Shown one piece after another: positions 1 through 64,000 of a DNA stretch of 64,000 nucleotides. Source of the DNA: Clostridia bacterium. GTDB taxonomy: Bacteria; Bacillota; Clostridia; Christensenellales; CAG-138. A program made the translations under genes and the position numbers. Position 1 is the stretch's first letter. Each line of letters opens with the position of its first letter. The stretch lies in NCBI GenBank assembly GCA_017416425.1, contig JAFQCL010000016.1, positions 1 through 64,000 of the forward strand, given 5' to 3'. The notes beneath the pieces were generated by a model that was given only the letters and a program-made list of their open reading frames with translations, did no database searches and had not been told where the DNA came from.

Positions 1-10
1 GGAGTAGTTT

Positions 11-205
11 ATGGAGATGCAGAGCAGAGCAAAAAGCCCGCTATTTTGGGCAGGACTTATATCGGCGGTGTATTCGGCGGTGGTGAGCGCAGGCGTTACA
101 GCAGGCGTTGATATGCCGTGGTACATAGGCGCCATCGGCGTAGGGCTGGCTGCCGTTTTGACTTACTGCAATGGGAATAATCCTTCGATTGCAGGGAAGT
201 ATTAA
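11..205 (+). CDS. Small phage-holin-like membrane protein
   Basis: A 64-residue protein preceded by GGAG at positions 1-4. It has a polar N-terminus (MEMQSRAKSP), two hydrophobic stretches (about residues 11-30 and 36-53) and a polar end containing GNNPS. This size and layout fit small phage holins of the phi-LC3/Phage_holin_1 type, which form membrane lesions that release a phage endolysin. That assignment is by general resemblance, not by a search. A strong terminator follows at once, as expected for the last gene of a transcript arriving from the left. No other phage gene is in view, so it is either the right end of a prophage lying outside the window or an orphan remnant. Confidence 0.6.
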   Translation: MEMQSRAKSPLFWAGLISAVYSAVVSAGVTAGVDMPWYIGAIGVGLAAVLTYCNGNNPSIAGKY

Positions 206-215
206 GGGGAATGTG

Positions 216-263
216 GGGTCGTTCCGGGGTAGAGATGCTTCGGGATGACCCTCTTTTATTTTT
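216..263 (+). terminator. Intrinsic terminator after the holin-like gene
   Basis: The arms GGGTCGTTCC (216-225) and GGGATGACCC (242-251) pair over 10 positions with two wobbles. A T-rich run (TCTTTTATTTTT) follows. It ends transcription arriving from the left edge. Confidence 0.8.
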
Positions 264-316
264 AAAGATATATTTGAAAAATTATATAAAGAACTTAATT
301 TTTAAAATGCACATGC

Positions 317-449
317 TATAATGTAATTACAGTTAAGGAACACGGTGAATCACAATGATACAAGAGATAGATATATTTCAGAATGGAGAAAGTATAAATC
401 TAAGGATACGGAAGAAAATGAACAACAGATCGAATTAGAACCTCGATAG
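317..449 (+). other. Possible promoter and 34-codon remnant ORF
   Basis: TGCTATAAT (extended -10 box, TATAAT at 317-322) is followed by AAGGA (about 334-338) and a GTG at 345. The GTG opens 34 codons ending at TAG 447-449. The predicted peptide is very hydrophilic and charged, and the same frame continues for about 20 more codons after the stop. I recognise no family. It may be a decayed accessory gene associated with the holin region, or chance. Confidence 0.22.
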
Positions 450-631
450 CTAAATACAGAATTGATAAAAAGAGAAATACCTATGAAATGTTTGCAGGTC
501 ATGGCTATTGAGGCAAAATAAAACAGCGCTACAGTGCGAGTTGCAGATACTGTTTCTCAAGCTAACGATATGGTGATCATTGCGCGGTAGCTAACAAGTA
601 GCTAACAAATCGCCGATGTACGCCAAACAAC

Positions 632-666
632 AAAAGCCCCAAAACCATGATGGTTTAGGGCTTTTA
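632..666 (-). terminator. Terminator downstream of tRNA-Pro
   Basis: AAAAGCCC...CCA, loop TGA, TGG...GGGCTTTT forms a long hairpin just beyond the 3' end of the minus-strand tRNA. It is flanked by A and T runs, so it could terminate in both directions. Confidence 0.75.
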
Positions 667-669
667 TAT

Positions 670-746
670 TGGTCTGGGTGAGAAGATTCGAACTTCCGGC
701 CTCTTGAACCCCATTCAAGCACGCTACCAAACTGCGCCACACCCAG
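670..746 (-). tRNA. tRNA-Pro (anticodon GGG)
   Basis: Read on the minus strand, the 77 bases fold as a complete tRNA. The acceptor stem is CTGGGTG/CACCCAG, with discriminator A and an encoded CCA at 670-672. The D-arm is GCGCAGTTTGGTAGCGTGC and the T-arm contains GTTCGAATC. The anticodon stem CTTGA/TCAAG closes the 7-base loop ATGGGGT. The central triplet after U33 is GGG, which reads proline codons CCC and CCU. The gene is followed by its own terminator. tRNA 3' ends are common integration sites, and the holin-like remnant lies on this gene's 3' side. Confidence 0.93.
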
Positions 747-1183
747 TTGCCTTTGCGACGATGCTTATTGTAACACCTTTGTAGCGTCTTGTCAACACAA
801 AAAACCGTATATTATGAAAATATGAAAAAATAAAAATGTTTTTATCAAAGGCTATACTGATAAATAGAAGTACGATATAAAATGAGTAATTACTATTTTA
901 CTGTAGTATCCACTAGATGCATACTTGGGGAATGGGTTTTTGCCGGGTATATGGGTATAGGGGTATAAGCCTTGTAAAAAATAAAACTTAAAAATGCTCA
1001 GGTATGCAGCAACGAGTTAAGATCAAACGCCTTTGCCGGAAACTTAGATATTCACGCCTCCCTGAAAACACCGCTTTTAAGACAATGTTTTGCCAATTTA
1101 AAGTAAAGAGGAAAGTTTCAACAAACACCTATTTATTTAAAAGATAAAAATAAATTTAATATCCAAAAAATGTTTAAATCGGA
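747..1183. other. AT-rich non-coding stretch before the purine permease
   Basis: I find no convincing ORF here. Visible structure is limited to an imperfect inverted repeat at 905-925 (AGTATCCA, loop, TGCATACT), an overlapping TACTA/TAGTA hairpin just to its left (about 891-909), and a G-rich patch at about 927-960. I looked for a purine riboswitch core because of the gene that follows and did not find one. Confidence 0.5.
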
Positions 1184-1212
1184 TTGAAATAGTGAAATAA
1201 ATGTGATATTAT
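1184..1212 (+). promoter_or_regulatory. Promoter of the purine permease
   Basis: TTGAAA at 1184-1189, a 17-bp spacer and TATTAT at 1207-1212 make a good vegetative promoter. It lies about 50 bp upstream of the permease start codon. Confidence 0.7.
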
Positions 1213-1260
1213 TATGAAGTATCGTGTATTTGCGATAACAAAATTACTTAGGAGGGCTTT

Positions 1261-2619
1261 ATGTTTAAGCTAAAAGAAAACGGCACTAAGTTTTCTACGG
1301 AATTGCTTGCTGGCTTAACAACGTTTTTCGCAATGGCATATATCATTGCGGTAAACCCGAGTATCTTGGCACAGTCGGGTATGGAGTGGGGAGCCGTATT
1401 CCTTGCGACCATCATTTCCGCCGTGATCGGCACCCTTGTAATGGGTCTTGTTGCAAACGTTCCGTATGCACAGGCGCCCGGTATGGGTCTTAACGCGTTC
1501 TTCGTGTACACCGTATGTTTCACCTTTGGATTCACATGGCAGCAAGCGCTTGCGATGGTATTTATTTGTGGTATTATTAATATTTTGGTCACCGTTACAA
1601 AGATTCGTAAGCACATCATAAAAGCTATCCCGAAATCGCTGCAGAGCGCAATCGGTGGAGGTATAGGTATATTTGTTGCTTATATCGGATTTTTGAATGT
1701 TGGTTTCGTAGGTTTCGATTCAGGTGTTCCTGCAATGGCTACACTCAACTCACCTACACTCTGGCTATTTGTAATAGGTCTTGTGATGATAGTGATACTT
1801 AACATACTTAAGGTTAAAGGCGCTATTCTGATAAGCATAATTGCCACCACTCTCATAGGAATACCGCTTGGCCTTACAAATTTTAATGCCGAAAGCACCG
1901 TTTCATTCACTGAAGCCGCCCAGTCGCTTACGACTACGTTTGGTGTCATATTCACAGAGGCAGGTATACCGTCGCTGTTTACGGATCTTACAAAGCTTCC
2001 TCTTGTGCTGATCACCATATTCTCATTCAGCCTTACCGATACCTTTGATACTATTGGAACCTTCATCGGAACCGGACGTCGCAGCGGTATATTCAGTGCT
2101 GAAGACGAAAAGGCTATGGAAACAGGCAAAGGCTTTAAGTCCAAGATGGATAAGGCTCTGTTTGCAGATGCTATCGCAACCTCAGTCGGTGCGATATTCG
2201 GAACATCAAACACCACAACATTTGTTGAAAGCGCTGCCGGCATAGGCGCGGGTGGACGTACCGGCCTTACCAGCGTTGTTGTTGCGATTTGTTTTGCTAT
2301 CTCAGCATTTGCTGCTTCATTTGTAAGCGCAATTCCGTCTGCAGCAACAGCTCCGGCACTTGTCATAGTTGGTATCATGATGCTTGCTGCATTTAAAGAG
2401 ATCGAATGGACTGAACTTGAGGAAGCTGTTCCCGCGTTCTTCGCCGGAATATTCATGGCTCTTTGCTACAGTATTTCATACGGCATTGCTACCGGTTTCA
2501 TATTCTATGTGATCGTTAAGTGCTTCAAGGGTCAGGCAAAGCAGATACATCCCATCGTTTGGGTAACCTCATTTTTGTTCATACTTAACTTTGTATTGCT
2601 TGCCGTTATTAGCAATTAA
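1261..2619 (+). CDS. NCS2-family purine permease (AzgA/PbuG type)
   Basis: A 452-residue multi-pass membrane protein that imports purine bases (probably hypoxanthine, guanine or adenine) by proton symport. The N-terminal ELLAGLTTFFAMAYIIAVNP block, the APGMGLNAFF segment, SLTDTFDTIGTFIGTGRR near residue 257 and the SNTTTFVESAAGIGAGGRTG block near residue 315 are hallmarks of the AzgA-like branch of nucleobase:cation symporter-2. The length is normal. GGAGGGC lies just upstream of the ATG, and a promoter is visible at 1184-1212. It is a single-gene unit closed by terminators at 2635-2738. The exact substrate cannot be read from the sequence. Confidence 0.92.
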   Translation: MFKLKENGTKFSTELLAGLTTFFAMAYIIAVNPSILAQSGMEWGAVFLATIISAVIGTLVMGLVANVPYAQAPGMGLNAFFVYTVCFTFGFTWQQALAMVFICGIINILVTVTKIRKHIIKAIPKSLQSAIGGGIGIFVAYIGFLNVGFVGFDSGVPAMATLNSPTLWLFVIGLVMIVILNILKVKGAILISIIATTLIGIPLGLTNFNAESTVSFTEAAQSLTTTFGVIFTEAGIPSLFTDLTKLPLVLITIFSFSLTDTFDTIGTFIGTGRRSGIFSAEDEKAMETGKGFKSKMDKALFADAIATSVGAIFGTSNTTTFVESAAGIGAGGRTGLTSVVVAICFAISAFAASFVSAIPSAATAPALVIVGIMMLAAFKEIEWTELEEAVPAFFAGIFMALCYSISYGIATGFIFYVIVKCFKGQAKQIHPIVWVTSFLFILNFVLLAVISN

Positions 2620-2634
2620 GCTTTAATCGATCGC

Positions 2635-2738
2635 GGCTATTTTAATAGCTTTTTGATAGCTTTGATGAAATAACATATTTATGGGTCATTCCAAGTTGGT
2701 AACGAGTATTTTGTTTATCAACATGGGATGGCTCTTTT
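2635..2738 (+). terminator. Terminator region after the permease
   Basis: A short GCTATT/AATAGC hairpin with T5 lies close to the stop codon. A larger one follows: GGGTCATTCC (2683-2692) pairs with GGGATGGCTC (2725-2734) and is followed by TTTT. The larger stem resembles the terminator at 216-251 in both arms, which suggests a reused terminator type in this genome. Confidence 0.7.
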
Positions 2739-2783
2739 GTTATGAAACAATAATTATGCGAAAACCTATTAGTATATAATATC

Positions 2784-2830
2784 TGGGTCAAAATGGAGTA
2801 AAATTTTAAAAAAGTGGGGCAAAGTAGTAA
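2784..2830 (+). promoter_or_regulatory. Candidate MraZ operator repeats
   Basis: TGGGT (2784), TGGAG (2794), TGGGG (2815) and a weaker TAGTA (2825) lie on the same DNA face, spaced 10, 21 and 10 bp. MraZ is known to bind arrays of direct TGGG-type repeats with 10-bp periodicity in front of its own operon. The position just upstream of the mraZ promoter fits autoregulation of the dcw cluster. Confidence 0.6.
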
Positions 2831-2837
2831 AAAACGG

Positions 2838-2867
2838 TTGCAAAGAGGTGTGCTATGGTGGTATAAT
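2838..2867 (+). promoter_or_regulatory. dcw cluster promoter
   Basis: TTGCAA at 2838-2843 and a perfect TATAAT at 2862-2867 are separated by 18 bp. They lie about 63 bp ahead of the mraZ start and downstream of the MraZ-like repeats. Confidence 0.75.
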
Positions 2868-2929
2868 CAGATCAGAATAGGTTGCGTGCGTATATTCAGT
2901 GGAAATTAGCAAAAAGGAGGGCTCAAGCA

Positions 2930-3385
2930 ATGATGATGGGATCGTATAATCATACAGTAGACGCAAAGGCTCGCCTTATGCTGCCTGCACCTTGGCGCGA
3001 GGAAATGGGACGTATCGTTTATATAACGCTTGGCATGACTGACATACGTGACGGGCGCTGTCTCACAGTAATGGCGGTCGATAAGATAGATGCCTATGTA
3101 GAAATGTTTGATAAGATTCCGATTACCGATGTTCATGGAAATAATATGAAAAGAGCGATACTGGGTAATACTTTTCGTATCGAGGTGGATAACCAGGGAA
3201 GGATACTCGTTCCGCAGATGCTTCGTATGATAGCTGCGATTGGCGATAATGTAATGCTTGTCGGAATGAAAGATCGTATTGAAATTTGGGATGCCGCTAC
3301 CTGGGAGGCTAAGACAAATGCCTATCTGAATGATCCTGATGTATGGTTAAACGGTATTGCGGCGATATCGGGTGATAAACGGTGA
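2930..3385 (+). CDS. mraZ: MraZ transcriptional regulator
   Basis: First gene of the division cluster; MraZ is a ring-forming DNA-binding protein that usually represses its own operon. The 151 residues contain two AbrB-like swapped-hairpin motifs, DAKARLMLP near residues 11-19 and DNQGRILVP near residue 86, in the usual family positions. I place the start at the first of three consecutive ATG codons (2930). AAGGAGG at 2914-2920 is well spaced, and the family normally begins M-x-M-G-x-Y-x-H. Codons further upstream are open but lack a ribosome binding site. The stop overlaps the GTG of rsmH by four bases, so the two are translationally coupled. Confidence 0.95.
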   Translation: MMMGSYNHTVDAKARLMLPAPWREEMGRIVYITLGMTDIRDGRCLTVMAVDKIDAYVEMFDKIPITDVHGNNMKRAILGNTFRIEVDNQGRILVPQMLRMIAAIGDNVMLVGMKDRIEIWDAATWEAKTNAYLNDPDVWLNGIAAISGDKR

Positions 3386-4332
3386 GCGAATTTAAACATA
3401 TTCCCATAATGCTTAATGAGGTGATATATCTTCTTGATCCGAAAAGGGGAGGCATATTCGTAGATGGTACTTTAGGCGGCGGAGGACATAGCCTCGAAGT
3501 GCTTAAAAGGCTTCCGAGTGGGAGCAAGCTCTATGGTATAGACAGGGATGAAGCCGCAATAATGGCCGCAAGCAGCAGACTAAAGCGTTTTATGCCGGCA
3601 TTTGAAGCCATTCGCGGTAATTTTTTTGACATGAAGCAGATTCTTGCTCAAAGAGGTGTGTTTGGGGTTGATGGCATACTTTTAGACCTTGGCGTTTCAT
3701 CATATCAGCTTGATTTGGCAGAGCGTGGCTTTTCATACCATGATGAGGCTCCGCTTGATATGCGAATGGATTCTGATGCGGCTCTTTGTGCATATGATGT
3801 TGTAAATGGGTATTCTGAAGCAGAGCTTACAAGAATAATTAAGGAGTATGGTGAGGAGCGCTTTGCCTCAAAGGTTGCAAAAAGGATCGTAAATGAGCGC
3901 AAAGAAAGACCTATCGCAACTACGACTCAGCTTTCCAATATAATTAAAAGTGCGCTTGGAGCGGCCGCTTATAAAGAAGCGCAGCATCCGGCAAGGCGCA
4001 CATTTCAGGCGATACGTATCGAGGTAAACGGTGAGTTAAATGGTCTTGAGCAAGCTATAGATGATGCTGAATCCATTTTAAATCCCGGCGGTGTGCTTGC
4101 TGTAATAACCTTTCATTCGCTTGAAGCGAAAATAGTAAAACAGTGCTTTAAAAGGTATGAAGACCCCTGTATATGTGATAAAAAGGCGCCGATATGCGTT
4201 TGCCAAAAAAAACCTTCGAGCCGCATTATTACAAAAAAGGCGCTGATTGCCTCTAAAGAGGAAATGGATGATAACCCGCGCTCAAGAAGCGCTCAGCTAA
4301 GAGCAATAAAAAAGCTTGATCACGTTAAGTGA
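3382..4332 (+). CDS. rsmH: 16S rRNA m4C1402 methyltransferase RsmH (MraW)
   Basis: A 316-residue SAM-dependent enzyme that methylates N4 of C1402 in the 16S rRNA decoding centre. The SAM-binding motif DGTLGGGGHS lies at about residue 28. The family blocks LDLGVSSYQLD, RGFSYHDEAPLDMRMD and ITFHSLEAKIVKQ are all present. It starts with GTG inside the end of mraZ (GTGA overlap), the standard second position in dcw clusters. A cysteine-rich segment (CICDKKAPICVC) near the C-terminus is common in Firmicutes members. Confidence 0.96.
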   Translation: MSEFKHIPIMLNEVIYLLDPKRGGIFVDGTLGGGGHSLEVLKRLPSGSKLYGIDRDEAAIMAASSRLKRFMPAFEAIRGNFFDMKQILAQRGVFGVDGILLDLGVSSYQLDLAERGFSYHDEAPLDMRMDSDAALCAYDVVNGYSEAELTRIIKEYGEERFASKVAKRIVNERKERPIATTTQLSNIIKSALGAAAYKEAQHPARRTFQAIRIEVNGELNGLEQAIDDAESILNPGGVLAVITFHSLEAKIVKQCFKRYEDPCICDKKAPICVCQKKPSSRIITKKALIASKEEMDDNPRSRSAQLRAIKKLDHVK

Positions 4333-4358
4333 TAAATCAGATTGAGGAGGAATAAAAT

Positions 4359-4799
4359 ATGGCACAGGCAGCACGTGATTATAATGAGAATACTATGCCG
4401 TATACCCTGATATACGATCAGTCCGGAAGTTCGGTTTCGGATCCTTTAAAGGTTCCTAAAAAAAGACCGCAGGTCGCTCCTCTCCCTGAAGAAAAAACGG
4501 CGCCTCGGGAAAGATATAAGACCCAGCCGGATGAGAAGCGCAAGCTTAAGCTTTTATACATTACATCGCTTATTGCCATCGGTTCGATGCTGTTTGCGAT
4601 AGTAGCGGGCGGGGTGCTTGTTTCGCAGAGTCATAGCCGTATAAATCAGATTGACAGTGAGAATGAGGCAATAAAGCTTCGTATAAATGATCTTGAGCTG
4701 CAGCTTGAGCAGAGCATCGATCTAAACGGCGTGATAGACGCTGCGCTTCAGAACGGAATGGTATACCCGCTGCCTGAACAGGTGATGCCTGCTAATTAA
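4359..4799 (+). CDS. ftsL: FtsL-like division protein
   Basis: A 146-residue single-pass membrane protein. It has a basic, proline-rich cytoplasmic part of about 64 residues, one transmembrane helix (about residues 65-90), and a short extracellular heptad-like stretch that would form the coiled coil with its divisome partners. FtsL sequences diverge strongly, so the name rests on topology, size and position between rsmH and the class B PBP. It probably pairs with the DivIC/FtsB and FtsQ proteins to regulate septal synthesis. GAGGAGG precedes the ATG. The cytoplasmic tail is longer than in Bacillus FtsL. Confidence 0.75.
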   Translation: MAQAARDYNENTMPYTLIYDQSGSSVSDPLKVPKKRPQVAPLPEEKTAPRERYKTQPDEKRKLKLLYITSLIAIGSMLFAIVAGGVLVSQSHSRINQIDSENEAIKLRINDLELQLEQSIDLNGVIDAALQNGMVYPLPEQVMPAN

Positions 4800-4832
4800 A
4801 ATAGAATTGCGGCGGAGGCGTAAGATCCAGAT

Positions 4833-7091
4833 ATGAAACCCTCAAGAAAAGTTAAAAAAAGAGATAGGAAAAAGCCTGTCTCCATAAACAAAAGAATACT
4901 AGCAACAGGAGCGGTGGTGCTTCTTTCCGCGGTATGGCTTATTGTTAAACTGATAGGGGTTCAATTTGTTCAGGCTGAAGAGCTACAGCAGAAGGCACTT
5001 TCACAGTGGATGCGTGATACAGCGCTAACGGCTTCAAGGGGTGAAATCGTCGATTCAAATGGTATTACGTTGGCACAGTCGGGTACAGCGTACAAGGTTT
5101 TGCTTTGGCCGCAAAACATATCCGAGGGTGAGCGCGAACGTATATCGTCTGAGCTATCAAGGATATTTAATCTTGATTATGATAGCGTATATGAAAAGAC
5201 AGGAGATAAAACAAAGCGCGAAATAGTATTAAAGCGCCAGGTTTCACGTGAGCAGGTGGATGAGGTTGCAAGCCTCAAGCTTGGAAACGGCGTAGCTACC
5301 GCAGTGGATACAAAGCGCTATTATAGCTATGGAACATTGCTTTCGCAGGTGTTAGGATATACGACTATAGATTCGGTGGGTCAGTCCGGTCTGGAATTGT
5401 CACTTGATAAGTATCTTTCAGGTCAGGATGGCAGAATGATAACCGAAACCGATAATGCAGGGCAGTCCCTTGTAAATGGAGTGCAGGAATATATAGAGCC
5501 TATAGATGGCTGCGATGTTAAACTTACCGTTGATAGTTCGGTGCAAACAGTGCTTGAAAGGGCGTTGCGCGAAGCGATAGTCGTAAACAACGCAAACAAT
5601 GCTCAGGGAATAATTATGGACTGCACAACTGGTGCGATAGTTGCTATCTCAACGCAGTACAGCGAAGGCGAACTTGATCTTAATAATATAGCAGAGATGC
5701 GCAGTAATGTTGAGCTCTTAACAAAACTATCAAGAAATCGCGTAGTAGCGGATTCATATGAGCCCGGTTCTACATTTAAGATCATAACACTTAGCGCGGC
5801 TCTTGATTCCAACGCGGTGAACAAGGACAGTTATAGTTGCACCTGCGGTGGCGCTTCTTTGGTAAGTGGGCAAAGAATCCGTTGTTGGCGCACGACCGGC
5901 CATGGAACACAAAATCTTACGCAGAGTACGGAAAATTCGTGTAACTGCGCTTATATGGACATAGCCCTAAGGCTTGGAACGGAAAAACTATACGATTACA
6001 TATATGCATTTGGCTTTGGCCAAACGACCGAGAGTGGTATGCTTGGTGAAAGCGGCGGGATAGTTACGCATGAGAAGTACATCTTAGATTATGATCTTGC
6101 GCGTATAGGCTTTGGACAGAGCATAGCTGTGACGCCCATACAGCTTGCTACTGCGGTAAGCGCTGCTGTAAATGGAGGCATACTGTATAAGCCGTATATC
6201 GTAGATGAGATAATTGCGGATGATGGAACTGTTCTTGTGGATAATGAAGCTACAATGGTAAGAAGAGTCATAAGCGATGAAGCTTCAGCGAATGTGCGTG
6301 AAATACTGACGAGTGTTGTGGATAACGGCAGCGGCAGAAATGCCCAGATAGCCGGATATAAGGTGGGAGGAAAAACAGGTACAGCTCAGAAATATGACGA
6401 AAACGGCGTAGCCGAGGGCAAGCTTATTGCTTCATTTGTGGGTTTTGCGCCGGCTGATGACCCTAAATATGTCGTTTTGATACTTGTTGATGAACCGCAA
6501 GTAGGCAGCATATTTGGAAGCACTGTTGCGGCTCCCTTTGTAAGGGAAGTTATGGAAGAAACACTTAGGCATTTTGATTATCTACCATCTTGGATGGAGG
6601 AGACGGTAACAGTGCCAAATGTGGTCGGAATGACTACTGCCGAAGCGGAAGCAAAGCTGTTGGAGTTCGGCCTTGAGGCGGTATTTCAAGATGAAGATGT
6701 TGTAACACGCCAGGTTCCGGCGGCAGGTGATGTCGTAAACACCGGGACACAGGTGTTGCTATATACGGCAAGTACGGTTTATATCAGTGATGGTGATGGG
6801 GAGACAGTCACTGTTGTTGTACCGGATTTGTCGGGCCTTACAAGGCTCCAGGCATATGATATGCTAAGAGCAATGGGGCTTATATTGGAGGTACAGGGGA
6901 TCTATGCTGGCGGAGTGGCAATATCTCAAAGCATAGAAGCTGGCACAGAAGTTCCTTATGGAACAACGGTCGGAGTGAGCTTTGGCACGCCGCTGCCGAC
7001 TGATGGGGCAGAGCCCAATCCGACACCGACGTCAACACCGGAGGCGACACCTGCGTTGCCTCCGGAGACGTCACCTACTCCGGATGATTAA
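4833..7091 (+). CDS. ftsI: Class B penicillin-binding protein (FtsI/SpoVD type) with two PASTA domains
   Basis: A 752-residue septal transpeptidase that cross-links peptidoglycan. After a basic N-terminus there is one membrane anchor (about residues 25-45), then a PBP dimerisation domain, then the transpeptidase domain. Its catalytic motifs are visible: PGSTFK with the active serine near residue 313, the SCN triad near 370, and KTGT near 513. Two PASTA domains follow at about 588-645 and 655-715, and a Pro/Thr-rich tail ends the protein. Two PASTA repeats resemble vegetative PbpB more than sporulation-specific SpoVD, which usually has one. As no other class B PBP is in the cluster, it probably serves vegetative division together with the FtsW homologue downstream. 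Confidence 0.93.
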   Translation: MKPSRKVKKRDRKKPVSINKRILATGAVVLLSAVWLIVKLIGVQFVQAEELQQKALSQWMRDTALTASRGEIVDSNGITLAQSGTAYKVLLWPQNISEGERERISSELSRIFNLDYDSVYEKTGDKTKREIVLKRQVSREQVDEVASLKLGNGVATAVDTKRYYSYGTLLSQVLGYTTIDSVGQSGLELSLDKYLSGQDGRMITETDNAGQSLVNGVQEYIEPIDGCDVKLTVDSSVQTVLERALREAIVVNNANNAQGIIMDCTTGAIVAISTQYSEGELDLNNIAEMRSNVELLTKLSRNRVVADSYEPGSTFKIITLSAALDSNAVNKDSYSCTCGGASLVSGQRIRCWRTTGHGTQNLTQSTENSCNCAYMDIALRLGTEKLYDYIYAFGFGQTTESGMLGESGGIVTHEKYILDYDLARIGFGQSIAVTPIQLATAVSAAVNGGILYKPYIVDEIIADDGTVLVDNEATMVRRVISDEASANVREILTSVVDNGSGRNAQIAGYKVGGKTGTAQKYDENGVAEGKLIASFVGFAPADDPKYVVLILVDEPQVGSIFGSTVAAPFVREVMEETLRHFDYLPSWMEETVTVPNVVGMTTAEAEAKLLEFGLEAVFQDEDVVTRQVPAAGDVVNTGTQVLLYTASTVYISDGDGETVTVVVPDLSGLTRLQAYDMLRAMGLILEVQGIYAGGVAISQSIEAGTEVPYGTTVGVSFGTPLPTDGAEPNPTPTSTPEATPALPPETSPTPDD

Positions 7092-7175
7092 AAATACTGT
7101 AAAGCGGGCCAGCCTTTGCACTTAAACAAGTTCAAAATAGACCATGCCGGGCATGGGAGATATATGGAGGAGCTT

Positions 7176-8618
7176 ATGCTTCTTAGTGAGCTAATAAAGG
7201 ACATACCCCATACGCTGATAGGCAATGACACGGAGATAAGTGCCATAGAGTATGACTCAAGAAGAGAGATGAAAAAAGGCGCTATATTTTGCTGCGTTGT
7301 AGGAACGTTTTTGGATGGACATAACTACGCCAAAGCAGCGGTCGATGCGGGTGCGGCTGCGCTCCTGGTTCAAAGAGAGCTTGACGTTGATGTACCACAG
7401 GTCTTAGTGTCGGATGTTAGAACCGCAATGGCTGGTATAGCAGCTAACTTTTTTGGCAATCCGGCAAAAAAACTTAGGATAGTTGGTGTAACCGGGACAA
7501 ATGGTAAGACCAGCACCACATATATGCTAAAGAGCATAGCGGAGCAATGCGGTCTTAAGGTAGGTCTCATAGGTACGATTCGCAACATGATAGAGGATGA
7601 AGTGCTCTACACCCAAAGGACGACTCCTGCCAGCGTTGATCTTCAGGAGATTCTTAAAAAGATGTTGGATAGATCGGTAGACCTTGTGATAATGGAGGTA
7701 TCATCACATTCGCTCGATCAAAAGCGTGTATATGGCATTGACTTTGAGGTAAGTGCTTTTACAAACCTGACGCAGGATCACCTTGACTATCATAAGAGCT
7801 TTGAAAACTATTTTGAAGCTAAGAAAAAGCTGTTTTATATGACAAAGCATGCGGTAATAAATGCCGATGACGCAAATGGATTAGCCATATGTGAGGGAAC
7901 CGGATGCAGCGTTACTACATTTGGCATAGCTGTAAAGGCCGATATAACGGCGAGAAATATAGACATTACGACCAGCGGGGTGGGATTTGATATGAATACC
8001 CCCATAGACTCTGTCAGAATTGAACTTAATACACCCGGTCTATTTTCAGTATTCAATGCTATGACGGCAGCGGGGCTTGCAATGCGTCTTGGTATCCCGT
8101 TTGACAAAATAGTAAGCGGGCTTAAATCTATGGAATATGTCGATGGGCGTCTTGAACCATTGCCAACAGGTGGAAGACCTTTCAGTGTGTATTTGGATTT
8201 TGCGCACACACCTGATGCTATTGAAAACATATTGACAGCAGTACGCAGTTTTGCAAAGGGTAGGGTAGTCACTCTGTTTGGCTGTGGAGGTGACAGAGAC
8301 AGATCAAAGCGTCCCATAATGGGTGAAGCAGCGGGAAGATTTTCTGATCTTCTGATAGTGACAAGCGATAATCCAAGAACCGAGGATCCAAACGCCATAA
8401 TTGCATCCGTGATCGAGGGCGTAAAACGCTCAGGCTGTAGATATGTTACCATTGAAAACAGGCGTGAAGCCATAAAGTATGCCCTTCATAACGCAAAGGA
8501 AAACGACTGTATAATACTTGCAGGAAAAGGACATGAGAACTACCAGGAGATAAATGGAGTGAAACATCACTTCGATGAAAAGGAAATAGTAGCAGAAATT
8601 ATTGCCGCTATGAGCTAA
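7176..8618 (+). CDS. murE: UDP-MurNAc-tripeptide ligase MurE (meso-DAP adding)
   Basis: Adds the third residue of the peptidoglycan stem peptide in the cytoplasm, using ATP. The ATP loop GTNGKTSTT lies near residue 107. The DNPR motif (SDNPRTEDP, about residue 396) is the known signature for meso-diaminopimelate, so this organism likely has DAP-type peptidoglycan. I start at ATG 7176, which has GGAGG at 7166-7170 and gives a normal 480 residues. The frame is open upstream to a TTG at 7116 and an ATG at 7164, but these are less well placed. Unusually, murF does not follow. Confidence 0.95.
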   Translation: MLLSELIKDIPHTLIGNDTEISAIEYDSRREMKKGAIFCCVVGTFLDGHNYAKAAVDAGAAALLVQRELDVDVPQVLVSDVRTAMAGIAANFFGNPAKKLRIVGVTGTNGKTSTTYMLKSIAEQCGLKVGLIGTIRNMIEDEVLYTQRTTPASVDLQEILKKMLDRSVDLVIMEVSSHSLDQKRVYGIDFEVSAFTNLTQDHLDYHKSFENYFEAKKKLFYMTKHAVINADDANGLAICEGTGCSVTTFGIAVKADITARNIDITTSGVGFDMNTPIDSVRIELNTPGLFSVFNAMTAAGLAMRLGIPFDKIVSGLKSMEYVDGRLEPLPTGGRPFSVYLDFAHTPDAIENILTAVRSFAKGRVVTLFGCGGDRDRSKRPIMGEAAGRFSDLLIVTSDNPRTEDPNAIIASVIEGVKRSGCRYVTIENRREAIKYALHNAKENDCIILAGKGHENYQEINGVKHHFDEKEIVAEIIAAMS

Positions 8619-8632
8619 CGGAAGGAATTTTT

Positions 8633-9622
8633 ATGCGAGATATGATCTTATCCATACTGGTATCGGCTTTGCTGGTCATAGTATCGGGAAAACTCATACT
8701 GCCAATGCTCACAAGACTAAAGTTTGGCCAATCGGAGCGTGAGGAAGGTCCAAAAAGTCATCTTGTAAAGGCCGGAACCCCTACCATGGGTGGACTTATG
8801 ATGATAGTGGGAGTATTAGCATCTACGCTTATACTTGGCAGTGATTCGCTTGTATTTGCGCTCCCAAGTGTATTGGTATTTGTGGCATGCGCGATAATAG
8901 GCTTTGTGGATGATTTTGTTAAAATAAAGATCACCAAAAAAGGATTGCGCGCATACCAGAAGATAATTGCGCAGTTCCTTGTGGGAATAGTAGTGGCTAT
9001 CTACTGCTATAAAACGCTTGGCTCTACCATAGAACTTCCCTTTAGCAATGCGGAATTGAATCTTGGCTGGTTTTATATACCCTTCGCCCTGATAGTGGTC
9101 ATAGCAGCCGTAAACAGTGTAAACCTTATAGATGGTCTTGACGGACTTTCTTCCGGTGTAACTCTTATCTACTCTGTGGCTATGGGCGTGATATTCATCT
9201 ATCTGACACAGATAAAGGATTCTCTAGGGTTTGTTATGGAATCCGAGGGCATGCGCGGTATGGTGATATTCTGTGGAGCTATTGCGGGCGCCTGCCTTGG
9301 ATTTTTAAGGTATAATTCCTATCCTGCAAAGGTGTTTATGGGCGATACGGGCTCCCTGGCGCTTGGCGGTGCGGTCGCTATGATGGCGCTTTGTTCAAGG
9401 GCTGTGCTGCTCCTTCCGATTATGGGAGGCTGCTATGTAGCAACATCCATATCGGTAATTTTACAGGTCGGAAGCTTCAAGCTCACAGGGAAGCGCATAT
9501 TTAAAATGGCTCCGCTTCACCATCATTTTGAGCTTATGAAGATAAAAGAAACAAAGATAGTATCAGGGTATATGATCGTGACAGTTTTGCTTTGCCTTAT
9601 AAGTCTTCTGGCATATACCTGA
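8633..9622 (+). CDS. mraY: Phospho-MurNAc-pentapeptide transferase MraY
   Basis: Integral membrane enzyme that makes lipid I by transferring phospho-MurNAc-pentapeptide to undecaprenyl phosphate. It has 329 residues and about ten predicted helices. The metal-binding DDFVK lies near residue 93, NLIDGLDGL near residue 165, and the histidine-rich MAPLHHHFE loop near the C-terminus. AGGAAT-type Shine-Dalgarno sequence (GGAAGGAA) precedes the ATG, and only 14 bases separate it from murE, so they are co-transcribed. An unusual block of three hairpins follows before murD. Confidence 0.97.
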   Translation: MRDMILSILVSALLVIVSGKLILPMLTRLKFGQSEREEGPKSHLVKAGTPTMGGLMMIVGVLASTLILGSDSLVFALPSVLVFVACAIIGFVDDFVKIKITKKGLRAYQKIIAQFLVGIVVAIYCYKTLGSTIELPFSNAELNLGWFYIPFALIVVIAAVNSVNLIDGLDGLSSGVTLIYSVAMGVIFIYLTQIKDSLGFVMESEGMRGMVIFCGAIAGACLGFLRYNSYPAKVFMGDTGSLALGGAVAMMALCSRAVLLLPIMGGCYVATSISVILQVGSFKLTGKRIFKMAPLHHHFELMKIKETKIVSGYMIVTVLLCLISLLAYT

Positions 9623-9647
9623 TAAACTTGGATCATAAGTTAGAAAT

Positions 9648-9732
9648 AACCGCTCACGCTGACACCATTGCAGTGGCGCTTGGACAATGGTTTGAGGTTT
9701 ATGTATTAAAAACAATATGAGCGGTTCTTTTT
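9648..9732 (+). terminator. Hairpin 1 of the mraY-murD gap, terminator-like
   Basis: A perfect 9-bp outer stem, AACCGCTCA (9648-9656) with TGAGCGGTT (9718-9726), encloses a second stem CCATTG/CAATGG (9665-9670, 9685-9690). CTTTTT follows immediately. It has the form of an intrinsic terminator inside an operon that otherwise continues, so it may attenuate transcription into murD. Confidence 0.65.
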
Positions 9733-9739
9733 CAAATCC

Positions 9740-9778
9740 GGGTGCAAATTAGATGTTTGCGCCCTTTAATGTTATTTT
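9740..9778 (+). terminator. Hairpin 2 of the mraY-murD gap, terminator-like
   Basis: GGGTGCAAA (9740-9748) pairs with TTTGCGCCC (9756-9764) across a 7-base loop, with one wobble. TTTAATGTTATTTTT follows. This is a second possible terminator only a few bases after the first. Confidence 0.6.
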
Positions 9779-9798
9779 TCGTAGTCATACGATAAAAA

Positions 9799-9831
9799 GC
9801 GGCAAAATACTTGTCTGTGATCGCTTGCCGC
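9799..9831 (+). other. Hairpin 3 of the mraY-murD gap
   Basis: GCGGCAA (9799-9805) pairs with TTGCCGC (9825-9831). There is no T-run directly after it. It lies about 25 bases upstream of the murD ribosome binding site, so it would be in the murD 5' leader. Confidence 0.5.
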
Positions 9832-9868
9832 AATAAAGCTTTACTTAAAGCAGCAAAGGGGTGTTTAT

Positions 9869-11230
9869 ATGAAGAAACAAAAAACCGCGCTTATAGCAGG
9901 TATGGCAAGGAGCGGCATTGCTTCCGCCAAGCTTTTATATAAAAACGGCTATAGGATAATTATAAACGACTTAAAGCGTGATATACCGGGTCTTGAGGAG
10001 GCGCTTTTGGGGATCGAATATGTAAACGGTCTTGGTGCGCCGCCGGAGGCTTTCTTAAGAGAAGTGGATCTATTGGTGCTGAGTCCAGTAATACCAATAT
10101 TCAGACCATTTGTAAAAATGGCTCTATCTATGGGTATAGAGGTAATAGGTGAGATCGAGCTCGGGTATCGCTATAGTAACAGGGAAGCCGAATTCATATG
10201 CATCGGAGGCACAAACGGAAAGACGACAACTACCACGCTTGTGGGAGAAATATTTAAAAACAGCGGCAGAAATACGTATGTGCTTGGAAATATCGGCATA
10301 CCTATTTGTGAGTATGCTATGGATTTTAAGCCGGGGGATGCTGTTGTTACAGAGATAGCGGCGCTTCAGCTTGAAAGTATAAAGGATTTTCGCACAAATT
10401 CTGCCGGTCTTCTGAATATAACGGAGGATCACATAAATCGTTTTGGCTCCATGGAGGCATACATAGCAGCAAAGGCTAAGATGTTTGAAAATCAGACCGA
10501 AGTTGATTTTGCGGTGCTAAACCTTGATGACCCTATAGTTAGGGATATGGCAAAGCTAACAAAAGCGAAGATAATATGGTTCTCCATGAAAGAGGAGCTA
10601 AAAAACGGCATGTTCGTTAGGGATGGCCGCATTATTTGGTCTGAAAATGGTGATGAGACCGAAGTTATTGGAACATCGGAGCTTAAGATACCCGGCGAGC
10701 ACAATGTGCAGAACGCCATCTGCGCATCATGTCTTGCACTTTCAAGGGGCGTTGATATGGATGTAATCAGAGGGACACTTCGTGAATTTACTGGTGTTGA
10801 GCACAGGATCGAGTTTGTCTGCGAAAAGCATGGAATACAGTATATAAATGATTCAAAAGCGACAAACCCCGAATCCACGATAAAAGCCATACGCGCCATG
10901 AGCCGTCCTACTGTATTACTGCTGGGCGTTGGTGATTATGATAAATTCAGCGATTTTGTACCGCTGTTTGAGGAGTTTAAGGACACGGTAAAAGGTGTTG
11001 TGTGCTCCGGCAAGACGGTTTATGAGATAGAGGCAGCAGCAAAGACCGTAGGCTTTACCAATATCAAGGTATGCTATGGCACGTTTGATGAGATGGTCGA
11101 GATGGCGACAGATATGGCAGATCCCGGCTATACGGTGCTGCTATCGCCCGCAGCTGCAAGCTGGGGTATGTTTGACGATTTCGAGCATCGAGGGCGAGTT
11201 TTTAAGGATATTGTGAAAAGAATAAAATAG
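9869..11230 (+). CDS. murD: UDP-MurNAc-L-alanine:D-glutamate ligase MurD
   Basis: Cytoplasmic ligase that adds D-glutamate to UDP-MurNAc-L-alanine. The 453 residues show an N-terminal UDP-binding fold (MARSGIASAKLL), the ATP loop GGTNGKTTTT near residue 113, the Mur central motif HNVQNA and the C-terminal NDSKATNPEST block. AAAGGGGTG lies upstream of the ATG. It is separated from mraY by 246 bases of structured non-coding DNA, which is unusual because these genes normally abut. It runs directly into ftsW. Confidence 0.96.
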   Translation: MKKQKTALIAGMARSGIASAKLLYKNGYRIIINDLKRDIPGLEEALLGIEYVNGLGAPPEAFLREVDLLVLSPVIPIFRPFVKMALSMGIEVIGEIELGYRYSNREAEFICIGGTNGKTTTTTLVGEIFKNSGRNTYVLGNIGIPICEYAMDFKPGDAVVTEIAALQLESIKDFRTNSAGLLNITEDHINRFGSMEAYIAAKAKMFENQTEVDFAVLNLDDPIVRDMAKLTKAKIIWFSMKEELKNGMFVRDGRIIWSENGDETEVIGTSELKIPGEHNVQNAICASCLALSRGVDMDVIRGTLREFTGVEHRIEFVCEKHGIQYINDSKATNPESTIKAIRAMSRPTVLLLGVGDYDKFSDFVPLFEEFKDTVKGVVCSGKTVYEIEAAAKTVGFTNIKVCYGTFDEMVEMATDMADPGYTVLLSPAAASWGMFDDFEHRGRVFKDIVKRIK

Positions 11231-11250
11231 ATCAAAGTCGGGAGCGGCAT

Positions 11251-12447
11251 ATGGGCAAAATGAAGATCAGTCTTAGATACCTAAAGGAACGATTTTTGGG
11301 TCAAGGGCGCATGGATTTCTTGTTTTTTGGCGCTATTATGCTGCTTTGTGTGTTTGGGCTCGTGATGGTATTGTCGGCGAGCTACTATACATGCTATAAG
11401 AACTATGGCGATGGATTTCATGATTTTACACGGCAAGCTGTTTGCTTTGTGCTCGGACTTGTCGGTATGATTGTTGTATCGTATGTACCATATCAGTTAT
11501 ATCGAAAGCCTATAGTGTGCGGCAGTATATATGCGGTCACGCTGGGCGCTATGCTTATTGCGGCATTTTTCGGTACGGAGGTATATGGCGCTTCTCGTTG
11601 GATACAGATAGGCGGGATAACGGTGCAGCCTTCGGAGCTGGCAAAATTTGTGCTGGTAATAGTTATGGCGGCCTATATTACGAAGAACGCTAAAAAAATA
11701 TCAAGACTCAAGATCGTGCCGCTAATAATAGTAAGCATACTGTTTGGACTTTTTGCATTGACTATCCTGAAGCAAAAAAACCTTTCGATGATCATAATAC
11801 TTGGCGCTGTATTCATCATAATGCTCATTTGGGGGCAATTCAAATGGTGGAATATAGGTATGGTGCTTTTGCTCGCTATAGCGGCTGTTACGCTCGCTTT
11901 GTGGATGGAGCCATACAGAATGGAGCGAATGTTATCGTTTAGTAACCCATGGGCGGATCCCAGCGATACGGGATATCAGCTTATACAGTCGCTTTTTGCG
12001 ATAGGCTCAGGAGGACTGTTTGGAAAGGGGCTAAACTTTAGCAGGCAGAAGCTTTTGTATCTAACATTCGGTGAAAATGACTTTATATTCGCCATAATCG
12101 CCGAGGAGCTGGGCTTTGTTGGATGCCTCTTTCTAATTGCGCTGTATGCCTTTGTGATATATCGAGGTATACTTATAGCAATACGCTGCAAGGAAAAATT
12201 TGGTACTTTAGTAGCGGGCGGCTTTAGTATCATAGTGGGTCTTCAGGCGTTTGTACATATGCTTATAACCGTAGGTGCGCTGCCTACTACCGGACAGACT
12301 CTTCCTTTTATAAGTGCAGGCGGCACTTCACTTGTTATATTCATGGTTATGATGGGAGTTGTGCTTAATATTTCGCGCCAAGACGAGCGATTTAAGAAGG
12401 TGCGAACTAAAGTAGAGAGCAAAATAGTACCGCTGGAGCGCAAGTAA
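11251..12447 (+). CDS. ftsW: SEDS-family septal glycosyltransferase FtsW/SpoVE
   Basis: A polytopic membrane enzyme that polymerises lipid II into glycan strands, working with a class B PBP (here the FtsI-type protein upstream). It has 398 residues with about ten helices. Motifs include WIQIGGITVQPSELAKF (around residue 126) and the family signature PTTGQTLPFISAGGTSL near residue 345. Its short basic N- and C-termini are cytoplasmic. It follows murD by 20 bases. murG and murC, which normally come next, are missing. Confidence 0.95.
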   Translation: MGKMKISLRYLKERFLGQGRMDFLFFGAIMLLCVFGLVMVLSASYYTCYKNYGDGFHDFTRQAVCFVLGLVGMIVVSYVPYQLYRKPIVCGSIYAVTLGAMLIAAFFGTEVYGASRWIQIGGITVQPSELAKFVLVIVMAAYITKNAKKISRLKIVPLIIVSILFGLFALTILKQKNLSMIIILGAVFIIMLIWGQFKWWNIGMVLLLAIAAVTLALWMEPYRMERMLSFSNPWADPSDTGYQLIQSLFAIGSGGLFGKGLNFSRQKLLYLTFGENDFIFAIIAEELGFVGCLFLIALYAFVIYRGILIAIRCKEKFGTLVAGGFSIIVGLQAFVHMLITVGALPTTGQTLPFISAGGTSLVIFMVMMGVVLNISRQDERFKKVRTKVESKIVPLERK

Positions 12448-12521
12448 ATAAAGTAAAAAATAGTGTAGCATTTTGGTTTCTGCCTGAATAAAATGATGTA
12501 TGATTGCATCCGGAGGTAGAA

Positions 12522-13781
12522 ATGGGTAAGATAATAACTTTTGGTGGCAACAGACTTTACGGCAGCGTAAGAATAGGCGGAGCTAAAAACTCTGTTTTAC
12601 CTATACTCGCTGCCTGTATGCTTTCAGAAAACGACATAACGCTGAAAAATTGCCCTAATATTGCCGATGTTACGAATATGCTCGAGATACTTGACAGCTT
12701 GGGTTGTCATACGGAGCATGAAGGTGATACAATAAAAGTGAATGCTGCTAAAGCAACAGGATATGCTATGCAGGGCAATCTGTCAAGGAGGCTCAGATCC
12801 TCTATTTTCATGTTGGGGCCTGTGCTTGGCAGATTTGGAAGAGCAAGCTTTTTGCATCCCGGCGGTTGCGAGATAGGACTTCGCCCTATCGATATGCATT
12901 TAAAAGGGCTTGAACAACTTAATGTGAAAATTAAGGAGCAAAGCGGTCGAATAGAATGCTATACTAATGGCCTTATAGGTGCTGAGGTGCATCTGGATTA
13001 CCCTAGTGTAGGCGCAACCGAAAATATAATGATGGCTGCTGTTAAAGCGACCGGAAAAAGCACCATACACAATGCTGCTCGTGAACCGGAAATCGAGGAT
13101 CTGCAGAATTTTTTAAATGCAAATGGATTTAGGGTGGAAGGTGCCGGAAGTGGAGTAATAAAAATAGAAGGCGGACGTGTAGACAAACAGGATAATGTAG
13201 AATTTTCAATAATGCCGGATAGGATAGCAGCTGGAACATATATGTGTGCTGCTGCTATGACAGGCGGAGATGTTACGCTGCTTAACGTAAATGTATCCCA
13301 TATAATACCTATTATATCAAAACTGCGTGAAACGGGCTGCGAGATTAGTATAATCGAAAATGATACCGTACGCATTATATCTGCAAAACGTCCGGATGAA
13401 ATAATACTTACGGAAACAGCGCCGCATCCCGGGTTTCCAACAGACCTGCAGGCGCCTCTGTTTGCGCTTTGTTGCATAGCGGAGGGTACGAGTGTTATAG
13501 TTGAAAATGTGTTTGAAAACAGGTTTAAACATGCAGCCGAACTTTCAAAAATGGGAGCATACAGCATGATAAAGGGGCGTACTGCAATTATACGGGGTGT
13601 TCCCACGCTGTTTGGTACGGATGTATGCGCTACGGATCTTAGAGGGGGAGCGGCGCTTGTGCTTGCGGGACTTGCTGCAAAGGGCAAGACTACAATAAGC
13701 GGTACGGATCATATAGACAGAGGCTATGAGCTTTTTGTGGACAACCTGAGATATCTCGGAGCGGATATAATGCGCTTATAG
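12522..13781 (+). CDS. murA: UDP-GlcNAc 1-carboxyvinyltransferase MurA
   Basis: First committed step of peptidoglycan synthesis: transfer of enolpyruvate from PEP to UDP-GlcNAc. The inside-out alpha/beta barrel family is clear from KNSVLPILAACML, the catalytic loop HPGGCEIGLRP with the active cysteine at about residue 116 (fosfomycin-sensitive type), and the GGAALVLAGLAAKG block. I start at ATG 12522, which has GGAGG at 12512-12516; an upstream in-frame ATG at 12504 would precede that site. A murA in the middle of the dcw cluster is seen in some Clostridia. Confidence 0.95.
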   Translation: MGKIITFGGNRLYGSVRIGGAKNSVLPILAACMLSENDITLKNCPNIADVTNMLEILDSLGCHTEHEGDTIKVNAAKATGYAMQGNLSRRLRSSIFMLGPVLGRFGRASFLHPGGCEIGLRPIDMHLKGLEQLNVKIKEQSGRIECYTNGLIGAEVHLDYPSVGATENIMMAAVKATGKSTIHNAAREPEIEDLQNFLNANGFRVEGAGSGVIKIEGGRVDKQDNVEFSIMPDRIAAGTYMCAAAMTGGDVTLLNVNVSHIIPIISKLRETGCEISIIENDTVRIISAKRPDEIILTETAPHPGFPTDLQAPLFALCCIAEGTSVIVENVFENRFKHAAELSKMGAYSMIKGRTAIIRGVPTLFGTDVCATDLRGGAALVLAGLAAKGKTTISGTDHIDRGYELFVDNLRYLGADIMRL

Positions 13782-13794
13782 GAGCGATATAATT

Positions 13795-14991
13795 ATGAGT
13801 GAACTGAAGAATAACAGTGAGACAAAGAAACGGGGCATTAAAGATGGCCCTATTTCGCGTGAAGCTTCAGTTCTTTTAAGTGGGACAAATAAAAAAACTT
13901 TACCAAATAAGAAAAAAGGCCGTACTTCTAAGCCAACACAAAATAAGAAGCAGGTTCAAATTACAAAAAAGAACGTTAATTATAAAAAGCAAACCGGTAA
14001 GGTTGGCTCTAAATCCGGTTCAATAAAAAAAATAAAAAGGCCGAGGCTAACAGTTGGTTATGATGAGCGCGTTCAACAGAGAAAGGACAGGCAGAAGGCT
14101 GTTCTTGTAAATTTGAATCGTGATGTTCATCTATCCGAAAAAAGCGAAAAGCGAATTTTAAAGAGACTTATCATAATAGCATCCTTCTTTGTCTTTGCAG
14201 CGATCTGCGTATGCGCGTGGTACTTTATGCGTGCAAACAATGTAAATGTAATAGGCCTTAGTGATGAAAAAAATAGAGAGGCAAAGCTGCTTGCGGGCAT
14301 AAATGAGGGAGAATTTATACTTACCTCCGGTGTGCTCAATGCAAAGAGCTATATTGAAAGCGATCCTTATTTTATCGTAGAGAATATCCGGTACACATTT
14401 CCCGATACCATAACTATCGAGCTGAGTGAAAGGGTGGCTGTGGCGGCTCTTGTCGGCATACGAAACGAATATTACATAGATTCAGAGGGAATGGTGCTTG
14501 AGATAGTGTCTAAAGCTGATGATGATTTAGTCCGTGTGCATGGATTGGCACTTGTTGGCGTAAATGTCGGAAGCGTTTTGGGTGATAGCGTGGATATGCG
14601 TGTAAGCACTATGCTTGATATCGTAAACAGGATCATTCAAAACAACCTCTCGGATTTCATAATCAGCGTTGATGTCTCAAATCCTATGCGGATCACCCTT
14701 TTGACGGATACTGATGTTACTGTTGTGGTGGGTGTTCCAGAAAAGCTGGATGAGAAATTTATGGAGCTTGCGCTTGCGCTCGATGAGCTTGAACGTGCGG
14801 GATATATGGGCGGTACACTTACTTTAAACGGAAACGGAAAGGTGGCCTATACTCCGCCGGAGTCGTCACCATCACCGGAGAACGTACCTGAGCCTTCGGT
14901 TCCTTATGACACGACAGATGAAACGCCGCAGCCGTCAACCACTCAAGACCTGGCGGATGAAACAGCTCAGCCAATGGATGCTGAAGAATAA
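13795..14991 (+). CDS. ftsQ: FtsQ/DivIB division protein
   Basis: A 398-residue bitopic divisome protein. A very basic, lysine-rich cytoplasmic region of about 120 residues precedes one transmembrane helix (about 125-146). An extracellular POTRA domain (starts near NNVNVIGLS, about 149-218) and a beta domain typical of FtsQ/DivIB follow, then a Pro/Ser/Thr-rich acidic tail. It would link FtsL, DivIC and the PBP-SEDS pair. The long basic N-terminus and disordered C-terminus exceed the Bacillus protein; the tail composition resembles that of the PBP tail at 7020-7090. It sits between murA and ftsA, the standard position. Confidence 0.88.
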   Translation: MSELKNNSETKKRGIKDGPISREASVLLSGTNKKTLPNKKKGRTSKPTQNKKQVQITKKNVNYKKQTGKVGSKSGSIKKIKRPRLTVGYDERVQQRKDRQKAVLVNLNRDVHLSEKSEKRILKRLIIIASFFVFAAICVCAWYFMRANNVNVIGLSDEKNREAKLLAGINEGEFILTSGVLNAKSYIESDPYFIVENIRYTFPDTITIELSERVAVAALVGIRNEYYIDSEGMVLEIVSKADDDLVRVHGLALVGVNVGSVLGDSVDMRVSTMLDIVNRIIQNNLSDFIISVDVSNPMRITLLTDTDVTVVVGVPEKLDEKFMELALALDELERAGYMGGTLTLNGNGKVAYTPPESSPSPENVPEPSVPYDTTDETPQPSTTQDLADETAQPMDAEE

Positions 14992-15068
14992 AATATAGCA
15001 AATGCAACAATATGTGGTATTTTGGAATAAAATTCTACAGTATTTATATGTGTTTTTCATAAGTGTTG

Positions 15069-15098
15069 TTGCAATAATAAGGCTACTTATGATATAGT
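15069..15098 (+). promoter_or_regulatory. Internal promoter for ftsA-ftsZ
   Basis: TTGCAA at 15069-15074, an 18-bp spacer and TATAGT at 15093-15098 lie in the 130-bp gap between ftsQ and ftsA. The arrangement copies the mraZ promoter (TTGCAA, 18 bp). It would allow FtsA and FtsZ levels to be set separately from the upstream genes. Confidence 0.6.
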
Positions 15099-15123
15099 AA
15101 TAACAGGATAGGGGATAAATACC

Positions 15124-16299
15124 ATGGCAAAACAAATGACAATATTAGACATTGGAAGTTCTAAGGTGGTGTGCCTTATATGTTGTATTGATGAAGGTGA
15201 TACGCTTGTTGTGCAGGGTGCGGGGGTTAAAGGCTATAAGGGCTATAGAAAAGGGAGATTTATCAGTGAAAATAGCCTTGCAAACGCTGTTATAGAAGCT
15301 GTTACCGGAGCCGAGAATGAAGCAAAGAGGCGCGCGCGCAGTATAGTAGTGGGAGTAAATGCTCCTTTCTGTCATGTGGGTATAAATAAAGGCGGTGTGA
15401 AAGTTTCCTCGCAGGCAGGTCGCGTGACGGAACGTGATATACATGAGCTTATTACAAGCTCATACAAAGAGCCGCCCGTGGGTTTTGAACTCATTCAGTC
15501 TACACCCGTATGCTTTAAGTTGGATGATGGCGAATGCGAGTTCTCTGTACCGATAGGCAAAAATGCTGATATAATCAGCGGAACCATATCGCATGTGGCC
15601 GTTGAATCAGATTATAAATCTTTGGTTCGTGATATTCTCTCCGAGCTTAAGATCGAGATATCAAACTTTGTTGCGGTGCCCCAGGCTTTAGGCGCATTCC
15701 TGATACCGCCCGAGGAAATAACCAAGGATGTGTTCATCGTCGATGTGGGCAGCACTCATACGGACGTAATATTGCAAAATAACGGCGCTATAATTGATAT
15801 GCGTACCATCGATGCTGGAGGTATGCATATCACTACGGATATCTCTTATATATTTGGCACCTCTCTTAGGGAGAGCGAGCGCATAAAGCGCAACCATACC
15901 TTTGGTCTGGATTGTAGGGGAACCTTTATCGATGTAAAGAATGATGCCGATGAAGTGATGACAGTCAATGCAGTTGATGTACAGGATGTTATTGACGCAA
16001 GAGTAATGGAGCTTGCTGACATGATAGCTGTATGCGCGGACAATATGGGGCTGCCTTGCAAACCAGCACAAAGGATATACTTTACAGGTGGCGGTATCGC
16101 GCTTATGCGAGGGAGTATGGAATTTTTATCCAAATATTTGGATATTGAAGCTGTAAATCAAATGCCGTGGATGCCAAGGCTTAGTTCTCAGAATTATGCA
16201 AGCGCCTATGCTGTAATGATGATGGCGCTGAAGCGCATAAATGAAATGCCGAGCAGCAGGAGCATGATGGATAGAATTAAGAATCTGTTTGTACAATAA
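15124..16299 (+). CDS. ftsA: FtsA, actin-like divisome anchor
   Basis: A 391-residue actin-fold ATPase that tethers FtsZ to the membrane. The phosphate-1 region LDIGSSKVVCLI is at the N-terminus and the phosphate-2 region VDVGSTHTDVI is central. The FtsA-specific 1C subdomain contains VSSQAGRVTERDI, and the adenosine loop reads FTGGG. The C-terminal MMDRIKNLF would form the amphipathic membrane-targeting helix. Its position directly before ftsZ supports the name. Sequence similarity to model FtsA proteins appears modest, so a divergent clade is likely. Confidence 0.88.
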   Translation: MAKQMTILDIGSSKVVCLICCIDEGDTLVVQGAGVKGYKGYRKGRFISENSLANAVIEAVTGAENEAKRRARSIVVGVNAPFCHVGINKGGVKVSSQAGRVTERDIHELITSSYKEPPVGFELIQSTPVCFKLDDGECEFSVPIGKNADIISGTISHVAVESDYKSLVRDILSELKIEISNFVAVPQALGAFLIPPEEITKDVFIVDVGSTHTDVILQNNGAIIDMRTIDAGGMHITTDISYIFGTSLRESERIKRNHTFGLDCRGTFIDVKNDADEVMTVNAVDVQDVIDARVMELADMIAVCADNMGLPCKPAQRIYFTGGGIALMRGSMEFLSKYLDIEAVNQMPWMPRLSSQNYASAYAVMMMALKRINEMPSSRSMMDRIKNLFVQ

Positions 16300-16311
16300 G
16301 GAGGAGATAAT

Positions 16312-17583
16312 ATGCCAATTTTTATGGAGCCTGATACCGAAAACAGGTTAGTGGCTAAGATCAAAGTGGTTGGAGTTGGCGGTGCAGGAAATAACGCTAT
16401 TAACAGAATGATACAGTGTGAGCTTAACGGCGTGGAATTCATTGCTATCAATACGGATAACCAGGTGTTAATGAGCTCTCGTGCTAGTCAAAAGGTGCAG
16501 ATCGGTGAAAAACTTACAAAGGGTCTTGGTGCGGGAACAAATCCCGAAACGGGAAAGAAGGCGGCAGAGGAGAATCTGGAAGGCATAACAAACGCAATAA
16601 AGGATGCGGATCTTCTTTTTATAACAGCGGGTATGGGCGGAGGAACAGGTACAGGCGCATCGCCTGTTATCGCCCAAAAAGCAAAAGAGCTTGGTATTCT
16701 TACGATCGGTGTCGTTACAAAGCCCTTTTCATTTGAAGGTGGACGTAAAATGAATCAGGCGCAGGCAGGTATTGATGAGCTTAAAAAATATGTTGATGCG
16801 CTCATCATAATACCAAATTCAAGGCTAATGGAAATGTATAAGGATCTTAAGATAGTAAAGGCATTTGAGGTTGCTGATGATGTGCTGCGTCAGGGCGTAC
16901 AGGGCATTACGGATCTTGTTACCGAGCATGGAATGATAAACCTTGACTTCCAGGATGTAAAGGCTGTGCTTAGCATTAAGGGTATGTCCCATATGGGTAT
17001 AGGTACCGCCTCGGGCGACAGGCGTGCTCAGGAAGCTGCAAGGCAGGCTATTGAGAGCCCGCTTATTGAGACAAAGATAGAAGGCGCAATGGGTCTTTTG
17101 ATCAATATAACCGGCAGTAGCAATACCACCATGAGCGAGCTGGATGAAGTTTCGAACTATATTGGCCAGTATGCTGATCCCAATGCTCTTATTAAGGTGG
17201 GACAGTGCATAGATGACAATATTGGAGACTCTTTGAGAGTCACCGTTTTGGCAACAGGTTTTGATGGTCAGGGTAAGCGCTATGTAGATGAACCCATGGA
17301 TACGTTTAAGACTACGGATGACGCCGCAGAAGGTGGTAAGTCCGACACAATGGATGAACGCAGGCCAACAGCTGACCCTGGTTTTGATGTTGGGTTTGGG
17401 CGCTCTCGTTCTATACAAGATGCCCCTATATTCAGAGAAAATAGGCAGAGCGAGTCTTCTTCGGACAAAGAACCGGTACGAGGAACTCCTTCATCTGCAC
17501 GAAGATATAATAATGACGATATGGAAAATAACCTTGAAATGCCGTCATTTTTAAGGCGAAATAAAAATAAACCTATTAAATGA
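16312..17583 (+). CDS. ftsZ: FtsZ, tubulin-like division GTPase
   Basis: Forms the Z ring. The GTP-binding tubulin signature GGGTGTGA lies at about residues 109-116. The N-terminal [14 protein letters not shown] and the [10 protein letters not shown] region (T7-loop area) are typical. After a disordered linker the protein ends with the conserved peptide EMPSFLRR, which binds FtsA and other partners. It has 423 residues. AGGAGGAGA precedes the ATG, 12 bases after ftsA. The sporulation genes spoIIGA-sigE-sigG that commonly follow ftsZ in spore-forming Firmicutes are not here. Confidence 0.98.
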
Positions 17584-17601
17584 TTTACCTGGGAGGGCTT
17601 T

Positions 17602-18000
17602 ATGAAAGAAATAATTTGCGCTCAAAATGCACCCAAAGCAATTGGACCGTATTCACACGCGGTGTCCGTAGAAGGAATAGTTTTTACATCGGGTCAGCTG
17701 GGTATAGATCCATCGACCGGCGCTTTGCTGAATGGTGTTGAGGCTCAGGCGGAGCAGGCTCTTATAAATTTGAGTGCTGTTTTGGAAACCGCCGGGGCAT
17801 CGCTGGATGATGTTGTAAAAACTACCGTATTTGTTAAAGATCTTGCAGATTTTGGCTCTGTTAACGCTATATATGCCAAGCACTTTACAGGGCAGCATCC
17901 TGCGCGTTCATGTGTACAGGTGGCGGCTCTGCCGATGGGTGCGCTTGTAGAGGTAGAGGCTATCGCATTTAAGTCCGCTGACGAGACTGTGAGTTTTTAA
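17602..18000 (+). CDS. ridA: RidA-family enamine/imine deaminase
   Basis: A 132-residue protein of the YjgF/YER057c/UK114 family, which hydrolyses reactive 2-aminoacrylate formed by PLP enzymes such as serine dehydratase. IGPYSHAV, FTSGQLGIDP and the active-site strand HPARSCVQVAALP with its arginine are present. GGGAGGG lies ahead of the ATG. It is 18 bases after ftsZ and 6 bases before the ComEC-like gene, so all three are likely co-transcribed. Confidence 0.95.
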   Translation: MKEIICAQNAPKAIGPYSHAVSVEGIVFTSGQLGIDPSTGALLNGVEAQAEQALINLSAVLETAGASLDDVVKTTVFVKDLADFGSVNAIYAKHFTGQHPARSCVQVAALPMGALVEVEAIAFKSADETVSF

Positions 18001-18006
18001 TGAATT

Positions 18007-19482
18007 ATGAAGAACAACGCCGTGTTCAATAAAAGAACGTTCGTTGTTTTAGCTTTAGGCCTTATTGTAGGAATAGCATTAGGTAGGATCGTACATGGCA
18101 CATCGCATTCTTTTGCGCTGTGTCTTTTAATTTTGCTGCCGCTTTTTCTGGTCTACGCTTTTAGCGTGAAAAGCGTAATGCTGTTTGCGGTTGCGGCAAC
18201 AATAGGTTTTATGCGTATAATTGTTGCTTATCCGATACCTATAGAGTCAGGTGAATATGAGGTGAATGGCCGGATAATAGAAAGCTCCGAAAGATTGGAT
18301 AGCATGAATAGTTATATACTGGATGATGTTGCGCTTGATGGACGCAACATACCGGGTAAAGTGCTGGTAATTACCTTTGATGAAGCGGCATTTGGTGATA
18401 TTGTCAAATTTAGAGCGAAGACAGAGCTTTTTTATGAGCGTGAAAACTTTGACGAGCTGCATTATTATGCCAAAGACGGAATAATTTTGAGAGTTTATGT
18501 GGAGGGGAAACTACACTGTGTTGGTCATAGCGATGAAGGCGCTTGGATCATGCATATAAGGGAATACATAGCTGAGAGTATAGACGTACTTTTTAATGAT
18601 AACGCAGGGCTTATTTTGGGAATGTTACTCGGAGATGATTCTACCATGAATGAAGAACTGCTGCTTGCATATAGAAATACAGGTATAGCTCATGTGCTGG
18701 CGATATCAGGACTGCATGTAGGAATATTCGCCGCAGCTTTGATGTATGTTTTAAAGAGAGTGCGTCCTGCAATAAGAATATCGATACTGGCGGCTTTTCT
18801 CCTTCTATACTGTATTATAACGGCATTTCCAGCATCCCTTTGCAGGGCTGCGCTCATGTCAATAATATTTGCTTTAGCACCTTTGTTTGAAAGAAGGTAT
18901 GATCTGCTTTCGAGCATATTTGCATCAATGAGTTTGATACTCATAATAAACCCATTTGAACTTTATGATATCGGATTCCAGTTATCGTATAGTGCGGTGA
19001 TCGGCATTGCCTTATTATCAAAGCCATTGGATAGAAGGCTTATAAGGCTTTCAAAGCCGATACGCGCTCCTGTTTCACTTAGCATTGCCGCATCAATGGG
19101 AACTTTTGGGCTTACTACCTACCATATGGGTACTATATCCCTGCTTGGGCTTATTGCAAATACTTTAGTGGTCCCGCTTGTTCCGTTTATTATAGTTCCC
19201 AGTCTGATCGCTGTGCTGATCTATTGGATATTGCCGGATGTTTCCATGATAATAGCCGAATTTTCCAACTTTGTTTCCAATATTACAAGTGGCGCTATAA
19301 TGCTCATCAGCGACATCCCGTTTGCTTCAATTGAAACTATCAATCCGCCCTTATGGTGGGCGATACTGATGTTTGTTCCAATGGTATTTTTCTCGGATAT
19401 GTTCCTTATAGAAAAGCCAAAAAAGTATTTTATATCCTGTGCTGCGCTCATTGCTCTTGCTTTGCTGCTTTTAGTTTTATAG
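18007..19482 (+). CDS. comEC: ComEC/Rec2-type membrane protein lacking the hydrolase domain
   Basis: A 491-residue polytopic membrane protein. The N-terminal part (about 1-180) looks like the ComEC soluble/OB region. The competence core contains HVLAISGLHVGIFAA, the family signature, followed by about eight helices. Full-length ComEC, the channel for single-stranded DNA uptake, usually has 700-800 residues and ends in a metallo-beta-lactamase domain (LDVGQGD motif). Here the protein stops after the last hydrophobic stretch, exactly where that domain would begin. The stop coincides with the left edge of the decayed mobile element, so truncation by insertion is possible; a naturally short paralogue is the alternative. 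Confidence 0.82.
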   Translation: MKNNAVFNKRTFVVLALGLIVGIALGRIVHGTSHSFALCLLILLPLFLVYAFSVKSVMLFAVAATIGFMRIIVAYPIPIESGEYEVNGRIIESSERLDSMNSYILDDVALDGRNIPGKVLVITFDEAAFGDIVKFRAKTELFYERENFDELHYYAKDGIILRVYVEGKLHCVGHSDEGAWIMHIREYIAESIDVLFNDNAGLILGMLLGDDSTMNEELLLAYRNTGIAHVLAISGLHVGIFAAALMYVLKRVRPAIRISILAAFLLLYCIITAFPASLCRAALMSIIFALAPLFERRYDLLSSIFASMSLILIINPFELYDIGFQLSYSAVIGIALLSKPLDRRLIRLSKPIRAPVSLSIAASMGTFGLTTYHMGTISLLGLIANTLVVPLVPFIIVPSLIAVLIYWILPDVSMIIAEFSNFVSNITSGAIMLISDIPFASIETINPPLWWAILMFVPMVFFSDMFLIEKPKKYFISCAALIALALLLLVL

Positions 19483-19560
19483 CATATGAAAAAAACGCCT
19501 GCGGTAATGCAAGCACCCACAAGGAAGTAATTTAATGTTGCAGGACAGCATGGCCGTTTG

Positions 19561-19677
19561 CTATGCTCTCCTGCTCTTTTTCTGCTGTTCAATGGTCTGC
19601 TCGTCATTTGTGAGATTGACTTCCCCGGTGAAGTTCCACACAAGCTGTATCTTCTGCCGCCGCTTTCTATTTCTCAT
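19561..19677 (-). CDS. 38-residue basic peptide, mobile-element type
   Basis: On the minus strand ATG 19677 opens 38 codons ending at TAG 19561-19563. The peptide starts MRNRKRRQK and continues with a hydrophobic and then a Glu/Gln/Lys-rich part. AAGGAAAGGAA lies directly before it. An upstream frame without an obvious start ends in a TGA that overlaps this ATG (sequence ATGA), suggesting translational coupling to a decayed gene. I do not recognise a function. Confidence 0.35.
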   Translation of the reverse strand: MRNRKRRQKIQLVWNFTGEVNLTNDEQTIEQQKKSRRA

Positions 19678-19998
19678 TTCCTTTCCTTAAAATGAAAGTT
19701 GAGCAAGCGCAGCAAATGGGTACTCACTTGCGATATTTTGCCTGTTGGGACATTTTCAAACCCTTTTAGTATATACAACACTTGAAAATCCAAAAATGCC
19801 GAAGATTTTACAAAATATTCACAAAAAAATTCCTCTCACTACTAATACGGTGGGCGTGTCCTGTTTGGTCAAAGTGGGCGCAAAAAAAGTGATTCTTCCT
19901 CTACTCTATATCCAATCCAATGGGGGTGGTTTGTTGCATGAAACGGAAAAGAAAATGACGCAGATTTCCGCAATTTGCCTGTCTAAGATAATTTCCTC

Positions 19999-20041
19999 TT
20001 GATTTTTCTTTTATAGCATGCTAATATAATTATTGTTATAT
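19999..20041 (+). promoter_or_regulatory. Promoter and candidate operator of the tetR-ABC cassette
   Basis: TTGATT (19999-20004), a 17-bp spacer and TAATAT (20022-20027) with an upstream TG form a promoter. An inverted repeat, ATATAA (20024-20029) and TTATAT (20036-20041), overlaps the -10 box and the expected start site. That is where a TetR repressor would bind. Confidence 0.55.
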
Positions 20042-20069
20042 ATCGGACGAAATATAAAGGAGATTTGCT

Positions 20070-20630
20070 ATGCCCCCTAAAATTAAAGTCCTAAAAAAGG
20101 ATATTATTAATGCGGCAGTTGACCTTGTGCGTGAAAATGGCGAAACGGCCTTAAATGCGAGAAATATTGCTTCTGCATTGAACTGTTCCACACAGCCTGT
20201 TTTCTCTAATTTTGCAACTATGGAAGAACTTCGAAGCGCAGTTATTGAGGCGGCAGATAGGTTGTGTAATGAGTATATACAGCGAGAGGTTGAAAAAGCA
20301 TTATATCCCCCATACAAAGCAAGCGGTATGGCGTATATTCGTTTTGCAAAAGAGGAAAAAGAACTTTTCAGGTTATTATATATGCGTGACCGTTCCGCAG
20401 AAGCTATTCCCGAAGAAACTGAACTGGGAAGCCAAATGGAGAACCTCGTCCATGATAATACAGGTCTTGAAGGTGACGATAAAAAATTATTTCACCTTGA
20501 AATGTGGTCGTATGTTCATGGCATAGCAACAATGACAGCGACAGGATTTTGCAATCTTGAATGGGAGCTTATAAGTAAAATGCTCACAGACGCATATCAA
20601 GGCATGAAAAAACAGTATGAAATGGAGTAA
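20070..20630 (+). CDS. TetR/AcrR-family regulator
   Basis: A 186-residue repressor. The N-terminal helix-turn-helix spans about residues 8-55 (DIINAAVDLVRENG, then ALNARNIASALNC with STQPVFSNF as recognition helix). The remaining helices form a ligand-binding domain, which resembles the WHG/TetR_C_33 type by its YIRFAKEEKELFRLLY segment. AAGGAG precedes the ATG. It is followed by the two ABC genes after four bases, so it most likely controls them and itself through the palindrome at 20024-20041. The ligand is unknown; a drug or peptide is plausible. Confidence 0.88.
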   Translation: MPPKIKVLKKDIINAAVDLVRENGETALNARNIASALNCSTQPVFSNFATMEELRSAVIEAADRLCNEYIQREVEKALYPPYKASGMAYIRFAKEEKELFRLLYMRDRSAEAIPEETELGSQMENLVHDNTGLEGDDKKLFHLEMWSYVHGIATMTATGFCNLEWELISKMLTDAYQGMKKQYEME

Positions 20631-20634
20631 GATT

Positions 20635-21363
20635 ATGGACGCTATTAGAATTGAGGCATTAACGAAAAAATATAAAGATGTTGTTGCGGTTGATAATCTG
20701 TCCCTTACCATTTACAAGGGTGAATTGTTTTCTTTGCTTGGTTTAAACGGCGCAGGAAAAACAACCACTATCAAAATGCTTTCCTGTCTTACCACGCCTA
20801 CAAGCGGCGACGCTTTTTTGAACGAAAAAAGCATTTGCAGGGATACCGCAGATGTAAAGGAGCTGATTGGCGTTTCTCCGCAGGAAACCGCTGTTGCTCC
20901 CGGTCTTTCCGTCCGCGAAAATCTTGAACTCATTTGCGGCGTTTACGGTTTTCCAAAGGAAAAACAGAACTCTAAAATCAAGGAATTAACAGAACTGCTC
21001 GGACTGGAAGCTGTTCTAAAGAAAAAGGCGGGTAAATTATCGGGCGGCTGGCAGCGCAGATTGAGTATTGCTATGGCGCTGATCAGCGAGCCGCAAATCC
21101 TTTTCCTTGACGAGCCAACGCTTGGGCTTGATGTTCTCGCCCGTAGTGAACTATGGGATATTATTCGCTCTCTCAAAGGAAAAGCAACGATTATTTTAAC
21201 CACGCATTACATGGAAGAAGCAGAAGAACTCTCGGATCGTATTGCAATAATGAAAGACGGCAAGCTGCTCATTTGTGATACTGCTGATAAAATCAAGGAA
21301 ATTGCTGAAACAGATAACTTTGCACAAGCCTTTATCAATATAGTTAAGGGGGTGTCAAAATGA
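20635..21363 (+). CDS. ABC-2 type exporter, ATP-binding subunit
   Basis: A 242-residue ATPase with Walker A GLNGAGKTTT, signature LSGGWQRRLS, Walker B ILFLDEPTLGLD and the H-loop TTHYMEEAEEL. These identify the CcmA/DrrA-like branch that powers drug, antibiotic or polysaccharide efflux. I start at ATG 20635, with GGAG at 20624-20627 seven bases upstream, not at the in-frame ATG 20617 inside tetR. It overlaps the permease gene by four bases (ATGA). Isoleucine codon choice differs from the chromosomal neighbours. Confidence 0.93.
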   Translation: MDAIRIEALTKKYKDVVAVDNLSLTIYKGELFSLLGLNGAGKTTTIKMLSCLTTPTSGDAFLNEKSICRDTADVKELIGVSPQETAVAPGLSVRENLELICGVYGFPKEKQNSKIKELTELLGLEAVLKKKAGKLSGGWQRRLSIAMALISEPQILFLDEPTLGLDVLARSELWDIIRSLKGKATIILTTHYMEEAEELSDRIAIMKDGKLLICDTADKIKEIAETDNFAQAFINIVKGVSK

Positions 21364-22091
21364 AAATGTTGACTTTTGCAAACAGAACTACAAAAGAGAT
21401 TTTACGCGACCCTCTTAATTTAGCGCTTGGTCTTGGATTCCCTCTTGTGCTGATTTTGTTACTCAGCGCGATACAAGCAAATATACCCGTAGATATTTTT
21501 GAAATACAGCATCTGACCCCCGGCATTACGGTATTTGGACTTTCCTTTATGACATTGTTTTCCGCAACGATTATTGCTAAAGACAGGAGCAGTGCGTTAC
21601 TTCAACGCTTATATACAACTCCGTTGGCAGCAATAGATTTCATACTCGGCTACACACTTCCCATTGTGCCTATTGCGGTTGCTCAATGCGTGATCTGCTA
21701 TGTTGCGGCGACTATTCTCGGACTTAAAATCACGATGAACATCTTGTATGCCGTTGTGTTCATCATTCCCGTATCCATATTGTTTATCGCTCTTGGACTT
21801 CTTTGTGGAAGCGTATTTACCGATAAGCAAGTTGGAGGAATATGCGGTGCTTTACTTACAAATCTATCTGCTTGGCTATCAGGAACTTGGTTTGACCTTG
21901 AGCTTGTTGGCGGTGTGTTTCAGAAAATTGCCTACGGGCTTCCTTTTGTTCATGCCGTGGAAATGGAGCGGGATATTCTTGCAGGAAGCTTTGCAGATAT
22001 ATTTCCGCATATATGGTGGGTACTTGGATATGCCGTTGCTGCGCTTGTTATAGCGGTACTGCTGTTCCTTAGACAGATGAAAAAACAATAA
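21360..22091 (+). CDS. ABC-2 type exporter, permease subunit
   Basis: A 243-residue membrane protein with six predicted helices, the usual ABC-2 topology. DRSSALLQRLYTTPL in the middle is the cytoplasmic coupling segment common to DrrB-like permeases. Its start overlaps the ATPase stop, so the two subunits are made together. The substrate cannot be deduced. The KTR pseudogene begins two bases after its stop codon. Confidence 0.9.
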   Translation: MKMLTFANRTTKEILRDPLNLALGLGFPLVLILLLSAIQANIPVDIFEIQHLTPGITVFGLSFMTLFSATIIAKDRSSALLQRLYTTPLAAIDFILGYTLPIVPIAVAQCVICYVAATILGLKITMNILYAVVFIIPVSILFIALGLLCGSVFTDKQVGGICGALLTNLSAWLSGTWFDLELVGGVFQKIAYGLPFVHAVEMERDILAGSFADIFPHIWWVLGYAVAALVIAVLLFLRQMKKQ

Positions 22092-22092
22092 A

Positions 22093-22281
22093 ATGCAAGG
22101 GACTGAATTTATTTTATGCCCCGTCTGAAAAAGTAAAGCCCAGTTAAAAATGGGGGAAGATACAGAACTAAAAAACTTCCCGTTGTTTTGCCCGAAATGC
22201 AAACAGGAAACGCTAATCAGCGTGAAACAACTGAATATAACAATTCCCAAAGATCCAGCCGCAAAGACGCAGAGCCGATAG
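22093..22281 (+). pseudogene. Cysteine-rich KTR protein gene broken by a nonsense codon
   Basis: From ATG 22093 the frame reads MQGTEFILCPV, then TGA at 22126-22128, then continues without interruption to TAG 22279-22281 with NFPLFCPKCKQETLISV. Intact members of this small zinc-ribbon-like family carry LCPVCG-KTR at the interrupted place, so the second cysteine and the KTR motif have been lost (here *KSKAQ). The family is a frequent passenger of Gram-positive conjugative elements and its function is not known. The changes look like a few G-to-A and related substitutions rather than an indel. Confidence 0.75.
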
Positions 22282-22325
22282 TTAAGGCTTTAAGAAATCC
22301 GAAGCTATCGGCTCTTTCCTTTTGT
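22272..22325 (+). terminator. Terminator of the tetR-ABC-KTR unit
   Basis: GAGCCGATAG (22272-22281) pairs perfectly with CTATCGGCTC (22305-22314), and TTTCCTTTT follows. The 5' arm overlaps the KTR stop codon. Confidence 0.85.
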
Positions 22326-22545
22326 TTGGAGGTATCATTATGTTTGATGCTCACTATATCATATCGCCACGTAGTCAGTAATCAAAAAAGCATAGTTTCA
22401 TTTGGGGATTTTCCCCCTTGATAGTGAACATACAGGTTATATATCTAACATAATCAATTCATATTGTTCAGACGCTTATGCGGATTTTATCTGTATGGGC
22501 GTTTGTTTTATTACCCCCCTTGCCGGGAGGAAAGGGGTGAATTGA

Positions 22546-22662
22546 ATGACTTACACAGAGCAGTATCGGGAGCATATCGAATGTACTTTCAATGACGATA
22601 TAGAAAATCGCTTGAAATCACAGTTAATGGAAGCAATTTTGAAGTTCCGCTTTGACAGTTAG
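22546..22662 (+). pseudogene. Truncated ORF resembling the start of a mobile-element sigma factor
   Basis: ATG 22546, preceded by GGGAGGAAAGGGG, opens 38 codons ending at TAG 22660-22662. The first part (MTYTEQYREHIECTFND) resembles the N-terminus of small sigma-70-like regulators on conjugative transposons, but the remainder does not continue that family. An internal deletion is likely. The resemblance is from memory and unverified. Confidence 0.35.
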
Positions 22663-22666
22663 GGAG

Positions 22667-22739
22667 CAGCAAAGCCAAGAAAAGCCGTTAATGATAAACG
22701 TTGCGCTTCGCGTCCTTGACGGTTTTTCCGTCTTTGCTG
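22667..22739. repeat. Long imperfect inverted repeat
   Basis: CAGCAAAG (22667-22674) is complementary to CTTTGCTG (22732-22739). The inner bases continue to pair imperfectly (AAGAAAAGCCGT against ACGGTTTTTC). The loop region holds TTGCGCTTCGCG. It could be an RNA structure or an element-encoded regulatory site. No T-run follows directly. Confidence 0.5.
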
Positions 22740-22742
22740 TTC

Positions 22743-23047
22743 CGTAATCAAGAGGGCGCAAACGGATAGACCGCTTGCCTCCTCTGCCATTATGGGAAGA
22801 ATGTCACGCAGTAAGGGTTGAAAATCCCTTATCCCATGCGGCTTACAAGATGCAGAAATCTAAGGGGAATTATTTTATATGCCCGACCTCCAAAACGGCG
22901 TTCTATTGAGTAACATCTGCCCTGTTAGCGTGGGCATTTATAAAAAAGTCAGCATTTATGCACCTTCCAGAGTCGGAAATGGGGGAGGCAATACAATATC
23001 TCTCAAAAGCGGAAAATGCCATTATAATTTTCCACGAAACATAAAAG
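22743..23047. other. Island remainder without a convincing gene
   Basis: A short hairpin (AAGGG/CCCTT near 22815-22830) precedes AAGGGGAATT and an ATG at 22879 that opens 82 codons. The peptide has no recognisable domain, and another frame looks equally plausible over part of it. I take it as decayed coding DNA. Confidence 0.4.
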
Positions 23048-23052
23048 AAACA

Positions 23053-23090
23053 GGCAAGAAGTTGGTGGACTTCTTACCCGTTTTCTGTTC
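23053..23090 (+). terminator. Terminator at the right end of the island
   Basis: GGCAAGAAGT (23053-23062), a 6-base loop and ACTTCTTACC pair over ten positions with one mismatch. TTTTCTGTT follows. A weaker outer pairing AAACAGG/CCTGTTT surrounds it. Confidence 0.65.
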
Positions 23091-23180
23091 AACCTGTTTG
23101 TCAGTCGTTAAGCTTATTTGTTCTTAATACTTCCCTATCGGTATCTATCAAAAGGCAAGCAGCGTATGCTTATCACAATA

Positions 23181-24263
23181 TCAAACCTTAGCAGTAGGTT
23201 TTGTAAATATGAAACGCTTTTGTATAAAGTAGTTTATGAAGAAAAGAGGCACATCTACACATATCTTAGCAAAAAGCTCCGTAAAATGCAGATGAGTTAT
23301 CAAAAGATTTACAAGCGTGGCAGCAAGCAGAGCTATCACAGTAACCAGTGCAGCAAACTTTAAAAGCGTTTTTTTTCCACTTTTCTTAAATACCAGATGG
23401 CGATTCAGCGTATAGTTAAGCGATGCGCTGAAAAATCTTGCAACGATTACCCATACCGGGGCGCCTATGCTAAAAGCATCAATGTGCATAGTACCAAGCT
23501 GTATCAAAGGTACATCTACAATAGGGAAAAACTTGCATAGAAGAATATAGATGCCATAGTCTACAAGCGTACAGACAAGCGATGAAGCGGAATATTTCAA
23601 AAGCTGTTTTAATATCAGTATGGTATCCTTCATCGTATTAAAGCTCGAGCCCTTGTTTTCATCTATGTAGATAGTCCGAATAGGCACTTCTACAAAGTGA
23701 GAATGCCAACTTTTTACGGCAAGCAGCATATTGGTCTCATATTCATATCGATCGCCCTCAAGCTGTAAAAGCTCATCAAAAAACATACGAGGAAGTCCCC
23801 TAAGTCCGGTCTGAGTATCGGTGACTTTAAGTCCTGTCATAAGCAAAAATGTTATGCGCATCGAATAGTTGCCTATCTTTGAACGAGTGGGCACATCCTT
23901 TGCGGAGAAAGACCTTACTCCAAGCACGATAGCATCGGGATTACACTTTAAAGCTTCCATAGTGGCAAGCGTATCTTCAAACGAGTGCTGTCCATCGGCA
24001 TCAGCTGTAACGATCCCTGCAACCTCAGGATCTTTTTTTAGCGTGGCTATACCTGTCTTTAAAGCAGCTCCCTTTCCAAGGTTTGTTTCATGTACGACCA
24101 GCTCTACGTTTCGCTCGCGAACTTGATCAAATATATGTTCATATGCTTCACCGCTGCCATCGTTTACGACAAGTATATCAAGGTTTGCTGCAAGCAGCGT
24201 ATCTATAAACGCAATAAGCTTTTCATCCGGCTTATAGGCGGGTATTAGGATGTAGTACTTCAT
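23181..24263 (-). CDS. GT2 glycosyltransferase fused to a GtrA-like membrane domain
   Basis: A 360-residue protein. Residues 1 to about 215 form a GT-A glycosyltransferase of the dolichyl-phosphate-mannose synthase type, with ILIPAYKPDE, the DADGQ metal-binding motif and GLRGLPR. The C-terminal part (about 228-355) has four hydrophobic segments with the GtrA pattern (YILNRHLVFKKS-like ending). Such proteins load a sugar onto a lipid phosphate carrier and may flip it, supplying wall teichoic acid or glycoprotein modification. It is a stand-alone gene, convergent with the island. Its leader is long and structured (24264-24420). Confidence 0.88.
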   Translation of the reverse strand: MKYYILIPAYKPDEKLIAFIDTLLAANLDILVVNDGSGEAYEHIFDQVRERNVELVVHETNLGKGAALKTGIATLKKDPEVAGIVTADADGQHSFEDTLATMEALKCNPDAIVLGVRSFSAKDVPTRSKIGNYSMRITFLLMTGLKVTDTQTGLRGLPRMFFDELLQLEGDRYEYETNMLLAVKSWHSHFVEVPIRTIYIDENKGSSFNTMKDTILILKQLLKYSASSLVCTLVDYGIYILLCKFFPIVDVPLIQLGTMHIDAFSIGAPVWVIVARFFSASLNYTLNRHLVFKKSGKKTLLKFAALVTVIALLAATLVNLLITHLHFTELFAKICVDVPLFFINYFIQKRFIFTKPTAKV

Positions 24264-24420
24264 ATTTTATGACCAAGGCTTTCGCTGGGCGAAAGTCTCC
24301 TTTCTTTTGGAATTGGAACTGGTTTTGTGCAAACGCAAAATCGCAGCCGAAAGGATGCGAAAGCTACAAAACACGGTTTGAAAATCTATTTTCAAACTTC
24401 ACCTCTAATCTTATCTAATT
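24264..24420 (-). promoter_or_regulatory. Structured leader of the glycosyltransferase gene
   Basis: Read on the minus strand, GTTTGAAAAT/TTTTCAAAC forms a strong hairpin near 24376-24397. A TTTTG...CAAAA pairing encloses a smaller stem. Finally CTTTCGC-CCA-GCGAAAG (about 24279-24295) stands between the only good Shine-Dalgarno sequence (AAAGGAG) and the ATG about 36 bases away. The last hairpin could shorten the distance between ribosome site and start codon, or hide them. Confidence 0.45.
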
Positions 24421-24580
24421 AATATAACACATGGCGATTGTTTTTGCAACAAAGCCGGAAAACAATTACAGGCAAACACTTCATGTTTAATAAGGCGTTG
24501 AACTAAAGTTTTCATATGTTGACTTGGAATACGAAAAAGCTGTTTGGTCAATAATACATGCAGAATATGGGGGTGATGGC

Positions 24581-26896
24581 TTGCGAAATACAAAAAATAA
24601 AAAAAGAAACGTTTTAAAAAAAATATTTCACACCGGGTTTATAGTGCTTTTATTCGTGCTGGCAATAGGAATATTCTTTGCAGTTGATATACTTGATATG
24701 CATGAATGGCATGAGCTGGATGTATCGATTATACTAGATGCTCCACAGACGCTTACCATATATGACAAGGATGGTAAGGTAGCAAGTTTTCTATATAGCA
24801 AAGAGGATAGACGTCATATTTCCATTGATGCGCTGCCAAAGCATGTTACAAATGCGTTTATAGCGGTCGAGGATACAAGGTTTTATGAGCATGGTGGTAT
24901 CGATATAATTAGAATGGCAGGCGCTGCCATACACGATATAAAGACCGGTACACTGGAGCAGGGAGCTTCGACTTTAAGTCAGCAGCTCATAAAGCTCAGC
25001 CACCTTTTAAACGAAGACGGCATTGCGGAAAAGACGATAGCAAGAAAAGCGGAGGAGGCTTTTTTGGCATGCAGGCTTGAGCTTTTGTATGAAAAGGATG
25101 ATATTCTTGAAATGTATCTGAACTATGTATACTTTGGCGGTGGCTATTATGGCATAGAGGCTGCAGCTCAAGGCTATTTTGGGGTATCCGCCAGCGACAT
25201 CAGCATAGCGCAGGCGGCACAGCTTGCTGGCATATTGAAAGCGCCCAACACCTATGCGCCACATATAAACATGGAAAAGTCGATAGAGCGGAGAAACCTT
25301 GTAATAGGCCTTATGCGTGATGAGGGCTTTATAAGCAATGAAGAGCATGCTGCTGCTATAGAAGAACGAGTTATTTTAAATAATGAAACAATGCGAAATA
25401 TACGCAATTATTATATAGATATGACCATAGATGAATGCTGTGAGATACTTTCCATCACAAAGGAGGAGTTGCTCACAGGAGGATACGAAGTATACACCGC
25501 GCTTGATACAGGTCTTCAGGAACAATGCGAGGAACTGCTGCTTGATGACACATATTTTCCCGCCCCGAGTACGGAATCCGCACTCGTGGTAATGGATGTA
25601 AAAAGCGGTATGGTCTGTGCCGTTATGGGAGGAAGGGAGTATGAAGTAGCCCATGGCTTTAATCGAGCAACGGATATTAGAAGACAACCTGGATCGGTAA
25701 TAAAGCCCATAATCGTATATGCACCTGCTCTCGAATATTATGGATTTACAGCAGCCAGCTTTATACTGGACGAGCCGGTGGATATTGATGGGTATTCCCC
25801 AAAAAATGCAGATGGTAATTACCGTGGTTGGGTAACATTAAGAGAAGCTGTAACAAGATCATTAAATGTACCGGCGGTAAAGGTGCTGTCAAATGTTGGT
25901 GTTGAGACAGGAAAGCTTTTTGCCGAGCGGCTTGGTATAGAATTTGATGAAAAGGATAACGGTCTTGCGCTCGCGCTTGGAGGCTTTACATATGGAGTAT
26001 CTCCCTGGCAGCTTGCGGAGGCATATGCGGCGTTCGCGTCTTATGGCACATATAGAGAGGCGGGACTTGTTACGAAGATATGCGATGCGGAAGGAACAGT
26101 ACTTTATGAACATGATGCAGGATGCAGCAAAGTTATGAGCGGGCAAACAGCCTATATACTTACAAGTATGCTAAAAAGCGTGGTGGATGAGGGCACAGGC
26201 AAAGAGCTTAGCTCACTTCCATACGAAATAGCAGGCAAAACGGGTACAGTAGGCGATGAAGAAGGCACAAAGGATGCCTGGATGGTGGCATATACTTCGG
26301 ATTATGTCGTAGCTTCATGGATGGGAAACGATGACGGGAGTCTTATGCCTAAGGATACCAGCGGTGGAAAATATCCCGCAAAGATACTAAGCGGCATTTT
26401 TTCATATATATACAGAGATGGAAGGCAGCCGTCCTTTTTGGTACCAGACGGCATAACGGAATGCAGACTTGACGGATTTTCTTTAAGCGAGCGCAATGAG
26501 GCGGTGCTTGCAACCGCGTTTACTCCTGCAAATTATATAGTGCGTGAGGTTTTCGCTGAGGGTACGGAGCCTACTAGTAGAAGCGATGTGTGGACGATGC
26601 CCATTGCACCTTCCGTTTCACTTAACATAACTTTAAATGGCTTGCCTGAAATAGAGTTTTTACCCATTGAATCACATGTTACATATGTGCTTTATCGTGA
26701 AGATTCGCTGGGAAGGCGTGAGGAGCTTCTTGTTTATTCCGGAGACCTGAACCCTGTAAAATATGTTGATTACGCAGTAGCATTTGGAATAAATTACAGC
26801 TATTATGTAGTTCCCAGAAACGACCGCATTATAATAAACGGAGCCCCTATGTACGGCATAGAATCAAACAGAGTACATTTTTTGCTGAATAGATGA
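24581..26896 (+). CDS. Bifunctional class A penicillin-binding protein (PBP1a type)
   Basis: A peptidoglycan polymerase and cross-linker of about 771 residues. A basic N-terminus and one membrane helix lead into the GT51 glycosyltransferase domain, marked by VEDTRFYEHGG and QGASTLSQQL. The transpeptidase domain has RQPGSVIKP with the active serine, RSLN, and KTGTVG. A C-terminal extension of about 95 residues has a fibronectin-III-like beta pattern. I favour TTG 24581 as start because GGGGGTGA precedes it. The frame extends upstream to a TTG at 24524, but no ribosome site is visible there. It is a single-gene unit divergent from the glycosyltransferase. Confidence 0.92.
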   Translation: MRNTKNKKRNVLKKIFHTGFIVLLFVLAIGIFFAVDILDMHEWHELDVSIILDAPQTLTIYDKDGKVASFLYSKEDRRHISIDALPKHVTNAFIAVEDTRFYEHGGIDIIRMAGAAIHDIKTGTLEQGASTLSQQLIKLSHLLNEDGIAEKTIARKAEEAFLACRLELLYEKDDILEMYLNYVYFGGGYYGIEAAAQGYFGVSASDISIAQAAQLAGILKAPNTYAPHINMEKSIERRNLVIGLMRDEGFISNEEHAAAIEERVILNNETMRNIRNYYIDMTIDECCEILSITKEELLTGGYEVYTALDTGLQEQCEELLLDDTYFPAPSTESALVVMDVKSGMVCAVMGGREYEVAHGFNRATDIRRQPGSVIKPIIVYAPALEYYGFTAASFILDEPVDIDGYSPKNADGNYRGWVTLREAVTRSLNVPAVKVLSNVGVETGKLFAERLGIEFDEKDNGLALALGGFTYGVSPWQLAEAYAAFASYGTYREAGLVTKICDAEGTVLYEHDAGCSKVMSGQTAYILTSMLKSVVDEGTGKELSSLPYEIAGKTGTVGDEEGTKDAWMVAYTSDYVVASWMGNDDGSLMPKDTSGGKYPAKILSGIFSYIYRDGRQPSFLVPDGITECRLDGFSLSERNEAVLATAFTPANYIVREVFAEGTEPTSRSDVWTMPIAPSVSLNITLNGLPEIEFLPIESHVTYVLYREDSLGRREELLVYSGDLNPVKYVDYAVAFGINYSYYVVPRNDRIIINGAPMYGIESNRVHFLLNR

Positions 26897-27038
26897 TGCC
26901 GCACTATGCGATATGCGGAAATATTATGACAAAACCTGAAAAAACGCTTGCATGCTCATATGTGAAACGGCAAAATATACCGGAGGGCAGTTTATGCTCT
27001 TCGGTCTTTTTATTTCAAAAAAAGGTGAAATGTGTAAA

Positions 27039-27170
27039 ATGAAGCGTACTGTTATTTTTATTCTGTCTGCTTGCATGCTGCTCATTTGCGGGATTTCGGC
27101 TTTTGTCAACGATTTCGCGGAAGCCCTGAGTAAGAATGAAACATCAAGCAAGGCTAAGGTCAAATTGTGA
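27039..27170 (+). CDS. 43-residue putative membrane or secreted peptide
   Basis: ATG 27039 has AAAGGTGA about ten bases upstream. The peptide begins MKRT, continues with a hydrophobic stretch (VIFILSACMLLICGISAFV) and ends in a charged tail (SKAKVKL). It could be a small membrane protein or a signal peptide of a decayed secreted protein. Upstream codons are open to 26952 but include no better start. No family is recognised. Confidence 0.4.
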   Translation: MKRTVIFILSACMLLICGISAFVNDFAEALSKNETSSKAKVKL

Positions 27171-27188
27171 TCGCTTAGCGATTAATAG

Positions 27189-27434
27189 TGTTGGGAATTT
27201 ATCTTTGATAGAGGTATCGCCATCTCGGAAGAATTTAGCGATCGATGTTTTGATTTAAGGAGTTTCTTCGAGTGGATGGAGGAGAATCCGGATATGAGCA
27301 TCGGTGTCAACTTTAGGTGGGATTTTTATGAGGATATTCGCGAGGCGGTCAATAGCTATTATGGAATAGCCAGCGATTTGGATGCTTCAAAGGCACTTCT
27401 GTATACCTTGCAACACAACGCTGTGGTGGAATGA
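27189..27434 (+). pseudogene. Open frame lacking a proper start, protein-like
   Basis: From a TAG at 27186 the frame is open to TGA 27432-27434. It encodes about 81 residues of well-mixed, amphipathic composition (for example FEWMEENPDMS and VNFRWDFYEDIREAVNSYYG). The only ATG is at 27276 (52 codons), with AAGGAG 14 bases upstream. It reads like the C-terminal part of a real gene whose 5' end was lost. No family is recognised. Confidence 0.4.
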
Positions 27435-27579
27435 GTTTTCGTATAACGTGCGATGGTTGCTCTTTTTTCTCAAGCAATGAAAGCATATGATGTAGAACGG
27501 TAAGGCGGCATTTGCCCGATGTGCGCAGTGGACAAATACTGATAGACCATAGCTTTGAAAAGGCAGAGATATGTAACGT

Positions 27580-27620
27580 AAAATACCGACAGCTGGTATA
27601 GGCGTCGGTATTTTGTTTTT
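27580..27620. terminator. Bidirectional terminator
   Basis: AAAATACCGAC (27580-27590) and GTCGGTATTTT (27604-27614) form a perfect 11-bp stem flanked by A and T runs, with GTTTTT on the plus side. It can serve both the plus-strand remnant and the minus-strand htrA-like gene. Confidence 0.85.
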
Positions 27621-27664
27621 GCCGGCGCTGACCGGCATATAGGAGGAAATTGGGAAATAAAACT

Positions 27665-29047
27665 TTAAGCGCTTCTTTCATCTAAAACTACTGTGAGTTC
27701 AATGACCTGATCATTGCGCTGTACAGTTATTATTACCGTATCTCCCGCATTATATTCGTAAAGAGCTAATGTAATATCGCCTGAGGAGGCGATCTCATAT
27801 GAATCTATAGCTAAAATATAATCTCCAACCTCAATTCCGGCTTTATATGCAGAGCTGTTTTCTGCTACGGACTGCACCTGAGCTCTATATTCATACTGCT
27901 GGAAAAATGAGCCAAACCAGCCGTTGTTATTCGTTCCGGGTGAAAGCGCTATATCCCGGACGCTTATGCCAAGGTACGGTCTTCCGCTTACATATCCCTT
28001 TGTTATCAGGTCGTAGGATATGGATGAAGCTATGTCAATGGGTACAGCAAAGCCGATTCCTTCAACATCGATGCTGGTGCTTTTTGCGTTTACTATCCCG
28101 ATAAGCTCTCCCTTCATATTGAACAGCCCTCCGCCTGAATTTCCGGGATTTACAGCAGCGTTTGTCTGCATTAGCGTCATGGAAATACCCTCTATGGAGA
28201 TACTACGGTCAAGGCCGCTTATTATGCCGTTTGAAACGGAGTTTATTAGCTCGCCTATAGCGTTTCCAACGGCTACAACATAGTTTCCAAGCTTAGCATC
28301 GACTGATACTCCTATGGTCGCGGCAGAAAGTTCTGTTGCTTCTATTTTTAAAACAGCAATATCTGTTTTAGCATCTGTTCCTATAAGCCTTGCTGTATAT
28401 TGACTGTCATCATGAAGTATGATGCCTATAGTCGAGGCATTTGCTATAACATGGTTGCATGTAATAATGTATCCATCGGTGCTTATTATTACGCCGGAGC
28501 CGCTGCCCATATCGGTCTTAATGCCAACCACCGTTTCAATAACTGCTTCCACGACGCTTGTAACATCGGAGTATACTGTACTGTCGGTGCTTTCGGTTAT
28601 ATTTACTATGGTACCTGAGTTGCCTTCATCATCGGCTGTTACATTGGGTATGGATATTCCATTGGCGGATATCGGCGTTGGCGTTGGATCAGTCGGGTCT
28701 AAACTATTCAATGTAAAAGCGGACCCTAACATGCCCGAGCCCACTGAAACAAGCGCAAGGCACAGCACAAGTCCTATGATCCTGAATGGGCTATGCTTTC
28801 TTTGAGGCTTTTTTTTAAATGACTCGTCGGTACCTGTCGTGTAGACTACATGGTTTTGCGCAAAGTATTGGTCGTACTTTGGGTGTTCAGGCTCATTGAT
28901 GTTTTGAGTACCTTGCATTTGGGCTTCCTCTGATTCAAACTGCTGTGTATTGCCGTTTGTTGAGAAGTTTTTACTACCGCTCATGTCATATTCAATACTA
29001 TCAAAGATACTGGTTTCCTGATCGTTGTTTTTAAATTCGTTATCCAT
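27665..29047 (-). CDS. Membrane-anchored HtrA/DegP-type serine protease
   Basis: A 460-residue quality-control protease. About 93 disordered cytoplasmic residues precede one transmembrane helix (about 94-115) and a Pro/Thr linker (PTDPTPTPI). The trypsin-like domain follows, with catalytic His199 (TCNHVI), Asp229 (KTDIAVLK) and Ser304 (GNSGGG). One C-terminal PDZ domain (about 360-455) binds substrates. The active site faces outward, where it degrades misfolded envelope proteins. The long acidic, Gln/Asn-rich N-terminus is typical of Firmicutes members. A promoter lies at 29075-29102. The gene stands alone. Confidence 0.94.
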   Translation of the reverse strand: MDNEFKNNDQETSIFDSIEYDMSGSKNFSTNGNTQQFESEEAQMQGTQNINEPEHPKYDQYFAQNHVVYTTGTDESFKKKPQRKHSPFRIIGLVLCLALVSVGSGMLGSAFTLNSLDPTDPTPTPISANGISIPNVTADDEGNSGTIVNITESTDSTVYSDVTSVVEAVIETVVGIKTDMGSGSGVIISTDGYIITCNHVIANASTIGIILHDDSQYTARLIGTDAKTDIAVLKIEATELSAATIGVSVDAKLGNYVVAVGNAIGELINSVSNGIISGLDRSISIEGISMTLMQTNAAVNPGNSGGGLFNMKGELIGIVNAKSTSIDVEGIGFAVPIDIASSISYDLITKGYVSGRPYLGISVRDIALSPGTNNNGWFGSFFQQYEYRAQVQSVAENSSAYKAGIEVGDYILAIDSYEIASSGDITLALYEYNAGDTVIITVQRNDQVIELTVVLDERSA

Positions 29048-29074
29048 GTTGTGCTTTTTCCTTTCGTTTTCTGT

Positions 29075-29102
29075 AGTATAAGCTTATCACACATATTTTA
29101 AA
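29075..29102 (-). promoter_or_regulatory. Promoter of the htrA-like gene
   Basis: On the minus strand TTTAAA (29102-29097), a 16-bp spacer and TATACT (29080-29075) precede the gene by about 27 bases. Confidence 0.5.
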
Positions 29103-29253
29103 GAATTTTAAACAAAAATTAAACTATTTCATAAAACAGTGTAACAAAATTATGAATTAATGCCGGTGCTATTTTTATAAAAATTAGAAAAGCTGTTTTA
29201 ATAGGGGGCGATCTGTGCTAATATAGTAAATATGAAATTATGTTTGGAGGTCT

Positions 29254-30651
29254 ATGATGCAGCTATTCAACAGTATGACACGAAAGAAAGAGGAATTTGT
29301 ACCTCTAAAGGAAGGGCATGTGGGTATATATGTATGCGGACCTACGGTATATAACCTTATTCACATTGGTAATGCACGCCCACTGGTCGTATACGATACG
29401 CTCAGGCGTTATTTAGAGTATCGTGGATACAGCGTTACCTTTGTGCAGAACTTTACGGATGTTGATGACAAAATGATAAAGCGCGCGAATGAAGAAGGCT
29501 GCACCGTTGCGGATATAGCAGATAAGTACATCCCGGAATACTATAATGACAGCCATGCTATGCATGTAAGGGACGCTACAATTTGCCCGCGTGCGACAAA
29601 GCACATAAAGGAGATAATAAAGCTGGTTTCACAACTTATAGAGGCTGGGCATGCGTATGTATCGGATAACGGTGATGTGTACTTCTCAGTAAGGAGTTAT
29701 CCGGCATACGGTAAGCTTTCGGGACAGAGCATAGAGTCGCTTGAGAGCGGTGCAAGGGTAGATCCCACAGAGCACAAACATGACCCGCTTGATTTTGCCT
29801 TATGGAAGGCCGAAAAGCCAAATGAGCCGTCGTGGGACTCCCCTTGGGGAAAAGGCCGACCCGGCTGGCATATTGAGTGCTCTGCTATGAGCATGAAGGT
29901 GCTTGGCGAGACATTCGATATACACGCGGGAGGAGTGGATCTATTGTTCCCCCACCATGAAAACGAGATAGCACAGAGTGAGGCTGCAACAGGTAAGCCC
30001 TTTGCACGCTATTGGATGCACAATGGGCATATCAATGTGAATAACCAGAAAATGAGCAAGAGCCTTGGCAATTTCTTTTGGGTACGGGATATTTTAAAGG
30101 ACTATGATGCCGATGTGCTCAGATTGTTTTTCCTGTTTGCTCACTATAGAAGCCCGCTTAACTTTTCTCGTGAGCTAATGGATCAGGCTCAGAGCGCGCT
30201 TGAACGCATTCGTACAACAAAGCTGCGTATAAGTGGCGCGATAGTTTCAAGCACACCGAACGAAAAAGAGGAAAAGGAATTTTTAGGGGCTATCGATGAA
30301 TATCGTCAGAGGTTTATAAGGGCGATGGACGATGATCTAAATACTGCCGATGCTTTGGGTATATTGTTTGAGTACATAAGAGCCGCAAATACCTTTGTGA
30401 CTGCTCAAAGAAGCAAAGCCGCGATAGAAGCTGCTGATCAATTCCTTGAGGAGCTTATTGGAATACTTGGCATATCCACAGCTGAAAAGGCTGTTGATTT
30501 TCCTGATGAAGCGATAGCCCTGCTTGAGCAGAGAACGGCAGCGCGCAAGGTCAAGGACTGGGCAAGGGCGGACGCCATTAGGGAGGAGCTTAAGAATATG
30601 GGATTTGCCATAGAGGATTCACCTAAAGGTCCGATACTCAAAAAAATATGA
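29254..30651 (+). CDS. cysS: Cysteinyl-tRNA synthetase
   Basis: A 465-residue class I synthetase that charges tRNA-Cys. The zinc-cysteine motif YVCGPTVYN is followed by the HIGH-type signature IHIGNARP near residue 38, the WHIECSAM and HHENEIAQSE blocks, and KMSKSLGN near residue 266. TTTGGAGG precedes the double ATG. I saw no T-box in the 205 bp upstream. It is not linked to serine acetyltransferase or gltX as it is in Bacillus. Confidence 0.98.
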   Translation: MMQLFNSMTRKKEEFVPLKEGHVGIYVCGPTVYNLIHIGNARPLVVYDTLRRYLEYRGYSVTFVQNFTDVDDKMIKRANEEGCTVADIADKYIPEYYNDSHAMHVRDATICPRATKHIKEIIKLVSQLIEAGHAYVSDNGDVYFSVRSYPAYGKLSGQSIESLESGARVDPTEHKHDPLDFALWKAEKPNEPSWDSPWGKGRPGWHIECSAMSMKVLGETFDIHAGGVDLLFPHHENEIAQSEAATGKPFARYWMHNGHINVNNQKMSKSLGNFFWVRDILKDYDADVLRLFFLFAHYRSPLNFSRELMDQAQSALERIRTTKLRISGAIVSSTPNEKEEKEFLGAIDEYRQRFIRAMDDDLNTADALGILFEYIRAANTFVTAQRSKAAIEAADQFLEELIGILGISTAEKAVDFPDEAIALLEQRTAARKVKDWARADAIREELKNMGFAIEDSPKGPILKKI

Positions 30652-30670
30652 TAAGGTTATGAAGGATTAT

Positions 30671-30699
30671 TTGATTTTATTGCGTCTGTAGGATATAAT
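30671..30699 (+). promoter_or_regulatory. Promoter of the membrane protein-sortase pair
   Basis: TTGATT (30671-30676), a 17-bp spacer and a perfect TATAAT (30694-30699) lie 27 bp before the start codon of the 170-residue membrane protein. Confidence 0.75.
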
Positions 30700-30726
30700 T
30701 ACTTAAGATGATGAAGGGAGAATACT

Positions 30727-31239
30727 ATGAATTGGTTTTTATTTGCACTGGATCCTGTAATACCTGAAGAGCTCCAACCTGAGGAGCCCGGGATAATGAT
30801 CCCAATATCCTCCATATTGTTCGTTTTGGTGGCAATTTATTTTTTGGTTACATGCATAAGAGGTAAGGGTAAGCTGTTTGATACAGAAAAAATAAGGGAA
30901 GAGAGCATACCCGCTTTTAAGCGTACTGTACGCTTGATCTTATTGCCTATTGCAGCATTCTTGATAGCTATTGCAGTGCTTGATGTATTTACAGATTGGG
31001 AATCTTCGGATTCACCCTTTTACTGGGTCAGGCTTGCCGTATGTATACTTTTGCTTGTAGGCATGATATCAACTACCTTCTTAACGAGAAAGTTTATCGA
31101 TCCTGAGAAGGGAGACAAGCCCTTGCCAACTAGTGAAGAGCTTAAAGCAAAAGCTGAAGAGGCACGTAAAAACGCAGAGTTTCCCAAAACCCCAAATGGT
31201 GTTGATGATGGTTCTGCAGATAGGAGGTTTTACGACTAA
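30727..31239 (+). CDS. Three-helix membrane protein of unknown function
   Basis: A 170-residue protein with a short acidic, proline-rich N-terminus, three hydrophobic helices (about residues 24-43, 66-85 and 101-120), and a charged cytoplasmic-looking C-terminus (SEELKAKAEEARKNAEF). AAGGGAG precedes the ATG. Its stop overlaps the sortase start (TAATG), so both are translated together and may work together, for example in positioning or processing surface proteins. I recognise no domain. Confidence 0.8.
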   Translation: MNWFLFALDPVIPEELQPEEPGIMIPISSILFVLVAIYFLVTCIRGKGKLFDTEKIREESIPAFKRTVRLILLPIAAFLIAIAVLDVFTDWESSDSPFYWVRLAVCILLLVGMISTTFLTRKFIDPEKGDKPLPTSEELKAKAEEARKNAEFPKTPNGVDDGSADRRFYD

Positions 31240-32525
31240 TGAAGAATATTATTGCAAGATGGATTGCGTTTATTTTGCTGGTGCCAATAGTTTTTGCAGC
31301 AGCTTGCAAGCCTGTTGAGGTCTTGGAGCCCACAATTGATGTCACTGCGACTCCACCACCTACTCCTGATCCTACACCAACACCTACGCCTACTCCGGAA
31401 CCCACGCCTACTCCTGAGCCGACACCTCAGTATTTTTTGGGTCAAATAACGGAGGATACCCCTTTTCTTGTTGAGGCTGATATGGATGCGGAGCCGGTGA
31501 TAGGCTGCAGGAGTATTTATGGAGCTGAAAAGGTAATCTACTCTTATATAAATGCGGCTGAGCCTTTTTACAGCGTAAGCTACGCTGGCTTCTTGGGTTA
31601 CGTAGCATCTGACAAGCTAAAAGAGCTGAAGAGCGTGGATATTAATAGGCTACCCGTTCTTATTATCAATATGAAGGCCGATGTGGCTATGAATACGACA
31701 GTATTTATGACTGCGGATATTTTGCCGCTGCTTCAAAAGCCCTATCATGCTTCACCTCGTGTTGAGGGCTGTCTTGAGATCCCATCAGGTCAGAGCGTAC
31801 GGGCTAGCGCAACTTCGGGAGATTTTACACTTGTCGATTTTGGTGATTTTAAAGGCTATGTGGAAACTGCAAAGCTTGTGACGCCTTCTGAGGATGAAGG
31901 AGTTGAGAATATACCAGTAACTCTTTCACCGGAGTATCTGCGTGAGCGCTATGCCCAGTATAAAGCGCTAAATCAGGATACCCGTGGTTGGATACTCTTT
32001 TCAGGCACCAATATCAACTATCCTGTTATGTACGACCCGACAGGTACATATTTCTACAACTACCACGATTGGCGTGGAAATAGGACTGAACGTGGTTCTA
32101 TCTACTTGTATCGTGAACCCACAACAAAGATAATCACCATTGCAGGTCACAATAGTCGTGGATCGGGAACTATGTTTAATAAACTTCACAGGATACAGAA
32201 TAATTTAAAGAGTAACCCGAGTGGAAACCGCATATTCTGGATATATCTTGAAGGCCTTGATTATTCGCGTTGGGAGATATTCTCATTCTATGAAGTGGGT
32301 AAGACCGAACCTAAATCTACCCGCATATACAATACGCTTTCATTTAACCTTTCAGGAACTGAGTTGCAGGAATGGATAGATCATCAGCTTTCAAGGTCTG
32401 AAGCAAACCTTGGAGTGACTCCTTCGACAAGCGATAGATTTATAGTTTTAATGACATGCGGAGATGTGTATGATCCTGCGGGTGGCGAGGGCAGGCTTTA
32501 CATGTTCTTAAGAGCAATAGACTGA
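31239..32525 (+). CDS. Class B sortase with a lipoprotein-like N-terminus
   Basis: A 428-residue exported transpeptidase. The N-terminus has a hydrophobic signal ending FAAAC, a plausible lipobox with Cys23. A Pro/Thr-rich linker (TPTPTPEPT type) and an SH3-like middle region (about 65-225) follow. The C-terminal sortase fold starts at LNQDTRGWI and TNINYPVM. It carries the catalytic His304 (AGHNS), Cys407 (MTCGD) and Arg419 (GRLYMF), the class B triad. Such enzymes anchor surface proteins to peptidoglycan. Most sortases are held by a transmembrane helix, so a lipid anchor and a 200-residue N-terminal extension are unusual. No protein with a sorting signal is encoded nearby. Confidence 0.88.
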   Translation: MKNIIARWIAFILLVPIVFAAACKPVEVLEPTIDVTATPPPTPDPTPTPTPTPEPTPTPEPTPQYFLGQITEDTPFLVEADMDAEPVIGCRSIYGAEKVIYSYINAAEPFYSVSYAGFLGYVASDKLKELKSVDINRLPVLIINMKADVAMNTTVFMTADILPLLQKPYHASPRVEGCLEIPSGQSVRASATSGDFTLVDFGDFKGYVETAKLVTPSEDEGVENIPVTLSPEYLRERYAQYKALNQDTRGWILFSGTNINYPVMYDPTGTYFYNYHDWRGNRTERGSIYLYREPTTKIITIAGHNSRGSGTMFNKLHRIQNNLKSNPSGNRIFWIYLEGLDYSRWEIFSFYEVGKTEPKSTRIYNTLSFNLSGTELQEWIDHQLSRSEANLGVTPSTSDRFIVLMTCGDVYDPAGGEGRLYMFLRAID

Positions 32526-32534
32526 TAGCGTTTT

Positions 32535-32562
32535 GCGGTAGGCTTTTTGCTTACCGCTTTTA
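32535..32562 (+). terminator. Terminator after the sortase gene
   Basis: GCGGTAGGC and GCTTACCGC pair over nine positions with one G-T wobble around a T5 loop, and TTTTAAT follows. Confidence 0.75.
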
Positions 32563-32578
32563 ATATGGGTTTTATTGT

Positions 32579-32607
32579 TTGACATAATAAGCTCTTTAGG
32601 GTACAAT
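32579..32607 (+). promoter_or_regulatory. Promoter of the aminotransferase gene
   Basis: Consensus TTGACA (32579-32584), a 17-bp spacer and TACAAT (32602-32607) lie 30 bp before the start codon. Confidence 0.8.
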
Positions 32608-32637
32608 CAAATTGAACAAATCGCTTGGAGGTAAAAT

Positions 32638-33909
32638 ATGTTTCTTATGGACATGCCCCGTGAGCAGCTTGCTGCAATGTATGAGGCAACACTTTCGGAC
32701 TATCAAAAATGCAAAGATATGGGACTGAAGCTGGATATGTCAAGAGGTAAACCCTCAAAAGCACAGCTTGAGCTTTCAATGCCCATGCTTTCCATGCCCC
32801 TAACTGCTGAAGATTATTCTGAGGCGGGCGTTGATAATAGAAACTATGGCGTTTTAGACGGTGCGGCGTCCGCAAGACAGCTTTTTGCTGACATACTTAA
32901 TGTAAAGGTTTCACAAGTTTTCTGTGGCGGAAATGCGAGCCTCAATCTTATGTACGATACCATATCAAAGGCTTATACACATGGACTTCTGCATTCAAAG
33001 GAGCCTTGGTCTAAACTTCCGTGTATAAAGTTCCTTTGTCCCGCGCCCGGTTATGACAGGCATTTTGCAATATGCAAATCATTTGGCATGGATATGATCT
33101 ATATACCTATGAAAAATGATGGTCCTGATATGGATATGGTAGAGGAATATGTAAAGGATCCCGCCGTAAAAGGAATATGGTGTGTGCCTAAGTACTCGAA
33201 TCCTGATGGTATAATCTATTCGGATGACACGATAAGAAGGATAGCGGCTTTAAGGCCGGCGGCTCCCGATTTTATCGTAATGTGGGATAATGCTTACTGT
33301 ATCCATGAATTTGACGGCGAATTTGTACCATTCCTAAATATATTGGAGGAGTGCGAGAAAGCAGGGAATCCTGATATGGTATTCGAATTTACTTCTACTT
33401 CAAAGGTGACCTTCCCGGGTGCGGGTATATCATGCTTTGCTTGCAGCGAGGCAAATATCGCCTACATGAAGAAGCTTCTCACTGTTCAGGTGATAAGCTA
33501 TGATAAGATGAATCAGGTTCGTCATACAAGATTCCTCAAGGATAAGCAGGGCGCAATAGGACACATGAAGAAGCATGCTGAAATAATGAAGCCTAAATTT
33601 GATGTGGTGCTCTCATATCTTGACCGTGAGATAGCTCCGCTCAATATCGCCTCATGGCACCGTCCAAAGGGAGGTTATTTTGTAAGCCTTAACGCGATGA
33701 AGGGCTGCGCTAAGCGCATACATGCGCTTATGAAGGAGGCCGGTATAGTTATGACCGCAGCTGGCGCCACTTTCCCGAACGGCATAGACCCGAATGATTC
33801 CAATTTACGAATAGCCCCAAGCCTTCCTCCTATTTCTGAGGTGGAGCAGGCTATGCAGGTGCTTTGCGTGTGCATAAAGCTTGCTGCGCTTGAAAAATTG
33901 CTTGCATAA
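32638..33909 (+). CDS. MocR-type PLP-dependent aminotransferase
   Basis: A 423-residue fold-type I aminotransferase. It lacks the DNA-binding domain of true MocR regulators and resembles the stand-alone Aminotran_MocR (PF12897) branch. LDMSRGKPSKAQL near the N-terminus, VMWDNAYCIHEF, and the PLP lysine in TSTSKVTFPGAG (Lys256) support this. GGAGG lies upstream. Substrate is probably an aromatic or acidic amino acid, but it cannot be read directly. It is a single-gene unit with its own promoter and terminator. Confidence 0.88.
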   Translation: MFLMDMPREQLAAMYEATLSDYQKCKDMGLKLDMSRGKPSKAQLELSMPMLSMPLTAEDYSEAGVDNRNYGVLDGAASARQLFADILNVKVSQVFCGGNASLNLMYDTISKAYTHGLLHSKEPWSKLPCIKFLCPAPGYDRHFAICKSFGMDMIYIPMKNDGPDMDMVEEYVKDPAVKGIWCVPKYSNPDGIIYSDDTIRRIAALRPAAPDFIVMWDNAYCIHEFDGEFVPFLNILEECEKAGNPDMVFEFTSTSKVTFPGAGISCFACSEANIAYMKKLLTVQVISYDKMNQVRHTRFLKDKQGAIGHMKKHAEIMKPKFDVVLSYLDREIAPLNIASWHRPKGGYFVSLNAMKGCAKRIHALMKEAGIVMTAAGATFPNGIDPNDSNLRIAPSLPPISEVEQAMQVLCVCIKLAALEKLLA

Positions 33910-33924
33910 TAAAGAAGATATGAA

Positions 33925-33967
33925 GGATCGCATGTTCATTCTTGAGAAATGCGGTTCTTTGTTTTTG
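33925..33967 (+). terminator. Terminator after the aminotransferase gene
   Basis: GGATCGCAT (33925-33933) pairs with ATGCGGTTC (33949-33957) with two wobbles. TTTGTTTTT follows. Confidence 0.7.
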
Positions 33968-34057
33968 TGAACATTTGATGTTATGCTTTAAGTTATGCTT
34001 CACAAAATAACCATATAATGATAGAATTTAATCAATAATAGAAAGGAGAAATCTGCA

Positions 34058-35101
34058 ATGGATTTGTACGAGGTAATATCCTCGCTTATTACGAAGGCCG
34101 GCGTGACCGGCCACGAATACGCTGCAGCGGATGTTGTTGAGGAGTATTTCCGTCGCTATTCCGACAATGTATGGCGTGACACATCCGGCAACGTATTTTG
34201 TCGTATAGGCGAAAAGAAGCCCTCTGTCATGCTGATCGCGCATAATGATGAGATCGGTATGATGGTAACAGGGATAGAGGATAACGGTATGCTTAGGATA
34301 CGTTCCGTAGCGGGCGTAGACCCAAGGGTACTGCCCGGTTCCGAGGTAGTTGTGCATGGAAAAGAGGCTTTAAAAGCTTTCATAGGAGCAGTTCCCCCGC
34401 ATCTTATCGTTGGCGGAACGGACGCGGCGTATAAGATGAGTGATCTGCTTGTTGATACGGGTCTTTTGCCTGAAAAGGTAAATGAGCTTGTAAGCATCGG
34501 CGATATAGTGACATTTGCTCTTGAAGAGCCGCTTAAGCTTAAAAATAATGTGATAGCGGGAAAATCGCTTGATGACAGGGCGCTTATCGCGTGCATGCTT
34601 GAGGTGGCCGAGATACTTGAAAAGAGAAAGATAGTCGGTTCAGTGATACTTTGCGCTTCCACTCAAGAGGAGTGCAGTGGACCCGGAGCGGGAGTCGCTG
34701 CTTTTAGTGCGGAGCCGGATATAGCAATCGTGCTGGATGTTACACACGCGCCGCAACCCGGTGCGGATCCGTCAAGCACCATCCCTCTGGATAAGGTAGG
34801 AATTTGTGTTGGAGGAAACATACATCCCAAGGTGTTCTCAATGCTGAAGGCGGCCGCAAGCGAGGCAAATATCAGCTATGAGATCGAAGTTGCCATGGGC
34901 TTTTCCGGTACCGATGCGGATTTCGTGCAGATGACAAGGTATAGCATCCCCACGGGTCTTGTATCGCCGCCCGTAAAGTATATGCATACAAACGTTGAGA
35001 CTATGAGCCTGGATACGCTTAAGAACGTAGCAAAGGTAGTTGCTGAATTTATCGCAGGTCTTGGCAGTGATTGGGAGGAAAAGTTATGTTTGGACGACTA
35101 A
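34058..35101 (+). CDS. M42-family metallo-aminopeptidase, copy 1
   Basis: A 347-residue peptidase of the tetrahedral (TET) aminopeptidase/FrvX family, which trims short peptides in the cytoplasm with two metal ions. The metal site is recognisable: AHNDEIGMMV (His62), SLDDRALIACML, STQEECSGPGAG with the catalytic Glu pair, VLDVTHAPQPG, FSGTDAD, and a C-terminal YMHTNVE. It is the first of three homologues in a row and overlaps the next gene by 16 bases. A TATAAT at 34014-34019 could be its -10 box, but no clear -35 is visible. Confidence 0.9.
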   Translation: MDLYEVISSLITKAGVTGHEYAAADVVEEYFRRYSDNVWRDTSGNVFCRIGEKKPSVMLIAHNDEIGMMVTGIEDNGMLRIRSVAGVDPRVLPGSEVVVHGKEALKAFIGAVPPHLIVGGTDAAYKMSDLLVDTGLLPEKVNELVSIGDIVTFALEEPLKLKNNVIAGKSLDDRALIACMLEVAEILEKRKIVGSVILCASTQEECSGPGAGVAAFSAEPDIAIVLDVTHAPQPGADPSSTIPLDKVGICVGGNIHPKVFSMLKAAASEANISYEIEVAMGFSGTDADFVQMTRYSIPTGLVSPPVKYMHTNVETMSLDTLKNVAKVVAEFIAGLGSDWEEKLCLDD

Positions 35102-36120
35102 AGGAACTGACTGAGCTTAATGGCGTAAGCGGAAATGAGGGCGAAGTTCGCAAATATATCCGTGAATATGTAAAGCAGTATGCGGATGAGGTTTGGACGG
35201 ATTCCATGGGGAACCTTTTTGCGCATAAAAAGGCCAATGGTCGCAAGATAATGATATGCGGGCATATGGATGAGGTCGGCATGATGGTCACAAGAATCCG
35301 TGATGATGGTCTTATCTCTTATGCGGCAGCCGGTATTGATCCGCGCGTTGTAGTTGGAAAGCGTGTTGCGGTAGGTAAGGACAAGGTAATGGGAGTTATA
35401 GGCTCAAAGGCTATCCATCTTCAGAGCAGATCGGAATTTGAGTCTTCCTATAAGCATAGCCAGCTCTTTATAGATATAGGTGCAAAGGATAAAGCCGATG
35501 CCTTGAAGTATGTAAATATAGGCGACTACATTACTTTTACGACCAAATATGAGGAGTTTGGAGACGGTCTTATCAAGGCAAAAGCGCTTGATGACAGGAT
35601 CGGCTGCTGCATGGTAATGGAAATGCTAAAAAACTCCTATGATTGTGATCTTTACGCGGTATTTACCGTTCAGGAGGAGCTTGGCCTTAGGGGCGCCAGG
35701 AGCGCCGCTTTTGCCGTGGAGCCTGAACTTGCTCTGATACTTGAGGGAACTACCGCAAATGATATGGCAGAGGTGCAGGGTCACCAGTGGGTAACACGTG
35801 TCGGCAAGGGCGTTGCCATAACATTTATGGACAGAGGCACAATAACAAGACCTGCTATGTTTGATGAGCTTAAAAATTGTGCTTTGGAGAATAATGTTAT
35901 CTGGCAGATAAGGCAGGGAAATTCCGGCGGTACCGATGCGGGCAGGATACACCTCACAAAGGGCGGCTGTGTTACAGGCGGCATATCCGTACCGTGTAGA
36001 TATATTCATTCCGCAGTGAGCGTTGCGGCAAAGAGTGATATAGAGAATATGTACAAGCTTGTTGACAGCTTCCTAAAAGAGAAGCGCTTTGAAAAGGTGC
36101 TTAGTGTACTTGGCCAATAA
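35086..36120 (+). CDS. M42-family metallo-aminopeptidase, copy 2
   Basis: A 344-residue paralogue of its neighbours with all expected ligands: CGHMDEVGMMV, ALDDRIGCCMV, VQEELGLRGA, ILEGTTAND (Glu where copies 1 and 3 have Asp), GGTDAGR and YIHSAVS. I start at ATG 35086, which has GGAGG at 35074-35078; a TTG at 35071 lies ahead of that site. The gene overlaps the end of copy 1 in another frame and is followed by copy 3 after 20 bases. TET enzymes can form mixed 12-mers, so the three products may assemble together. Confidence 0.93.
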   Translation: MFGRLKELTELNGVSGNEGEVRKYIREYVKQYADEVWTDSMGNLFAHKKANGRKIMICGHMDEVGMMVTRIRDDGLISYAAAGIDPRVVVGKRVAVGKDKVMGVIGSKAIHLQSRSEFESSYKHSQLFIDIGAKDKADALKYVNIGDYITFTTKYEEFGDGLIKAKALDDRIGCCMVMEMLKNSYDCDLYAVFTVQEELGLRGARSAAFAVEPELALILEGTTANDMAEVQGHQWVTRVGKGVAITFMDRGTITRPAMFDELKNCALENNVIWQIRQGNSGGTDAGRIHLTKGGCVTGGISVPCRYIHSAVSVAAKSDIENMYKLVDSFLKEKRFEKVLSVLGQ

Positions 36121-36140
36121 TAGATAAGGAGAAGAATGCC

Positions 36141-37145
36141 ATGTTTAAGGATATGTTAAAAACGATGCTTGCGGCGTATGGCGCGACCGGCCGCGAGCAG
36201 AATGTAAGTAACGTAATAAGATCGTTTGTTGAGCCTTATGCGGATGAGATATATAACGATGTGATGGGTAACCTGATAGCCGTAAGAACGGGCGAGTCTG
36301 GCAAGAAGATAATGCTCTCCGCTCATATGGATCAGATAGGCTTTATCGTTATAGATATAGATGAAAAGGGCTTTTTGCGCGTATCAAATGTCGGAGGCAT
36401 AAATCCGTTTATAAGTGTTGCAAGGGCAGTCGTATTTGAAAGCGGAGTGCAGGGCGTGCTTTTCTGCGAGCCGGAAAAGGGCATGAAGGAAGCCTCAATG
36501 TCAACGCTCTTTATCGACATAGGCGCAAAGGACTATGAAGAAGCAGCTTCTAAGGTATCCATCGGTGATGTTGCCGTATATGTAAGCAATTATATGGAGC
36601 TGGGGGATCGTGTATCATGCGGAGCGCTCGATGACCGTATATGCTGCGCAATTGTTGCGGAAGCTTTCATGAATGCTCCCCGCATACATGATGTATACGC
36701 CGTGTTTACGGTGCAGGAGGAGGTCGGTCTTCGCGGAGCGACCACTGCTGCCTATGCTATTAACCCCGATTTTGGCATCAACCTTGATGTAACGGCTGTA
36801 GGCGACATACCCAAATGCGCTAAGATGTCGGTAAAGCTTGGAAATGGTCCAACCATTAAGGTCATGGACTCATCGGCGATAATACCCAAATTTGTACGCA
36901 ATCACCTTGAAAGGGTCGCTTGTGAAAATAACATAACCGTTCAAAATGAGGTCTTGGCGGCGGGCGGCACGGATGCCGGCGCTGTGCTTAAGACTCGCGG
37001 CGGCATACCTGCGTGCTGCATTTCAATACCTACCAGGTATATACATACCCCTGTCGAGACTGCAGATATGCGTGACTGCCTTGGCGCTATAGATTTTGTT
37101 AGGGCTTTGCTTTCCGAAAAGGAGATACCCGCTTTTAAGGCATGA
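36141..37145 (+). CDS. M42-family metallo-aminopeptidase, copy 3
   Basis: A 334-residue paralogue. It shows SAHMDQIGFIV (Gln in place of the usual Glu after HMD), ALDDRICCAIV, VQEEVGLRGA, INLDVTAVGDIP, GGTDAGA and RYIHTPVE. All metal-binding residues are kept. AAGGAGAAG precedes the ATG. A terminator closes the three-gene unit. The different residue choices around the active sites suggest three distinct side-chain specificities rather than simple gene dosage. Confidence 0.93.
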   Translation: MFKDMLKTMLAAYGATGREQNVSNVIRSFVEPYADEIYNDVMGNLIAVRTGESGKKIMLSAHMDQIGFIVIDIDEKGFLRVSNVGGINPFISVARAVVFESGVQGVLFCEPEKGMKEASMSTLFIDIGAKDYEEAASKVSIGDVAVYVSNYMELGDRVSCGALDDRICCAIVAEAFMNAPRIHDVYAVFTVQEEVGLRGATTAAYAINPDFGINLDVTAVGDIPKCAKMSVKLGNGPTIKVMDSSAIIPKFVRNHLERVACENNITVQNEVLAAGGTDAGAVLKTRGGIPACCISIPTRYIHTPVETADMRDCLGAIDFVRALLSEKEIPAFKA

Positions 37146-37192
37146 TCGACCGCGGATCGCGTTGAGTTTAGCCCAAAATACTGATATTAGAT

Positions 37193-37236
37193 AAAATCAC
37201 ACTCGGTCGTTTTACGGTTGAGTGTGATTTTGTTCA
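37193..37236 (+). terminator. Terminator of the M42 unit
   Basis: AAAATCACACTC (37193-37204) pairs perfectly with GAGTGTGATTTT (37220-37231), with TGTTCATTTTATTTTG after it. It may also serve the convergent dockerin gene. Confidence 0.85.
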
Positions 37237-37296
37237 TTTTATTTTGTTTGAAAATTACAAGTAAGAGGCTAAGCCTATCGAACACCTGCGGTTTGG

Positions 37297-38604
37297 TTAT
37301 CCATCCGCAAGCGCGGCGCGCAGTATCAGCAGCGCATCGAAAGCCGTAACATCTCCGTCATTATCCATGTCCGCATTGGCAAAAGCCTCGGGATCGAGCG
37401 TTTCAAGGCTCATGGCGCATCTAAGGGCGAGTAGAGCATCCATGGCGGATATGATGCCGTCCCCATTGGTGTCACCCGGTAAAGCTCCCACATCGTTGTG
37501 AAGATGGGTATTCGCCGACAGCTCGGGATAGCCATATGCGGGATTGCCGTCCATTGTCCAGATGTTATCAAAGTCAAAGCCGTAGAAGCTCTCTGCCTGC
37601 TGCATCTGGGCATGGCTAAGCTCAACGCCGTATTCATTCAGACCGGGGAAGGTGCCCTCAAGATAATAGATGCCGGTCAGAGTGCCCTGGTTGCTGCCGA
37701 TCGCGGAGCCGTTTGCAAAGCCATCCGAGACATTGCCCACGCTGTAGCAGTTGCTAACTTCCGCATCATTGCTGCCAACGATTCCGGCCGTATAGCCATC
37801 GCCGCTGACATTGCCTGTGCTGTAGCAGTTCTCAACGATGCTTTGAATATTATTACCGCCAACAACGCCGCCGGCCGTATACGCTCCATCGATATCACAG
37901 GTGCTGTAGCAGCCCGAAACTATTGCCTCATTGCAGTTTGAGCCTGCAATACCGCCGCCATAATAATAGCTGCTGCCAACCTTACCTGTGCTGTAGCAGT
38001 TTATAACGCTGCCCCCGTCATTCTGGCCGACTATCGCACCAATGGCATAGTATCCATATATGAATGAATCAACAACGCCGACATTCTTAATTACACCGCC
38101 CTCTGAAAGACCGAATAATCCCTGCCAGCTTGAGCTATTGTCAGCACTGGTGCGGTTTATATATATTCCGTGTATGGCATGCCCTGCGCCATCAAATATG
38201 CCGTTGAAGGCACAGCCCTCCCACTCAAATGTATCGTAATTTCCAATGGGCGTCCAAGTATTGGCGGGCTCGATTATGCCTTCGGCTCCATTGGGGCTTC
38301 CCCAGCTTTCAAAATCGGAGACATCGTTTATAAAGATATCATTGGTGAGTATGAAATGCTTCCCCTCATACAAGGCGCCCCTGTTCACCGAATCGGCTAA
38401 AAAGGCAAGCTCCTCGGCAGTTGAGATGAGGTATGGATCACTTTCATCGCCGCTTCCGCCCGAAAAGCCTTCAGCAATGCTTCCATCCCATATATCTCCG
38501 GCTTTGGAGGGCTTTGCACTTGCGCTTAGCGGCAGCAGAAGCAAGGCAAAGATCAAAGCGATGGCCATAAGGCGCTGCAGTATGGTCTTTCCTGTTGTTT
38601 TCAT
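37297..38604 (-). CDS. Secreted GLUG-repeat protein with a C-terminal dockerin
   Basis: A 435-residue exported protein. The signal peptide has a basic start, a long hydrophobic core and a SASA-KP cleavage site near residue 30. The middle (about 60-350) carries GLUG-type repeats, recognisable as GG-(I/V)-V/A-G...NCYSTG units occurring four to five times, which form a beta-helix in bacterial surface proteins. The last 60 residues hold two calcium-binding dockerin repeats (DTNGDGIISAMDALLAL and DMDNDGDVTAFDALLIL), which normally dock into cohesin modules of a scaffold. No cohesin, sortase signal or membrane helix is present. AAAGGAGG supports ATG 38604. A promoter lies at 38662-38690. Confidence 0.88.
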   Translation of the reverse strand: MKTTGKTILQRLMAIALIFALLLLPLSASAKPSKAGDIWDGSIAEGFSGGSGDESDPYLISTAEELAFLADSVNRGALYEGKHFILTNDIFINDVSDFESWGSPNGAEGIIEPANTWTPIGNYDTFEWEGCAFNGIFDGAGHAIHGIYINRTSADNSSSWQGLFGLSEGGVIKNVGVVDSFIYGYYAIGAIVGQNDGGSVINCYSTGKVGSSYYYGGGIAGSNCNEAIVSGCYSTCDIDGAYTAGGVVGGNNIQSIVENCYSTGNVSGDGYTAGIVGSNDAEVSNCYSVGNVSDGFANGSAIGSNQGTLTGIYYLEGTFPGLNEYGVELSHAQMQQAESFYGFDFDNIWTMDGNPAYGYPELSANTHLHNDVGALPGDTNGDGIISAMDALLALRCAMSLETLDPEAFANADMDNDGDVTAFDALLILRAALADG

Positions 38605-38661
38605 GGATTTTATACCTCCTTTGTTTTTAGTGCGACCGTAAAATTTCACAGCACTTTTGAG

Positions 38662-38690
38662 ATATTATACAAAAAGTATATCACTGTCAA
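38662..38690 (-). promoter_or_regulatory. Promoter of the dockerin-protein gene
   Basis: On the minus strand consensus TTGACA (38690-38685), a 17-bp spacer and TAATAT (38667-38662) precede the gene by about 60 bases. Confidence 0.7.
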
Positions 38691-38980
38691 TTATATTATT
38701 AAATGCAGCTTGAAAAGATATTGCGACTAAATGTAACTGGAAGCCTTTCCGAAAGGGTATATCGTAATTCGCCTATTGCCCTGCAGCTTTGCTGCAATTC
38801 TTATACACTTCAAAAACTCCTGTAAGTCTTATGCATTTGGGATAGGCTGCTGTAAGCATAAATATATTGCTTCATACTGTTACTTTACTTAATGCTTAGC
38901 TAGAAGTTATGCTGAGTTTTTATTTATGAGATTTTGCTTGGCGTTATATTTTGAACTATCCTGAAAATACAGACATTTTG
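38691..38980. other. AT-rich intergenic region
   Basis: No ORF or convincing secondary structure apart from a short CTGCAGCTTTGCTGCAATTC hairpin near 38780. It should hold the promoter of the Crp/Fnr gene, but I cannot fix it. Confidence 0.4.
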
Positions 38981-38991
38981 GGAGGTTTAAA

Positions 38992-39045
38992 ATGCAGCTG
39001 AATCATGATAAAATAAATAGAAAACTTATTAAATTACACCGTTAG
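38992..39045 (+). CDS. 17-residue upstream ORF (possible leader peptide)
   Basis: ATG 38992 has an excellent ribosome site (GGGAGG at 38980-38985, six bases away) and reads MQLNHDKINRKLIKLHR, then TAG 39043-39045. It ends 21 bases before the Crp/Fnr gene. The peptide is basic and has no known relatives to my knowledge. It may couple translation to the regulator or act as a small protein. Confidence 0.4.
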   Translation: MQLNHDKINRKLIKLHR

Positions 39046-39066
39046 GGTACTTTTGGAGGTTTTGTT

Positions 39067-39741
39067 ATGAATTACGATAGTTTTGAAGCTGTTTATTCAA
39101 AATACTTCTCATTTTGGAGTGCTCTGTCACCCGTAGATCGACATTTTTTATGTTATCACTCAACGTCAGTCAATTATAAAAAGGGTGTAAACATACATGA
39201 TGGCGATGAATGCACAGGTGTGCTAATAGTCAAAACAGGCTGCCTCCGCTTGTACATTCGCTCGGATGAGGGCAGAGAGATAACACTTTACCGCCTTTTT
39301 CAAGGCGATATGTGCATGCTTTCTGCCTCATGTGTACTGCAAAGCATAACGTTTGATGTATTCGTGGACGCTGAAGAGGATAGCCAATGTTATCTTATAA
39401 GCGGATCCGCATTTGCAGCGCTTTCCGAGCGTGAGCCTGCTGTAAAGATATTTGCGCTTGAGGTGGCGGTAAGCCGATTTTCAGATGTCATGTGGGTCAT
39501 GCAGCAAATTTTGTTCATGAGCTTTGACAGAAGACTTGCTATATTCCTTTTGGATGAAATTTCAAATACAGGTTCAGATACACTAAAACTTACCCATGAG
39601 CAGATAGCAAAATATATGGGTTCCGCCAGAGAAGTGGTGTCAAGAATGCTGAAATACTTCTCAGCAGAGGGTATTACTGAGGTGTCTCGAGGGGGTATAA
39701 AAATACTTGACCGCAAAAAGCTAAGGGAGCTTACTCTGTAA
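39067..39741 (+). CDS. Crp/Fnr-family transcription regulator
   Basis: A 224-residue regulator. The N-terminal cyclic-nucleotide-binding-like beta-barrel (about 20-140) includes GDMCMLSASCVL. The C-terminal winged helix (about 155-222) has the recognition motif YMGSAREVVSRMLKYF. Cysteines are scattered (CYHS, ECTG, GCLRLY, DMCMLSASC), but the N-terminal cluster of true Fnr is not obvious, so the ligand (haem, small molecule, or redox) is open. GGAGG precedes the ATG. Similar proteins respond to oxygen, NO or toxic compounds in anaerobes. Confidence 0.93.
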   Translation: MNYDSFEAVYSKYFSFWSALSPVDRHFLCYHSTSVNYKKGVNIHDGDECTGVLIVKTGCLRLYIRSDEGREITLYRLFQGDMCMLSASCVLQSITFDVFVDAEEDSQCYLISGSAFAALSEREPAVKIFALEVAVSRFSDVMWVMQQILFMSFDRRLAIFLLDEISNTGSDTLKLTHEQIAKYMGSAREVVSRMLKYFSAEGITEVSRGGIKILDRKKLRELTL

Positions 39742-39795
39742 AAAAGGCAATCATATATGTTTATTTCCGACGTTATTGACCAAGTAAAATAGCTG

Positions 39796-39845
39796 TTGAC
39801 ACATAAGTGCTTAGTGCATATAATAATTAAATAATTAACTAATTA
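39796..39845 (+). promoter_or_regulatory. Promoter and candidate operator of the marR-ABC unit
   Basis: Consensus TTGACA (39796-39801), 17 bp and TATAAT (39819-39824). Downstream an AT-rich near-palindrome TAATTAACTAATTA (39832-39845) covers the expected start site, a plausible MarR-binding site. Confidence 0.7.
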
Positions 39846-39866
39846 ATTGTGAGAGGGGTATATATA

Positions 39867-40361
39867 ATGACAAGTAATATGAGAGTTACCTCACTTATGA
39901 TCTCAAGGCTTGAACTTGTTCGAAAAATCGTATTGAGAAAAGCCTTAAAGGGTGAAGGTCTGCATTATAAGCAGCGCCCTATTCTTGAGTACATAATCAA
40001 TAATGATGGTTGCACTCAATCGGAGCTGGCCGAAGCTTTAAGGGTTACTCCTGCTTCCATTGCGACCTCAACAAAGCGGATGCAGAATGCTGGTCTTGTT
40101 ACAAAGCATACGGATAAAAATGATCTTCGCTGCAATAGACTTTGTGCAACGCAAAAGGGGCGCGAGATCGCTACAAGATGCAGGGAAAAATACTGGGTGG
40201 TTACGGATACGCTCTTTCAGGGATTTACTGCGGATGAGGTATCGCAGCTTCAATCCATGCTGTGCCGCTTGATCAAAAACATTTCCGGTGATGACATGAG
40301 CAAGATGGAGTTTAGAGATCTTGTTGCGCTAAATGATCAGATCGACTCAGAGGAGTATTAA
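39867..40361 (+). CDS. MarR-family regulator
   Basis: A 164-residue winged-helix repressor. The DNA-binding core contains QSELAEALRVTPASIATSTKRMQNAGLV followed by the wing with DKNDLRCNRL. GAGAGGGG supports ATG 39867; a GTG at 39849 lies before that site. It heads an operon with two ABC exporter genes, the standard layout for MarR-controlled multidrug exporters, in which drug binding releases the repressor. Confidence 0.93.
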   Translation: MTSNMRVTSLMISRLELVRKIVLRKALKGEGLHYKQRPILEYIINNDGCTQSELAEALRVTPASIATSTKRMQNAGLVTKHTDKNDLRCNRLCATQKGREIATRCREKYWVVTDTLFQGFTADEVSQLQSMLCRLIKNISGDDMSKMEFRDLVALNDQIDSEEY

Positions 40362-40368
40362 GCTAATT

Positions 40369-42099
40369 ATGTTAAAATTGTTTTTTCGTTATTCAAAGGG
40401 CTATCGGTTTAGAGCGGTGATGGCTTCTTTAACTATCGCGCTTGAGGTTGTATTTGAGGTACTTATTCCTTTTGTGCTTAAGGATGTAATAAATGAAGGC
40501 ATTTTTGGCGAGGGTGGTATGCAGCTTGTTGTCGAAAAGGGTCTTTTAATGATAGCTCTTGCTTGCATATCACTCCTTTGCGGCGTGTTGAGCGGCTGGT
40601 TTGGCGTTAGCGCCAGCACCGGCTTTGCCACCAATTTAAGGCAGGCCATATTCCATAAGATACAGGATTTTTCATTTGCAAATATAGATAAGTTCAGCAC
40701 TGCTTCACTTGTAACAAGGTCAACAACCGATGTTACCAATCTGCAGCAGACCTTTATGATGGGTACAAGGATGCTTATACGTTCTCCCATGATGCTTGTC
40801 GCTTCTACTATAATGGCTGCCACTATAAGCGGAGATACTTCCGTTATATTTGCAGTGACATTACCAATAATGGCGGTATTCATGGGTCTTGTTGCTATAA
40901 AAACATACCCACGCTTTAAGCGCATGTTTGAGAAATACGATACCATGAACCGCCAGGTACAGGAATCACTCATAGCGGTTCGTATCGTAAAGGCGTTTGT
41001 GCGGGAGGACTATGAATATCAGCGCTATGCATTTAGAGCGGATGAGGTGCGCGATGCTAATGTAAAGGCGGAAAAGCTGCTTGTGCTGAGCGGACCTATG
41101 GCTAATCTCATACTCTATGGCTCTATAATCGCTACCTGCCTTGTTGCGGGAAATCATATAATCGCAGGCGATATGCTGGTCGGAGATATGTCGAGCTTTA
41201 TAAGCTACATAGCTCAGATACTTACTTCAGTAATGATGATAACGATGATATTTGTAAATATAGTTATGTCAAGAGCCTCGGCTGCCAGAATAATGGAGCT
41301 TTTGACCGAAGAGATCGATATAACCGATGATAAAGCGGATCCAAACCTTAAGGTCCCAGACGGCTCAATAAGCTTTCAGAATGTATCCTTCAGCTATTCT
41401 AAAGATGGCGGTAATCTTACGCTTAGAAACATAAATATAGATATAAAATCAGGCGAAACGATAGGCATAATCGGCGGAACAGGAAGCTCTAAGACCACCT
41501 TTGTGCAGCTTATACCGAGACTCTATGATGTTTATGATGGTATCGTTAAAGTTGGCGGAAGGGATGTGCGTGAATATACGCTGAAGAACATAAGGGATGC
41601 CGTGTCGATGGTGCTTCAAAAGAATGTGCTGTTTTCGGGAACCATCGAAGAGAATCTCAGATGGGGAGATATGGAGGCCGATCATGATGAGATAGTATCC
41701 GCATGTGAATCGGCTCAGGCCTCCGGCTTTATTTCAGAATTTCCTGATGGCTATGATACGGAGCTTGGACAGGGCGGCGTAAACGTATCCGGCGGACAAA
41801 AGCAAAGGCTTTGTATCGCAAGGGCGCTTTTAAAGCATCCAAAGATAATAATACTTGACGACAGCACAAGCGCTGTTGACACCGCGACCGATAAAAAGAT
41901 AAGGGACGCGTTTAAAAACGAGCTTTCAGGCATAACAACCATAATAATCGCACAGAGGATCACCTCCGTTATGGATGCTGACAGGATAATCGTAATGCAT
42001 GACGGTGAGATAAATGCCATAGGAACTCACGATGAGCTGATGAAGACCAGTGATATATATAAAGAGGTCTTTAGCTCTCAGCAGAAGGGGGTGGCGTAA
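40369..42099 (+). CDS. Heterodimeric ABC exporter, half with degenerate ATPase site
   Basis: A 576-residue half-transporter with six helices followed by an ATPase domain. Walker A is GGTGSSKTT and the signature is VSGGQKQ. Walker B ends ILDDSTS: the catalytic glutamate is replaced by aspartate. This is the degenerate half expected of TM287/288- or LmrCD-like multidrug exporters. Its intact signature completes the active site of the partner encoded next. It begins eight bases after marR, and its stop (TAA 42097-42099) lies two bases before the ATG of the second subunit gene. Confidence 0.93.
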   Translation: MLKLFFRYSKGYRFRAVMASLTIALEVVFEVLIPFVLKDVINEGIFGEGGMQLVVEKGLLMIALACISLLCGVLSGWFGVSASTGFATNLRQAIFHKIQDFSFANIDKFSTASLVTRSTTDVTNLQQTFMMGTRMLIRSPMMLVASTIMAATISGDTSVIFAVTLPIMAVFMGLVAIKTYPRFKRMFEKYDTMNRQVQESLIAVRIVKAFVREDYEYQRYAFRADEVRDANVKAEKLLVLSGPMANLILYGSIIATCLVAGNHIIAGDMLVGDMSSFISYIAQILTSVMMITMIFVNIVMSRASAARIMELLTEEIDITDDKADPNLKVPDGSISFQNVSFSYSKDGGNLTLRNINIDIKSGETIGIIGGTGSSKTTFVQLIPRLYDVYDGIVKVGGRDVREYTLKNIRDAVSMVLQKNVLFSGTIEENLRWGDMEADHDEIVSACESAQASGFISEFPDGYDTELGQGGVNVSGGQKQRLCIARALLKHPKIIILDDSTSAVDTATDKKIRDAFKNELSGITTIIIAQRITSVMDADRIIVMHDGEINAIGTHDELMKTSDIYKEVFSSQQKGVA

Positions 42100-42100
42100 T

Positions 42101-44035
42101 ATGGCAAAAAAAGGAAAAGGCCCCATGTCTGCTCCTGGTGGACGTGACGCGAATAAATTTAGGCGTCCTAAGAATACTAAGGCCACGCTCTTAAGAGTAT
42201 TTAGCTACATGAACGAGTATCGCGCAAGAATGTTTCTTGTGGTGCTTGGAATAGTGCTTTCGGCTGGCTCAAATGTATTTGGCACATATATGCTAAAGCC
42301 TGTTATGAATACTCTAAAGGAGATGGTGGATCTTGCCGCTGCTGATGCAAGCTATACTCCGCATATAGAAAACATAGTGGGCTATCTTGTGATAATGGGT
42401 CTTGGCTATCTTGTCGGCGTATTTGGGCAATATATGTACAGCCGGATAATGATAGACGTATCTACGGGTACGCTCTATAAGCTGCGTGTTGATGCGTTTA
42501 AGTGCATGCAAAGGCTTCCTATAAAGTATTTTGACACGCATTCCAATGGCGAGATAATGAGCCGCTATACCAACGATATAGACTCGATGCGTGAGCTTAT
42601 CAGCCAGGGAATACCCCAGCTTATAAACTCTACCATAAGGCTTACTTCCATATTTGTCATGATGATAATCATAAGTCCTCTGCTTACTCTGCTTACGCTT
42701 GTTATGCTTGGGATAATGCTCGGTGTGGTAAAGCTTCTTACTTCAAAGAGCAGGCTGTTTTTCAGGCGCAGACAGCAGGCGCTTGGTGCTGTAAATGGTT
42801 ATATCGAGGAAATGGTCGAAGGGCAGAAGGTCGTTAAGATATTCTGTCATGAGGATGCCGTTAAGGGTGATTTTGACGAGCTAAACGAGGATGTTCGAAA
42901 GGCTTCGCTTGCGGCGAACACCTGGGCTATCGTTATGATGCCTATAATGGGAAACCTATCGCATCTGCATTATGCCGCAACGGGTGTTGTCGGAAGTATA
43001 CTCGCTATCAACGCCATTGGAAACATGGATATAGGCTCGCTTACGACATTTCTTCAGTATACGAGGAATTTCTCCATGCCAATAACGCAGCTTTCTCAGC
43101 AGTTTAACTCCGCTATGAGTGCGCTGGCGGGTGCGGAGCGCGTGTTTGAGCTTATGGATGGTGAACCTGAGCCGGATGAAGGAGATGTTACACTTGTTGA
43201 TGTCGTTTGGAATGAGGACGGCAGTTTGAAGGAGTCTGAGAGCCGTACAGGTATATGGGCATGGAAAGTGCCCACGCAAGATGGTTTTGAGCTTGTTAAG
43301 GTGCGTGGAGATGTAAGGCTTGAACATGTAACATTTGGCTATGAGGAAGAAAAGACCGTACTGCATGATATAAGCCTTTACGCGAAGCCCGGTCAGAAAA
43401 TAGCTTTTGTAGGCTCTACCGGCGCGGGAAAGACTACCATAACGAATCTGCTCAACAGGTTCTATGACATACAGTCGGGCGAGATAACATTCGATGGCAT
43501 ATCCATAAAACGCATTAAAAAGGCCGATCTTAGAAGGTCGCTTTCGATGGTGCTTCAGGATACGCATCTTTTCACCGGTACCGTTATGGAGAACATACGC
43601 TATGGAAAGCTGGATGCAACGGATGAGGAAGTTATCGCTGCTGCTAAGCTTGCAAACGCACATTATTTCATAACACATCTGCCTCAGGGCTACAATACCA
43701 TTCTCCCGGCGGACGGTGCGAATTTAAGCCAGGGCCAAAGGCAGCTCATTGCGATAGCAAGGGCTGCGGTAGCGGATCCGCCTATATTGATATTGGATGA
43801 AGCTACAAGTTCGATCGATACTCGTACTGAGCTTCATATAGAGCGTGGAATGGACAGCCTTATGCAGGGAAGAACCGTGTTTGTAATAGCGCACAGGCTA
43901 TCTACAGTTCGCAATTCAAACGCGATAATGGTGCTTGAGCATGGGCGCATAATAGAGCGCGGCGACCATGATGAGCTGATAAGGCAGCAGGGTAAGTATT
44001 ATCAGCTTTATATGGGCATATTTGAGCTTTCGTAA
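42101..44035 (+). CDS. Heterodimeric ABC exporter, half with canonical ATPase site
   Basis: A 644-residue partner half-transporter. After a basic, glycine-rich N-terminus there are six helices and the ATPase domain with Walker A GSTGAGKTT, Walker B ILILDEATSSID (intact glutamate) and H-loop IAHRLST. Its signature reads LSQGQ rather than LSGGQ, which faces the degenerate site of the first subunit. A 35-residue insertion rich in acidic residues lies before the ATPase domain (about 365-405). The start at 42101 follows GGGGGTGG. The pair probably exports drugs or lipids under MarR control. Confidence 0.93.
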   Translation: MAKKGKGPMSAPGGRDANKFRRPKNTKATLLRVFSYMNEYRARMFLVVLGIVLSAGSNVFGTYMLKPVMNTLKEMVDLAAADASYTPHIENIVGYLVIMGLGYLVGVFGQYMYSRIMIDVSTGTLYKLRVDAFKCMQRLPIKYFDTHSNGEIMSRYTNDIDSMRELISQGIPQLINSTIRLTSIFVMMIIISPLLTLLTLVMLGIMLGVVKLLTSKSRLFFRRRQQALGAVNGYIEEMVEGQKVVKIFCHEDAVKGDFDELNEDVRKASLAANTWAIVMMPIMGNLSHLHYAATGVVGSILAINAIGNMDIGSLTTFLQYTRNFSMPITQLSQQFNSAMSALAGAERVFELMDGEPEPDEGDVTLVDVVWNEDGSLKESESRTGIWAWKVPTQDGFELVKVRGDVRLEHVTFGYEEEKTVLHDISLYAKPGQKIAFVGSTGAGKTTITNLLNRFYDIQSGEITFDGISIKRIKKADLRRSLSMVLQDTHLFTGTVMENIRYGKLDATDEEVIAAAKLANAHYFITHLPQGYNTILPADGANLSQGQRQLIAIARAAVADPPILILDEATSSIDTRTELHIERGMDSLMQGRTVFVIAHRLSTVRNSNAIMVLEHGRIIERGDHDELIRQQGKYYQLYMGIFELS

Positions 44036-44132
44036 GGATAGCCGTTTAGGCGATCCCGGTGGCGAAGGTTAACGCACAAACCAGGCTTTATGAAGCTCTT
44101 GAATGCTATGTTTCAAATCGCATAGAATACAA

Positions 44133-44186
44133 AAAAAGGATCCGCGAATGTTTAACAAAAAATATTTACGGATCTTTTGTTTTAAA
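44133..44186 (+). terminator. Terminator of the marR-ABC unit
   Basis: AAAAGGATCCG near 44136 pairs with CGGATCTTTT near 44170, with TGTTTT after it. Confidence 0.75.
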
Positions 44187-44221
44187 CCTTTATTATAAGG
44201 TGTTATATTTTTTCATGTCCC

Positions 44222-44803
44222 TTACTTCATCTTATATAGTCTTAGAAAAGAGTCAGTATCGTCAATATCCATAAGTTCTGATCCACTTGTTGCCTCACAT
44301 AGTACCAGATTTTGTGGGTGCCTCTTAATGATGGCATTTCCGCCGACATCACCCGATAGGTTTAAAAGCTCATCAAAGAACATGCTCGGGAATATGACGG
44401 GATTGCCGCGTCTTCCCATATAGCTCAGCGCGTGAATATGATTCGGCGCATCCTTATAGCTTTTGATAAGCCTGATAATGCTTTCGGGTTTTAAAAGCGG
44501 TTGATCACATACCATGAACATCACGGCATCGAGTCCCTTCATATGCTCTAAAGCAAGTTTGATGCTCCTTGATATGCCAAGATCGGGTCTGTTGTTTAAA
44601 ACTGCATCAAAGCCATGCCGTTTTGCTAAAAGCAGCATATCATCATCGCGGCTTACGATGGTGGTACATGAAAAGCCCTCCACGGCTGATAGCGTTAAAA
44701 GCGCTATTTCAAATAGCGAATGACCGTGAAAGCTTTGTTTTAATTTGTTCGAGCCGAACCGGGAGCTGGTTCCAGCGGCAAGCAGTGCGCATCCGATTTT
44801 CAT
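44222..44803 (-). CDS. MocA-like molybdopterin nucleotidyltransferase
   Basis: A 193-residue NTP-transferase-fold enzyme. It has LLAAGTSSRFGSNKL at the N-terminus (nucleotide loop), VCDQPLL in the centre and RGNPVIFPSMFF. These match the MocA/MobA-like family that adds CMP to molybdopterin for xanthine-dehydrogenase-type enzymes. No molybdenum enzyme is encoded in the window, so the acceptor is inferred. It is a single gene, divergent from surE. Confidence 0.85.
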   Translation of the reverse strand: MKIGCALLAAGTSSRFGSNKLKQSFHGHSLFEIALLTLSAVEGFSCTTIVSRDDDMLLLAKRHGFDAVLNNRPDLGISRSIKLALEHMKGLDAVMFMVCDQPLLKPESIIRLIKSYKDAPNHIHALSYMGRRGNPVIFPSMFFDELLNLSGDVGGNAIIKRHPQNLVLCEATSGSELMDIDDTDSFLRLYKMK

Positions 44804-44856
44804 ATGCTAATGGTAGCACGTTTTGCTTGAGGAAACAATACAGTAAGCATTTAAGG

Positions 44857-44886
44857 TTGCCAATCTGAGTGAGTGTTTGGTATAAT
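44857..44886 (+). promoter_or_regulatory. Promoter of the surE operon
   Basis: TTGCCA (44857-44862), an 18-bp spacer and TATAAT (44881-44886) precede surE by 40 bp. This appears to start the surE-baiN-cmk-plsC-ispH/S1 transcript. Confidence 0.7.
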
Positions 44887-44926
44887 TAAACAAAATAATA
44901 AGATGGGAGGCGGTCGGCAATAATTT

Positions 44927-45700
44927 ATGAGAATACTTTTGACGAATGATGACGGTATATTTGCAAAAGGTATACTTGAGCTTGCGTATAAGCTTACGCA
45001 TGAGCATGAGCTTATGATCGCCGCACCAAGCCTTGAACAAAGCGGAAGATCCCATGCGTTTACGATGTACGAGCCGCTTCGCTGTAAGGAGGTTCGGCTT
45101 ATGGGGCTTGACGACAAAGTTCCCTGTTATGCAATAAACGGCACTCCTGTAGATTGCGTAAAGCTGGCGATAGGAAATCTAAGTTTTCAGCCCGATATGA
45201 TTATATCCGGCATAAACCATGGGGATAATCTGGGTACGAATGTATTTTACTCAGCTACAGTGGCGGCTGCCATAGAGGCGCGCATGCTTAATGTACCTGC
45301 CATGGCTGTTTCATGCATCGCAAGTGAGCCAAGGCATCTTGACTGCGCCGCATCAGTTGCCGATAATATAATAAAAAAGCTTAATGCATCGGGAATAAAG
45401 ACTGATATACTACTAAATGTAAATGTTCCCGACTGCACTATGAATCGCCTTAAAGGTTTAAGGGTGACGCACCTTAGCTTTCAGGAATATGAGCTGCGCT
45501 ATCATGAGAGGGTGGATCCAAGGGGCGGTAAATACTATTGGATACCTGCCGAAAAGACTACGCGATGTGATCCGGAAGCGGATAACGATGAGCGATGGAC
45601 GCGGGAGGGCTATGCTACTATAACGCCGCTTAAGATCGATATTACGGATATTGATCATATGACCGGTTATAAGAAGCTTCTCGGAGAGGATTTTGTATGA
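44927..45700 (+). CDS. surE: 5'/3'-nucleotidase SurE
   Basis: A 257-residue metal-dependent nucleotidase with the N-terminal LLTNDDGIFAKG (metal-binding Asp pair), LEQSGRSHAFT, ISGINHGDNLGTNVFYSGT-like block and INVNVPD-type segment (LNVNVPD). It removes phosphate from nucleoside monophosphates and possibly short polyphosphates in stationary phase. Its last bases overlap the ATG of the next gene (ATGA), so the two are coupled. Confidence 0.96.
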   Translation: MRILLTNDDGIFAKGILELAYKLTHEHELMIAAPSLEQSGRSHAFTMYEPLRCKEVRLMGLDDKVPCYAINGTPVDCVKLAIGNLSFQPDMIISGINHGDNLGTNVFYSATVAAAIEARMLNVPAMAVSCIASEPRHLDCAASVADNIIKKLNASGIKTDILLNVNVPDCTMNRLKGLRVTHLSFQEYELRYHERVDPRGGKYYWIPAEKTTRCDPEADNDERWTREGYATITPLKIDITDIDHMTGYKKLLGEDFV

Positions 45701-46914
45701 AAAAAATAGCGGTGATAGGTGGCGGGGCTGCCGGCATGATGGCAGCGGCGGAGGCTGCAAGAGATGGCAATATAGTATATCTTACAGAAAAGAATGAAAA
45801 GCTTGGCAAAAAGCTCTATATAACCGGCAAAGGAAGGTGTAATATAACCAATCTTGCTCCTATGGATGAGTTTTTTTTGAACATACCCAGAAACCCGAGA
45901 TTTTTATACAGCGCGTTTGATTCATTTTCAAATGAAGATGTGGTCACGCTTATGAATTCGCTTGGTGTGCCTACAAAGCTTGAGCGAGGCAACAGGATAT
46001 TCCCGGTTTCGGATAAATCAAGCGATGTTATCCGTGCGCTTGCCGATCGCTGCAAAAAAAGAGGTGTAAGGATACTTTTAAACTCCGAGGTAAAAAGTAT
46101 AGCGCATACCGAGGCGGGGTTCGATATTTCTTTTGAAAAAGAAGAGGACATGCACTTTGATGCGGTAGTGATCGCGACAGGGGGCGTTACCTATAAAAGT
46201 ACAGGAAGCACAGGAGCGGGCTTTAATTTTGCGGAAAGCCTTGGGCACACTATTATACCGCCAAAGCCTTCGCTCGTTCCGCTTGAGACAAAGGAGCAAT
46301 GGATCACGGGACTGATGGGTCTTACGCTTAAAAATGTCACATTAAAGGCGTATCGCAAAAATAAGCTCATATATGAAGAACTCGGAGAGCTTTTAATAAC
46401 CCATTTTGGAATCTCAGGTCCGCTTGTTTTATCCCTAAGTGGTGTCATAGCGGATGATCCTGCGGGTGTTTGCTGCAAAATAGATATGAAGCCCGGTCTT
46501 ACATTGGAGGAACTTGACAGACGTATTCTGAGAGACCTTGACAAGCATAAGCATAAGACGATACGAAACGCCCTGATCGATCTCATGCCATCGCGAATGA
46601 CCGAGTATATGGTGATGCTTGCAAAAATAGCTGATGAGACCACTACGGATACAATAACCAAGGCGGAGAGAAAAAGGCTTTGTGAGCTAATAAAGGGCAT
46701 ACCGCTTACGATAAAATGCGCACGCCCGCTTGATGAAGGTATCATAACAAGAGGCGGAGTGAGCGTTAAAGAGATAGTTCCGTCTACAATGGAATCAAAG
46801 CTTGTAAAGGGCTTGTTTTTTGCGGGAGAGGTTATAGATGTGGATGGCTATACGGGAGGATTTAATCTTCAGATAGCTTTTTCAACAGGATATTTAGCAG
46901 GAAGATCAGTATAA
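45697..46914 (+). CDS. BaiN/HI0933-family FAD-dependent oxidoreductase
   Basis: A 405-residue flavoprotein. The N-terminal dinucleotide fold is AVIGGGAAGMMAA, followed by EKNEKLGKKLYITGKGRCNITN, the signature of the YhiN/HI0933 family, and a C-terminal GEVIDVDGYTGGFNLQ FAD loop. Members are often annotated as BaiN (bile acid dehydroxylation), but most are conserved housekeeping proteins of unclear reaction. Its usual company with cmk and the ispH cluster in Clostridia supports a general role. Confidence 0.92.
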   Translation: MKKIAVIGGGAAGMMAAAEAARDGNIVYLTEKNEKLGKKLYITGKGRCNITNLAPMDEFFLNIPRNPRFLYSAFDSFSNEDVVTLMNSLGVPTKLERGNRIFPVSDKSSDVIRALADRCKKRGVRILLNSEVKSIAHTEAGFDISFEKEEDMHFDAVVIATGGVTYKSTGSTGAGFNFAESLGHTIIPPKPSLVPLETKEQWITGLMGLTLKNVTLKAYRKNKLIYEELGELLITHFGISGPLVLSLSGVIADDPAGVCCKIDMKPGLTLEELDRRILRDLDKHKHKTIRNALIDLMPSRMTEYMVMLAKIADETTTDTITKAERKRLCELIKGIPLTIKCARPLDEGIITRGGVSVKEIVPSTMESKLVKGLFFAGEVIDVDGYTGGFNLQIAFSTGYLAGRSV

Positions 46915-46930
46915 GGTAAAGGAGAAGCGC

Positions 46931-47608
46931 ATGAACAGAATAAGCATAGCGATAGACGGACCTGCCGGAGCGGGTAAAAGCACCATAGCAAAGGCTATAG
47001 CAAAGAAGATGAACATATTGCACCTTGATACGGGTGCGATGTACAGAGCGGTCGGACTTAAGGCTATACGGCTTGGTATACCCTGTACAGATCGTGAGCG
47101 CTGCTCTTTGATGATAGAGGATACCGATATTGATGTATCCTTTGAAAACGGTATACAGCGCGTATATGCAGACGGTGAGGACGTTACTCCATATATCAGA
47201 ACACAGGAGGTGGCAAAGGCCGCTTCGGATATCAGCGTGCATCCCGCCGTGAGGATAAAGCTCGTTGAGGCACAGAGACAGATCGCGAAAAAATACGATG
47301 TAGTGATGGATGGAAGGGATATCGGCTCATATGTCTTGCCCGATGCCATGTGTAAGATATATCTTACTGCGACCGTGACCGAAAGAGCACGAAGAAGGTT
47401 TTTAGACCTTGAAAATGCAGGCGCTCTTTCAGGTCGTACTTTGGATGATGTTATAGTCGAAATAATGGATCGTGACCGTGTGGACTCTACAAGGGAGTTC
47501 TCTCCGCTTATGCGTGCTGGCGATGCGATTGAGGTCGATACGACAAATATAGATGCTCAAACAGCGATCAATACGGTGCTTGAGATAGTGGAGGGCAGGA
47601 TAAGGTAA
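46931..47608 (+). CDS. cmk: Cytidylate kinase
   Basis: A 225-residue kinase that converts CMP and dCMP to the diphosphates. The P-loop GPAGAGKST is at residues 10-18, followed by the typical LDTGAMYRAVGLKA and DGRDIGSYVLPDA motifs. AAAGGAGAAG precedes the ATG. It starts the widely conserved Clostridia series cmk-plsC-ispH-S1. Confidence 0.97.
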   Translation: MNRISIAIDGPAGAGKSTIAKAIAKKMNILHLDTGAMYRAVGLKAIRLGIPCTDRERCSLMIEDTDIDVSFENGIQRVYADGEDVTPYIRTQEVAKAASDISVHPAVRIKLVEAQRQIAKKYDVVMDGRDIGSYVLPDAMCKIYLTATVTERARRRFLDLENAGALSGRTLDDVIVEIMDRDRVDSTREFSPLMRAGDAIEVDTTNIDAQTAINTVLEIVEGRIR

Positions 47609-47609
47609 T

Positions 47610-48215
47610 ATGCTCTATATTTTTTGCAAGGTATTTTTAGCGTGGATACTTTGGATAGTGTTTAGACCAAGGGTCTTTGGCAGGGAGAATCTTTTTGCTT
47701 CGGGATCCGCCATTATATGTTGTAATCATAGGAAAATGGTAGATCCGATACTTTTGGGTCTTATCTGCCCGAGGCCTATCCACTTTATGGCCAAAAAACA
47801 GCTTTTTAGCAATAAATTATTAGCTGTCATTTTAAAACTTTTTTTGGTTTTCCCTGTAAATCGCAAGTCAACGGACATGCACTCGCTAAAAAAAGCGCTT
47901 GGCGTACTTGAAAAGGGAAAGATATTCGGCATCTTCCCCGAGGGAAAGCGTGCGATCACAAATGATATGGATATGCTTGAGAAGGGCGCGGCGTTTTTAG
48001 CTCTCAAATCCGGTGCACCGATAATACCGGTGTATATACATCCGGATAGCTTTGTAAGCTCAAGGCCGATAGTAATAGTCGGTTCGCCTATTAAAACGAC
48101 CACGATAATACCAAATGTTAAAAAATCAACGCTTGCTGAAGTGATCACTAATGAGATCACTAACTCGATAGATGCACTGAGGATAGAACTTGATGCAAAG
48201 CTTTACAATAATTGA
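47610..48215 (+). CDS. plsC: 1-acyl-sn-glycerol-3-phosphate acyltransferase
   Basis: A 201-residue acyltransferase that makes phosphatidic acid. The catalytic HX4D motif is NHRKMVDP (His40-Asp45). The substrate-binding FPEGKR follows, and an N-terminal hydrophobic segment tethers it to the membrane. It begins one base after cmk, and its end overlaps the ispH start by 23 bases in a different frame. Confidence 0.95.
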   Translation: MLYIFCKVFLAWILWIVFRPRVFGRENLFASGSAIICCNHRKMVDPILLGLICPRPIHFMAKKQLFSNKLLAVILKLFLVFPVNRKSTDMHSLKKALGVLEKGKIFGIFPEGKRAITNDMDMLEKGAAFLALKSGAPIIPVYIHPDSFVSSRPIVIVGSPIKTTTIIPNVKKSTLAEVITNEITNSIDALRIELDAKLYNN

Positions 48216-50526
48216 GTCAAAGGAAGGCGGCTTTTGCTACGGCGTTCAGCGTGCGATAGATATGGCGCTGGAAGCATCAAAAGAGGCAGAAACCGTATAC
48301 ACGCTTGGGGATATAATACACAATGAACATGTTGTTGAAGAACTTCGTTCAAACGGCGTGATCGCCATTGAGGATGTATGCTTTTTAAAACCAGGCGACA
48401 AGCTTATTATTCGCTCACATGGCGCAACGCTTGAATCTGTGCGGGAAGCAAGGCAAAGGGGGGCGGATATTCTTGACGCTACCTGCCCAAATGTGGCAAA
48501 AATACACGCCATTGCCGAGGAGATGAGCCTTGCTGGGTTTTCTGTGATAATAACGGGAAGCTCTAAACATCCCGAGGTTTTGGGTATCCTATCACGATGC
48601 AGCTCGGGTGCGTTTGTAGTTGAGACAATGGACCAAGTGGATGCTTTGCCTAAGCTTTCCAAGGTATGTCTTTTGTCCCAGACTACATTTTCGGCAGAAC
48701 GTTTTTTTGAAATAAAGACGCGAGTGCTTTTAAGATGGCCTGAGGCTGTGTGTAAAAACACGATATGCGGTACTACCAAAAGACGGCAAGTGGAAGCTTG
48801 TGAGATGTCTCAAAGATGTACACACATGATAGTCATAGGAGGACGAAACAGCTCCAATACAAAAAAACTATTTGAAATTTGTAAAAAAAATTGCAAAAAA
48901 GTCCAAATAATTGCGAATTCGAGTGAACTTATGCTTGAAAAAATTGAAAGAGGTGATATAATAGGTGTAATTGCAGGCGCTTCGACGCCGCAATTGATGA
49001 TTAGGGAGGTTATAACCAGAATGAGCGATAAGGAAAAGACGATGGCTGAAAACGTACAGGAAGCTGAAGATGCAGCTACCGTCACAAAACCCACCACCGC
49101 AGCAGACGCTGCACCGACGAATGAACCTGCAACAGAGACTTCAAATGAAGACTCGTTTGCCGCAGCACTTGAGAAGACGTTTGTGCGTATCAGAAACGGT
49201 CAGATTGTAAAAGGTTCTGTTGTACAGATCGTTGACGGCGAGGTTTGTGTGAATATCGGTTACAAGGCGGATGGGTTGATTCCGCGCAGTGAGTTTTCGC
49301 ATGATGAGGACGTTGATCCTGCTTCAGTAGTAAAGGTAGGCGACACAATCGAGGTTGAGGTTATCAAGATTAACGATGGCGAGGGCAATGTTCTGCTTTC
49401 CAGGAAGAATGTAGAGCAGAAGAAGCTTTGGGAGACCCTTTTAAGCAGTGAAGATCTCGAGGATACGACAAAGGTCTACGATGCAATAGCTAAGGAAGCT
49501 GTTAAGGGCGGGCTTATAGCGCTGATAAACGGTGTAAGGGCATTCGTACCTGCTTCGCAGATATCCAATGAGTATGTTGGAAAGATCGAAGATTATGTTG
49601 GAAAGCCCATGAGACTTCGTATTATTGAAGTGGATAAACAGCGTAAGCGCATTGTTGCTTCGCAGAAGGTAGTCTTAGCTGAAGAAGCAAAGATTGCAAA
49701 AGCTGCAAGGTATGAGGAACTTAAGCCTGGCATGAAAGTGAAGGGCATCGTAAGGAGGATAGCTGATTTCGGCGCTTTTGTTGATATCGGTGGTATTGAG
49801 GGACTTGTTCATGTAACTGAGGTTGCATGGGGTCGTCAGAAAAATATTGCGGATTATCTAAGTGTTGGTCAGGAAGTTGAGCTTTTAGTGCTCAAAGTTG
49901 ACGCTGCTAAGGAGAGAATATCGCTTAGCTACAGACAGCTTCAGCCAAGGCCTTGGGAAACCGCAGTTGAAAGGTATCCTGTTGGCAGCATAGTAGAAGG
50001 TAAGGTAGTTCGTATACTTGAATTCGGTGCGTTTGTATCTCTTGAGCCTACGATTGATGGTCTTATCCATATTTCACAGGTTGGTGCAAGGAGAGTCGAG
50101 AAGGTAGAGGATGAGCTTAAGATTGATGATGTAGTTCGCTGCAAGGTTCTTGAGGTAAATCCCGAGGCACGCAAGATGAGTCTTAGTCGCAAGCAGGCCA
50201 TACTTGAGGAAAATCCTGAGATAGCTGAGGAGCTGGCAAAGGAGCGCGCAGAGAGGAATCGCAAGATAGCCGAAGAGCGTGCGGCAGCTCGCAAGGCACA
50301 GCAGCAGGAAAGGGAGAAGCAGCAGGATAGGCCGCAGAGAAGCGAGCGTCCGCAGGGTGAGCGTCGTCCGAGACCGGAGCGCAACTCAGAAGGTGGCGAG
50401 CGTCCGCAGGGCGAGCGTCGTCCGAGACGTGATCGTGAGGAAGTTGATTACACCCTCCCGCCGGTTGAATCTGCAACGACTTCACTTGGTTCTTTGTTTG
50501 CAAACTTCACTCCTGACGAAAACTGA
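48193..50526 (+). CDS. ispH: IspH-ribosomal S1 fusion protein
   Basis: A 777-residue bifunctional protein. Residues 1 to about 280 are HMBPP reductase, the last enzyme of the MEP isoprenoid pathway. Its three iron-sulfur cysteines are in GFCYGV (Cys15), DATCPN and NTICGTT, with the TIMVIGG-like MIVIGGRNSSNT block. An Ala/Thr/Glu linker (about 282-320) leads to four S1 RNA-binding domains (starts near GQIVKGSV, GGLIALING, GMKVKGIV and GSIVEGKV). The C-terminus is a low-complexity Arg/Gln/Pro/Glu tail. This fusion is known in Clostridia. I start at ATG 48193; the TTG directly before it is also possible. Confidence 0.95.
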   Translation: MQSFTIIESKEGGFCYGVQRAIDMALEASKEAETVYTLGDIIHNEHVVEELRSNGVIAIEDVCFLKPGDKLIIRSHGATLESVREARQRGADILDATCPNVAKIHAIAEEMSLAGFSVIITGSSKHPEVLGILSRCSSGAFVVETMDQVDALPKLSKVCLLSQTTFSAERFFEIKTRVLLRWPEAVCKNTICGTTKRRQVEACEMSQRCTHMIVIGGRNSSNTKKLFEICKKNCKKVQIIANSSELMLEKIERGDIIGVIAGASTPQLMIREVITRMSDKEKTMAENVQEAEDAATVTKPTTAADAAPTNEPATETSNEDSFAAALEKTFVRIRNGQIVKGSVVQIVDGEVCVNIGYKADGLIPRSEFSHDEDVDPASVVKVGDTIEVEVIKINDGEGNVLLSRKNVEQKKLWETLLSSEDLEDTTKVYDAIAKEAVKGGLIALINGVRAFVPASQISNEYVGKIEDYVGKPMRLRIIEVDKQRKRIVASQKVVLAEEAKIAKAARYEELKPGMKVKGIVRRIADFGAFVDIGGIEGLVHVTEVAWGRQKNIADYLSVGQEVELLVLKVDAAKERISLSYRQLQPRPWETAVERYPVGSIVEGKVVRILEFGAFVSLEPTIDGLIHISQVGARRVEKVEDELKIDDVVRCKVLEVNPEARKMSLSRKQAILEENPEIAEELAKERAERNRKIAEERAAARKAQQQEREKQQDRPQRSERPQGERRPRPERNSEGGERPQGERRPRRDREEVDYTLPPVESATTSLGSLFANFTPDEN

Positions 50527-50547
50527 TCAGTAAAGGTTAACTACATA

Positions 50548-50580
50548 AGGGTGGTATGGTTTCTGCCACCCTATTTGTGT
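50548..50580 (+). terminator. Terminator after the ispH-S1 gene
   Basis: AGGGTGG (50548-50554) pairs with CCACCCT (50566-50572) over an 11-base loop, with ATTTGTGTT following. Confidence 0.7.
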
Positions 50581-50617
50581 TATAATGAAGAGTATCACCA
50601 ATATATTAAAATGGCTC

Positions 50618-50646
50618 TTTACTTTTTTTTATGCCTGAAATATAAT
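50618..50646 (+). promoter_or_regulatory. Promoter of the ileS T-box transcript
   Basis: TTTACT (50618-50623), a 17-bp spacer and a perfect TATAAT (50641-50646) lie directly upstream of the T-box leader. Confidence 0.7.
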
Positions 50647-50684
50647 GGTTTCTAGCGAATAAAACCTCGTCATATGATAAAACT

Positions 50685-50940
50685 ATGATCGGGACATGCG
50701 GTCATATTTCCCTTTAAAGCGAGCTGCGTATGGTGCAAGGCAGTATATGGGGGTATGATCTGTATCACCCGGGAGTGCTTCACTGAAATATTAAAGTAAG
50801 TGCAGTCGTGTCCTCACGTTATAGGGGAAGCGTGTTTTTGATGCGCTATGAGTGGGCCTTTAGGTCAATTTGGGTGGTACCGCGGAAGCATAGCCTTTCG
50901 TCCCTTTACAGGACGAGGGGTTTTTTCTTATTAATTTTCA
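50685..50940 (+). promoter_or_regulatory. T-box riboswitch, isoleucine-specific
   Basis: The leader contains the hallmark T-box sequence TGGTACCGCGG (50875-50885), which pairs with the uncharged tRNA acceptor end. A terminator hairpin follows (CCTTTCGTCC...GGACGAGGGG, then T6, about 50894-50936). The upstream Stem I region offers an ATC specifier at 50764-50766 followed by the expected A; another ATC is at 50758-50760. Both read isoleucine, in agreement with the gene. Uncharged tRNA-Ile would favour the antiterminator and so raise ileS expression. Confidence 0.92.
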
Positions 50941-50954
50941 CGGAGGGATATTTA

Positions 50955-53900
50955 ATGTACAAAAAAGTAAGTACATCGCTCAATTTCGTGCCAAGAGAGC
51001 ATGAGGTGCTGGAATTTTGGAAAGAGCATAGCATTTTTGAGCTTTCCACACAGCATAGAAAGGGCTGTGAACCATTTACGTTTTATGATGGTCCGCCCAC
51101 GGCAAACGGTAGACCCCATGTGGGACATGTGCTGACACGCAGCATTAAGGATATAATACCGAGATATAAGACCATGAAGGGTTATGATGTGCTAAGAAAG
51201 GCCGGCTGGGATACCCATGGTCTTCCCGTTGAGCTTGAGGTCGAAAAGCTTCTTGGTCTTGATGGGAAAAAGCAGATAGAAGAATATGGCGTTGAGCCCT
51301 TTATAGCAGAGTGCAAGCGTTCCGTATGGAAATATAAGTCGGAGTGGGAGGCCATGAGCGAGCGCGTTGGCTACTGGGCCGATATGAAGCACCCTTATAT
51401 CACCTATGATAACAATTACATTGAATCCGAGTGGTGGGCGCTGAAAAAAATATATGACAAAGGCTTATTATACAAGGGTCATAAAATAGTGCCTTATTGC
51501 CCGCGCTGTGGAACGGCGCTGGCATCCCATGAGGTGGCACAGGGTTATAAGGATGTAAAAGAAACCTCCATATTTGTTACATTTCCGGTAATAGATGGTG
51601 ATGCTTCGCTGCTTGCATGGACCACTACGCCTTGGACGCTTCCGAGTAATGTAGCGCTCTGCGTAAATGCTGCTGAGGACTATGTAAAGGTTGATTTTGA
51701 GGGACAAAGGCTCATCATGGCAAAGGCTCTTGTCGAAACTGTACTCGGCGAAGGCGCCGAGATCGTAGCCGAATTTAAGGGTGAAGAGCTTGTAGGCACA
51801 GAATATGAGCCTTTATTCGACTTCCCGATCGACCATAAGGACAAAAAGGGCTTCCGCGTGGTCGAGGATGGCTATGTTACGCTGGATTCCGGCTCGGGTG
51901 TGGTTCATATCGCTCCTGCGTTCGGTGCGGATGACCAGAGGGTCGGCATGCGCTTTGATCTGCCCTTTGTTCAGCTTGTAGATACCGCAGGATGCATCTG
52001 CGGCGGAACGCCGTGGGATGGCGTGTTTGTTAAAGATGCGGACAAGCTTATAATGGAGAACCTCAAGGCAAGCGGAAAACTGTTCAGAAAGCTTGAATTT
52101 GAACACAGCTATCCGTTCTGCTGGAGATGTGACACCCCTCTTATCTACTATCCAAGAGAGAGCTGGTTCATACGAATGACAGCCGTTCGTGAAAAGCTAC
52201 TTGAATATAACAGAAGGGTAAACTGGATACCGGACAATATAAAGGAAGGCCGAATGGGCAATTTCCTTGAGAATGTCATAGATTGGGGCATCTCAAGGGA
52301 ACGCTACTGGGGCACTCCGCTTCCCGTGTGGATGTGTGAATGCGGTCATATACATGTGGTTGGAAGCAGGCAGGAACTTCATGACTTAAATAACGATGTT
52401 CCGCTTGATATAGAGCTTCATAAGCCCTTCCTTGATCCCATTACATTCCCCTGCGAGAAGTGCGGAAAACCCATGCATCGCGAGCCGGTGGTTATTGACT
52501 GCTGGTTTGATTCGGGCTCTATGCCGTTTGCGCAGTATCACTATCCCTTTGAAAATGTAGAGGAGTTCCATCGCAGATATCCGGCAAACTTTATAAGCGA
52601 AGCGGTCGATCAGACCAGAGGCTGGTTCTACACGCTGCTTGCTATCGCCACATGCCTGTTTGATGACCCAGCGTTTTTAAACTGCATAGTTTTAGGGCTT
52701 GTGCTCGATAAGGATGGCATAAAGATGAGCAAGCACAAGGGTAATGTTGTGGATCCTTGGGATGTGCTTGAAGCGCAAGGCGCGGATGCTGTTCGCTGGT
52801 ATTTTTACACCGCATCGAGCCCCTGGCTGCCCAACAGGTTTGGTAAGGAGGCTGTAAGCGAATATCAGCGTAAGTTTATGGGCACGCTTTGGAATACATA
52901 CGCCTTTTACATCCTCTATGCCGATATAGATGAGTTTGATCCTAAGGCGCATAGACTTATACCCGAGAATCTTTCCGCAATGGATAGGTGGGTGCTTTCA
53001 AGGCTCAACTCCACCGTTAAAAAGGTTGATGAAATGCTGTCGCGTTTCCAGATAACGGAGGCGGGACGTGAGCTCAACTCCTTTGTTGATGAGCTTTCAA
53101 ACTGGTATGTAAGGCGCGGCCGTGAGCGCTACTGGGGCAGCGAGATGACCCCCGATAAGGAAGCTGCTTATATGACGCTTTATACGGTGCTTGAAACTAT
53201 GATAAGGCTGTCCGCCCCATTCGTACCGTTTATGACCGAGTCCATGTATCAGAATATGGTACGCACCGTGGATAAGAATGCTCCACTGAGCGTACATCTT
53301 TGCGATTATCCCATCTGTGATGAGAGCTTCGTTGATACCGAGCTTGAACGCAATATGCATCGTGTACTGGATATCGTGACCCTTGGAAGAAGCGCGAGGA
53401 ATACCGCAGCTATTAAAAACCGTCAGCCGCTCAGCCAAATGTATGTCCAGGGAAAGGCGCTGCCTGAGATGTACACCGATATAATCGCTTCGGAGCTTAA
53501 TGTAAAGGAAGTTATGTTTGTAGACGATGCATCGGGATTTGTATCATACAAGGTAAAACCCCAGCTTAAGACGCTTGGACCTAAGTATGGAAAGCTGCTG
53601 CGCGGCATAAGTGCGTATCTGGCTGAGGATAACATTGGCGATATTATAGTTGCGACCCATACAAGGGGTGAGGATTACAGCTTTGAAATCGATGGTACTA
53701 CCGTGGTACTTTCTTCCGCGGATGTTTTGGTCGAAACAAAGAAGCGTGAAGGATTCATATCCGAGTGTATGGACGACCTTGCCGTTGTTTTGAACACCGA
53801 GCTTACGGATGAGCTTATAGATGAGGGTATGCTGAGAGAGGTCGTTTCAAAGATACAGAATATGCGAAAGGATGCTGGCTTTGAGGTCGTTGACCATATA

Positions 53901-54077
53901 GCGATAGGCTATAGCGGCAAAGGACGCATGGATGACGTGATCAAGCGTTTTGAGGCTGAAATCAAATCAGAAACTCTTGCAGATGAGATCGCGAACGGCA
54001 TAGCAGATGATGGCTTCATCCGTGATTGGGAGATAAACGGCGAGACGATAACCATATCGGTATCAAAGCTTAAATAA
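50955..54077 (+). CDS. ileS: Isoleucyl-tRNA synthetase (IleS2 type)
   Basis: A 1040-residue class I synthetase. HIGH appears as HVGH in NGRPHVGHVLT and KMSKS as KMSKHKGN. The editing domain shows AWTTTPWTLPSN, and CWFDSGSMPFAQ lies in the catalytic core. The overall length, the C-terminal extension and the N-terminal FVPREHEVLEFWKE resemble the eukaryotic-like type II enzymes, which are often resistant to mupirocin, rather than the Bacillus-like type I. GGAGGG supports ATG 50955; the open frame further upstream belongs to the T-box leader. Expression is controlled by that leader. Confidence 0.96.
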   Translation: MYKKVSTSLNFVPREHEVLEFWKEHSIFELSTQHRKGCEPFTFYDGPPTANGRPHVGHVLTRSIKDIIPRYKTMKGYDVLRKAGWDTHGLPVELEVEKLLGLDGKKQIEEYGVEPFIAECKRSVWKYKSEWEAMSERVGYWADMKHPYITYDNNYIESEWWALKKIYDKGLLYKGHKIVPYCPRCGTALASHEVAQGYKDVKETSIFVTFPVIDGDASLLAWTTTPWTLPSNVALCVNAAEDYVKVDFEGQRLIMAKALVETVLGEGAEIVAEFKGEELVGTEYEPLFDFPIDHKDKKGFRVVEDGYVTLDSGSGVVHIAPAFGADDQRVGMRFDLPFVQLVDTAGCICGGTPWDGVFVKDADKLIMENLKASGKLFRKLEFEHSYPFCWRCDTPLIYYPRESWFIRMTAVREKLLEYNRRVNWIPDNIKEGRMGNFLENVIDWGISRERYWGTPLPVWMCECGHIHVVGSRQELHDLNNDVPLDIELHKPFLDPITFPCEKCGKPMHREPVVIDCWFDSGSMPFAQYHYPFENVEEFHRRYPANFISEAVDQTRGWFYTLLAIATCLFDDPAFLNCIVLGLVLDKDGIKMSKHKGNVVDPWDVLEAQGADAVRWYFYTASSPWLPNRFGKEAVSEYQRKFMGTLWNTYAFYILYADIDEFDPKAHRLIPENLSAMDRWVLSRLNSTVKKVDEMLSRFQITEAGRELNSFVDELSNWYVRRGRERYWGSEMTPDKEAAYMTLYTVLETMIRLSAPFVPFMTESMYQNMVRTVDKNAPLSVHLCDYPICDESFVDTELERNMHRVLDIVTLGRSARNTAAIKNRQPLSQMYVQGKALPEMYTDIIASELNVKEVMFVDDASGFVSYKVKPQLKTLGPKYGKLLRGISAYLAEDNIGDIIVATHTRGEDYSFEIDGTTVVLSSADVLVETKKREGFISECMDDLAVVLNTELTDELIDEGMLREVVSKIQNMRKDAGFEVVDHIAIGYSGKGRMDDVIKRFEAEIKSETLADEIANGIADDGFIRDWEINGETITISVSKLK

Positions 54078-54094
54078 AAGACCATATATAAAAA

Positions 54095-54132
54095 CGTTCC
54101 TTTGGCACTTTTGCCTTAGGAACGATTTTTTT
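54095..54132. terminator. Terminator between ileS and glycerate kinase
   Basis: CGTTCCT (54095-54101) and AGGAACG (54118-54124) form the stem, followed by ATTTTTTT. It ends ileS; its 3' arm and T-run lie inside the 3' end of the convergent kinase gene. Confidence 0.85.
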
Positions 54133-55264
54133 GCGCTATTGCGCGCATGATCTGTTCTATGCATGCGCTTATGTTATCGCAGGTACGCTGCTTTTGAAGC
54201 GCCTCCTTTAGTGAACATGGAGCGTGCTGTATCGAAATGCATACGTCAAGCCCCGCTTCATTGAGCGCGCTGATTGCGCTAATGTCAAGGCTTCCTGCGA
54301 TGCCGATTGTAAAGACGCCATACTTCTTTGCAAATTTAGCGCTTTTTATAGGCGCTTTTCCCATGAGAGTTTGTCTGTCCATCCTACCTTCGCCCGTTAT
54401 AAATATATCTGCGTTTGAAATAGCTTGTCCTAAAATGGTTTCATTTAGAATTACATCCGCTCCCGATACCATTTGCGCATTTAATATAGCTAAAAATGCA
54501 TACCCAAGCCCGCCTGCCGCGCCTGCGCCCCGGAAAATATCTGCATTGGGAACCGCAATATCACGTGCGGCCAATGTGAAGCGCTTTGCACCAAGCTCAA
54601 GAATAGAGATATCATTGTCGCTTGCGCCCTTTTGACGCGCGAACACATGCGCTGCGCCATTTTCGCCAAGCAAAGGATTTGAAACATCACATGCAACTTT
54701 AAAAGAGCAATCTAAAAGGCGTTTATCAGCATAGGAAGCGTCTATGTATGTGATATTACACATATTCTTACCCACAAACTCCTTTATTTCATCTTGGCGG
54801 ATATAAAATCTATAGCCAAGCGCAGCAAGCATGCCCATGCCGCAGTCGTTGGTAGCGCTTCCGCCAAGGCCGATCGTAAAATTTCTAAAACCGCGCTCTA
54901 TGGCGTCAAGTATCATTATGCCAAGGCCGAATGTTGTGGTAAAGAGCGGATCACGTTCGCTTGTATCAAGAAGTCCCATGCCGCAGCACGAGGCGGACTC
55001 GATAATGACAGTACTATCAGGCATTATCGCGTATTCGCTTACAATATTGCGCATGAGCGGATCTTTGGTATGCACTGAATGCCTTTTTGCACTGGGCTTG
55101 CCCATCAGCATAGCTTGCATCATACCTTCGCCTCCGTCGGAAAGGCAGAACACCTCAACATTGGCATCGGGTATGGCTCGAAGAACACCCTCTTTTGCGG
55201 CGTTTCCGGCGGTAAACGAGCTTACGCTTCCTTTAAACGAATCTATGGCAATTACAACTTTCAC
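54116..55264 (-). CDS. Glycerate kinase, GlxK/GarK family
   Basis: A 382-residue kinase that phosphorylates D-glycerate. The N-terminal AIDSFKGSVSS, GDGGEGMMQA-like SDGGEGMMQAM, IGLGGSATNDCGMGMLAALG and GEGRMDRQTLMGKAP match the type I family. I choose GTG 55264, preceded by AAGAGG and giving the usual MKVVIAIDSFKGS start; the frame is open for 20 more codons upstream. It stands alone, downstream of the prs terminator. Confidence 0.95.
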   Translation of the reverse strand: MKVVIAIDSFKGSVSSFTAGNAAKEGVLRAIPDANVEVFCLSDGGEGMMQAMLMGKPSAKRHSVHTKDPLMRNIVSEYAIMPDSTVIIESASCCGMGLLDTSERDPLFTTTFGLGIMILDAIERGFRNFTIGLGGSATNDCGMGMLAALGYRFYIRQDEIKEFVGKNMCNITYIDASYADKRLLDCSFKVACDVSNPLLGENGAAHVFARQKGASDNDISILELGAKRFTLAARDIAVPNADIFRGAGAAGGLGYAFLAILNAQMVSGADVILNETILGQAISNADIFITGEGRMDRQTLMGKAPIKSAKFAKKYGVFTIGIAGSLDISAISALNEAGLDVCISIQHAPCSLKEALQKQRTCDNISACIEQIMRAIAQKNRS

Positions 55265-55305
55265 AAGCGTACCTCTTAATATAAGTATTATGTTTTTTAT
55301 TATAA

Positions 55306-55331
55306 CATAAAAACCGGGATACATATCCCGG
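55306..55331 (-). terminator. Terminator of the prs-like gene
   Basis: CCGGGAT (55314-55320) and ATCCCGG (55325-55331) form a tight hairpin; on the minus strand it is followed by TTTTT. Confidence 0.8.
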
Positions 55332-55352
55332 CATATATAAAAGGTGAAAGTC

Positions 55353-56363
55353 TTAGTCCAGATCTATATGCGTTGATACTCCGGCAAAGCTTGCATCGTA
55401 GAGCTTTTGCTCGAGATGTCCGTACATATATTGGGTGGTCTTTCTGTCGTGTATGGTACGAACGGTTTGCGCAAACAGGGGAGCGGCTGATATTACACGG
55501 ATCTTGTCAGAGTGTGCCAGAACGGGACATTCGACTGTGTCGGTTGTAACAACGAGTTTGAGCGGACTGTTATTTATCCTCTCAACGGTCTTTGGGCTTG
55601 TTACAGCGGCATGGGAGAGGAATGCGAGGACATTTCTTGCGCCTTTATCCATGAGTCCTTCGGCAACATCTATGAGCGTACCGCCCGATATGGTGAAATC
55701 ATCAACTATCAGGCAGTTTTTATTTTTAACATCGCCGATTATTTCAAGTATTTCGGCATGCTCGCTGTGATCGCTTCTGGTCTTATCTCCTATTGCGGTG
55801 AGACAGCCAAGCTCTGCCGCAAATTGGCGTGCGTTTTTGGCAAAGCCTGCATCGGGAGAGACAACTACCAGATCATCATTTACGATACCGAGCCTCCTGG
55901 CATATTCCGCCAGAACCTTGCGATATTGCAAATGATCGACCGGTTTTGAGAAGAAGCCCTGAACCTGAGGCGCATGAAGATCCATAGTGATAACACGGTC
56001 AACGCCGACTTTTTCGATACAGTCGGCACATACCTTTCCTCGTATACTAACGCGTGGCTCATCTTTTTTATCGCCCTTTGCATAGCTATAATAGGGTATA
56101 ACAGCCGTAATATTTGCGGCACTGGCACGCTTGAACGCATCGATCCAGAATAAAAGCTCCGTAAATTCATCGTTGGGGTCTATGCCGATGGTCTGCACGA
56201 TATATACATCCTTATCGCGGATGGATTCGTCAACTCGTACGTAAATATTACCTTCTGAGAACTTCTTAGAAAATGATTGACCTTTTTCTACGCCCAGATA
56301 GGCGCACATCTTATCAGCAAAGCTGGTCGAAGTACGGCCGGCAAATATTTTTATATCAGGCAT
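55353..56363 (-). CDS. prs: Ribose-phosphate pyrophosphokinase
   Basis: A 336-residue enzyme that makes PRPP for nucleotide, histidine and tryptophan synthesis. IKIFAGRTSTSFA at the N-terminus, VITMDLHAPQVQGFF, the PRPP loop DDFTISGGT and the flexible loop KTRSDHSE are visible. The loops differ in detail from Bacillus Prs (KKRP-type flexible loop and DDMIDTGGT), so this belongs to a divergent branch; it could be a second Prs paralogue. AAAGGAGG precedes the ATG. Confidence 0.9.
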   Translation of the reverse strand: MPDIKIFAGRTSTSFADKMCAYLGVEKGQSFSKKFSEGNIYVRVDESIRDKDVYIVQTIGIDPNDEFTELLFWIDAFKRASAANITAVIPYYSYAKGDKKDEPRVSIRGKVCADCIEKVGVDRVITMDLHAPQVQGFFSKPVDHLQYRKVLAEYARRLGIVNDDLVVVSPDAGFAKNARQFAAELGCLTAIGDKTRSDHSEHAEILEIIGDVKNKNCLIVDDFTISGGTLIDVAEGLMDKGARNVLAFLSHAAVTSPKTVERINNSPLKLVVTTDTVECPVLAHSDKIRVISAAPLFAQTVRTIHDRKTTQYMYGHLEQKLYDASFAGVSTHIDLD

Positions 56364-56392
56364 GTTTGTGCCTCCTTTCGTTTTTCGCCATT

Positions 56393-56421
56393 ATTCTATC
56401 AGATTGTATGCGTATTAGCAA
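56393..56421 (-). promoter_or_regulatory. Promoter of prs
   Basis: On the minus strand TTGCTA (56421-56416), 17 bp and TAGAAT (56398-56393) precede the gene by about 30 bases. Confidence 0.6.
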
Positions 56422-56471
56422 CATACAAAGATTTTATATTCACTTAAACCCTAAAAAAACTTTAATTTTTA

Positions 56472-56500
56472 TTGATTGTGAGAAAAAGAAGTGGTATCAT
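56472..56500 (+). promoter_or_regulatory. Promoter lying directly at the MATE start codon
   Basis: TTGATT (56472-56477), 17 bp and TATCAT (56495-56500). Transcription would start about 56507, at or one base before the ATG (56508), so the message may be leaderless. Confidence 0.5.
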
Positions 56501-56507
56501 AGCAGGC

Positions 56508-57932
56508 ATGAGTAAAATAGGATTAATATCGTATTTAAAGACTTTATTTAATGACAGGGCATTGTGGAGGACGATGCTCGCTCTTGCCTTACCCATTGCG
56601 CTTCAAAATCTGCTTACAAGCTCGCTTTCGCTAATAGATACCGTAATGGTGGGAAGCCTTGGCAGTTTATCCATATCCGCTTTGGGATATGGCTCTCAGG
56701 TAACGTTTTTTGCAAATATAGTAATGTTCGGTTTCTCATCGGGAGGCGCCATATTTGTAGCTCAATACTGGGGAAATCGCGACATGAAGGGTATTGCAAA
56801 GTCGATAGGTTTGCTTTTGACATTTAATATACCTGTTTCGCTGTTGTTTTTTTGCGCGGCAAGATTTGCGCCCGAATTTTTGATCTCAATATTTACTGAG
56901 GATGCCCTTGCAATAGCTGAAGGTGCGAAATATCTTGAAATTGCGTCATTTTCGTATATAGGAGTCGCGCTTACACAAACTTTATCCATACCATTAAGAT
57001 CTACGGAGGATGTTAAGACCCCGATTATCGCGAGCGGGATTTCGGTCGTACTCAATACCCTTCTTAACTATTGCTTTATAAACGGAAATTTTGGATTTCC
57101 CGCAATGGGAATCGAAGGCGCTGCTTTAGCGACGAGCATATCTGCAAATATAGCGGCAGCTTTATTGATAGTAATATGCCTTATGAGGAAGAATATCATA
57201 GGTAAGAGCATAAAGGATATGTTTACGTTTGATTGGTCGTTTATGAAAGCTTTTTTAAAAAAATCGCTGCCGGTGCTAATAAATGAAACCCTTTGGGCTC
57301 TTGGCGTGCTTGGCTTTAACATGGTGCTTGGAAGGCTTGGCACCGATAATTATTCCGCGCTCACCATAACAAAGACAGTTGAAAACATTGCATTTGTGTT
57401 TTATATAGGTATATGTCATGCATGCAATGTTACTGTTGCAAAGAACGTGGGCGCGGGAAATATCGCGCAGGCAAAGCGCCATGCGACCCAGTTTATGATA
57501 ATTGAGCCTGTACTTGCACTATTGGTGGGTATAATGGTGCTGATCTTAAGAGCTCCTATTTTGAGCCTCTTTAACATATCGGATGCAGAAAGGACAGTAG
57601 CCATGGCCTTGCTTTTGATATATGGTATTGAGCTGGGAGCTAGAAATTTACCATATATCGCAGTCGTAGGCGTATTCAGAGGCGGAGGAGATTCAAAGGC
57701 AGGCATGCGATATGATCTCACCTGTCAATGGCTTATTGCCTTGCCCGCTGTTATAATATCGGGTCTTATATTAAAACTTGATTTTGTGCTTGTATATCTG
57801 ATTATGCTGCTGTTTGAGGATATTCCAAAAACAGTGCTGTGTATAAGACGATTTAAGAGTATGAAGTGGATAATGCCGGTTACCGAATCGGGTAAGCGTG
57901 CGCTTGAATTAGAGTTGGAGGAAAGAGTTTAA
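56508..57932 (+). CDS. MATE-family multidrug/cation antiporter, copy 1
   Basis: A 474-residue membrane protein with twelve helices in two homologous halves (starts near LALPIALQNLLTSS and LKKSLPVLINETLW). It expels drugs in exchange for sodium or protons. The conserved asparagine/glycine helix patterns of MATE proteins (VLNTLLNYCFINGNFGFPAMGIEGAA) are present. ATG 56508 is the best start, although no Shine-Dalgarno sequence precedes it; the frame continues upstream to a TTG inside the promoter. Its stop overlaps psuG (TAATG). Confidence 0.9.
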   Translation: MSKIGLISYLKTLFNDRALWRTMLALALPIALQNLLTSSLSLIDTVMVGSLGSLSISALGYGSQVTFFANIVMFGFSSGGAIFVAQYWGNRDMKGIAKSIGLLLTFNIPVSLLFFCAARFAPEFLISIFTEDALAIAEGAKYLEIASFSYIGVALTQTLSIPLRSTEDVKTPIIASGISVVLNTLLNYCFINGNFGFPAMGIEGAALATSISANIAAALLIVICLMRKNIIGKSIKDMFTFDWSFMKAFLKKSLPVLINETLWALGVLGFNMVLGRLGTDNYSALTITKTVENIAFVFYIGICHACNVTVAKNVGAGNIAQAKRHATQFMIIEPVLALLVGIMVLILRAPILSLFNISDAERTVAMALLLIYGIELGARNLPYIAVVGVFRGGGDSKAGMRYDLTCQWLIALPAVIISGLILKLDFVLVYLIMLLFEDIPKTVLCIRRFKSMKWIMPVTESGKRALELELEERV

Positions 57933-58834
57933 TGAAGCTTGTAATGTCAGAAGAGGTGAAAAAGGCGGTACACTCAGCAAAGCCGGTGGTCGCTCTTGAA
58001 AGTACTATAATAACACATGGAATGTCCTATCCTAAGAACATAGAGACTGCATTTATGTGCGAAGAAGCGGTGCGTGAAATGGGAGCGATTCCGGCAACCT
58101 GCGCTGTTATAAATGGAAAACTATGTGCAGGACTTAGCCGTGAGCAGATAGAAGAACTGGGAAAGGCCGGAACGAGTGTTATAAAAGGCTCAAGGAGAGA
58201 TCTCCCCATATTGGAGGCAAGAAAACTTACAGCATCGGCTACCGTTTCCGCGACAATGGTTATTGCCGCAAAGGCAGGTGTGCGTGTGTTTGCAACGGGC
58301 GGTGTAGGCGGTGTACATAGTATAGCGGAGCAAGGGCTTGACATATCATCGGACATGGATGAACTATCACATACACCGGTTGCTGTTGTTTGCGCCGGAA
58401 TAGTTAGTGTGCTTGATACAGGAAAGACCTTGGAATATCTTGGGACAAAGGGTGTTCCGGTTGTCGTTTACGGCTCCGATGAATTTCCCGGGTTTTATAC
58501 AAGAAGCAGTGGATACAAGGCATATTATCGTTCTGATGACGTAACTGAGCTATCGAATATGATACGTTGTCTTTCATATGTTGGAACGGGCATGATAATC
58601 GCAAATCCGATACCCAAGGAGGCTGCGCTTGAATATGAGACGGTAAGTGAATATACGGAGATTGCAGTAACCGAGGCAAAAAATCTTGGCATAGCCAGCA
58701 AAGAGCTTACACCCTTCATATTAAAAAGAGTAGCTGAGCTTTCGAAGGGAAAATGCCAAGAAGCAAACATAGCACTTTTGGTAAATAATGCAAGACTTGC
58801 AGCCAGGATAGCAAAGGAATTGTATGTTCTATAG
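57932..58834 (+). CDS. psuG: Pseudouridine-5'-phosphate glycosidase
   Basis: A 300-residue enzyme that splits pseudouridine 5'-phosphate into uracil and ribose 5-phosphate. VALESTIITHGM at the N-terminus, the catalytic ATGGVGGVH region near residue 115 and TRSSGYKA are typical. The kinase partner PsuK and a transporter are often adjacent but are not here; a MATE transporter gene overlaps it instead. AGAGTTTA-type purines in the end of the upstream gene (GGAGGAAAGAG) serve as the ribosome site. Confidence 0.96.
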   Translation: MKLVMSEEVKKAVHSAKPVVALESTIITHGMSYPKNIETAFMCEEAVREMGAIPATCAVINGKLCAGLSREQIEELGKAGTSVIKGSRRDLPILEARKLTASATVSATMVIAAKAGVRVFATGGVGGVHSIAEQGLDISSDMDELSHTPVAVVCAGIVSVLDTGKTLEYLGTKGVPVVVYGSDEFPGFYTRSSGYKAYYRSDDVTELSNMIRCLSYVGTGMIIANPIPKEAALEYETVSEYTEIAVTEAKNLGIASKELTPFILKRVAELSKGKCQEANIALLVNNARLAARIAKELYVL

Positions 58835-58843
58835 CTCTTTGTT

Positions 58844-58895
58844 TTATCAGGTTTCACACTTCGTTTACATGTGTGAAAAAATATTAGCCTGATAA
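58844..58895 (+). terminator. Nested hairpin after psuG
   Basis: TTATCAGG (58844-58851) pairs with CCTGATAA (58888-58895), enclosing TTTCACAC/GTGTGAAA (58852-58859, 58871-58878). An A-rich run follows the inner stem on the plus strand, so it is a weaker terminator in this direction. Confidence 0.55.
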
Positions 58896-58900
58896 GTTAA

Positions 58901-58929
58901 TTGAACTTGCAAAAAACATGTGGTATTCT
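58901..58929 (+). promoter_or_regulatory. Promoter of ftsH
   Basis: TTGAAC (58901-58906), a 17-bp spacer and TATTCT (58924-58929), 35 bp before the start codon. Confidence 0.6.
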
Positions 58930-58963
58930 ATATTGATAGGATGTACAAAATAGGAGGTGCCAA

Positions 58964-61039
58964 TTGAACAAAAAGAAGAACTTTGGTGGCGTAGCGCTTA
59001 TCATTATTACACTCATCACCGGTTTTGCCATTCTTGCTTTGACCGGTCTGTTTGATATGTCCACGCCGGAAGAAATGAATTATAAAGAATTTTTGACTAT
59101 GGTTCGAGATGAGCATATAGTTGCCGTACAGGTACGCGATGATGTTATATATGCTATTACAGACGAGTCGGAATATACAGTTGAGGATTTCTTTAAAAGA
59201 TCAAAATACGATATTTACAGTATAATGCCATCGGATGATGCGTTTACTGCTGATATGACTGCGATTGCCGCTTCAATTACAGGGAAAAATCCATCGGAAA
59301 TCACGTATGCCGACTATCCATTTGAGTACAAAAAACTTCAGACTGAGGGCGCATCTGTTTGGTCGTATATACTGCCTCTCATACTTTCTATGGCGGCAAT
59401 ATTCCTATTTTATTATTTCCTCATAATAAGGCCTCAAACGGGTGGTAAGCAGATGCAGAATTTCACCAGAAGCAGGGCAAGGGCTACCATGGGAAATGAG
59501 AATAAGGTAACCTTTAACGATGTAGAAGGTGCAGATGAGGAAAAGCAGGAGCTTGCTGAAATAGTTGATTTTTTACGTTCCCCAAGACGATTTACCGACA
59601 TGGGCGCTCGTATTCCAAAGGGTGTACTTCTTGTAGGCCCTCCCGGTACGGGTAAGACATTGCTTGCAAAAGCCGTTGCAGGTGAAGCGAATGTACCGTT
59701 CTTTTCAATATCCGGTTCTGATTTTGTTGAGATGTATGTTGGTGTTGGCGCAAGCAGAGTGCGCGATATGTTCAGTACAGCTAAAAAATGCGCCCCCGCG
59801 ATAATTTTCATCGATGAGATCGATGCGGTTGGCAGACAAAGAGGAGCGGGTCTTGGCGGAGGTCATGATGAGCGTGAGCAGACTTTGAATCAGCTCCTTG
59901 TTGAGATGGATGGCTTTGCGCTTAATGAAGGTATTATTATAATCGCTGCTACCAATCGCCCGGACATACTTGACCCGGCATTGCTCCGTCCCGGAAGATT
60001 TGACAGGCAGATAACTGTGCATATACCAGACCTTAAAGGCAGAGAGGCTATATTAAGAGTACATGCAAGGAATAAACCCATTGCTGATGATGTGGATTTC
60101 AATGTGATTGCAAGGAGTACACCCGGATTTACGGGCGCCGATCTTGCGAACGTGCTGAATGAGGCGGCAATACTCACCGCGCGTTATGACAAGAAGAAGA
60201 TCACCATGGAGGAAATAGAGGAAGCTATAGCGAGGGTAATGATAGGACCCGAGAAGCGTTCTCGAATAATATCTGAGGAGGATAGACGCTGCACCGCCTA
60301 CCATGAAGGAGGACACGCTATACTTGCGCTTAGACTTGAAAAGTGCGATCCCGTTCATGAGATATCGATAATACCGAGAGGAATGGCAGCGGGCTACACC
60401 ATGTCGCTTCCGAAGCAGGATCATGACCATATAACGAAAAACAAGCTGCTCGACAGCATTTGTCAGCTTCTTGGCGGCAGGGTGGCTGAGGAGATCGTGC
60501 TTGGGGACGTATCGACAGGCGCATATAATGATCTTCAGCGCGCAAGCAAGATAGCAAAGAGCATGGTGGTCGAGTATGGCATGAGCAGCAGTATAGGTCC
60601 TGTTTACCTTGGCGGCCAAATGGAGGTATTCCTTGGCAAGGAGCTGGGGCATAGTCGTGACTATTCGGATGAGCTTGCTGCAAAAATAGATGCCGAAGTG
60701 CGTGCTATAATCGACGAGCAGTACGAAAAAGCAAAGAGAATACTTACAAGCGATAGAGCTCTTTTAGATAAGCTTACTGATATCCTGTTGGAATACGAGG
60801 TAATAACGGGAGCCGAATTTGTAAAGATCGCAAATGGTGAGGAGCCTGAGCTTATTCCTTATCGACAAAAGACCGAACAGCGTGATAAAGCAAGAGCCGC
60901 AGCGAGCGAAAAATATAAGAACAGGCGAAGAGTAGATGATCAAAATCCTCTGAGGAATGTGAACGATCCTTTTGGCTATCAGGATAATGATAATAACACC
61001 TCAAACGGTAATGATGGCGATATGAGTAATAAGGAGTAA
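58964..61039 (+). CDS. ftsH: ATP-dependent zinc metalloprotease FtsH
   Basis: A 691-residue hexameric membrane protease for misfolded membrane and short-lived regulatory proteins. Two transmembrane helices (about 8-29 and 128-148) flank an extracellular domain. The AAA module has Walker A GPPGTGKT near residue 225, Walker [12 protein letters not shown] and the second-region-of-homology RPGRFDRQ. The zinc site is HEGGH at 447-451. The C-terminus is an Asn/Asp-rich disordered tail. Translation starts at TTG 58964, eight or so bases after AGGAGGTG. Confidence 0.97.
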
Positions 61040-61069
61040 AACGCTAAGCTTTAAGAACAAAAAATCAGC

Positions 61070-61101
61070 CTGAGATCATTGATATCACAGGCTGATTTTT
61101 T
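61070..61101. terminator. Bidirectional terminator between ftsH and the nitroreductase gene
   Basis: AAAATCAGCCTG and CAGGCTGATTTTTT form a perfect stem with A and T runs on both sides, serving two convergent genes. Confidence 0.85.
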
Positions 61102-61111
61102 ATGGGTGGAT

Positions 61112-61660
61112 TTAGCTCCAAACCACACGTCCATTGGGGTCGTGCTCAACTATCCTAAGTGGATCTGAGGGATAGCCGATGGCGGCGCCGGCATATACGG
61201 TGTTGCCACAAGGCACGCCAAGTTCAGTCATTATGCTGCGTACAGATGGGGTCTTACAGGCATGTAGGAATATATTTATCCAGCAGGAGCCAAGACCCAG
61301 AGCGGATGCGGCAAGGAATATGTTTTCAAGCGCGCAGGAGCAGTCCTGACAGGAAAAGGGATTTTCGGTCGGAGCGCTTACCAAAATCAGATACGGTGCA
61401 TCATAGTGAGGCCTAAATGAAGCATCTATTTCTCTTGAGTAATAGAGCTCCCCACTTAGTATCGCTTCTACGACAGCATTTATCAAGCGAGTAAGGTTTT
61501 CCCCGGATACAACGGTAAAATGAGTTTCCTGACGGTTCATCGCGGTCGGTGCGTGAAGCCCTGCTTTTATAATGGCTTCAAGCTTATCATGCTCTACAGC
61601 TATGGATTCATAGGCACGACAACTATGGCGATTTAAAATGTGATCATAAGCTTCGTTCAT
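61112..61660 (-). CDS. Nitroreductase-family FMN enzyme
   Basis: A 182-residue flavoprotein. The N-terminal NRHSCRAYES carries the FMN-phosphate-binding Arg/Ser pattern, followed by LHAPTAMNRQETHF and the dimer-helix region ALENIFLAASALGLGSCWI. It reduces nitro groups, quinones or enones with NAD(P)H. Physiological substrate unknown. GGAGG lies upstream on the minus strand. It is a stand-alone gene. Confidence 0.93.
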   Translation of the reverse strand: MNEAYDHILNRHSCRAYESIAVEHDKLEAIIKAGLHAPTAMNRQETHFTVVSGENLTRLINAVVEAILSGELYYSREIDASFRPHYDAPYLILVSAPTENPFSCQDCSCALENIFLAASALGLGSCWINIFLHACKTPSVRSIMTELGVPCGNTVYAGAAIGYPSDPLRIVEHDPNGRVVWS

Positions 61661-61741
61661 AATATCCTCCTTACAAAAGTATTTGTTTTATATGAATTAT
61701 ACACCGGTAAAATCCATAATATCAGCATTTTATTATATACT

Positions 61742-63193
61742 TTAAGCGGAAGCGCTTAGCTTTTCGGCATCTGTATAAGGTTTTAGCCACCCATACCTGA
61801 AATAACGTACCAGACAGAGTATGCCGCGTATCGTGAGATCGGAGAACATCGCTATCCAAGCTCCAACAAGTCCAAGCTCGAATACATTTATAAGAACATA
61901 GGCGATAATAAGGCGCACGCCCCACATGCCGATTATGCTTATGTAGAAGGACCACTTGGTATCTCCTGCTCCTCTTAGTATTCCGGATACTACGGTGGAA
62001 GCACCAAACATAGTTTGAGCAAATGCTTCTATTCCTAGTACCCCCGCGCCTGCTGCTATTACATCGGGATCGGGTGTCAGTATTCCAACAAGCTGTTCCG
62101 CAAATAAAAACAGCACGACACCCATCACGGTCATAAACATCATACCTCCAAATAGGCAGTATTTGCTGTGTTTTTTTGCAAGTTCGAATTTTTTTGCGCC
62201 AAGAGACTGCGAAACAAGCGTGGTAGCGGCAACGGAAAATCCGAATGCGGGAAGATAGGTTATGGATTCGGCGGTTATAGCAAGATGATGAGCTGCGAGC
62301 ATCGTGGTACCAAGCCCTGTTACCATCCTGGTCATGAATATCTGACCGCCTGAAAGCGCTACTCTTTCGAGCGCGACAGGATACGCTATTTTGAACATAT
62401 CCTTCCATACATCGCCATCTATGCGGAATCTATCTTTAAAGCTTATTTTGCAGGGATAGTCATGAGTAAAAAGCCTTGAAGTTATTATTATGGTCGCAAT
62501 TGCGATGGATATTACGCTGGCAATTGCGGCACCTTTTATGCCAAGCCCCGCGCCCCACATAGTAAATTCGGTATCGATGAGCGGAGCATCCATGAAAAAC
62601 GGCTTTATGTATATGTCAATGACCCTTGTTTTGTTTATAAGCAGGAAATTTAAGGCAACATTTAGAAGGTTGGCAAATATATTGCACCACATGGGAGTTT
62701 TTGTGTCGCCCATACAGCGGATTATATTGCCGGATATCACATTTGCTACATTAAATAAGTACATTACAGACAATATGGACATATAGACTGTAGCGTCTTC
62801 GCGTATTGCCGGATCTGCGCCCATCCAATCCGGAAGCACCTGAGCGACACCGAAAAAGAGCAGCCCTATCACAAGTCCAAATAGAAGCATAGCTATAAAA
62901 GCCTGGCGCATCACCCTTTTGGATCGGTCAAAATCTTTAGCGCCCATGCTGTGTCCTATAAGTACGGAAAAACCAACGCCTAAAGCTGCGCATATGCCGT
63001 TTATAAGCCAGGTGGTAGATGAACAGAGCGATACGGCGGCAGAGGCATTTTTGCCAAGTGCGCCTACCATTCCCGTGTCGGCATACTGAACGCAGGAGAG
63101 CAGGAGCTGCTCAAGTATCGTAGGCCACGCAAGGTGGAGTATAATCTTTTCGGGACGTATTTTCTCGTCCAGCAAATCATATGTACGTTTCAT
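61742..63193 (-). CDS. MATE-family multidrug/cation antiporter, copy 2
   Basis: A 483-residue twelve-helix MATE transporter, recognisable from ILHLAWPTILEQLLLS, the ANLLNVALNFLLI region, and the second-half repeat IAYPVALERVALS. It is only distantly related to copy 1 at 56508 and is closer to the DinF/NorM-like Clostridia group. The N-terminal cytoplasmic segment is longer. It is divergent from rarA and its substrate is unknown. Confidence 0.92.
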   Translation of the reverse strand: MKRTYDLLDEKIRPEKIILHLAWPTILEQLLLSCVQYADTGMVGALGKNASAAVSLCSSTTWLINGICAALGVGFSVLIGHSMGAKDFDRSKRVMRQAFIAMLLFGLVIGLLFFGVAQVLPDWMGADPAIREDATVYMSILSVMYLFNVANVISGNIIRCMGDTKTPMWCNIFANLLNVALNFLLINKTRVIDIYIKPFFMDAPLIDTEFTMWGAGLGIKGAAIASVISIAIATIIITSRLFTHDYPCKISFKDRFRIDGDVWKDMFKIAYPVALERVALSGGQIFMTRMVTGLGTTMLAAHHLAITAESITYLPAFGFSVAATTLVSQSLGAKKFELAKKHSKYCLFGGMMFMTVMGVVLFLFAEQLVGILTPDPDVIAAGAGVLGIEAFAQTMFGASTVVSGILRGAGDTKWSFYISIIGMWGVRLIIAYVLINVFELGLVGAWIAMFSDLTIRGILCLVRYFRYGWLKPYTDAEKLSASA

Positions 63194-63239
63194 ATACTCA
63201 TTATAACTCTACATTACAGGTTGTAAATAGTTAAACGGC

Positions 63240-63270
63240 TTGACAATGACATATATTTTACTGGTATAAT
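63240..63270 (+). promoter_or_regulatory. Promoter of rarA
   Basis: Perfect TTGACA (63240-63245) and TATAAT (63265-63270), but with a 19-bp spacer, 44 bp before the start codon. Confidence 0.65.
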
Positions 63271-63313
63271 TGGGTCTACTAAATAACATGGCGATGGAAA
63301 GTTTGGAGTGATT

Positions 63314-64000
63314 ATGAATTATTCGGAAAACATAAAAGTCAAGCGTTCGCCGCTGGCCGATAGGATGCGTCCGCGCGATCTGGATGAATTTGTGGGGCAG
63401 AGCCATATAGTGGGCAAGGGCAAGCTTTTAAGGCGAGCCATTGAGAACGATACGGTTCAAAGCTGCATATTTTTTGGCCCTCCCGGCTGCGGAAAAACAA
63501 CGCTTGCGTCAATAATTGCAAGCAGCACAGGCAGCTATTTTTGTAAGCTCAATGCTGTCACCGCAGGTGTAAAGGATGTGCGCGAGGTCATAGCTGAGGC
63601 AGAGAAGCGCTTGATGTTCTCCGGTATAGCGACTTATCTGCTGCTTGATGAATGCCATCGCTGGAGCAAGACACAATCCGACAGTATTTTGCCTGCTATA
63701 GAGAGCGGAGTGATACGTTTTATAGGTTCGACTACCGAAAATCCTATGGTGAGCATGACGGGCGCTATAGTAAGCCGCTGCCGAGTGTTTCAGTTTTTTC
63801 CATTGGGTGAGGACGATGTTAGAAGAAGTCTTGACATGGCGCTTAGCGATAGGGAAAGAGGGCTTGGGAGCTATCCTGTGAATATCGATGAGGAGGCCAT
63901 GAGGCATTTCGTGCGCGTTGCAAATGGAGATGCCAGAAGCGCTCTTAATGCGCTTGAGCTTGCTGTTATGACTACCCCACTTGAAAATGATGAGATACAC
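63314..64000 (+). CDS. rarA: RarA/MgsA replication-associated AAA+ ATPase (3' end outside the window)
   Basis: ATG 63314, preceded by TTGGAGTG, opens a frame that runs off the right edge after 229 codons. The N-terminal PLADRMRPRDLDEFVGQSH is the RarA signature. Walker A is GPPGCGKTT, and Walker B is LLLDECHRW, where most RarA proteins have DEIHRF. The sensor-1 STTENP and the arginine-finger region SRCRVF follow. RarA rescues stalled replication forks. About half of the usual protein (~430 residues) is visible. Confidence 0.93.
   Translation, partial: MNYSENIKVKRSPLADRMRPRDLDEFVGQSHIVGKGKLLRRAIENDTVQSCIFFGPPGCGKTTLASIIASSTGSYFCKLNAVTAGVKDVREVIAEAEKRLMFSGIATYLLLDECHRWSKTQSDSILPAIESGVIRFIGSTTENPMVSMTGAIVSRCRVFQFFPLGEDDVRRSLDMALSDRERGLGSYPVNIDEEAMRHFVRVANGDARSALNALELAVMTTPLENDEIH

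Follow-up and report, generated by a model that had tools for sequence, protein, structure and literature searches.

Cohesins and dockerins have been described in several organisms where their use departs from cellulose degradation. Ruminococcus albus has many dockerins that share a near-uniform recognition code and at most one cohesin, which itself carries a dockerin, as an adaptor-type protein; the dockerin proteins of R. albus include carbohydrase-bearing ones (PMC4081043). Lachnoclostridium sp. MSJ-17, presumably non-cellulolytic, encodes dozens of dockerin proteins and single-cohesin proteins with C-terminal transmembrane helices, together with a scaffoldin of two cohesins and one lignocellulose glycoside hydrolase that bears a dockerin (PMC11557425). 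In the gut, the Limousia mucinolysome is a cohesin-dockerin complex that is not aimed at cellulose. It has a sortase-anchored scaffoldin, dockerin peptidases and up to 12 cohesins, and is defined by its dockerin glycoside hydrolases for mucin glycans (PMC12997984). Clostridium perfringens makes non-cellulosomal use of single cohesin (X82) modules, borne on the glycoside hydrolases themselves (PMC12997984), and a non-cellulosomal cohesin is also known from the archaeon Archaeoglobus fulgidus (PDB 2xdh). In R. flavefaciens, a minority of the dockerin proteins are peptidase-like or contain leucine-rich repeats (PMC2930009). Searches of the open-licence literature for protease-type scaffoldin systems, or for dockerins in Christensenellaceae, turned up no description of the system of the family treated here.

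The locus considered here lies in a window of 64,000 nucleotides from an uncultured gut member of the Clostridia. Its genome (G000; 41 contigs, 1.63 Mb, 95% complete) resembles the systems above in its dockerins, and differs from them in what those dockerins carry and in having a single socket.

A secreted GLUG-repeat protein with a dockerin

The gene occupies positions 37297-38604 of the reverse strand, stop codon included. By the open reading frame list and its translation, it encodes a secreted protein of 435 amino acids that begins at an ATG at 38604. A ribosome-binding site, AGGAGG, stands 10 nt upstream of this ATG (38615-38620, reverse strand); starting instead from a GTG at 38649 would lengthen the protein by 15 amino acids. 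Further upstream, a consensus scan gave a promoter-like site, TTGACA-17-TAATAT (38662-38690, reverse strand), with 10 of 12 matches, named for consensus likeness alone. Residues 1-30, MKTTGKTILQRLMAIALIFALLLLPLSASA (38515-38604, reverse strand), form a predicted signal peptide, read by eye from the translation, with a basic start, a hydrophobic core and an A-x-A site where cleavage is predicted between ASA and KPS.

Three stretches of the protein match the GLUG family (PF07581; 37.6 bits and E=2.1e-9 for the whole protein, cut-off 20.5), and the best-scoring of these lies at 37978-38055 on the reverse strand. A single-sequence AlphaFold2 model (pLDDT 37.9) is too poor to bear out the beta-helix that the preliminary description gave to the GLUG part. 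The C-terminus matches the type I dockerin domain, PF00404, at 37321-37479 on the reverse strand. It scores 41.9 bits (E=1.2e-10, cut-off 22.9) in a Pfam scan of the protein and 46.1 bits in the genome-wide search, where E=9.3e-12 over the whole genome places it far above chance. The first repeat, DTNGDGIISAMDALLALR (37420-37473, reverse strand), spans the calcium loop and the start of the helix, with A and M at positions 10-11 and L and R at positions 17-18; the second, DMDNDGDVTAFDALLILR (37318-37371, reverse strand), has A and F, and again L and R, at these positions. Both repeats contain the canonical calcium loop, D-x-N/D-x-D...D. The preliminary description of this gene, made from the sequence alone, is thus borne out in its account of a secreted protein with a signal peptide, GLUG repeats and two C-terminal dockerin repeats. 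It was also right that the protein lacks a glycoside hydrolase domain in Pfam. Of 81 family genomes, 63 have regions homologous to the protein; many of the matches cover the GLUG part or the dockerin part only.

The neighbouring genes do not explain the presence of this one. Three M42-type peptidase genes lie on one flank, and Crp/MarR-type regulators and ABC transporters, named from their translations, on the other. The three M42-type aminopeptidase genes (34058-37145) are consecutive paralogues, the first two overlapping, and a long hairpin (37190-37234) separates them from the GLUG gene. Neither PF00963 nor two clade profiles found a cohesin in the window. In line with the preliminary description, no glycoside hydrolase turned up among 19 large open reading frames of the window scanned against Pfam.

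A divergent cohesin on a membrane anchor

A whole-genome search returned 17 dockerin proteins above the PF00404 cut-off, and no cohesin with PF00963 at E<=0.001. When the PF00963 search was relaxed, one sub-threshold cohesin appeared on contig C18 (G000:C18:122749), at 19.2 bits against a cut-off of 24.1. A clade profile was built from 14 relatives' cohesins, themselves first found with PF00963 and with G000 left out. It matched the same locus over its full length (E=4.8e-15, 55.7 bits), and a profile of three single-cohesin anchors again had the C18 cohesin as its sole match in the genome. A genome without a cohesin is rejected on the PF00963 and clade-profile matches together. The puzzle of dockerins without a cohesin is resolved because PF00963 narrowly misses the C18 cohesin; the apparent lack is an artefact, owed to the limited sensitivity of the Pfam model. 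The earlier remark that no cohesin was in sight therefore holds for the window and fails for the genome, and the whole-genome profile check that had been proposed finds the dockerins readily, but the cohesin only with the clade profile and not at the PF00963 cut-off. The cohesin profile searches found no multi-cohesin scaffoldin in G000, and a related-locus scan with the genome's own anchor as query gave no match.

Across 37 compared genomes of the family, cohesin and dockerin counts are correlated (Spearman 0.75). Fifteen of them have at least 10 dockerins, and all of these except G000 show one to ten cohesins. In the congener G001, which has 5 dockerins, no cohesin came to light, but its assembly lacks murG as well. 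Weak PF00963 matches in G001 (C49:564 and C78:9221, E 0.07-0.09) were considered as cohesins and are unsupported by the clade profile.

The cohesin gene of G000 (G000:C18:122635-123528, forward strand) encodes 297 amino acids. Its product starts with a signal peptide and has a single cohesin at residues 29-165. A linker in which Ser, Asp, Pro and Thr abound then leads to a C-terminal transmembrane helix, placed by hydropathy at about 271-293 and followed by a KNKNK tail. The gene is flanked by a VanY-like peptidase gene and murG (names from translations), and no dockerin gene adjoins it. G009, G030 and other members of genus g9 encode homologues with this layout. Searched against the PDB, the profile of three single-cohesin anchors matches cohesins only, the best sequence match being 2xdh (E=1.1e-5). 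The G030 homologue, about 27% identical to the C18 anchor over the cohesin domain, gave an AlphaFold2 model of modest confidence with nine strands (mean pLDDT 46, higher in the domain itself). Cohesins fill the best 29 rows of a Foldseek search with this model and the top 41 rows of VIA-align (Z 12.9), and the homologue thus models as a cohesin fold. In a cohesin tree, the G000 sequence groups with the family's single anchors and scaffoldin cohesins in one clade (support 99/98). Its branch is long (1.94), and the tree fixes the family clade, not the exact place within it.

Judged by the relatives' profile, the C18 protein is homologous to accepted cohesins, and it may have lost dockerin binding. 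Its predicted architecture of a cohesin and a C-terminal transmembrane helix places it in the class of 'nonSLH-anchoring scaffoldins', which combine one or more cohesins with an element for attachment to the cell surface, for example a C-terminal transmembrane helix (PMC11557425). On the same contig, 3.5 kb from the cohesin gene, lies a gene (L050:848-5086) for a subtilase-like protein of 1412 amino acids that lacks a dockerin and has a sorting signal of PKTG type at its C-terminus. With sortases encoded on contigs C11 and C2, this protein implies that two surface-anchoring routes coexist in G000.

Cargo of the dockerin proteins

Peptidases are prominent among the 17 dockerin proteins. Five are subtilases (PF00082), three of them in tandem on C4, one on C18 and one on C41; the tandem subtilase-dockerin paralogues lie at L036:1221-10048. 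Two others have DSHG...C motifs and are clan CD peptidase-like (C16 and C31), and one with HEYQH is a putative peptidase (C26), all three assigned by motif only. There are also a redoxin-like protein on C2, a CAP-domain protein on C35, a CHAP/NlpC-like protein on C32 (read from sequence only) and two GLUG proteins, namely that of the window and one on C27. Four other proteins complete the set. Several have long stretches that match no Pfam family.

Because Pfam gives no glycoside hydrolase domain in any of the 17, the system is not a cellulosome. We reject that candidate on this ground and for want of a multi-cohesin scaffoldin in the genome, and the preliminary description was right in not seeing a cellulosome. 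A mucinolysome was likewise considered and rejected, G000 having no dockerin-bearing hydrolase for mucin glycans and no scaffoldin with several cohesins.

Recognition code and gene order

Dockerin positions 10, 11, 17 and 18 serve to predict cohesin recognition (PMC4081043). The 17 dockerins of G000, which sit on otherwise different proteins, have D12, A13, L17 and R18 in all 34 of their repeats. Position 10 is Ala or Ser in 32 of the 34, and position 11 is mostly Met, Leu or Ile. In a set of 69 dockerins, positions 10-11 are 39% identical within genera and 17% identical between them, a difference reached in 0 of 2000 permutations, and this genus-specific code is partly explained by kinship of paralogues.

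Gene order in relatives also pairs cohesin with dockerin genes. Three genomes, G009, G030 and G086, have a gene for a thioredoxin-like dockerin protein directly after the anchor gene, and then a peptidyl-tRNA hydrolase gene (L058:10001-12761, L059:9938-12500 and L175:3312-7333). Dockerin genes also lie downstream of the anchor gene in G074 and G080. In G000, the homologue of the paired thioredoxin-like protein is encoded on another contig than the anchor (L037). This homologue retains an intact CxxC (CGPC), which is lost in the paired copies (SADC, YDVC and SAEC).

Enlarged systems in relatives

Some relatives have expanded this machinery considerably. The divergent-cohesin profile found up to 22 cohesins per genome in genera g9 and g25, and four scaffoldins stand out: 2299 amino acids with 12 cohesins in G086 (contig C15, L169:5099-11995), 2036 with 11 in G067 (C58, L170:1729-7836), 1902 with 10 in G091 (C2, L171) and 1462 with 9 in G084 (C59, L172:2-4387). 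Three of the four have a terminal PPTG-hydrophobic-RRKED sorting signal; the contig stops before the end of the fourth. In G086 and G067, which have 61 and 83 dockerins respectively, the scaffoldin gene adjoins a dockerin gene.

We sampled 119 dockerin proteins of relatives with Pfam, 56 and 24 of them from G086 and G067 and 39 from other relatives; the lists of strong matches are complete for two of these sets and cover 25 of 26 families for the third. Domains found include Cleaved_Adhesin/DUF2436, subtilases, leucine-rich repeats, Big_2, redoxins, VWA and lectin. Cleaved_Adhesin and DUF2436 are known from the gingipain-type proteases of Porphyromonas, and two of the relatives' dockerin proteins (L176:232-4752 and L232:859-3999) combine them. 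No glycoside hydrolase appears in the Pfam lists for the 119, where the carbohydrate-linked domains are isolated ones, Cthe_2159, CBM60 and HL_N-beta. Undetected enzymes are possible in this cargo because many stretches match no family.

We put it at even odds that, in this uncultured family of gut Clostridia, one member of which is labelled Christensenellaceae, cohesins and dockerins serve to mount proteases and adhesin-like proteins on a platform at the cell surface. Such a platform would range from the one-socket anchor of G000 to scaffoldins of 9-12 cohesins with 60-80 cargoes, with essentially no carbohydrate-degrading cargo, and would amount to a complex of cellulosomal scale with a different job.

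Proposed mechanism and alternatives

We propose, with a probability of about 0.7, that the cell secretes the GLUG-dockerin protein and that calcium-dependent docking attaches it to the C18 membrane anchor, as one of 17 cargoes of a minimal non-cellulosomal display system. After export, its C-terminal dockerin would be held, calcium bound, by the single cohesin of the transmembrane anchor, leaving the GLUG repeats to bind host, food or neighbouring cells. The anchor is taken as the shared socket because it has the sole cohesin found in G000, and any of the 17 dockerin-tagged proteins might be displayed on the cell through it. With one cohesin gene for 17 dockerins, each anchor copy would carry one cargo, and the cargoes would compete. 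The sequences show the domains, the genome's inventory, cohesin homology, gene pairing in relatives and shared recognition residues; binding, surface exposure, calcium dependence and the role of GLUG we infer. The preliminary description had suggested an adhesin plugging into a cohesin-based surface structure. The structure half of this suggestion gains from the membrane-anchored cohesin and from 16 further dockerin proteins with nearly the same recognition residues; for the adhesin half, the evidence is the GLUG repeats only.

The dockerins could act without any cohesin, as calcium-stabilised C-terminal caps or through another receptor. This was raised for R. albus, where dozens of dockerins accompany at most one cohesin (PMC4081043), and would suit the C-terminal position of the dockerins in G000. 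We consider it improbable, given that a cohesin is present and that the recognition positions are conserved in both repeats of 17 different proteins, which a mere cap would not need. Slightly less probable still is that the dockerins find their cohesins elsewhere in the community, for example on cellulosome-bearing ruminal bacteria, the genome's own cohesin serving something else. A single, divergent cohesin gene for 17 dockerins is what such an arrangement might leave, and possible scavenging of other organisms' dockerin proteins by some scaffoldins was suggested in a 2024 survey (PMC11557425). However, the dockerin code is uniform within G000 and different between genera, nearly all dockerin-rich relatives have cohesins of their own, and relatives have cohesin and dockerin genes side by side.

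A true cellulosome, its carbohydrases missed through incomplete assembly or through domains outside Pfam, is very unlikely. It could draw on an assembly that is 95% complete in 41 contigs, on the long family-less stretches in several dockerin proteins, and on the isolated carbohydrate-linked domains in relatives. Against this, 17 dockerin proteins of the genome and 119 of its relatives are without a glycoside hydrolase in the Pfam lists, and G000 is without a multi-cohesin scaffoldin. Display on the C18 anchor remains our preferred reading.

Significance and comparison with known systems

Orphan dockerins are a recurring puzzle, of which R. albus is the textbook case, and for G000 the puzzle is gone once a clade-specific profile is used. 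This suggests that other seemingly cohesin-less dockerin genomes should be searched again with such profiles. Surveys that require dockerin glycoside hydrolases, or that use the Pfam cohesin model, would miss or undercount systems of this kind. If the pattern of protease and adhesin cargo is true, cohesin and dockerin represent a general principle of surface display in gut Clostridia and not mainly a device for degrading cellulose. With one small cohesin and 17 near-uniform dockerins, G000 offers a simple test system.

The genome is like R. albus in the number and near-uniformity of its dockerins and in its scarcity of cohesins; unlike that of R. albus, its cohesin is membrane-anchored, and its cargo is of peptidase and extracellular-domain type. 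It shares with Lachnoclostridium sp. MSJ-17 the single-cohesin protein with a C-terminal transmembrane helix, and its dockerin set can be likened to that species' dozens, whereas the two-cohesin scaffoldin and the dockerin-bearing lignocellulase have no counterpart in G000. The Limousia mucinolysome is similar in not being aimed at cellulose, and its sortase-anchored scaffoldin, peptidases and cohesin number recall the relatives of G000, but no dockerin glycoside hydrolase of the kind that defines it was found in G000. Single cohesin modules outside a cellulosome are shared with C. perfringens, where they sit on enzymes and not, as in G000, on a non-catalytic membrane anchor. The A. fulgidus cohesin, the best PDB match to the anchor profile, is likewise non-cellulosomal, yet archaeal and with no known link to a 17-member set of peptidase and GLUG dockerin proteins. 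What separates this family from the known systems is a cargo free of carbohydrases across the family as sampled and, in G000, the one-socket form.
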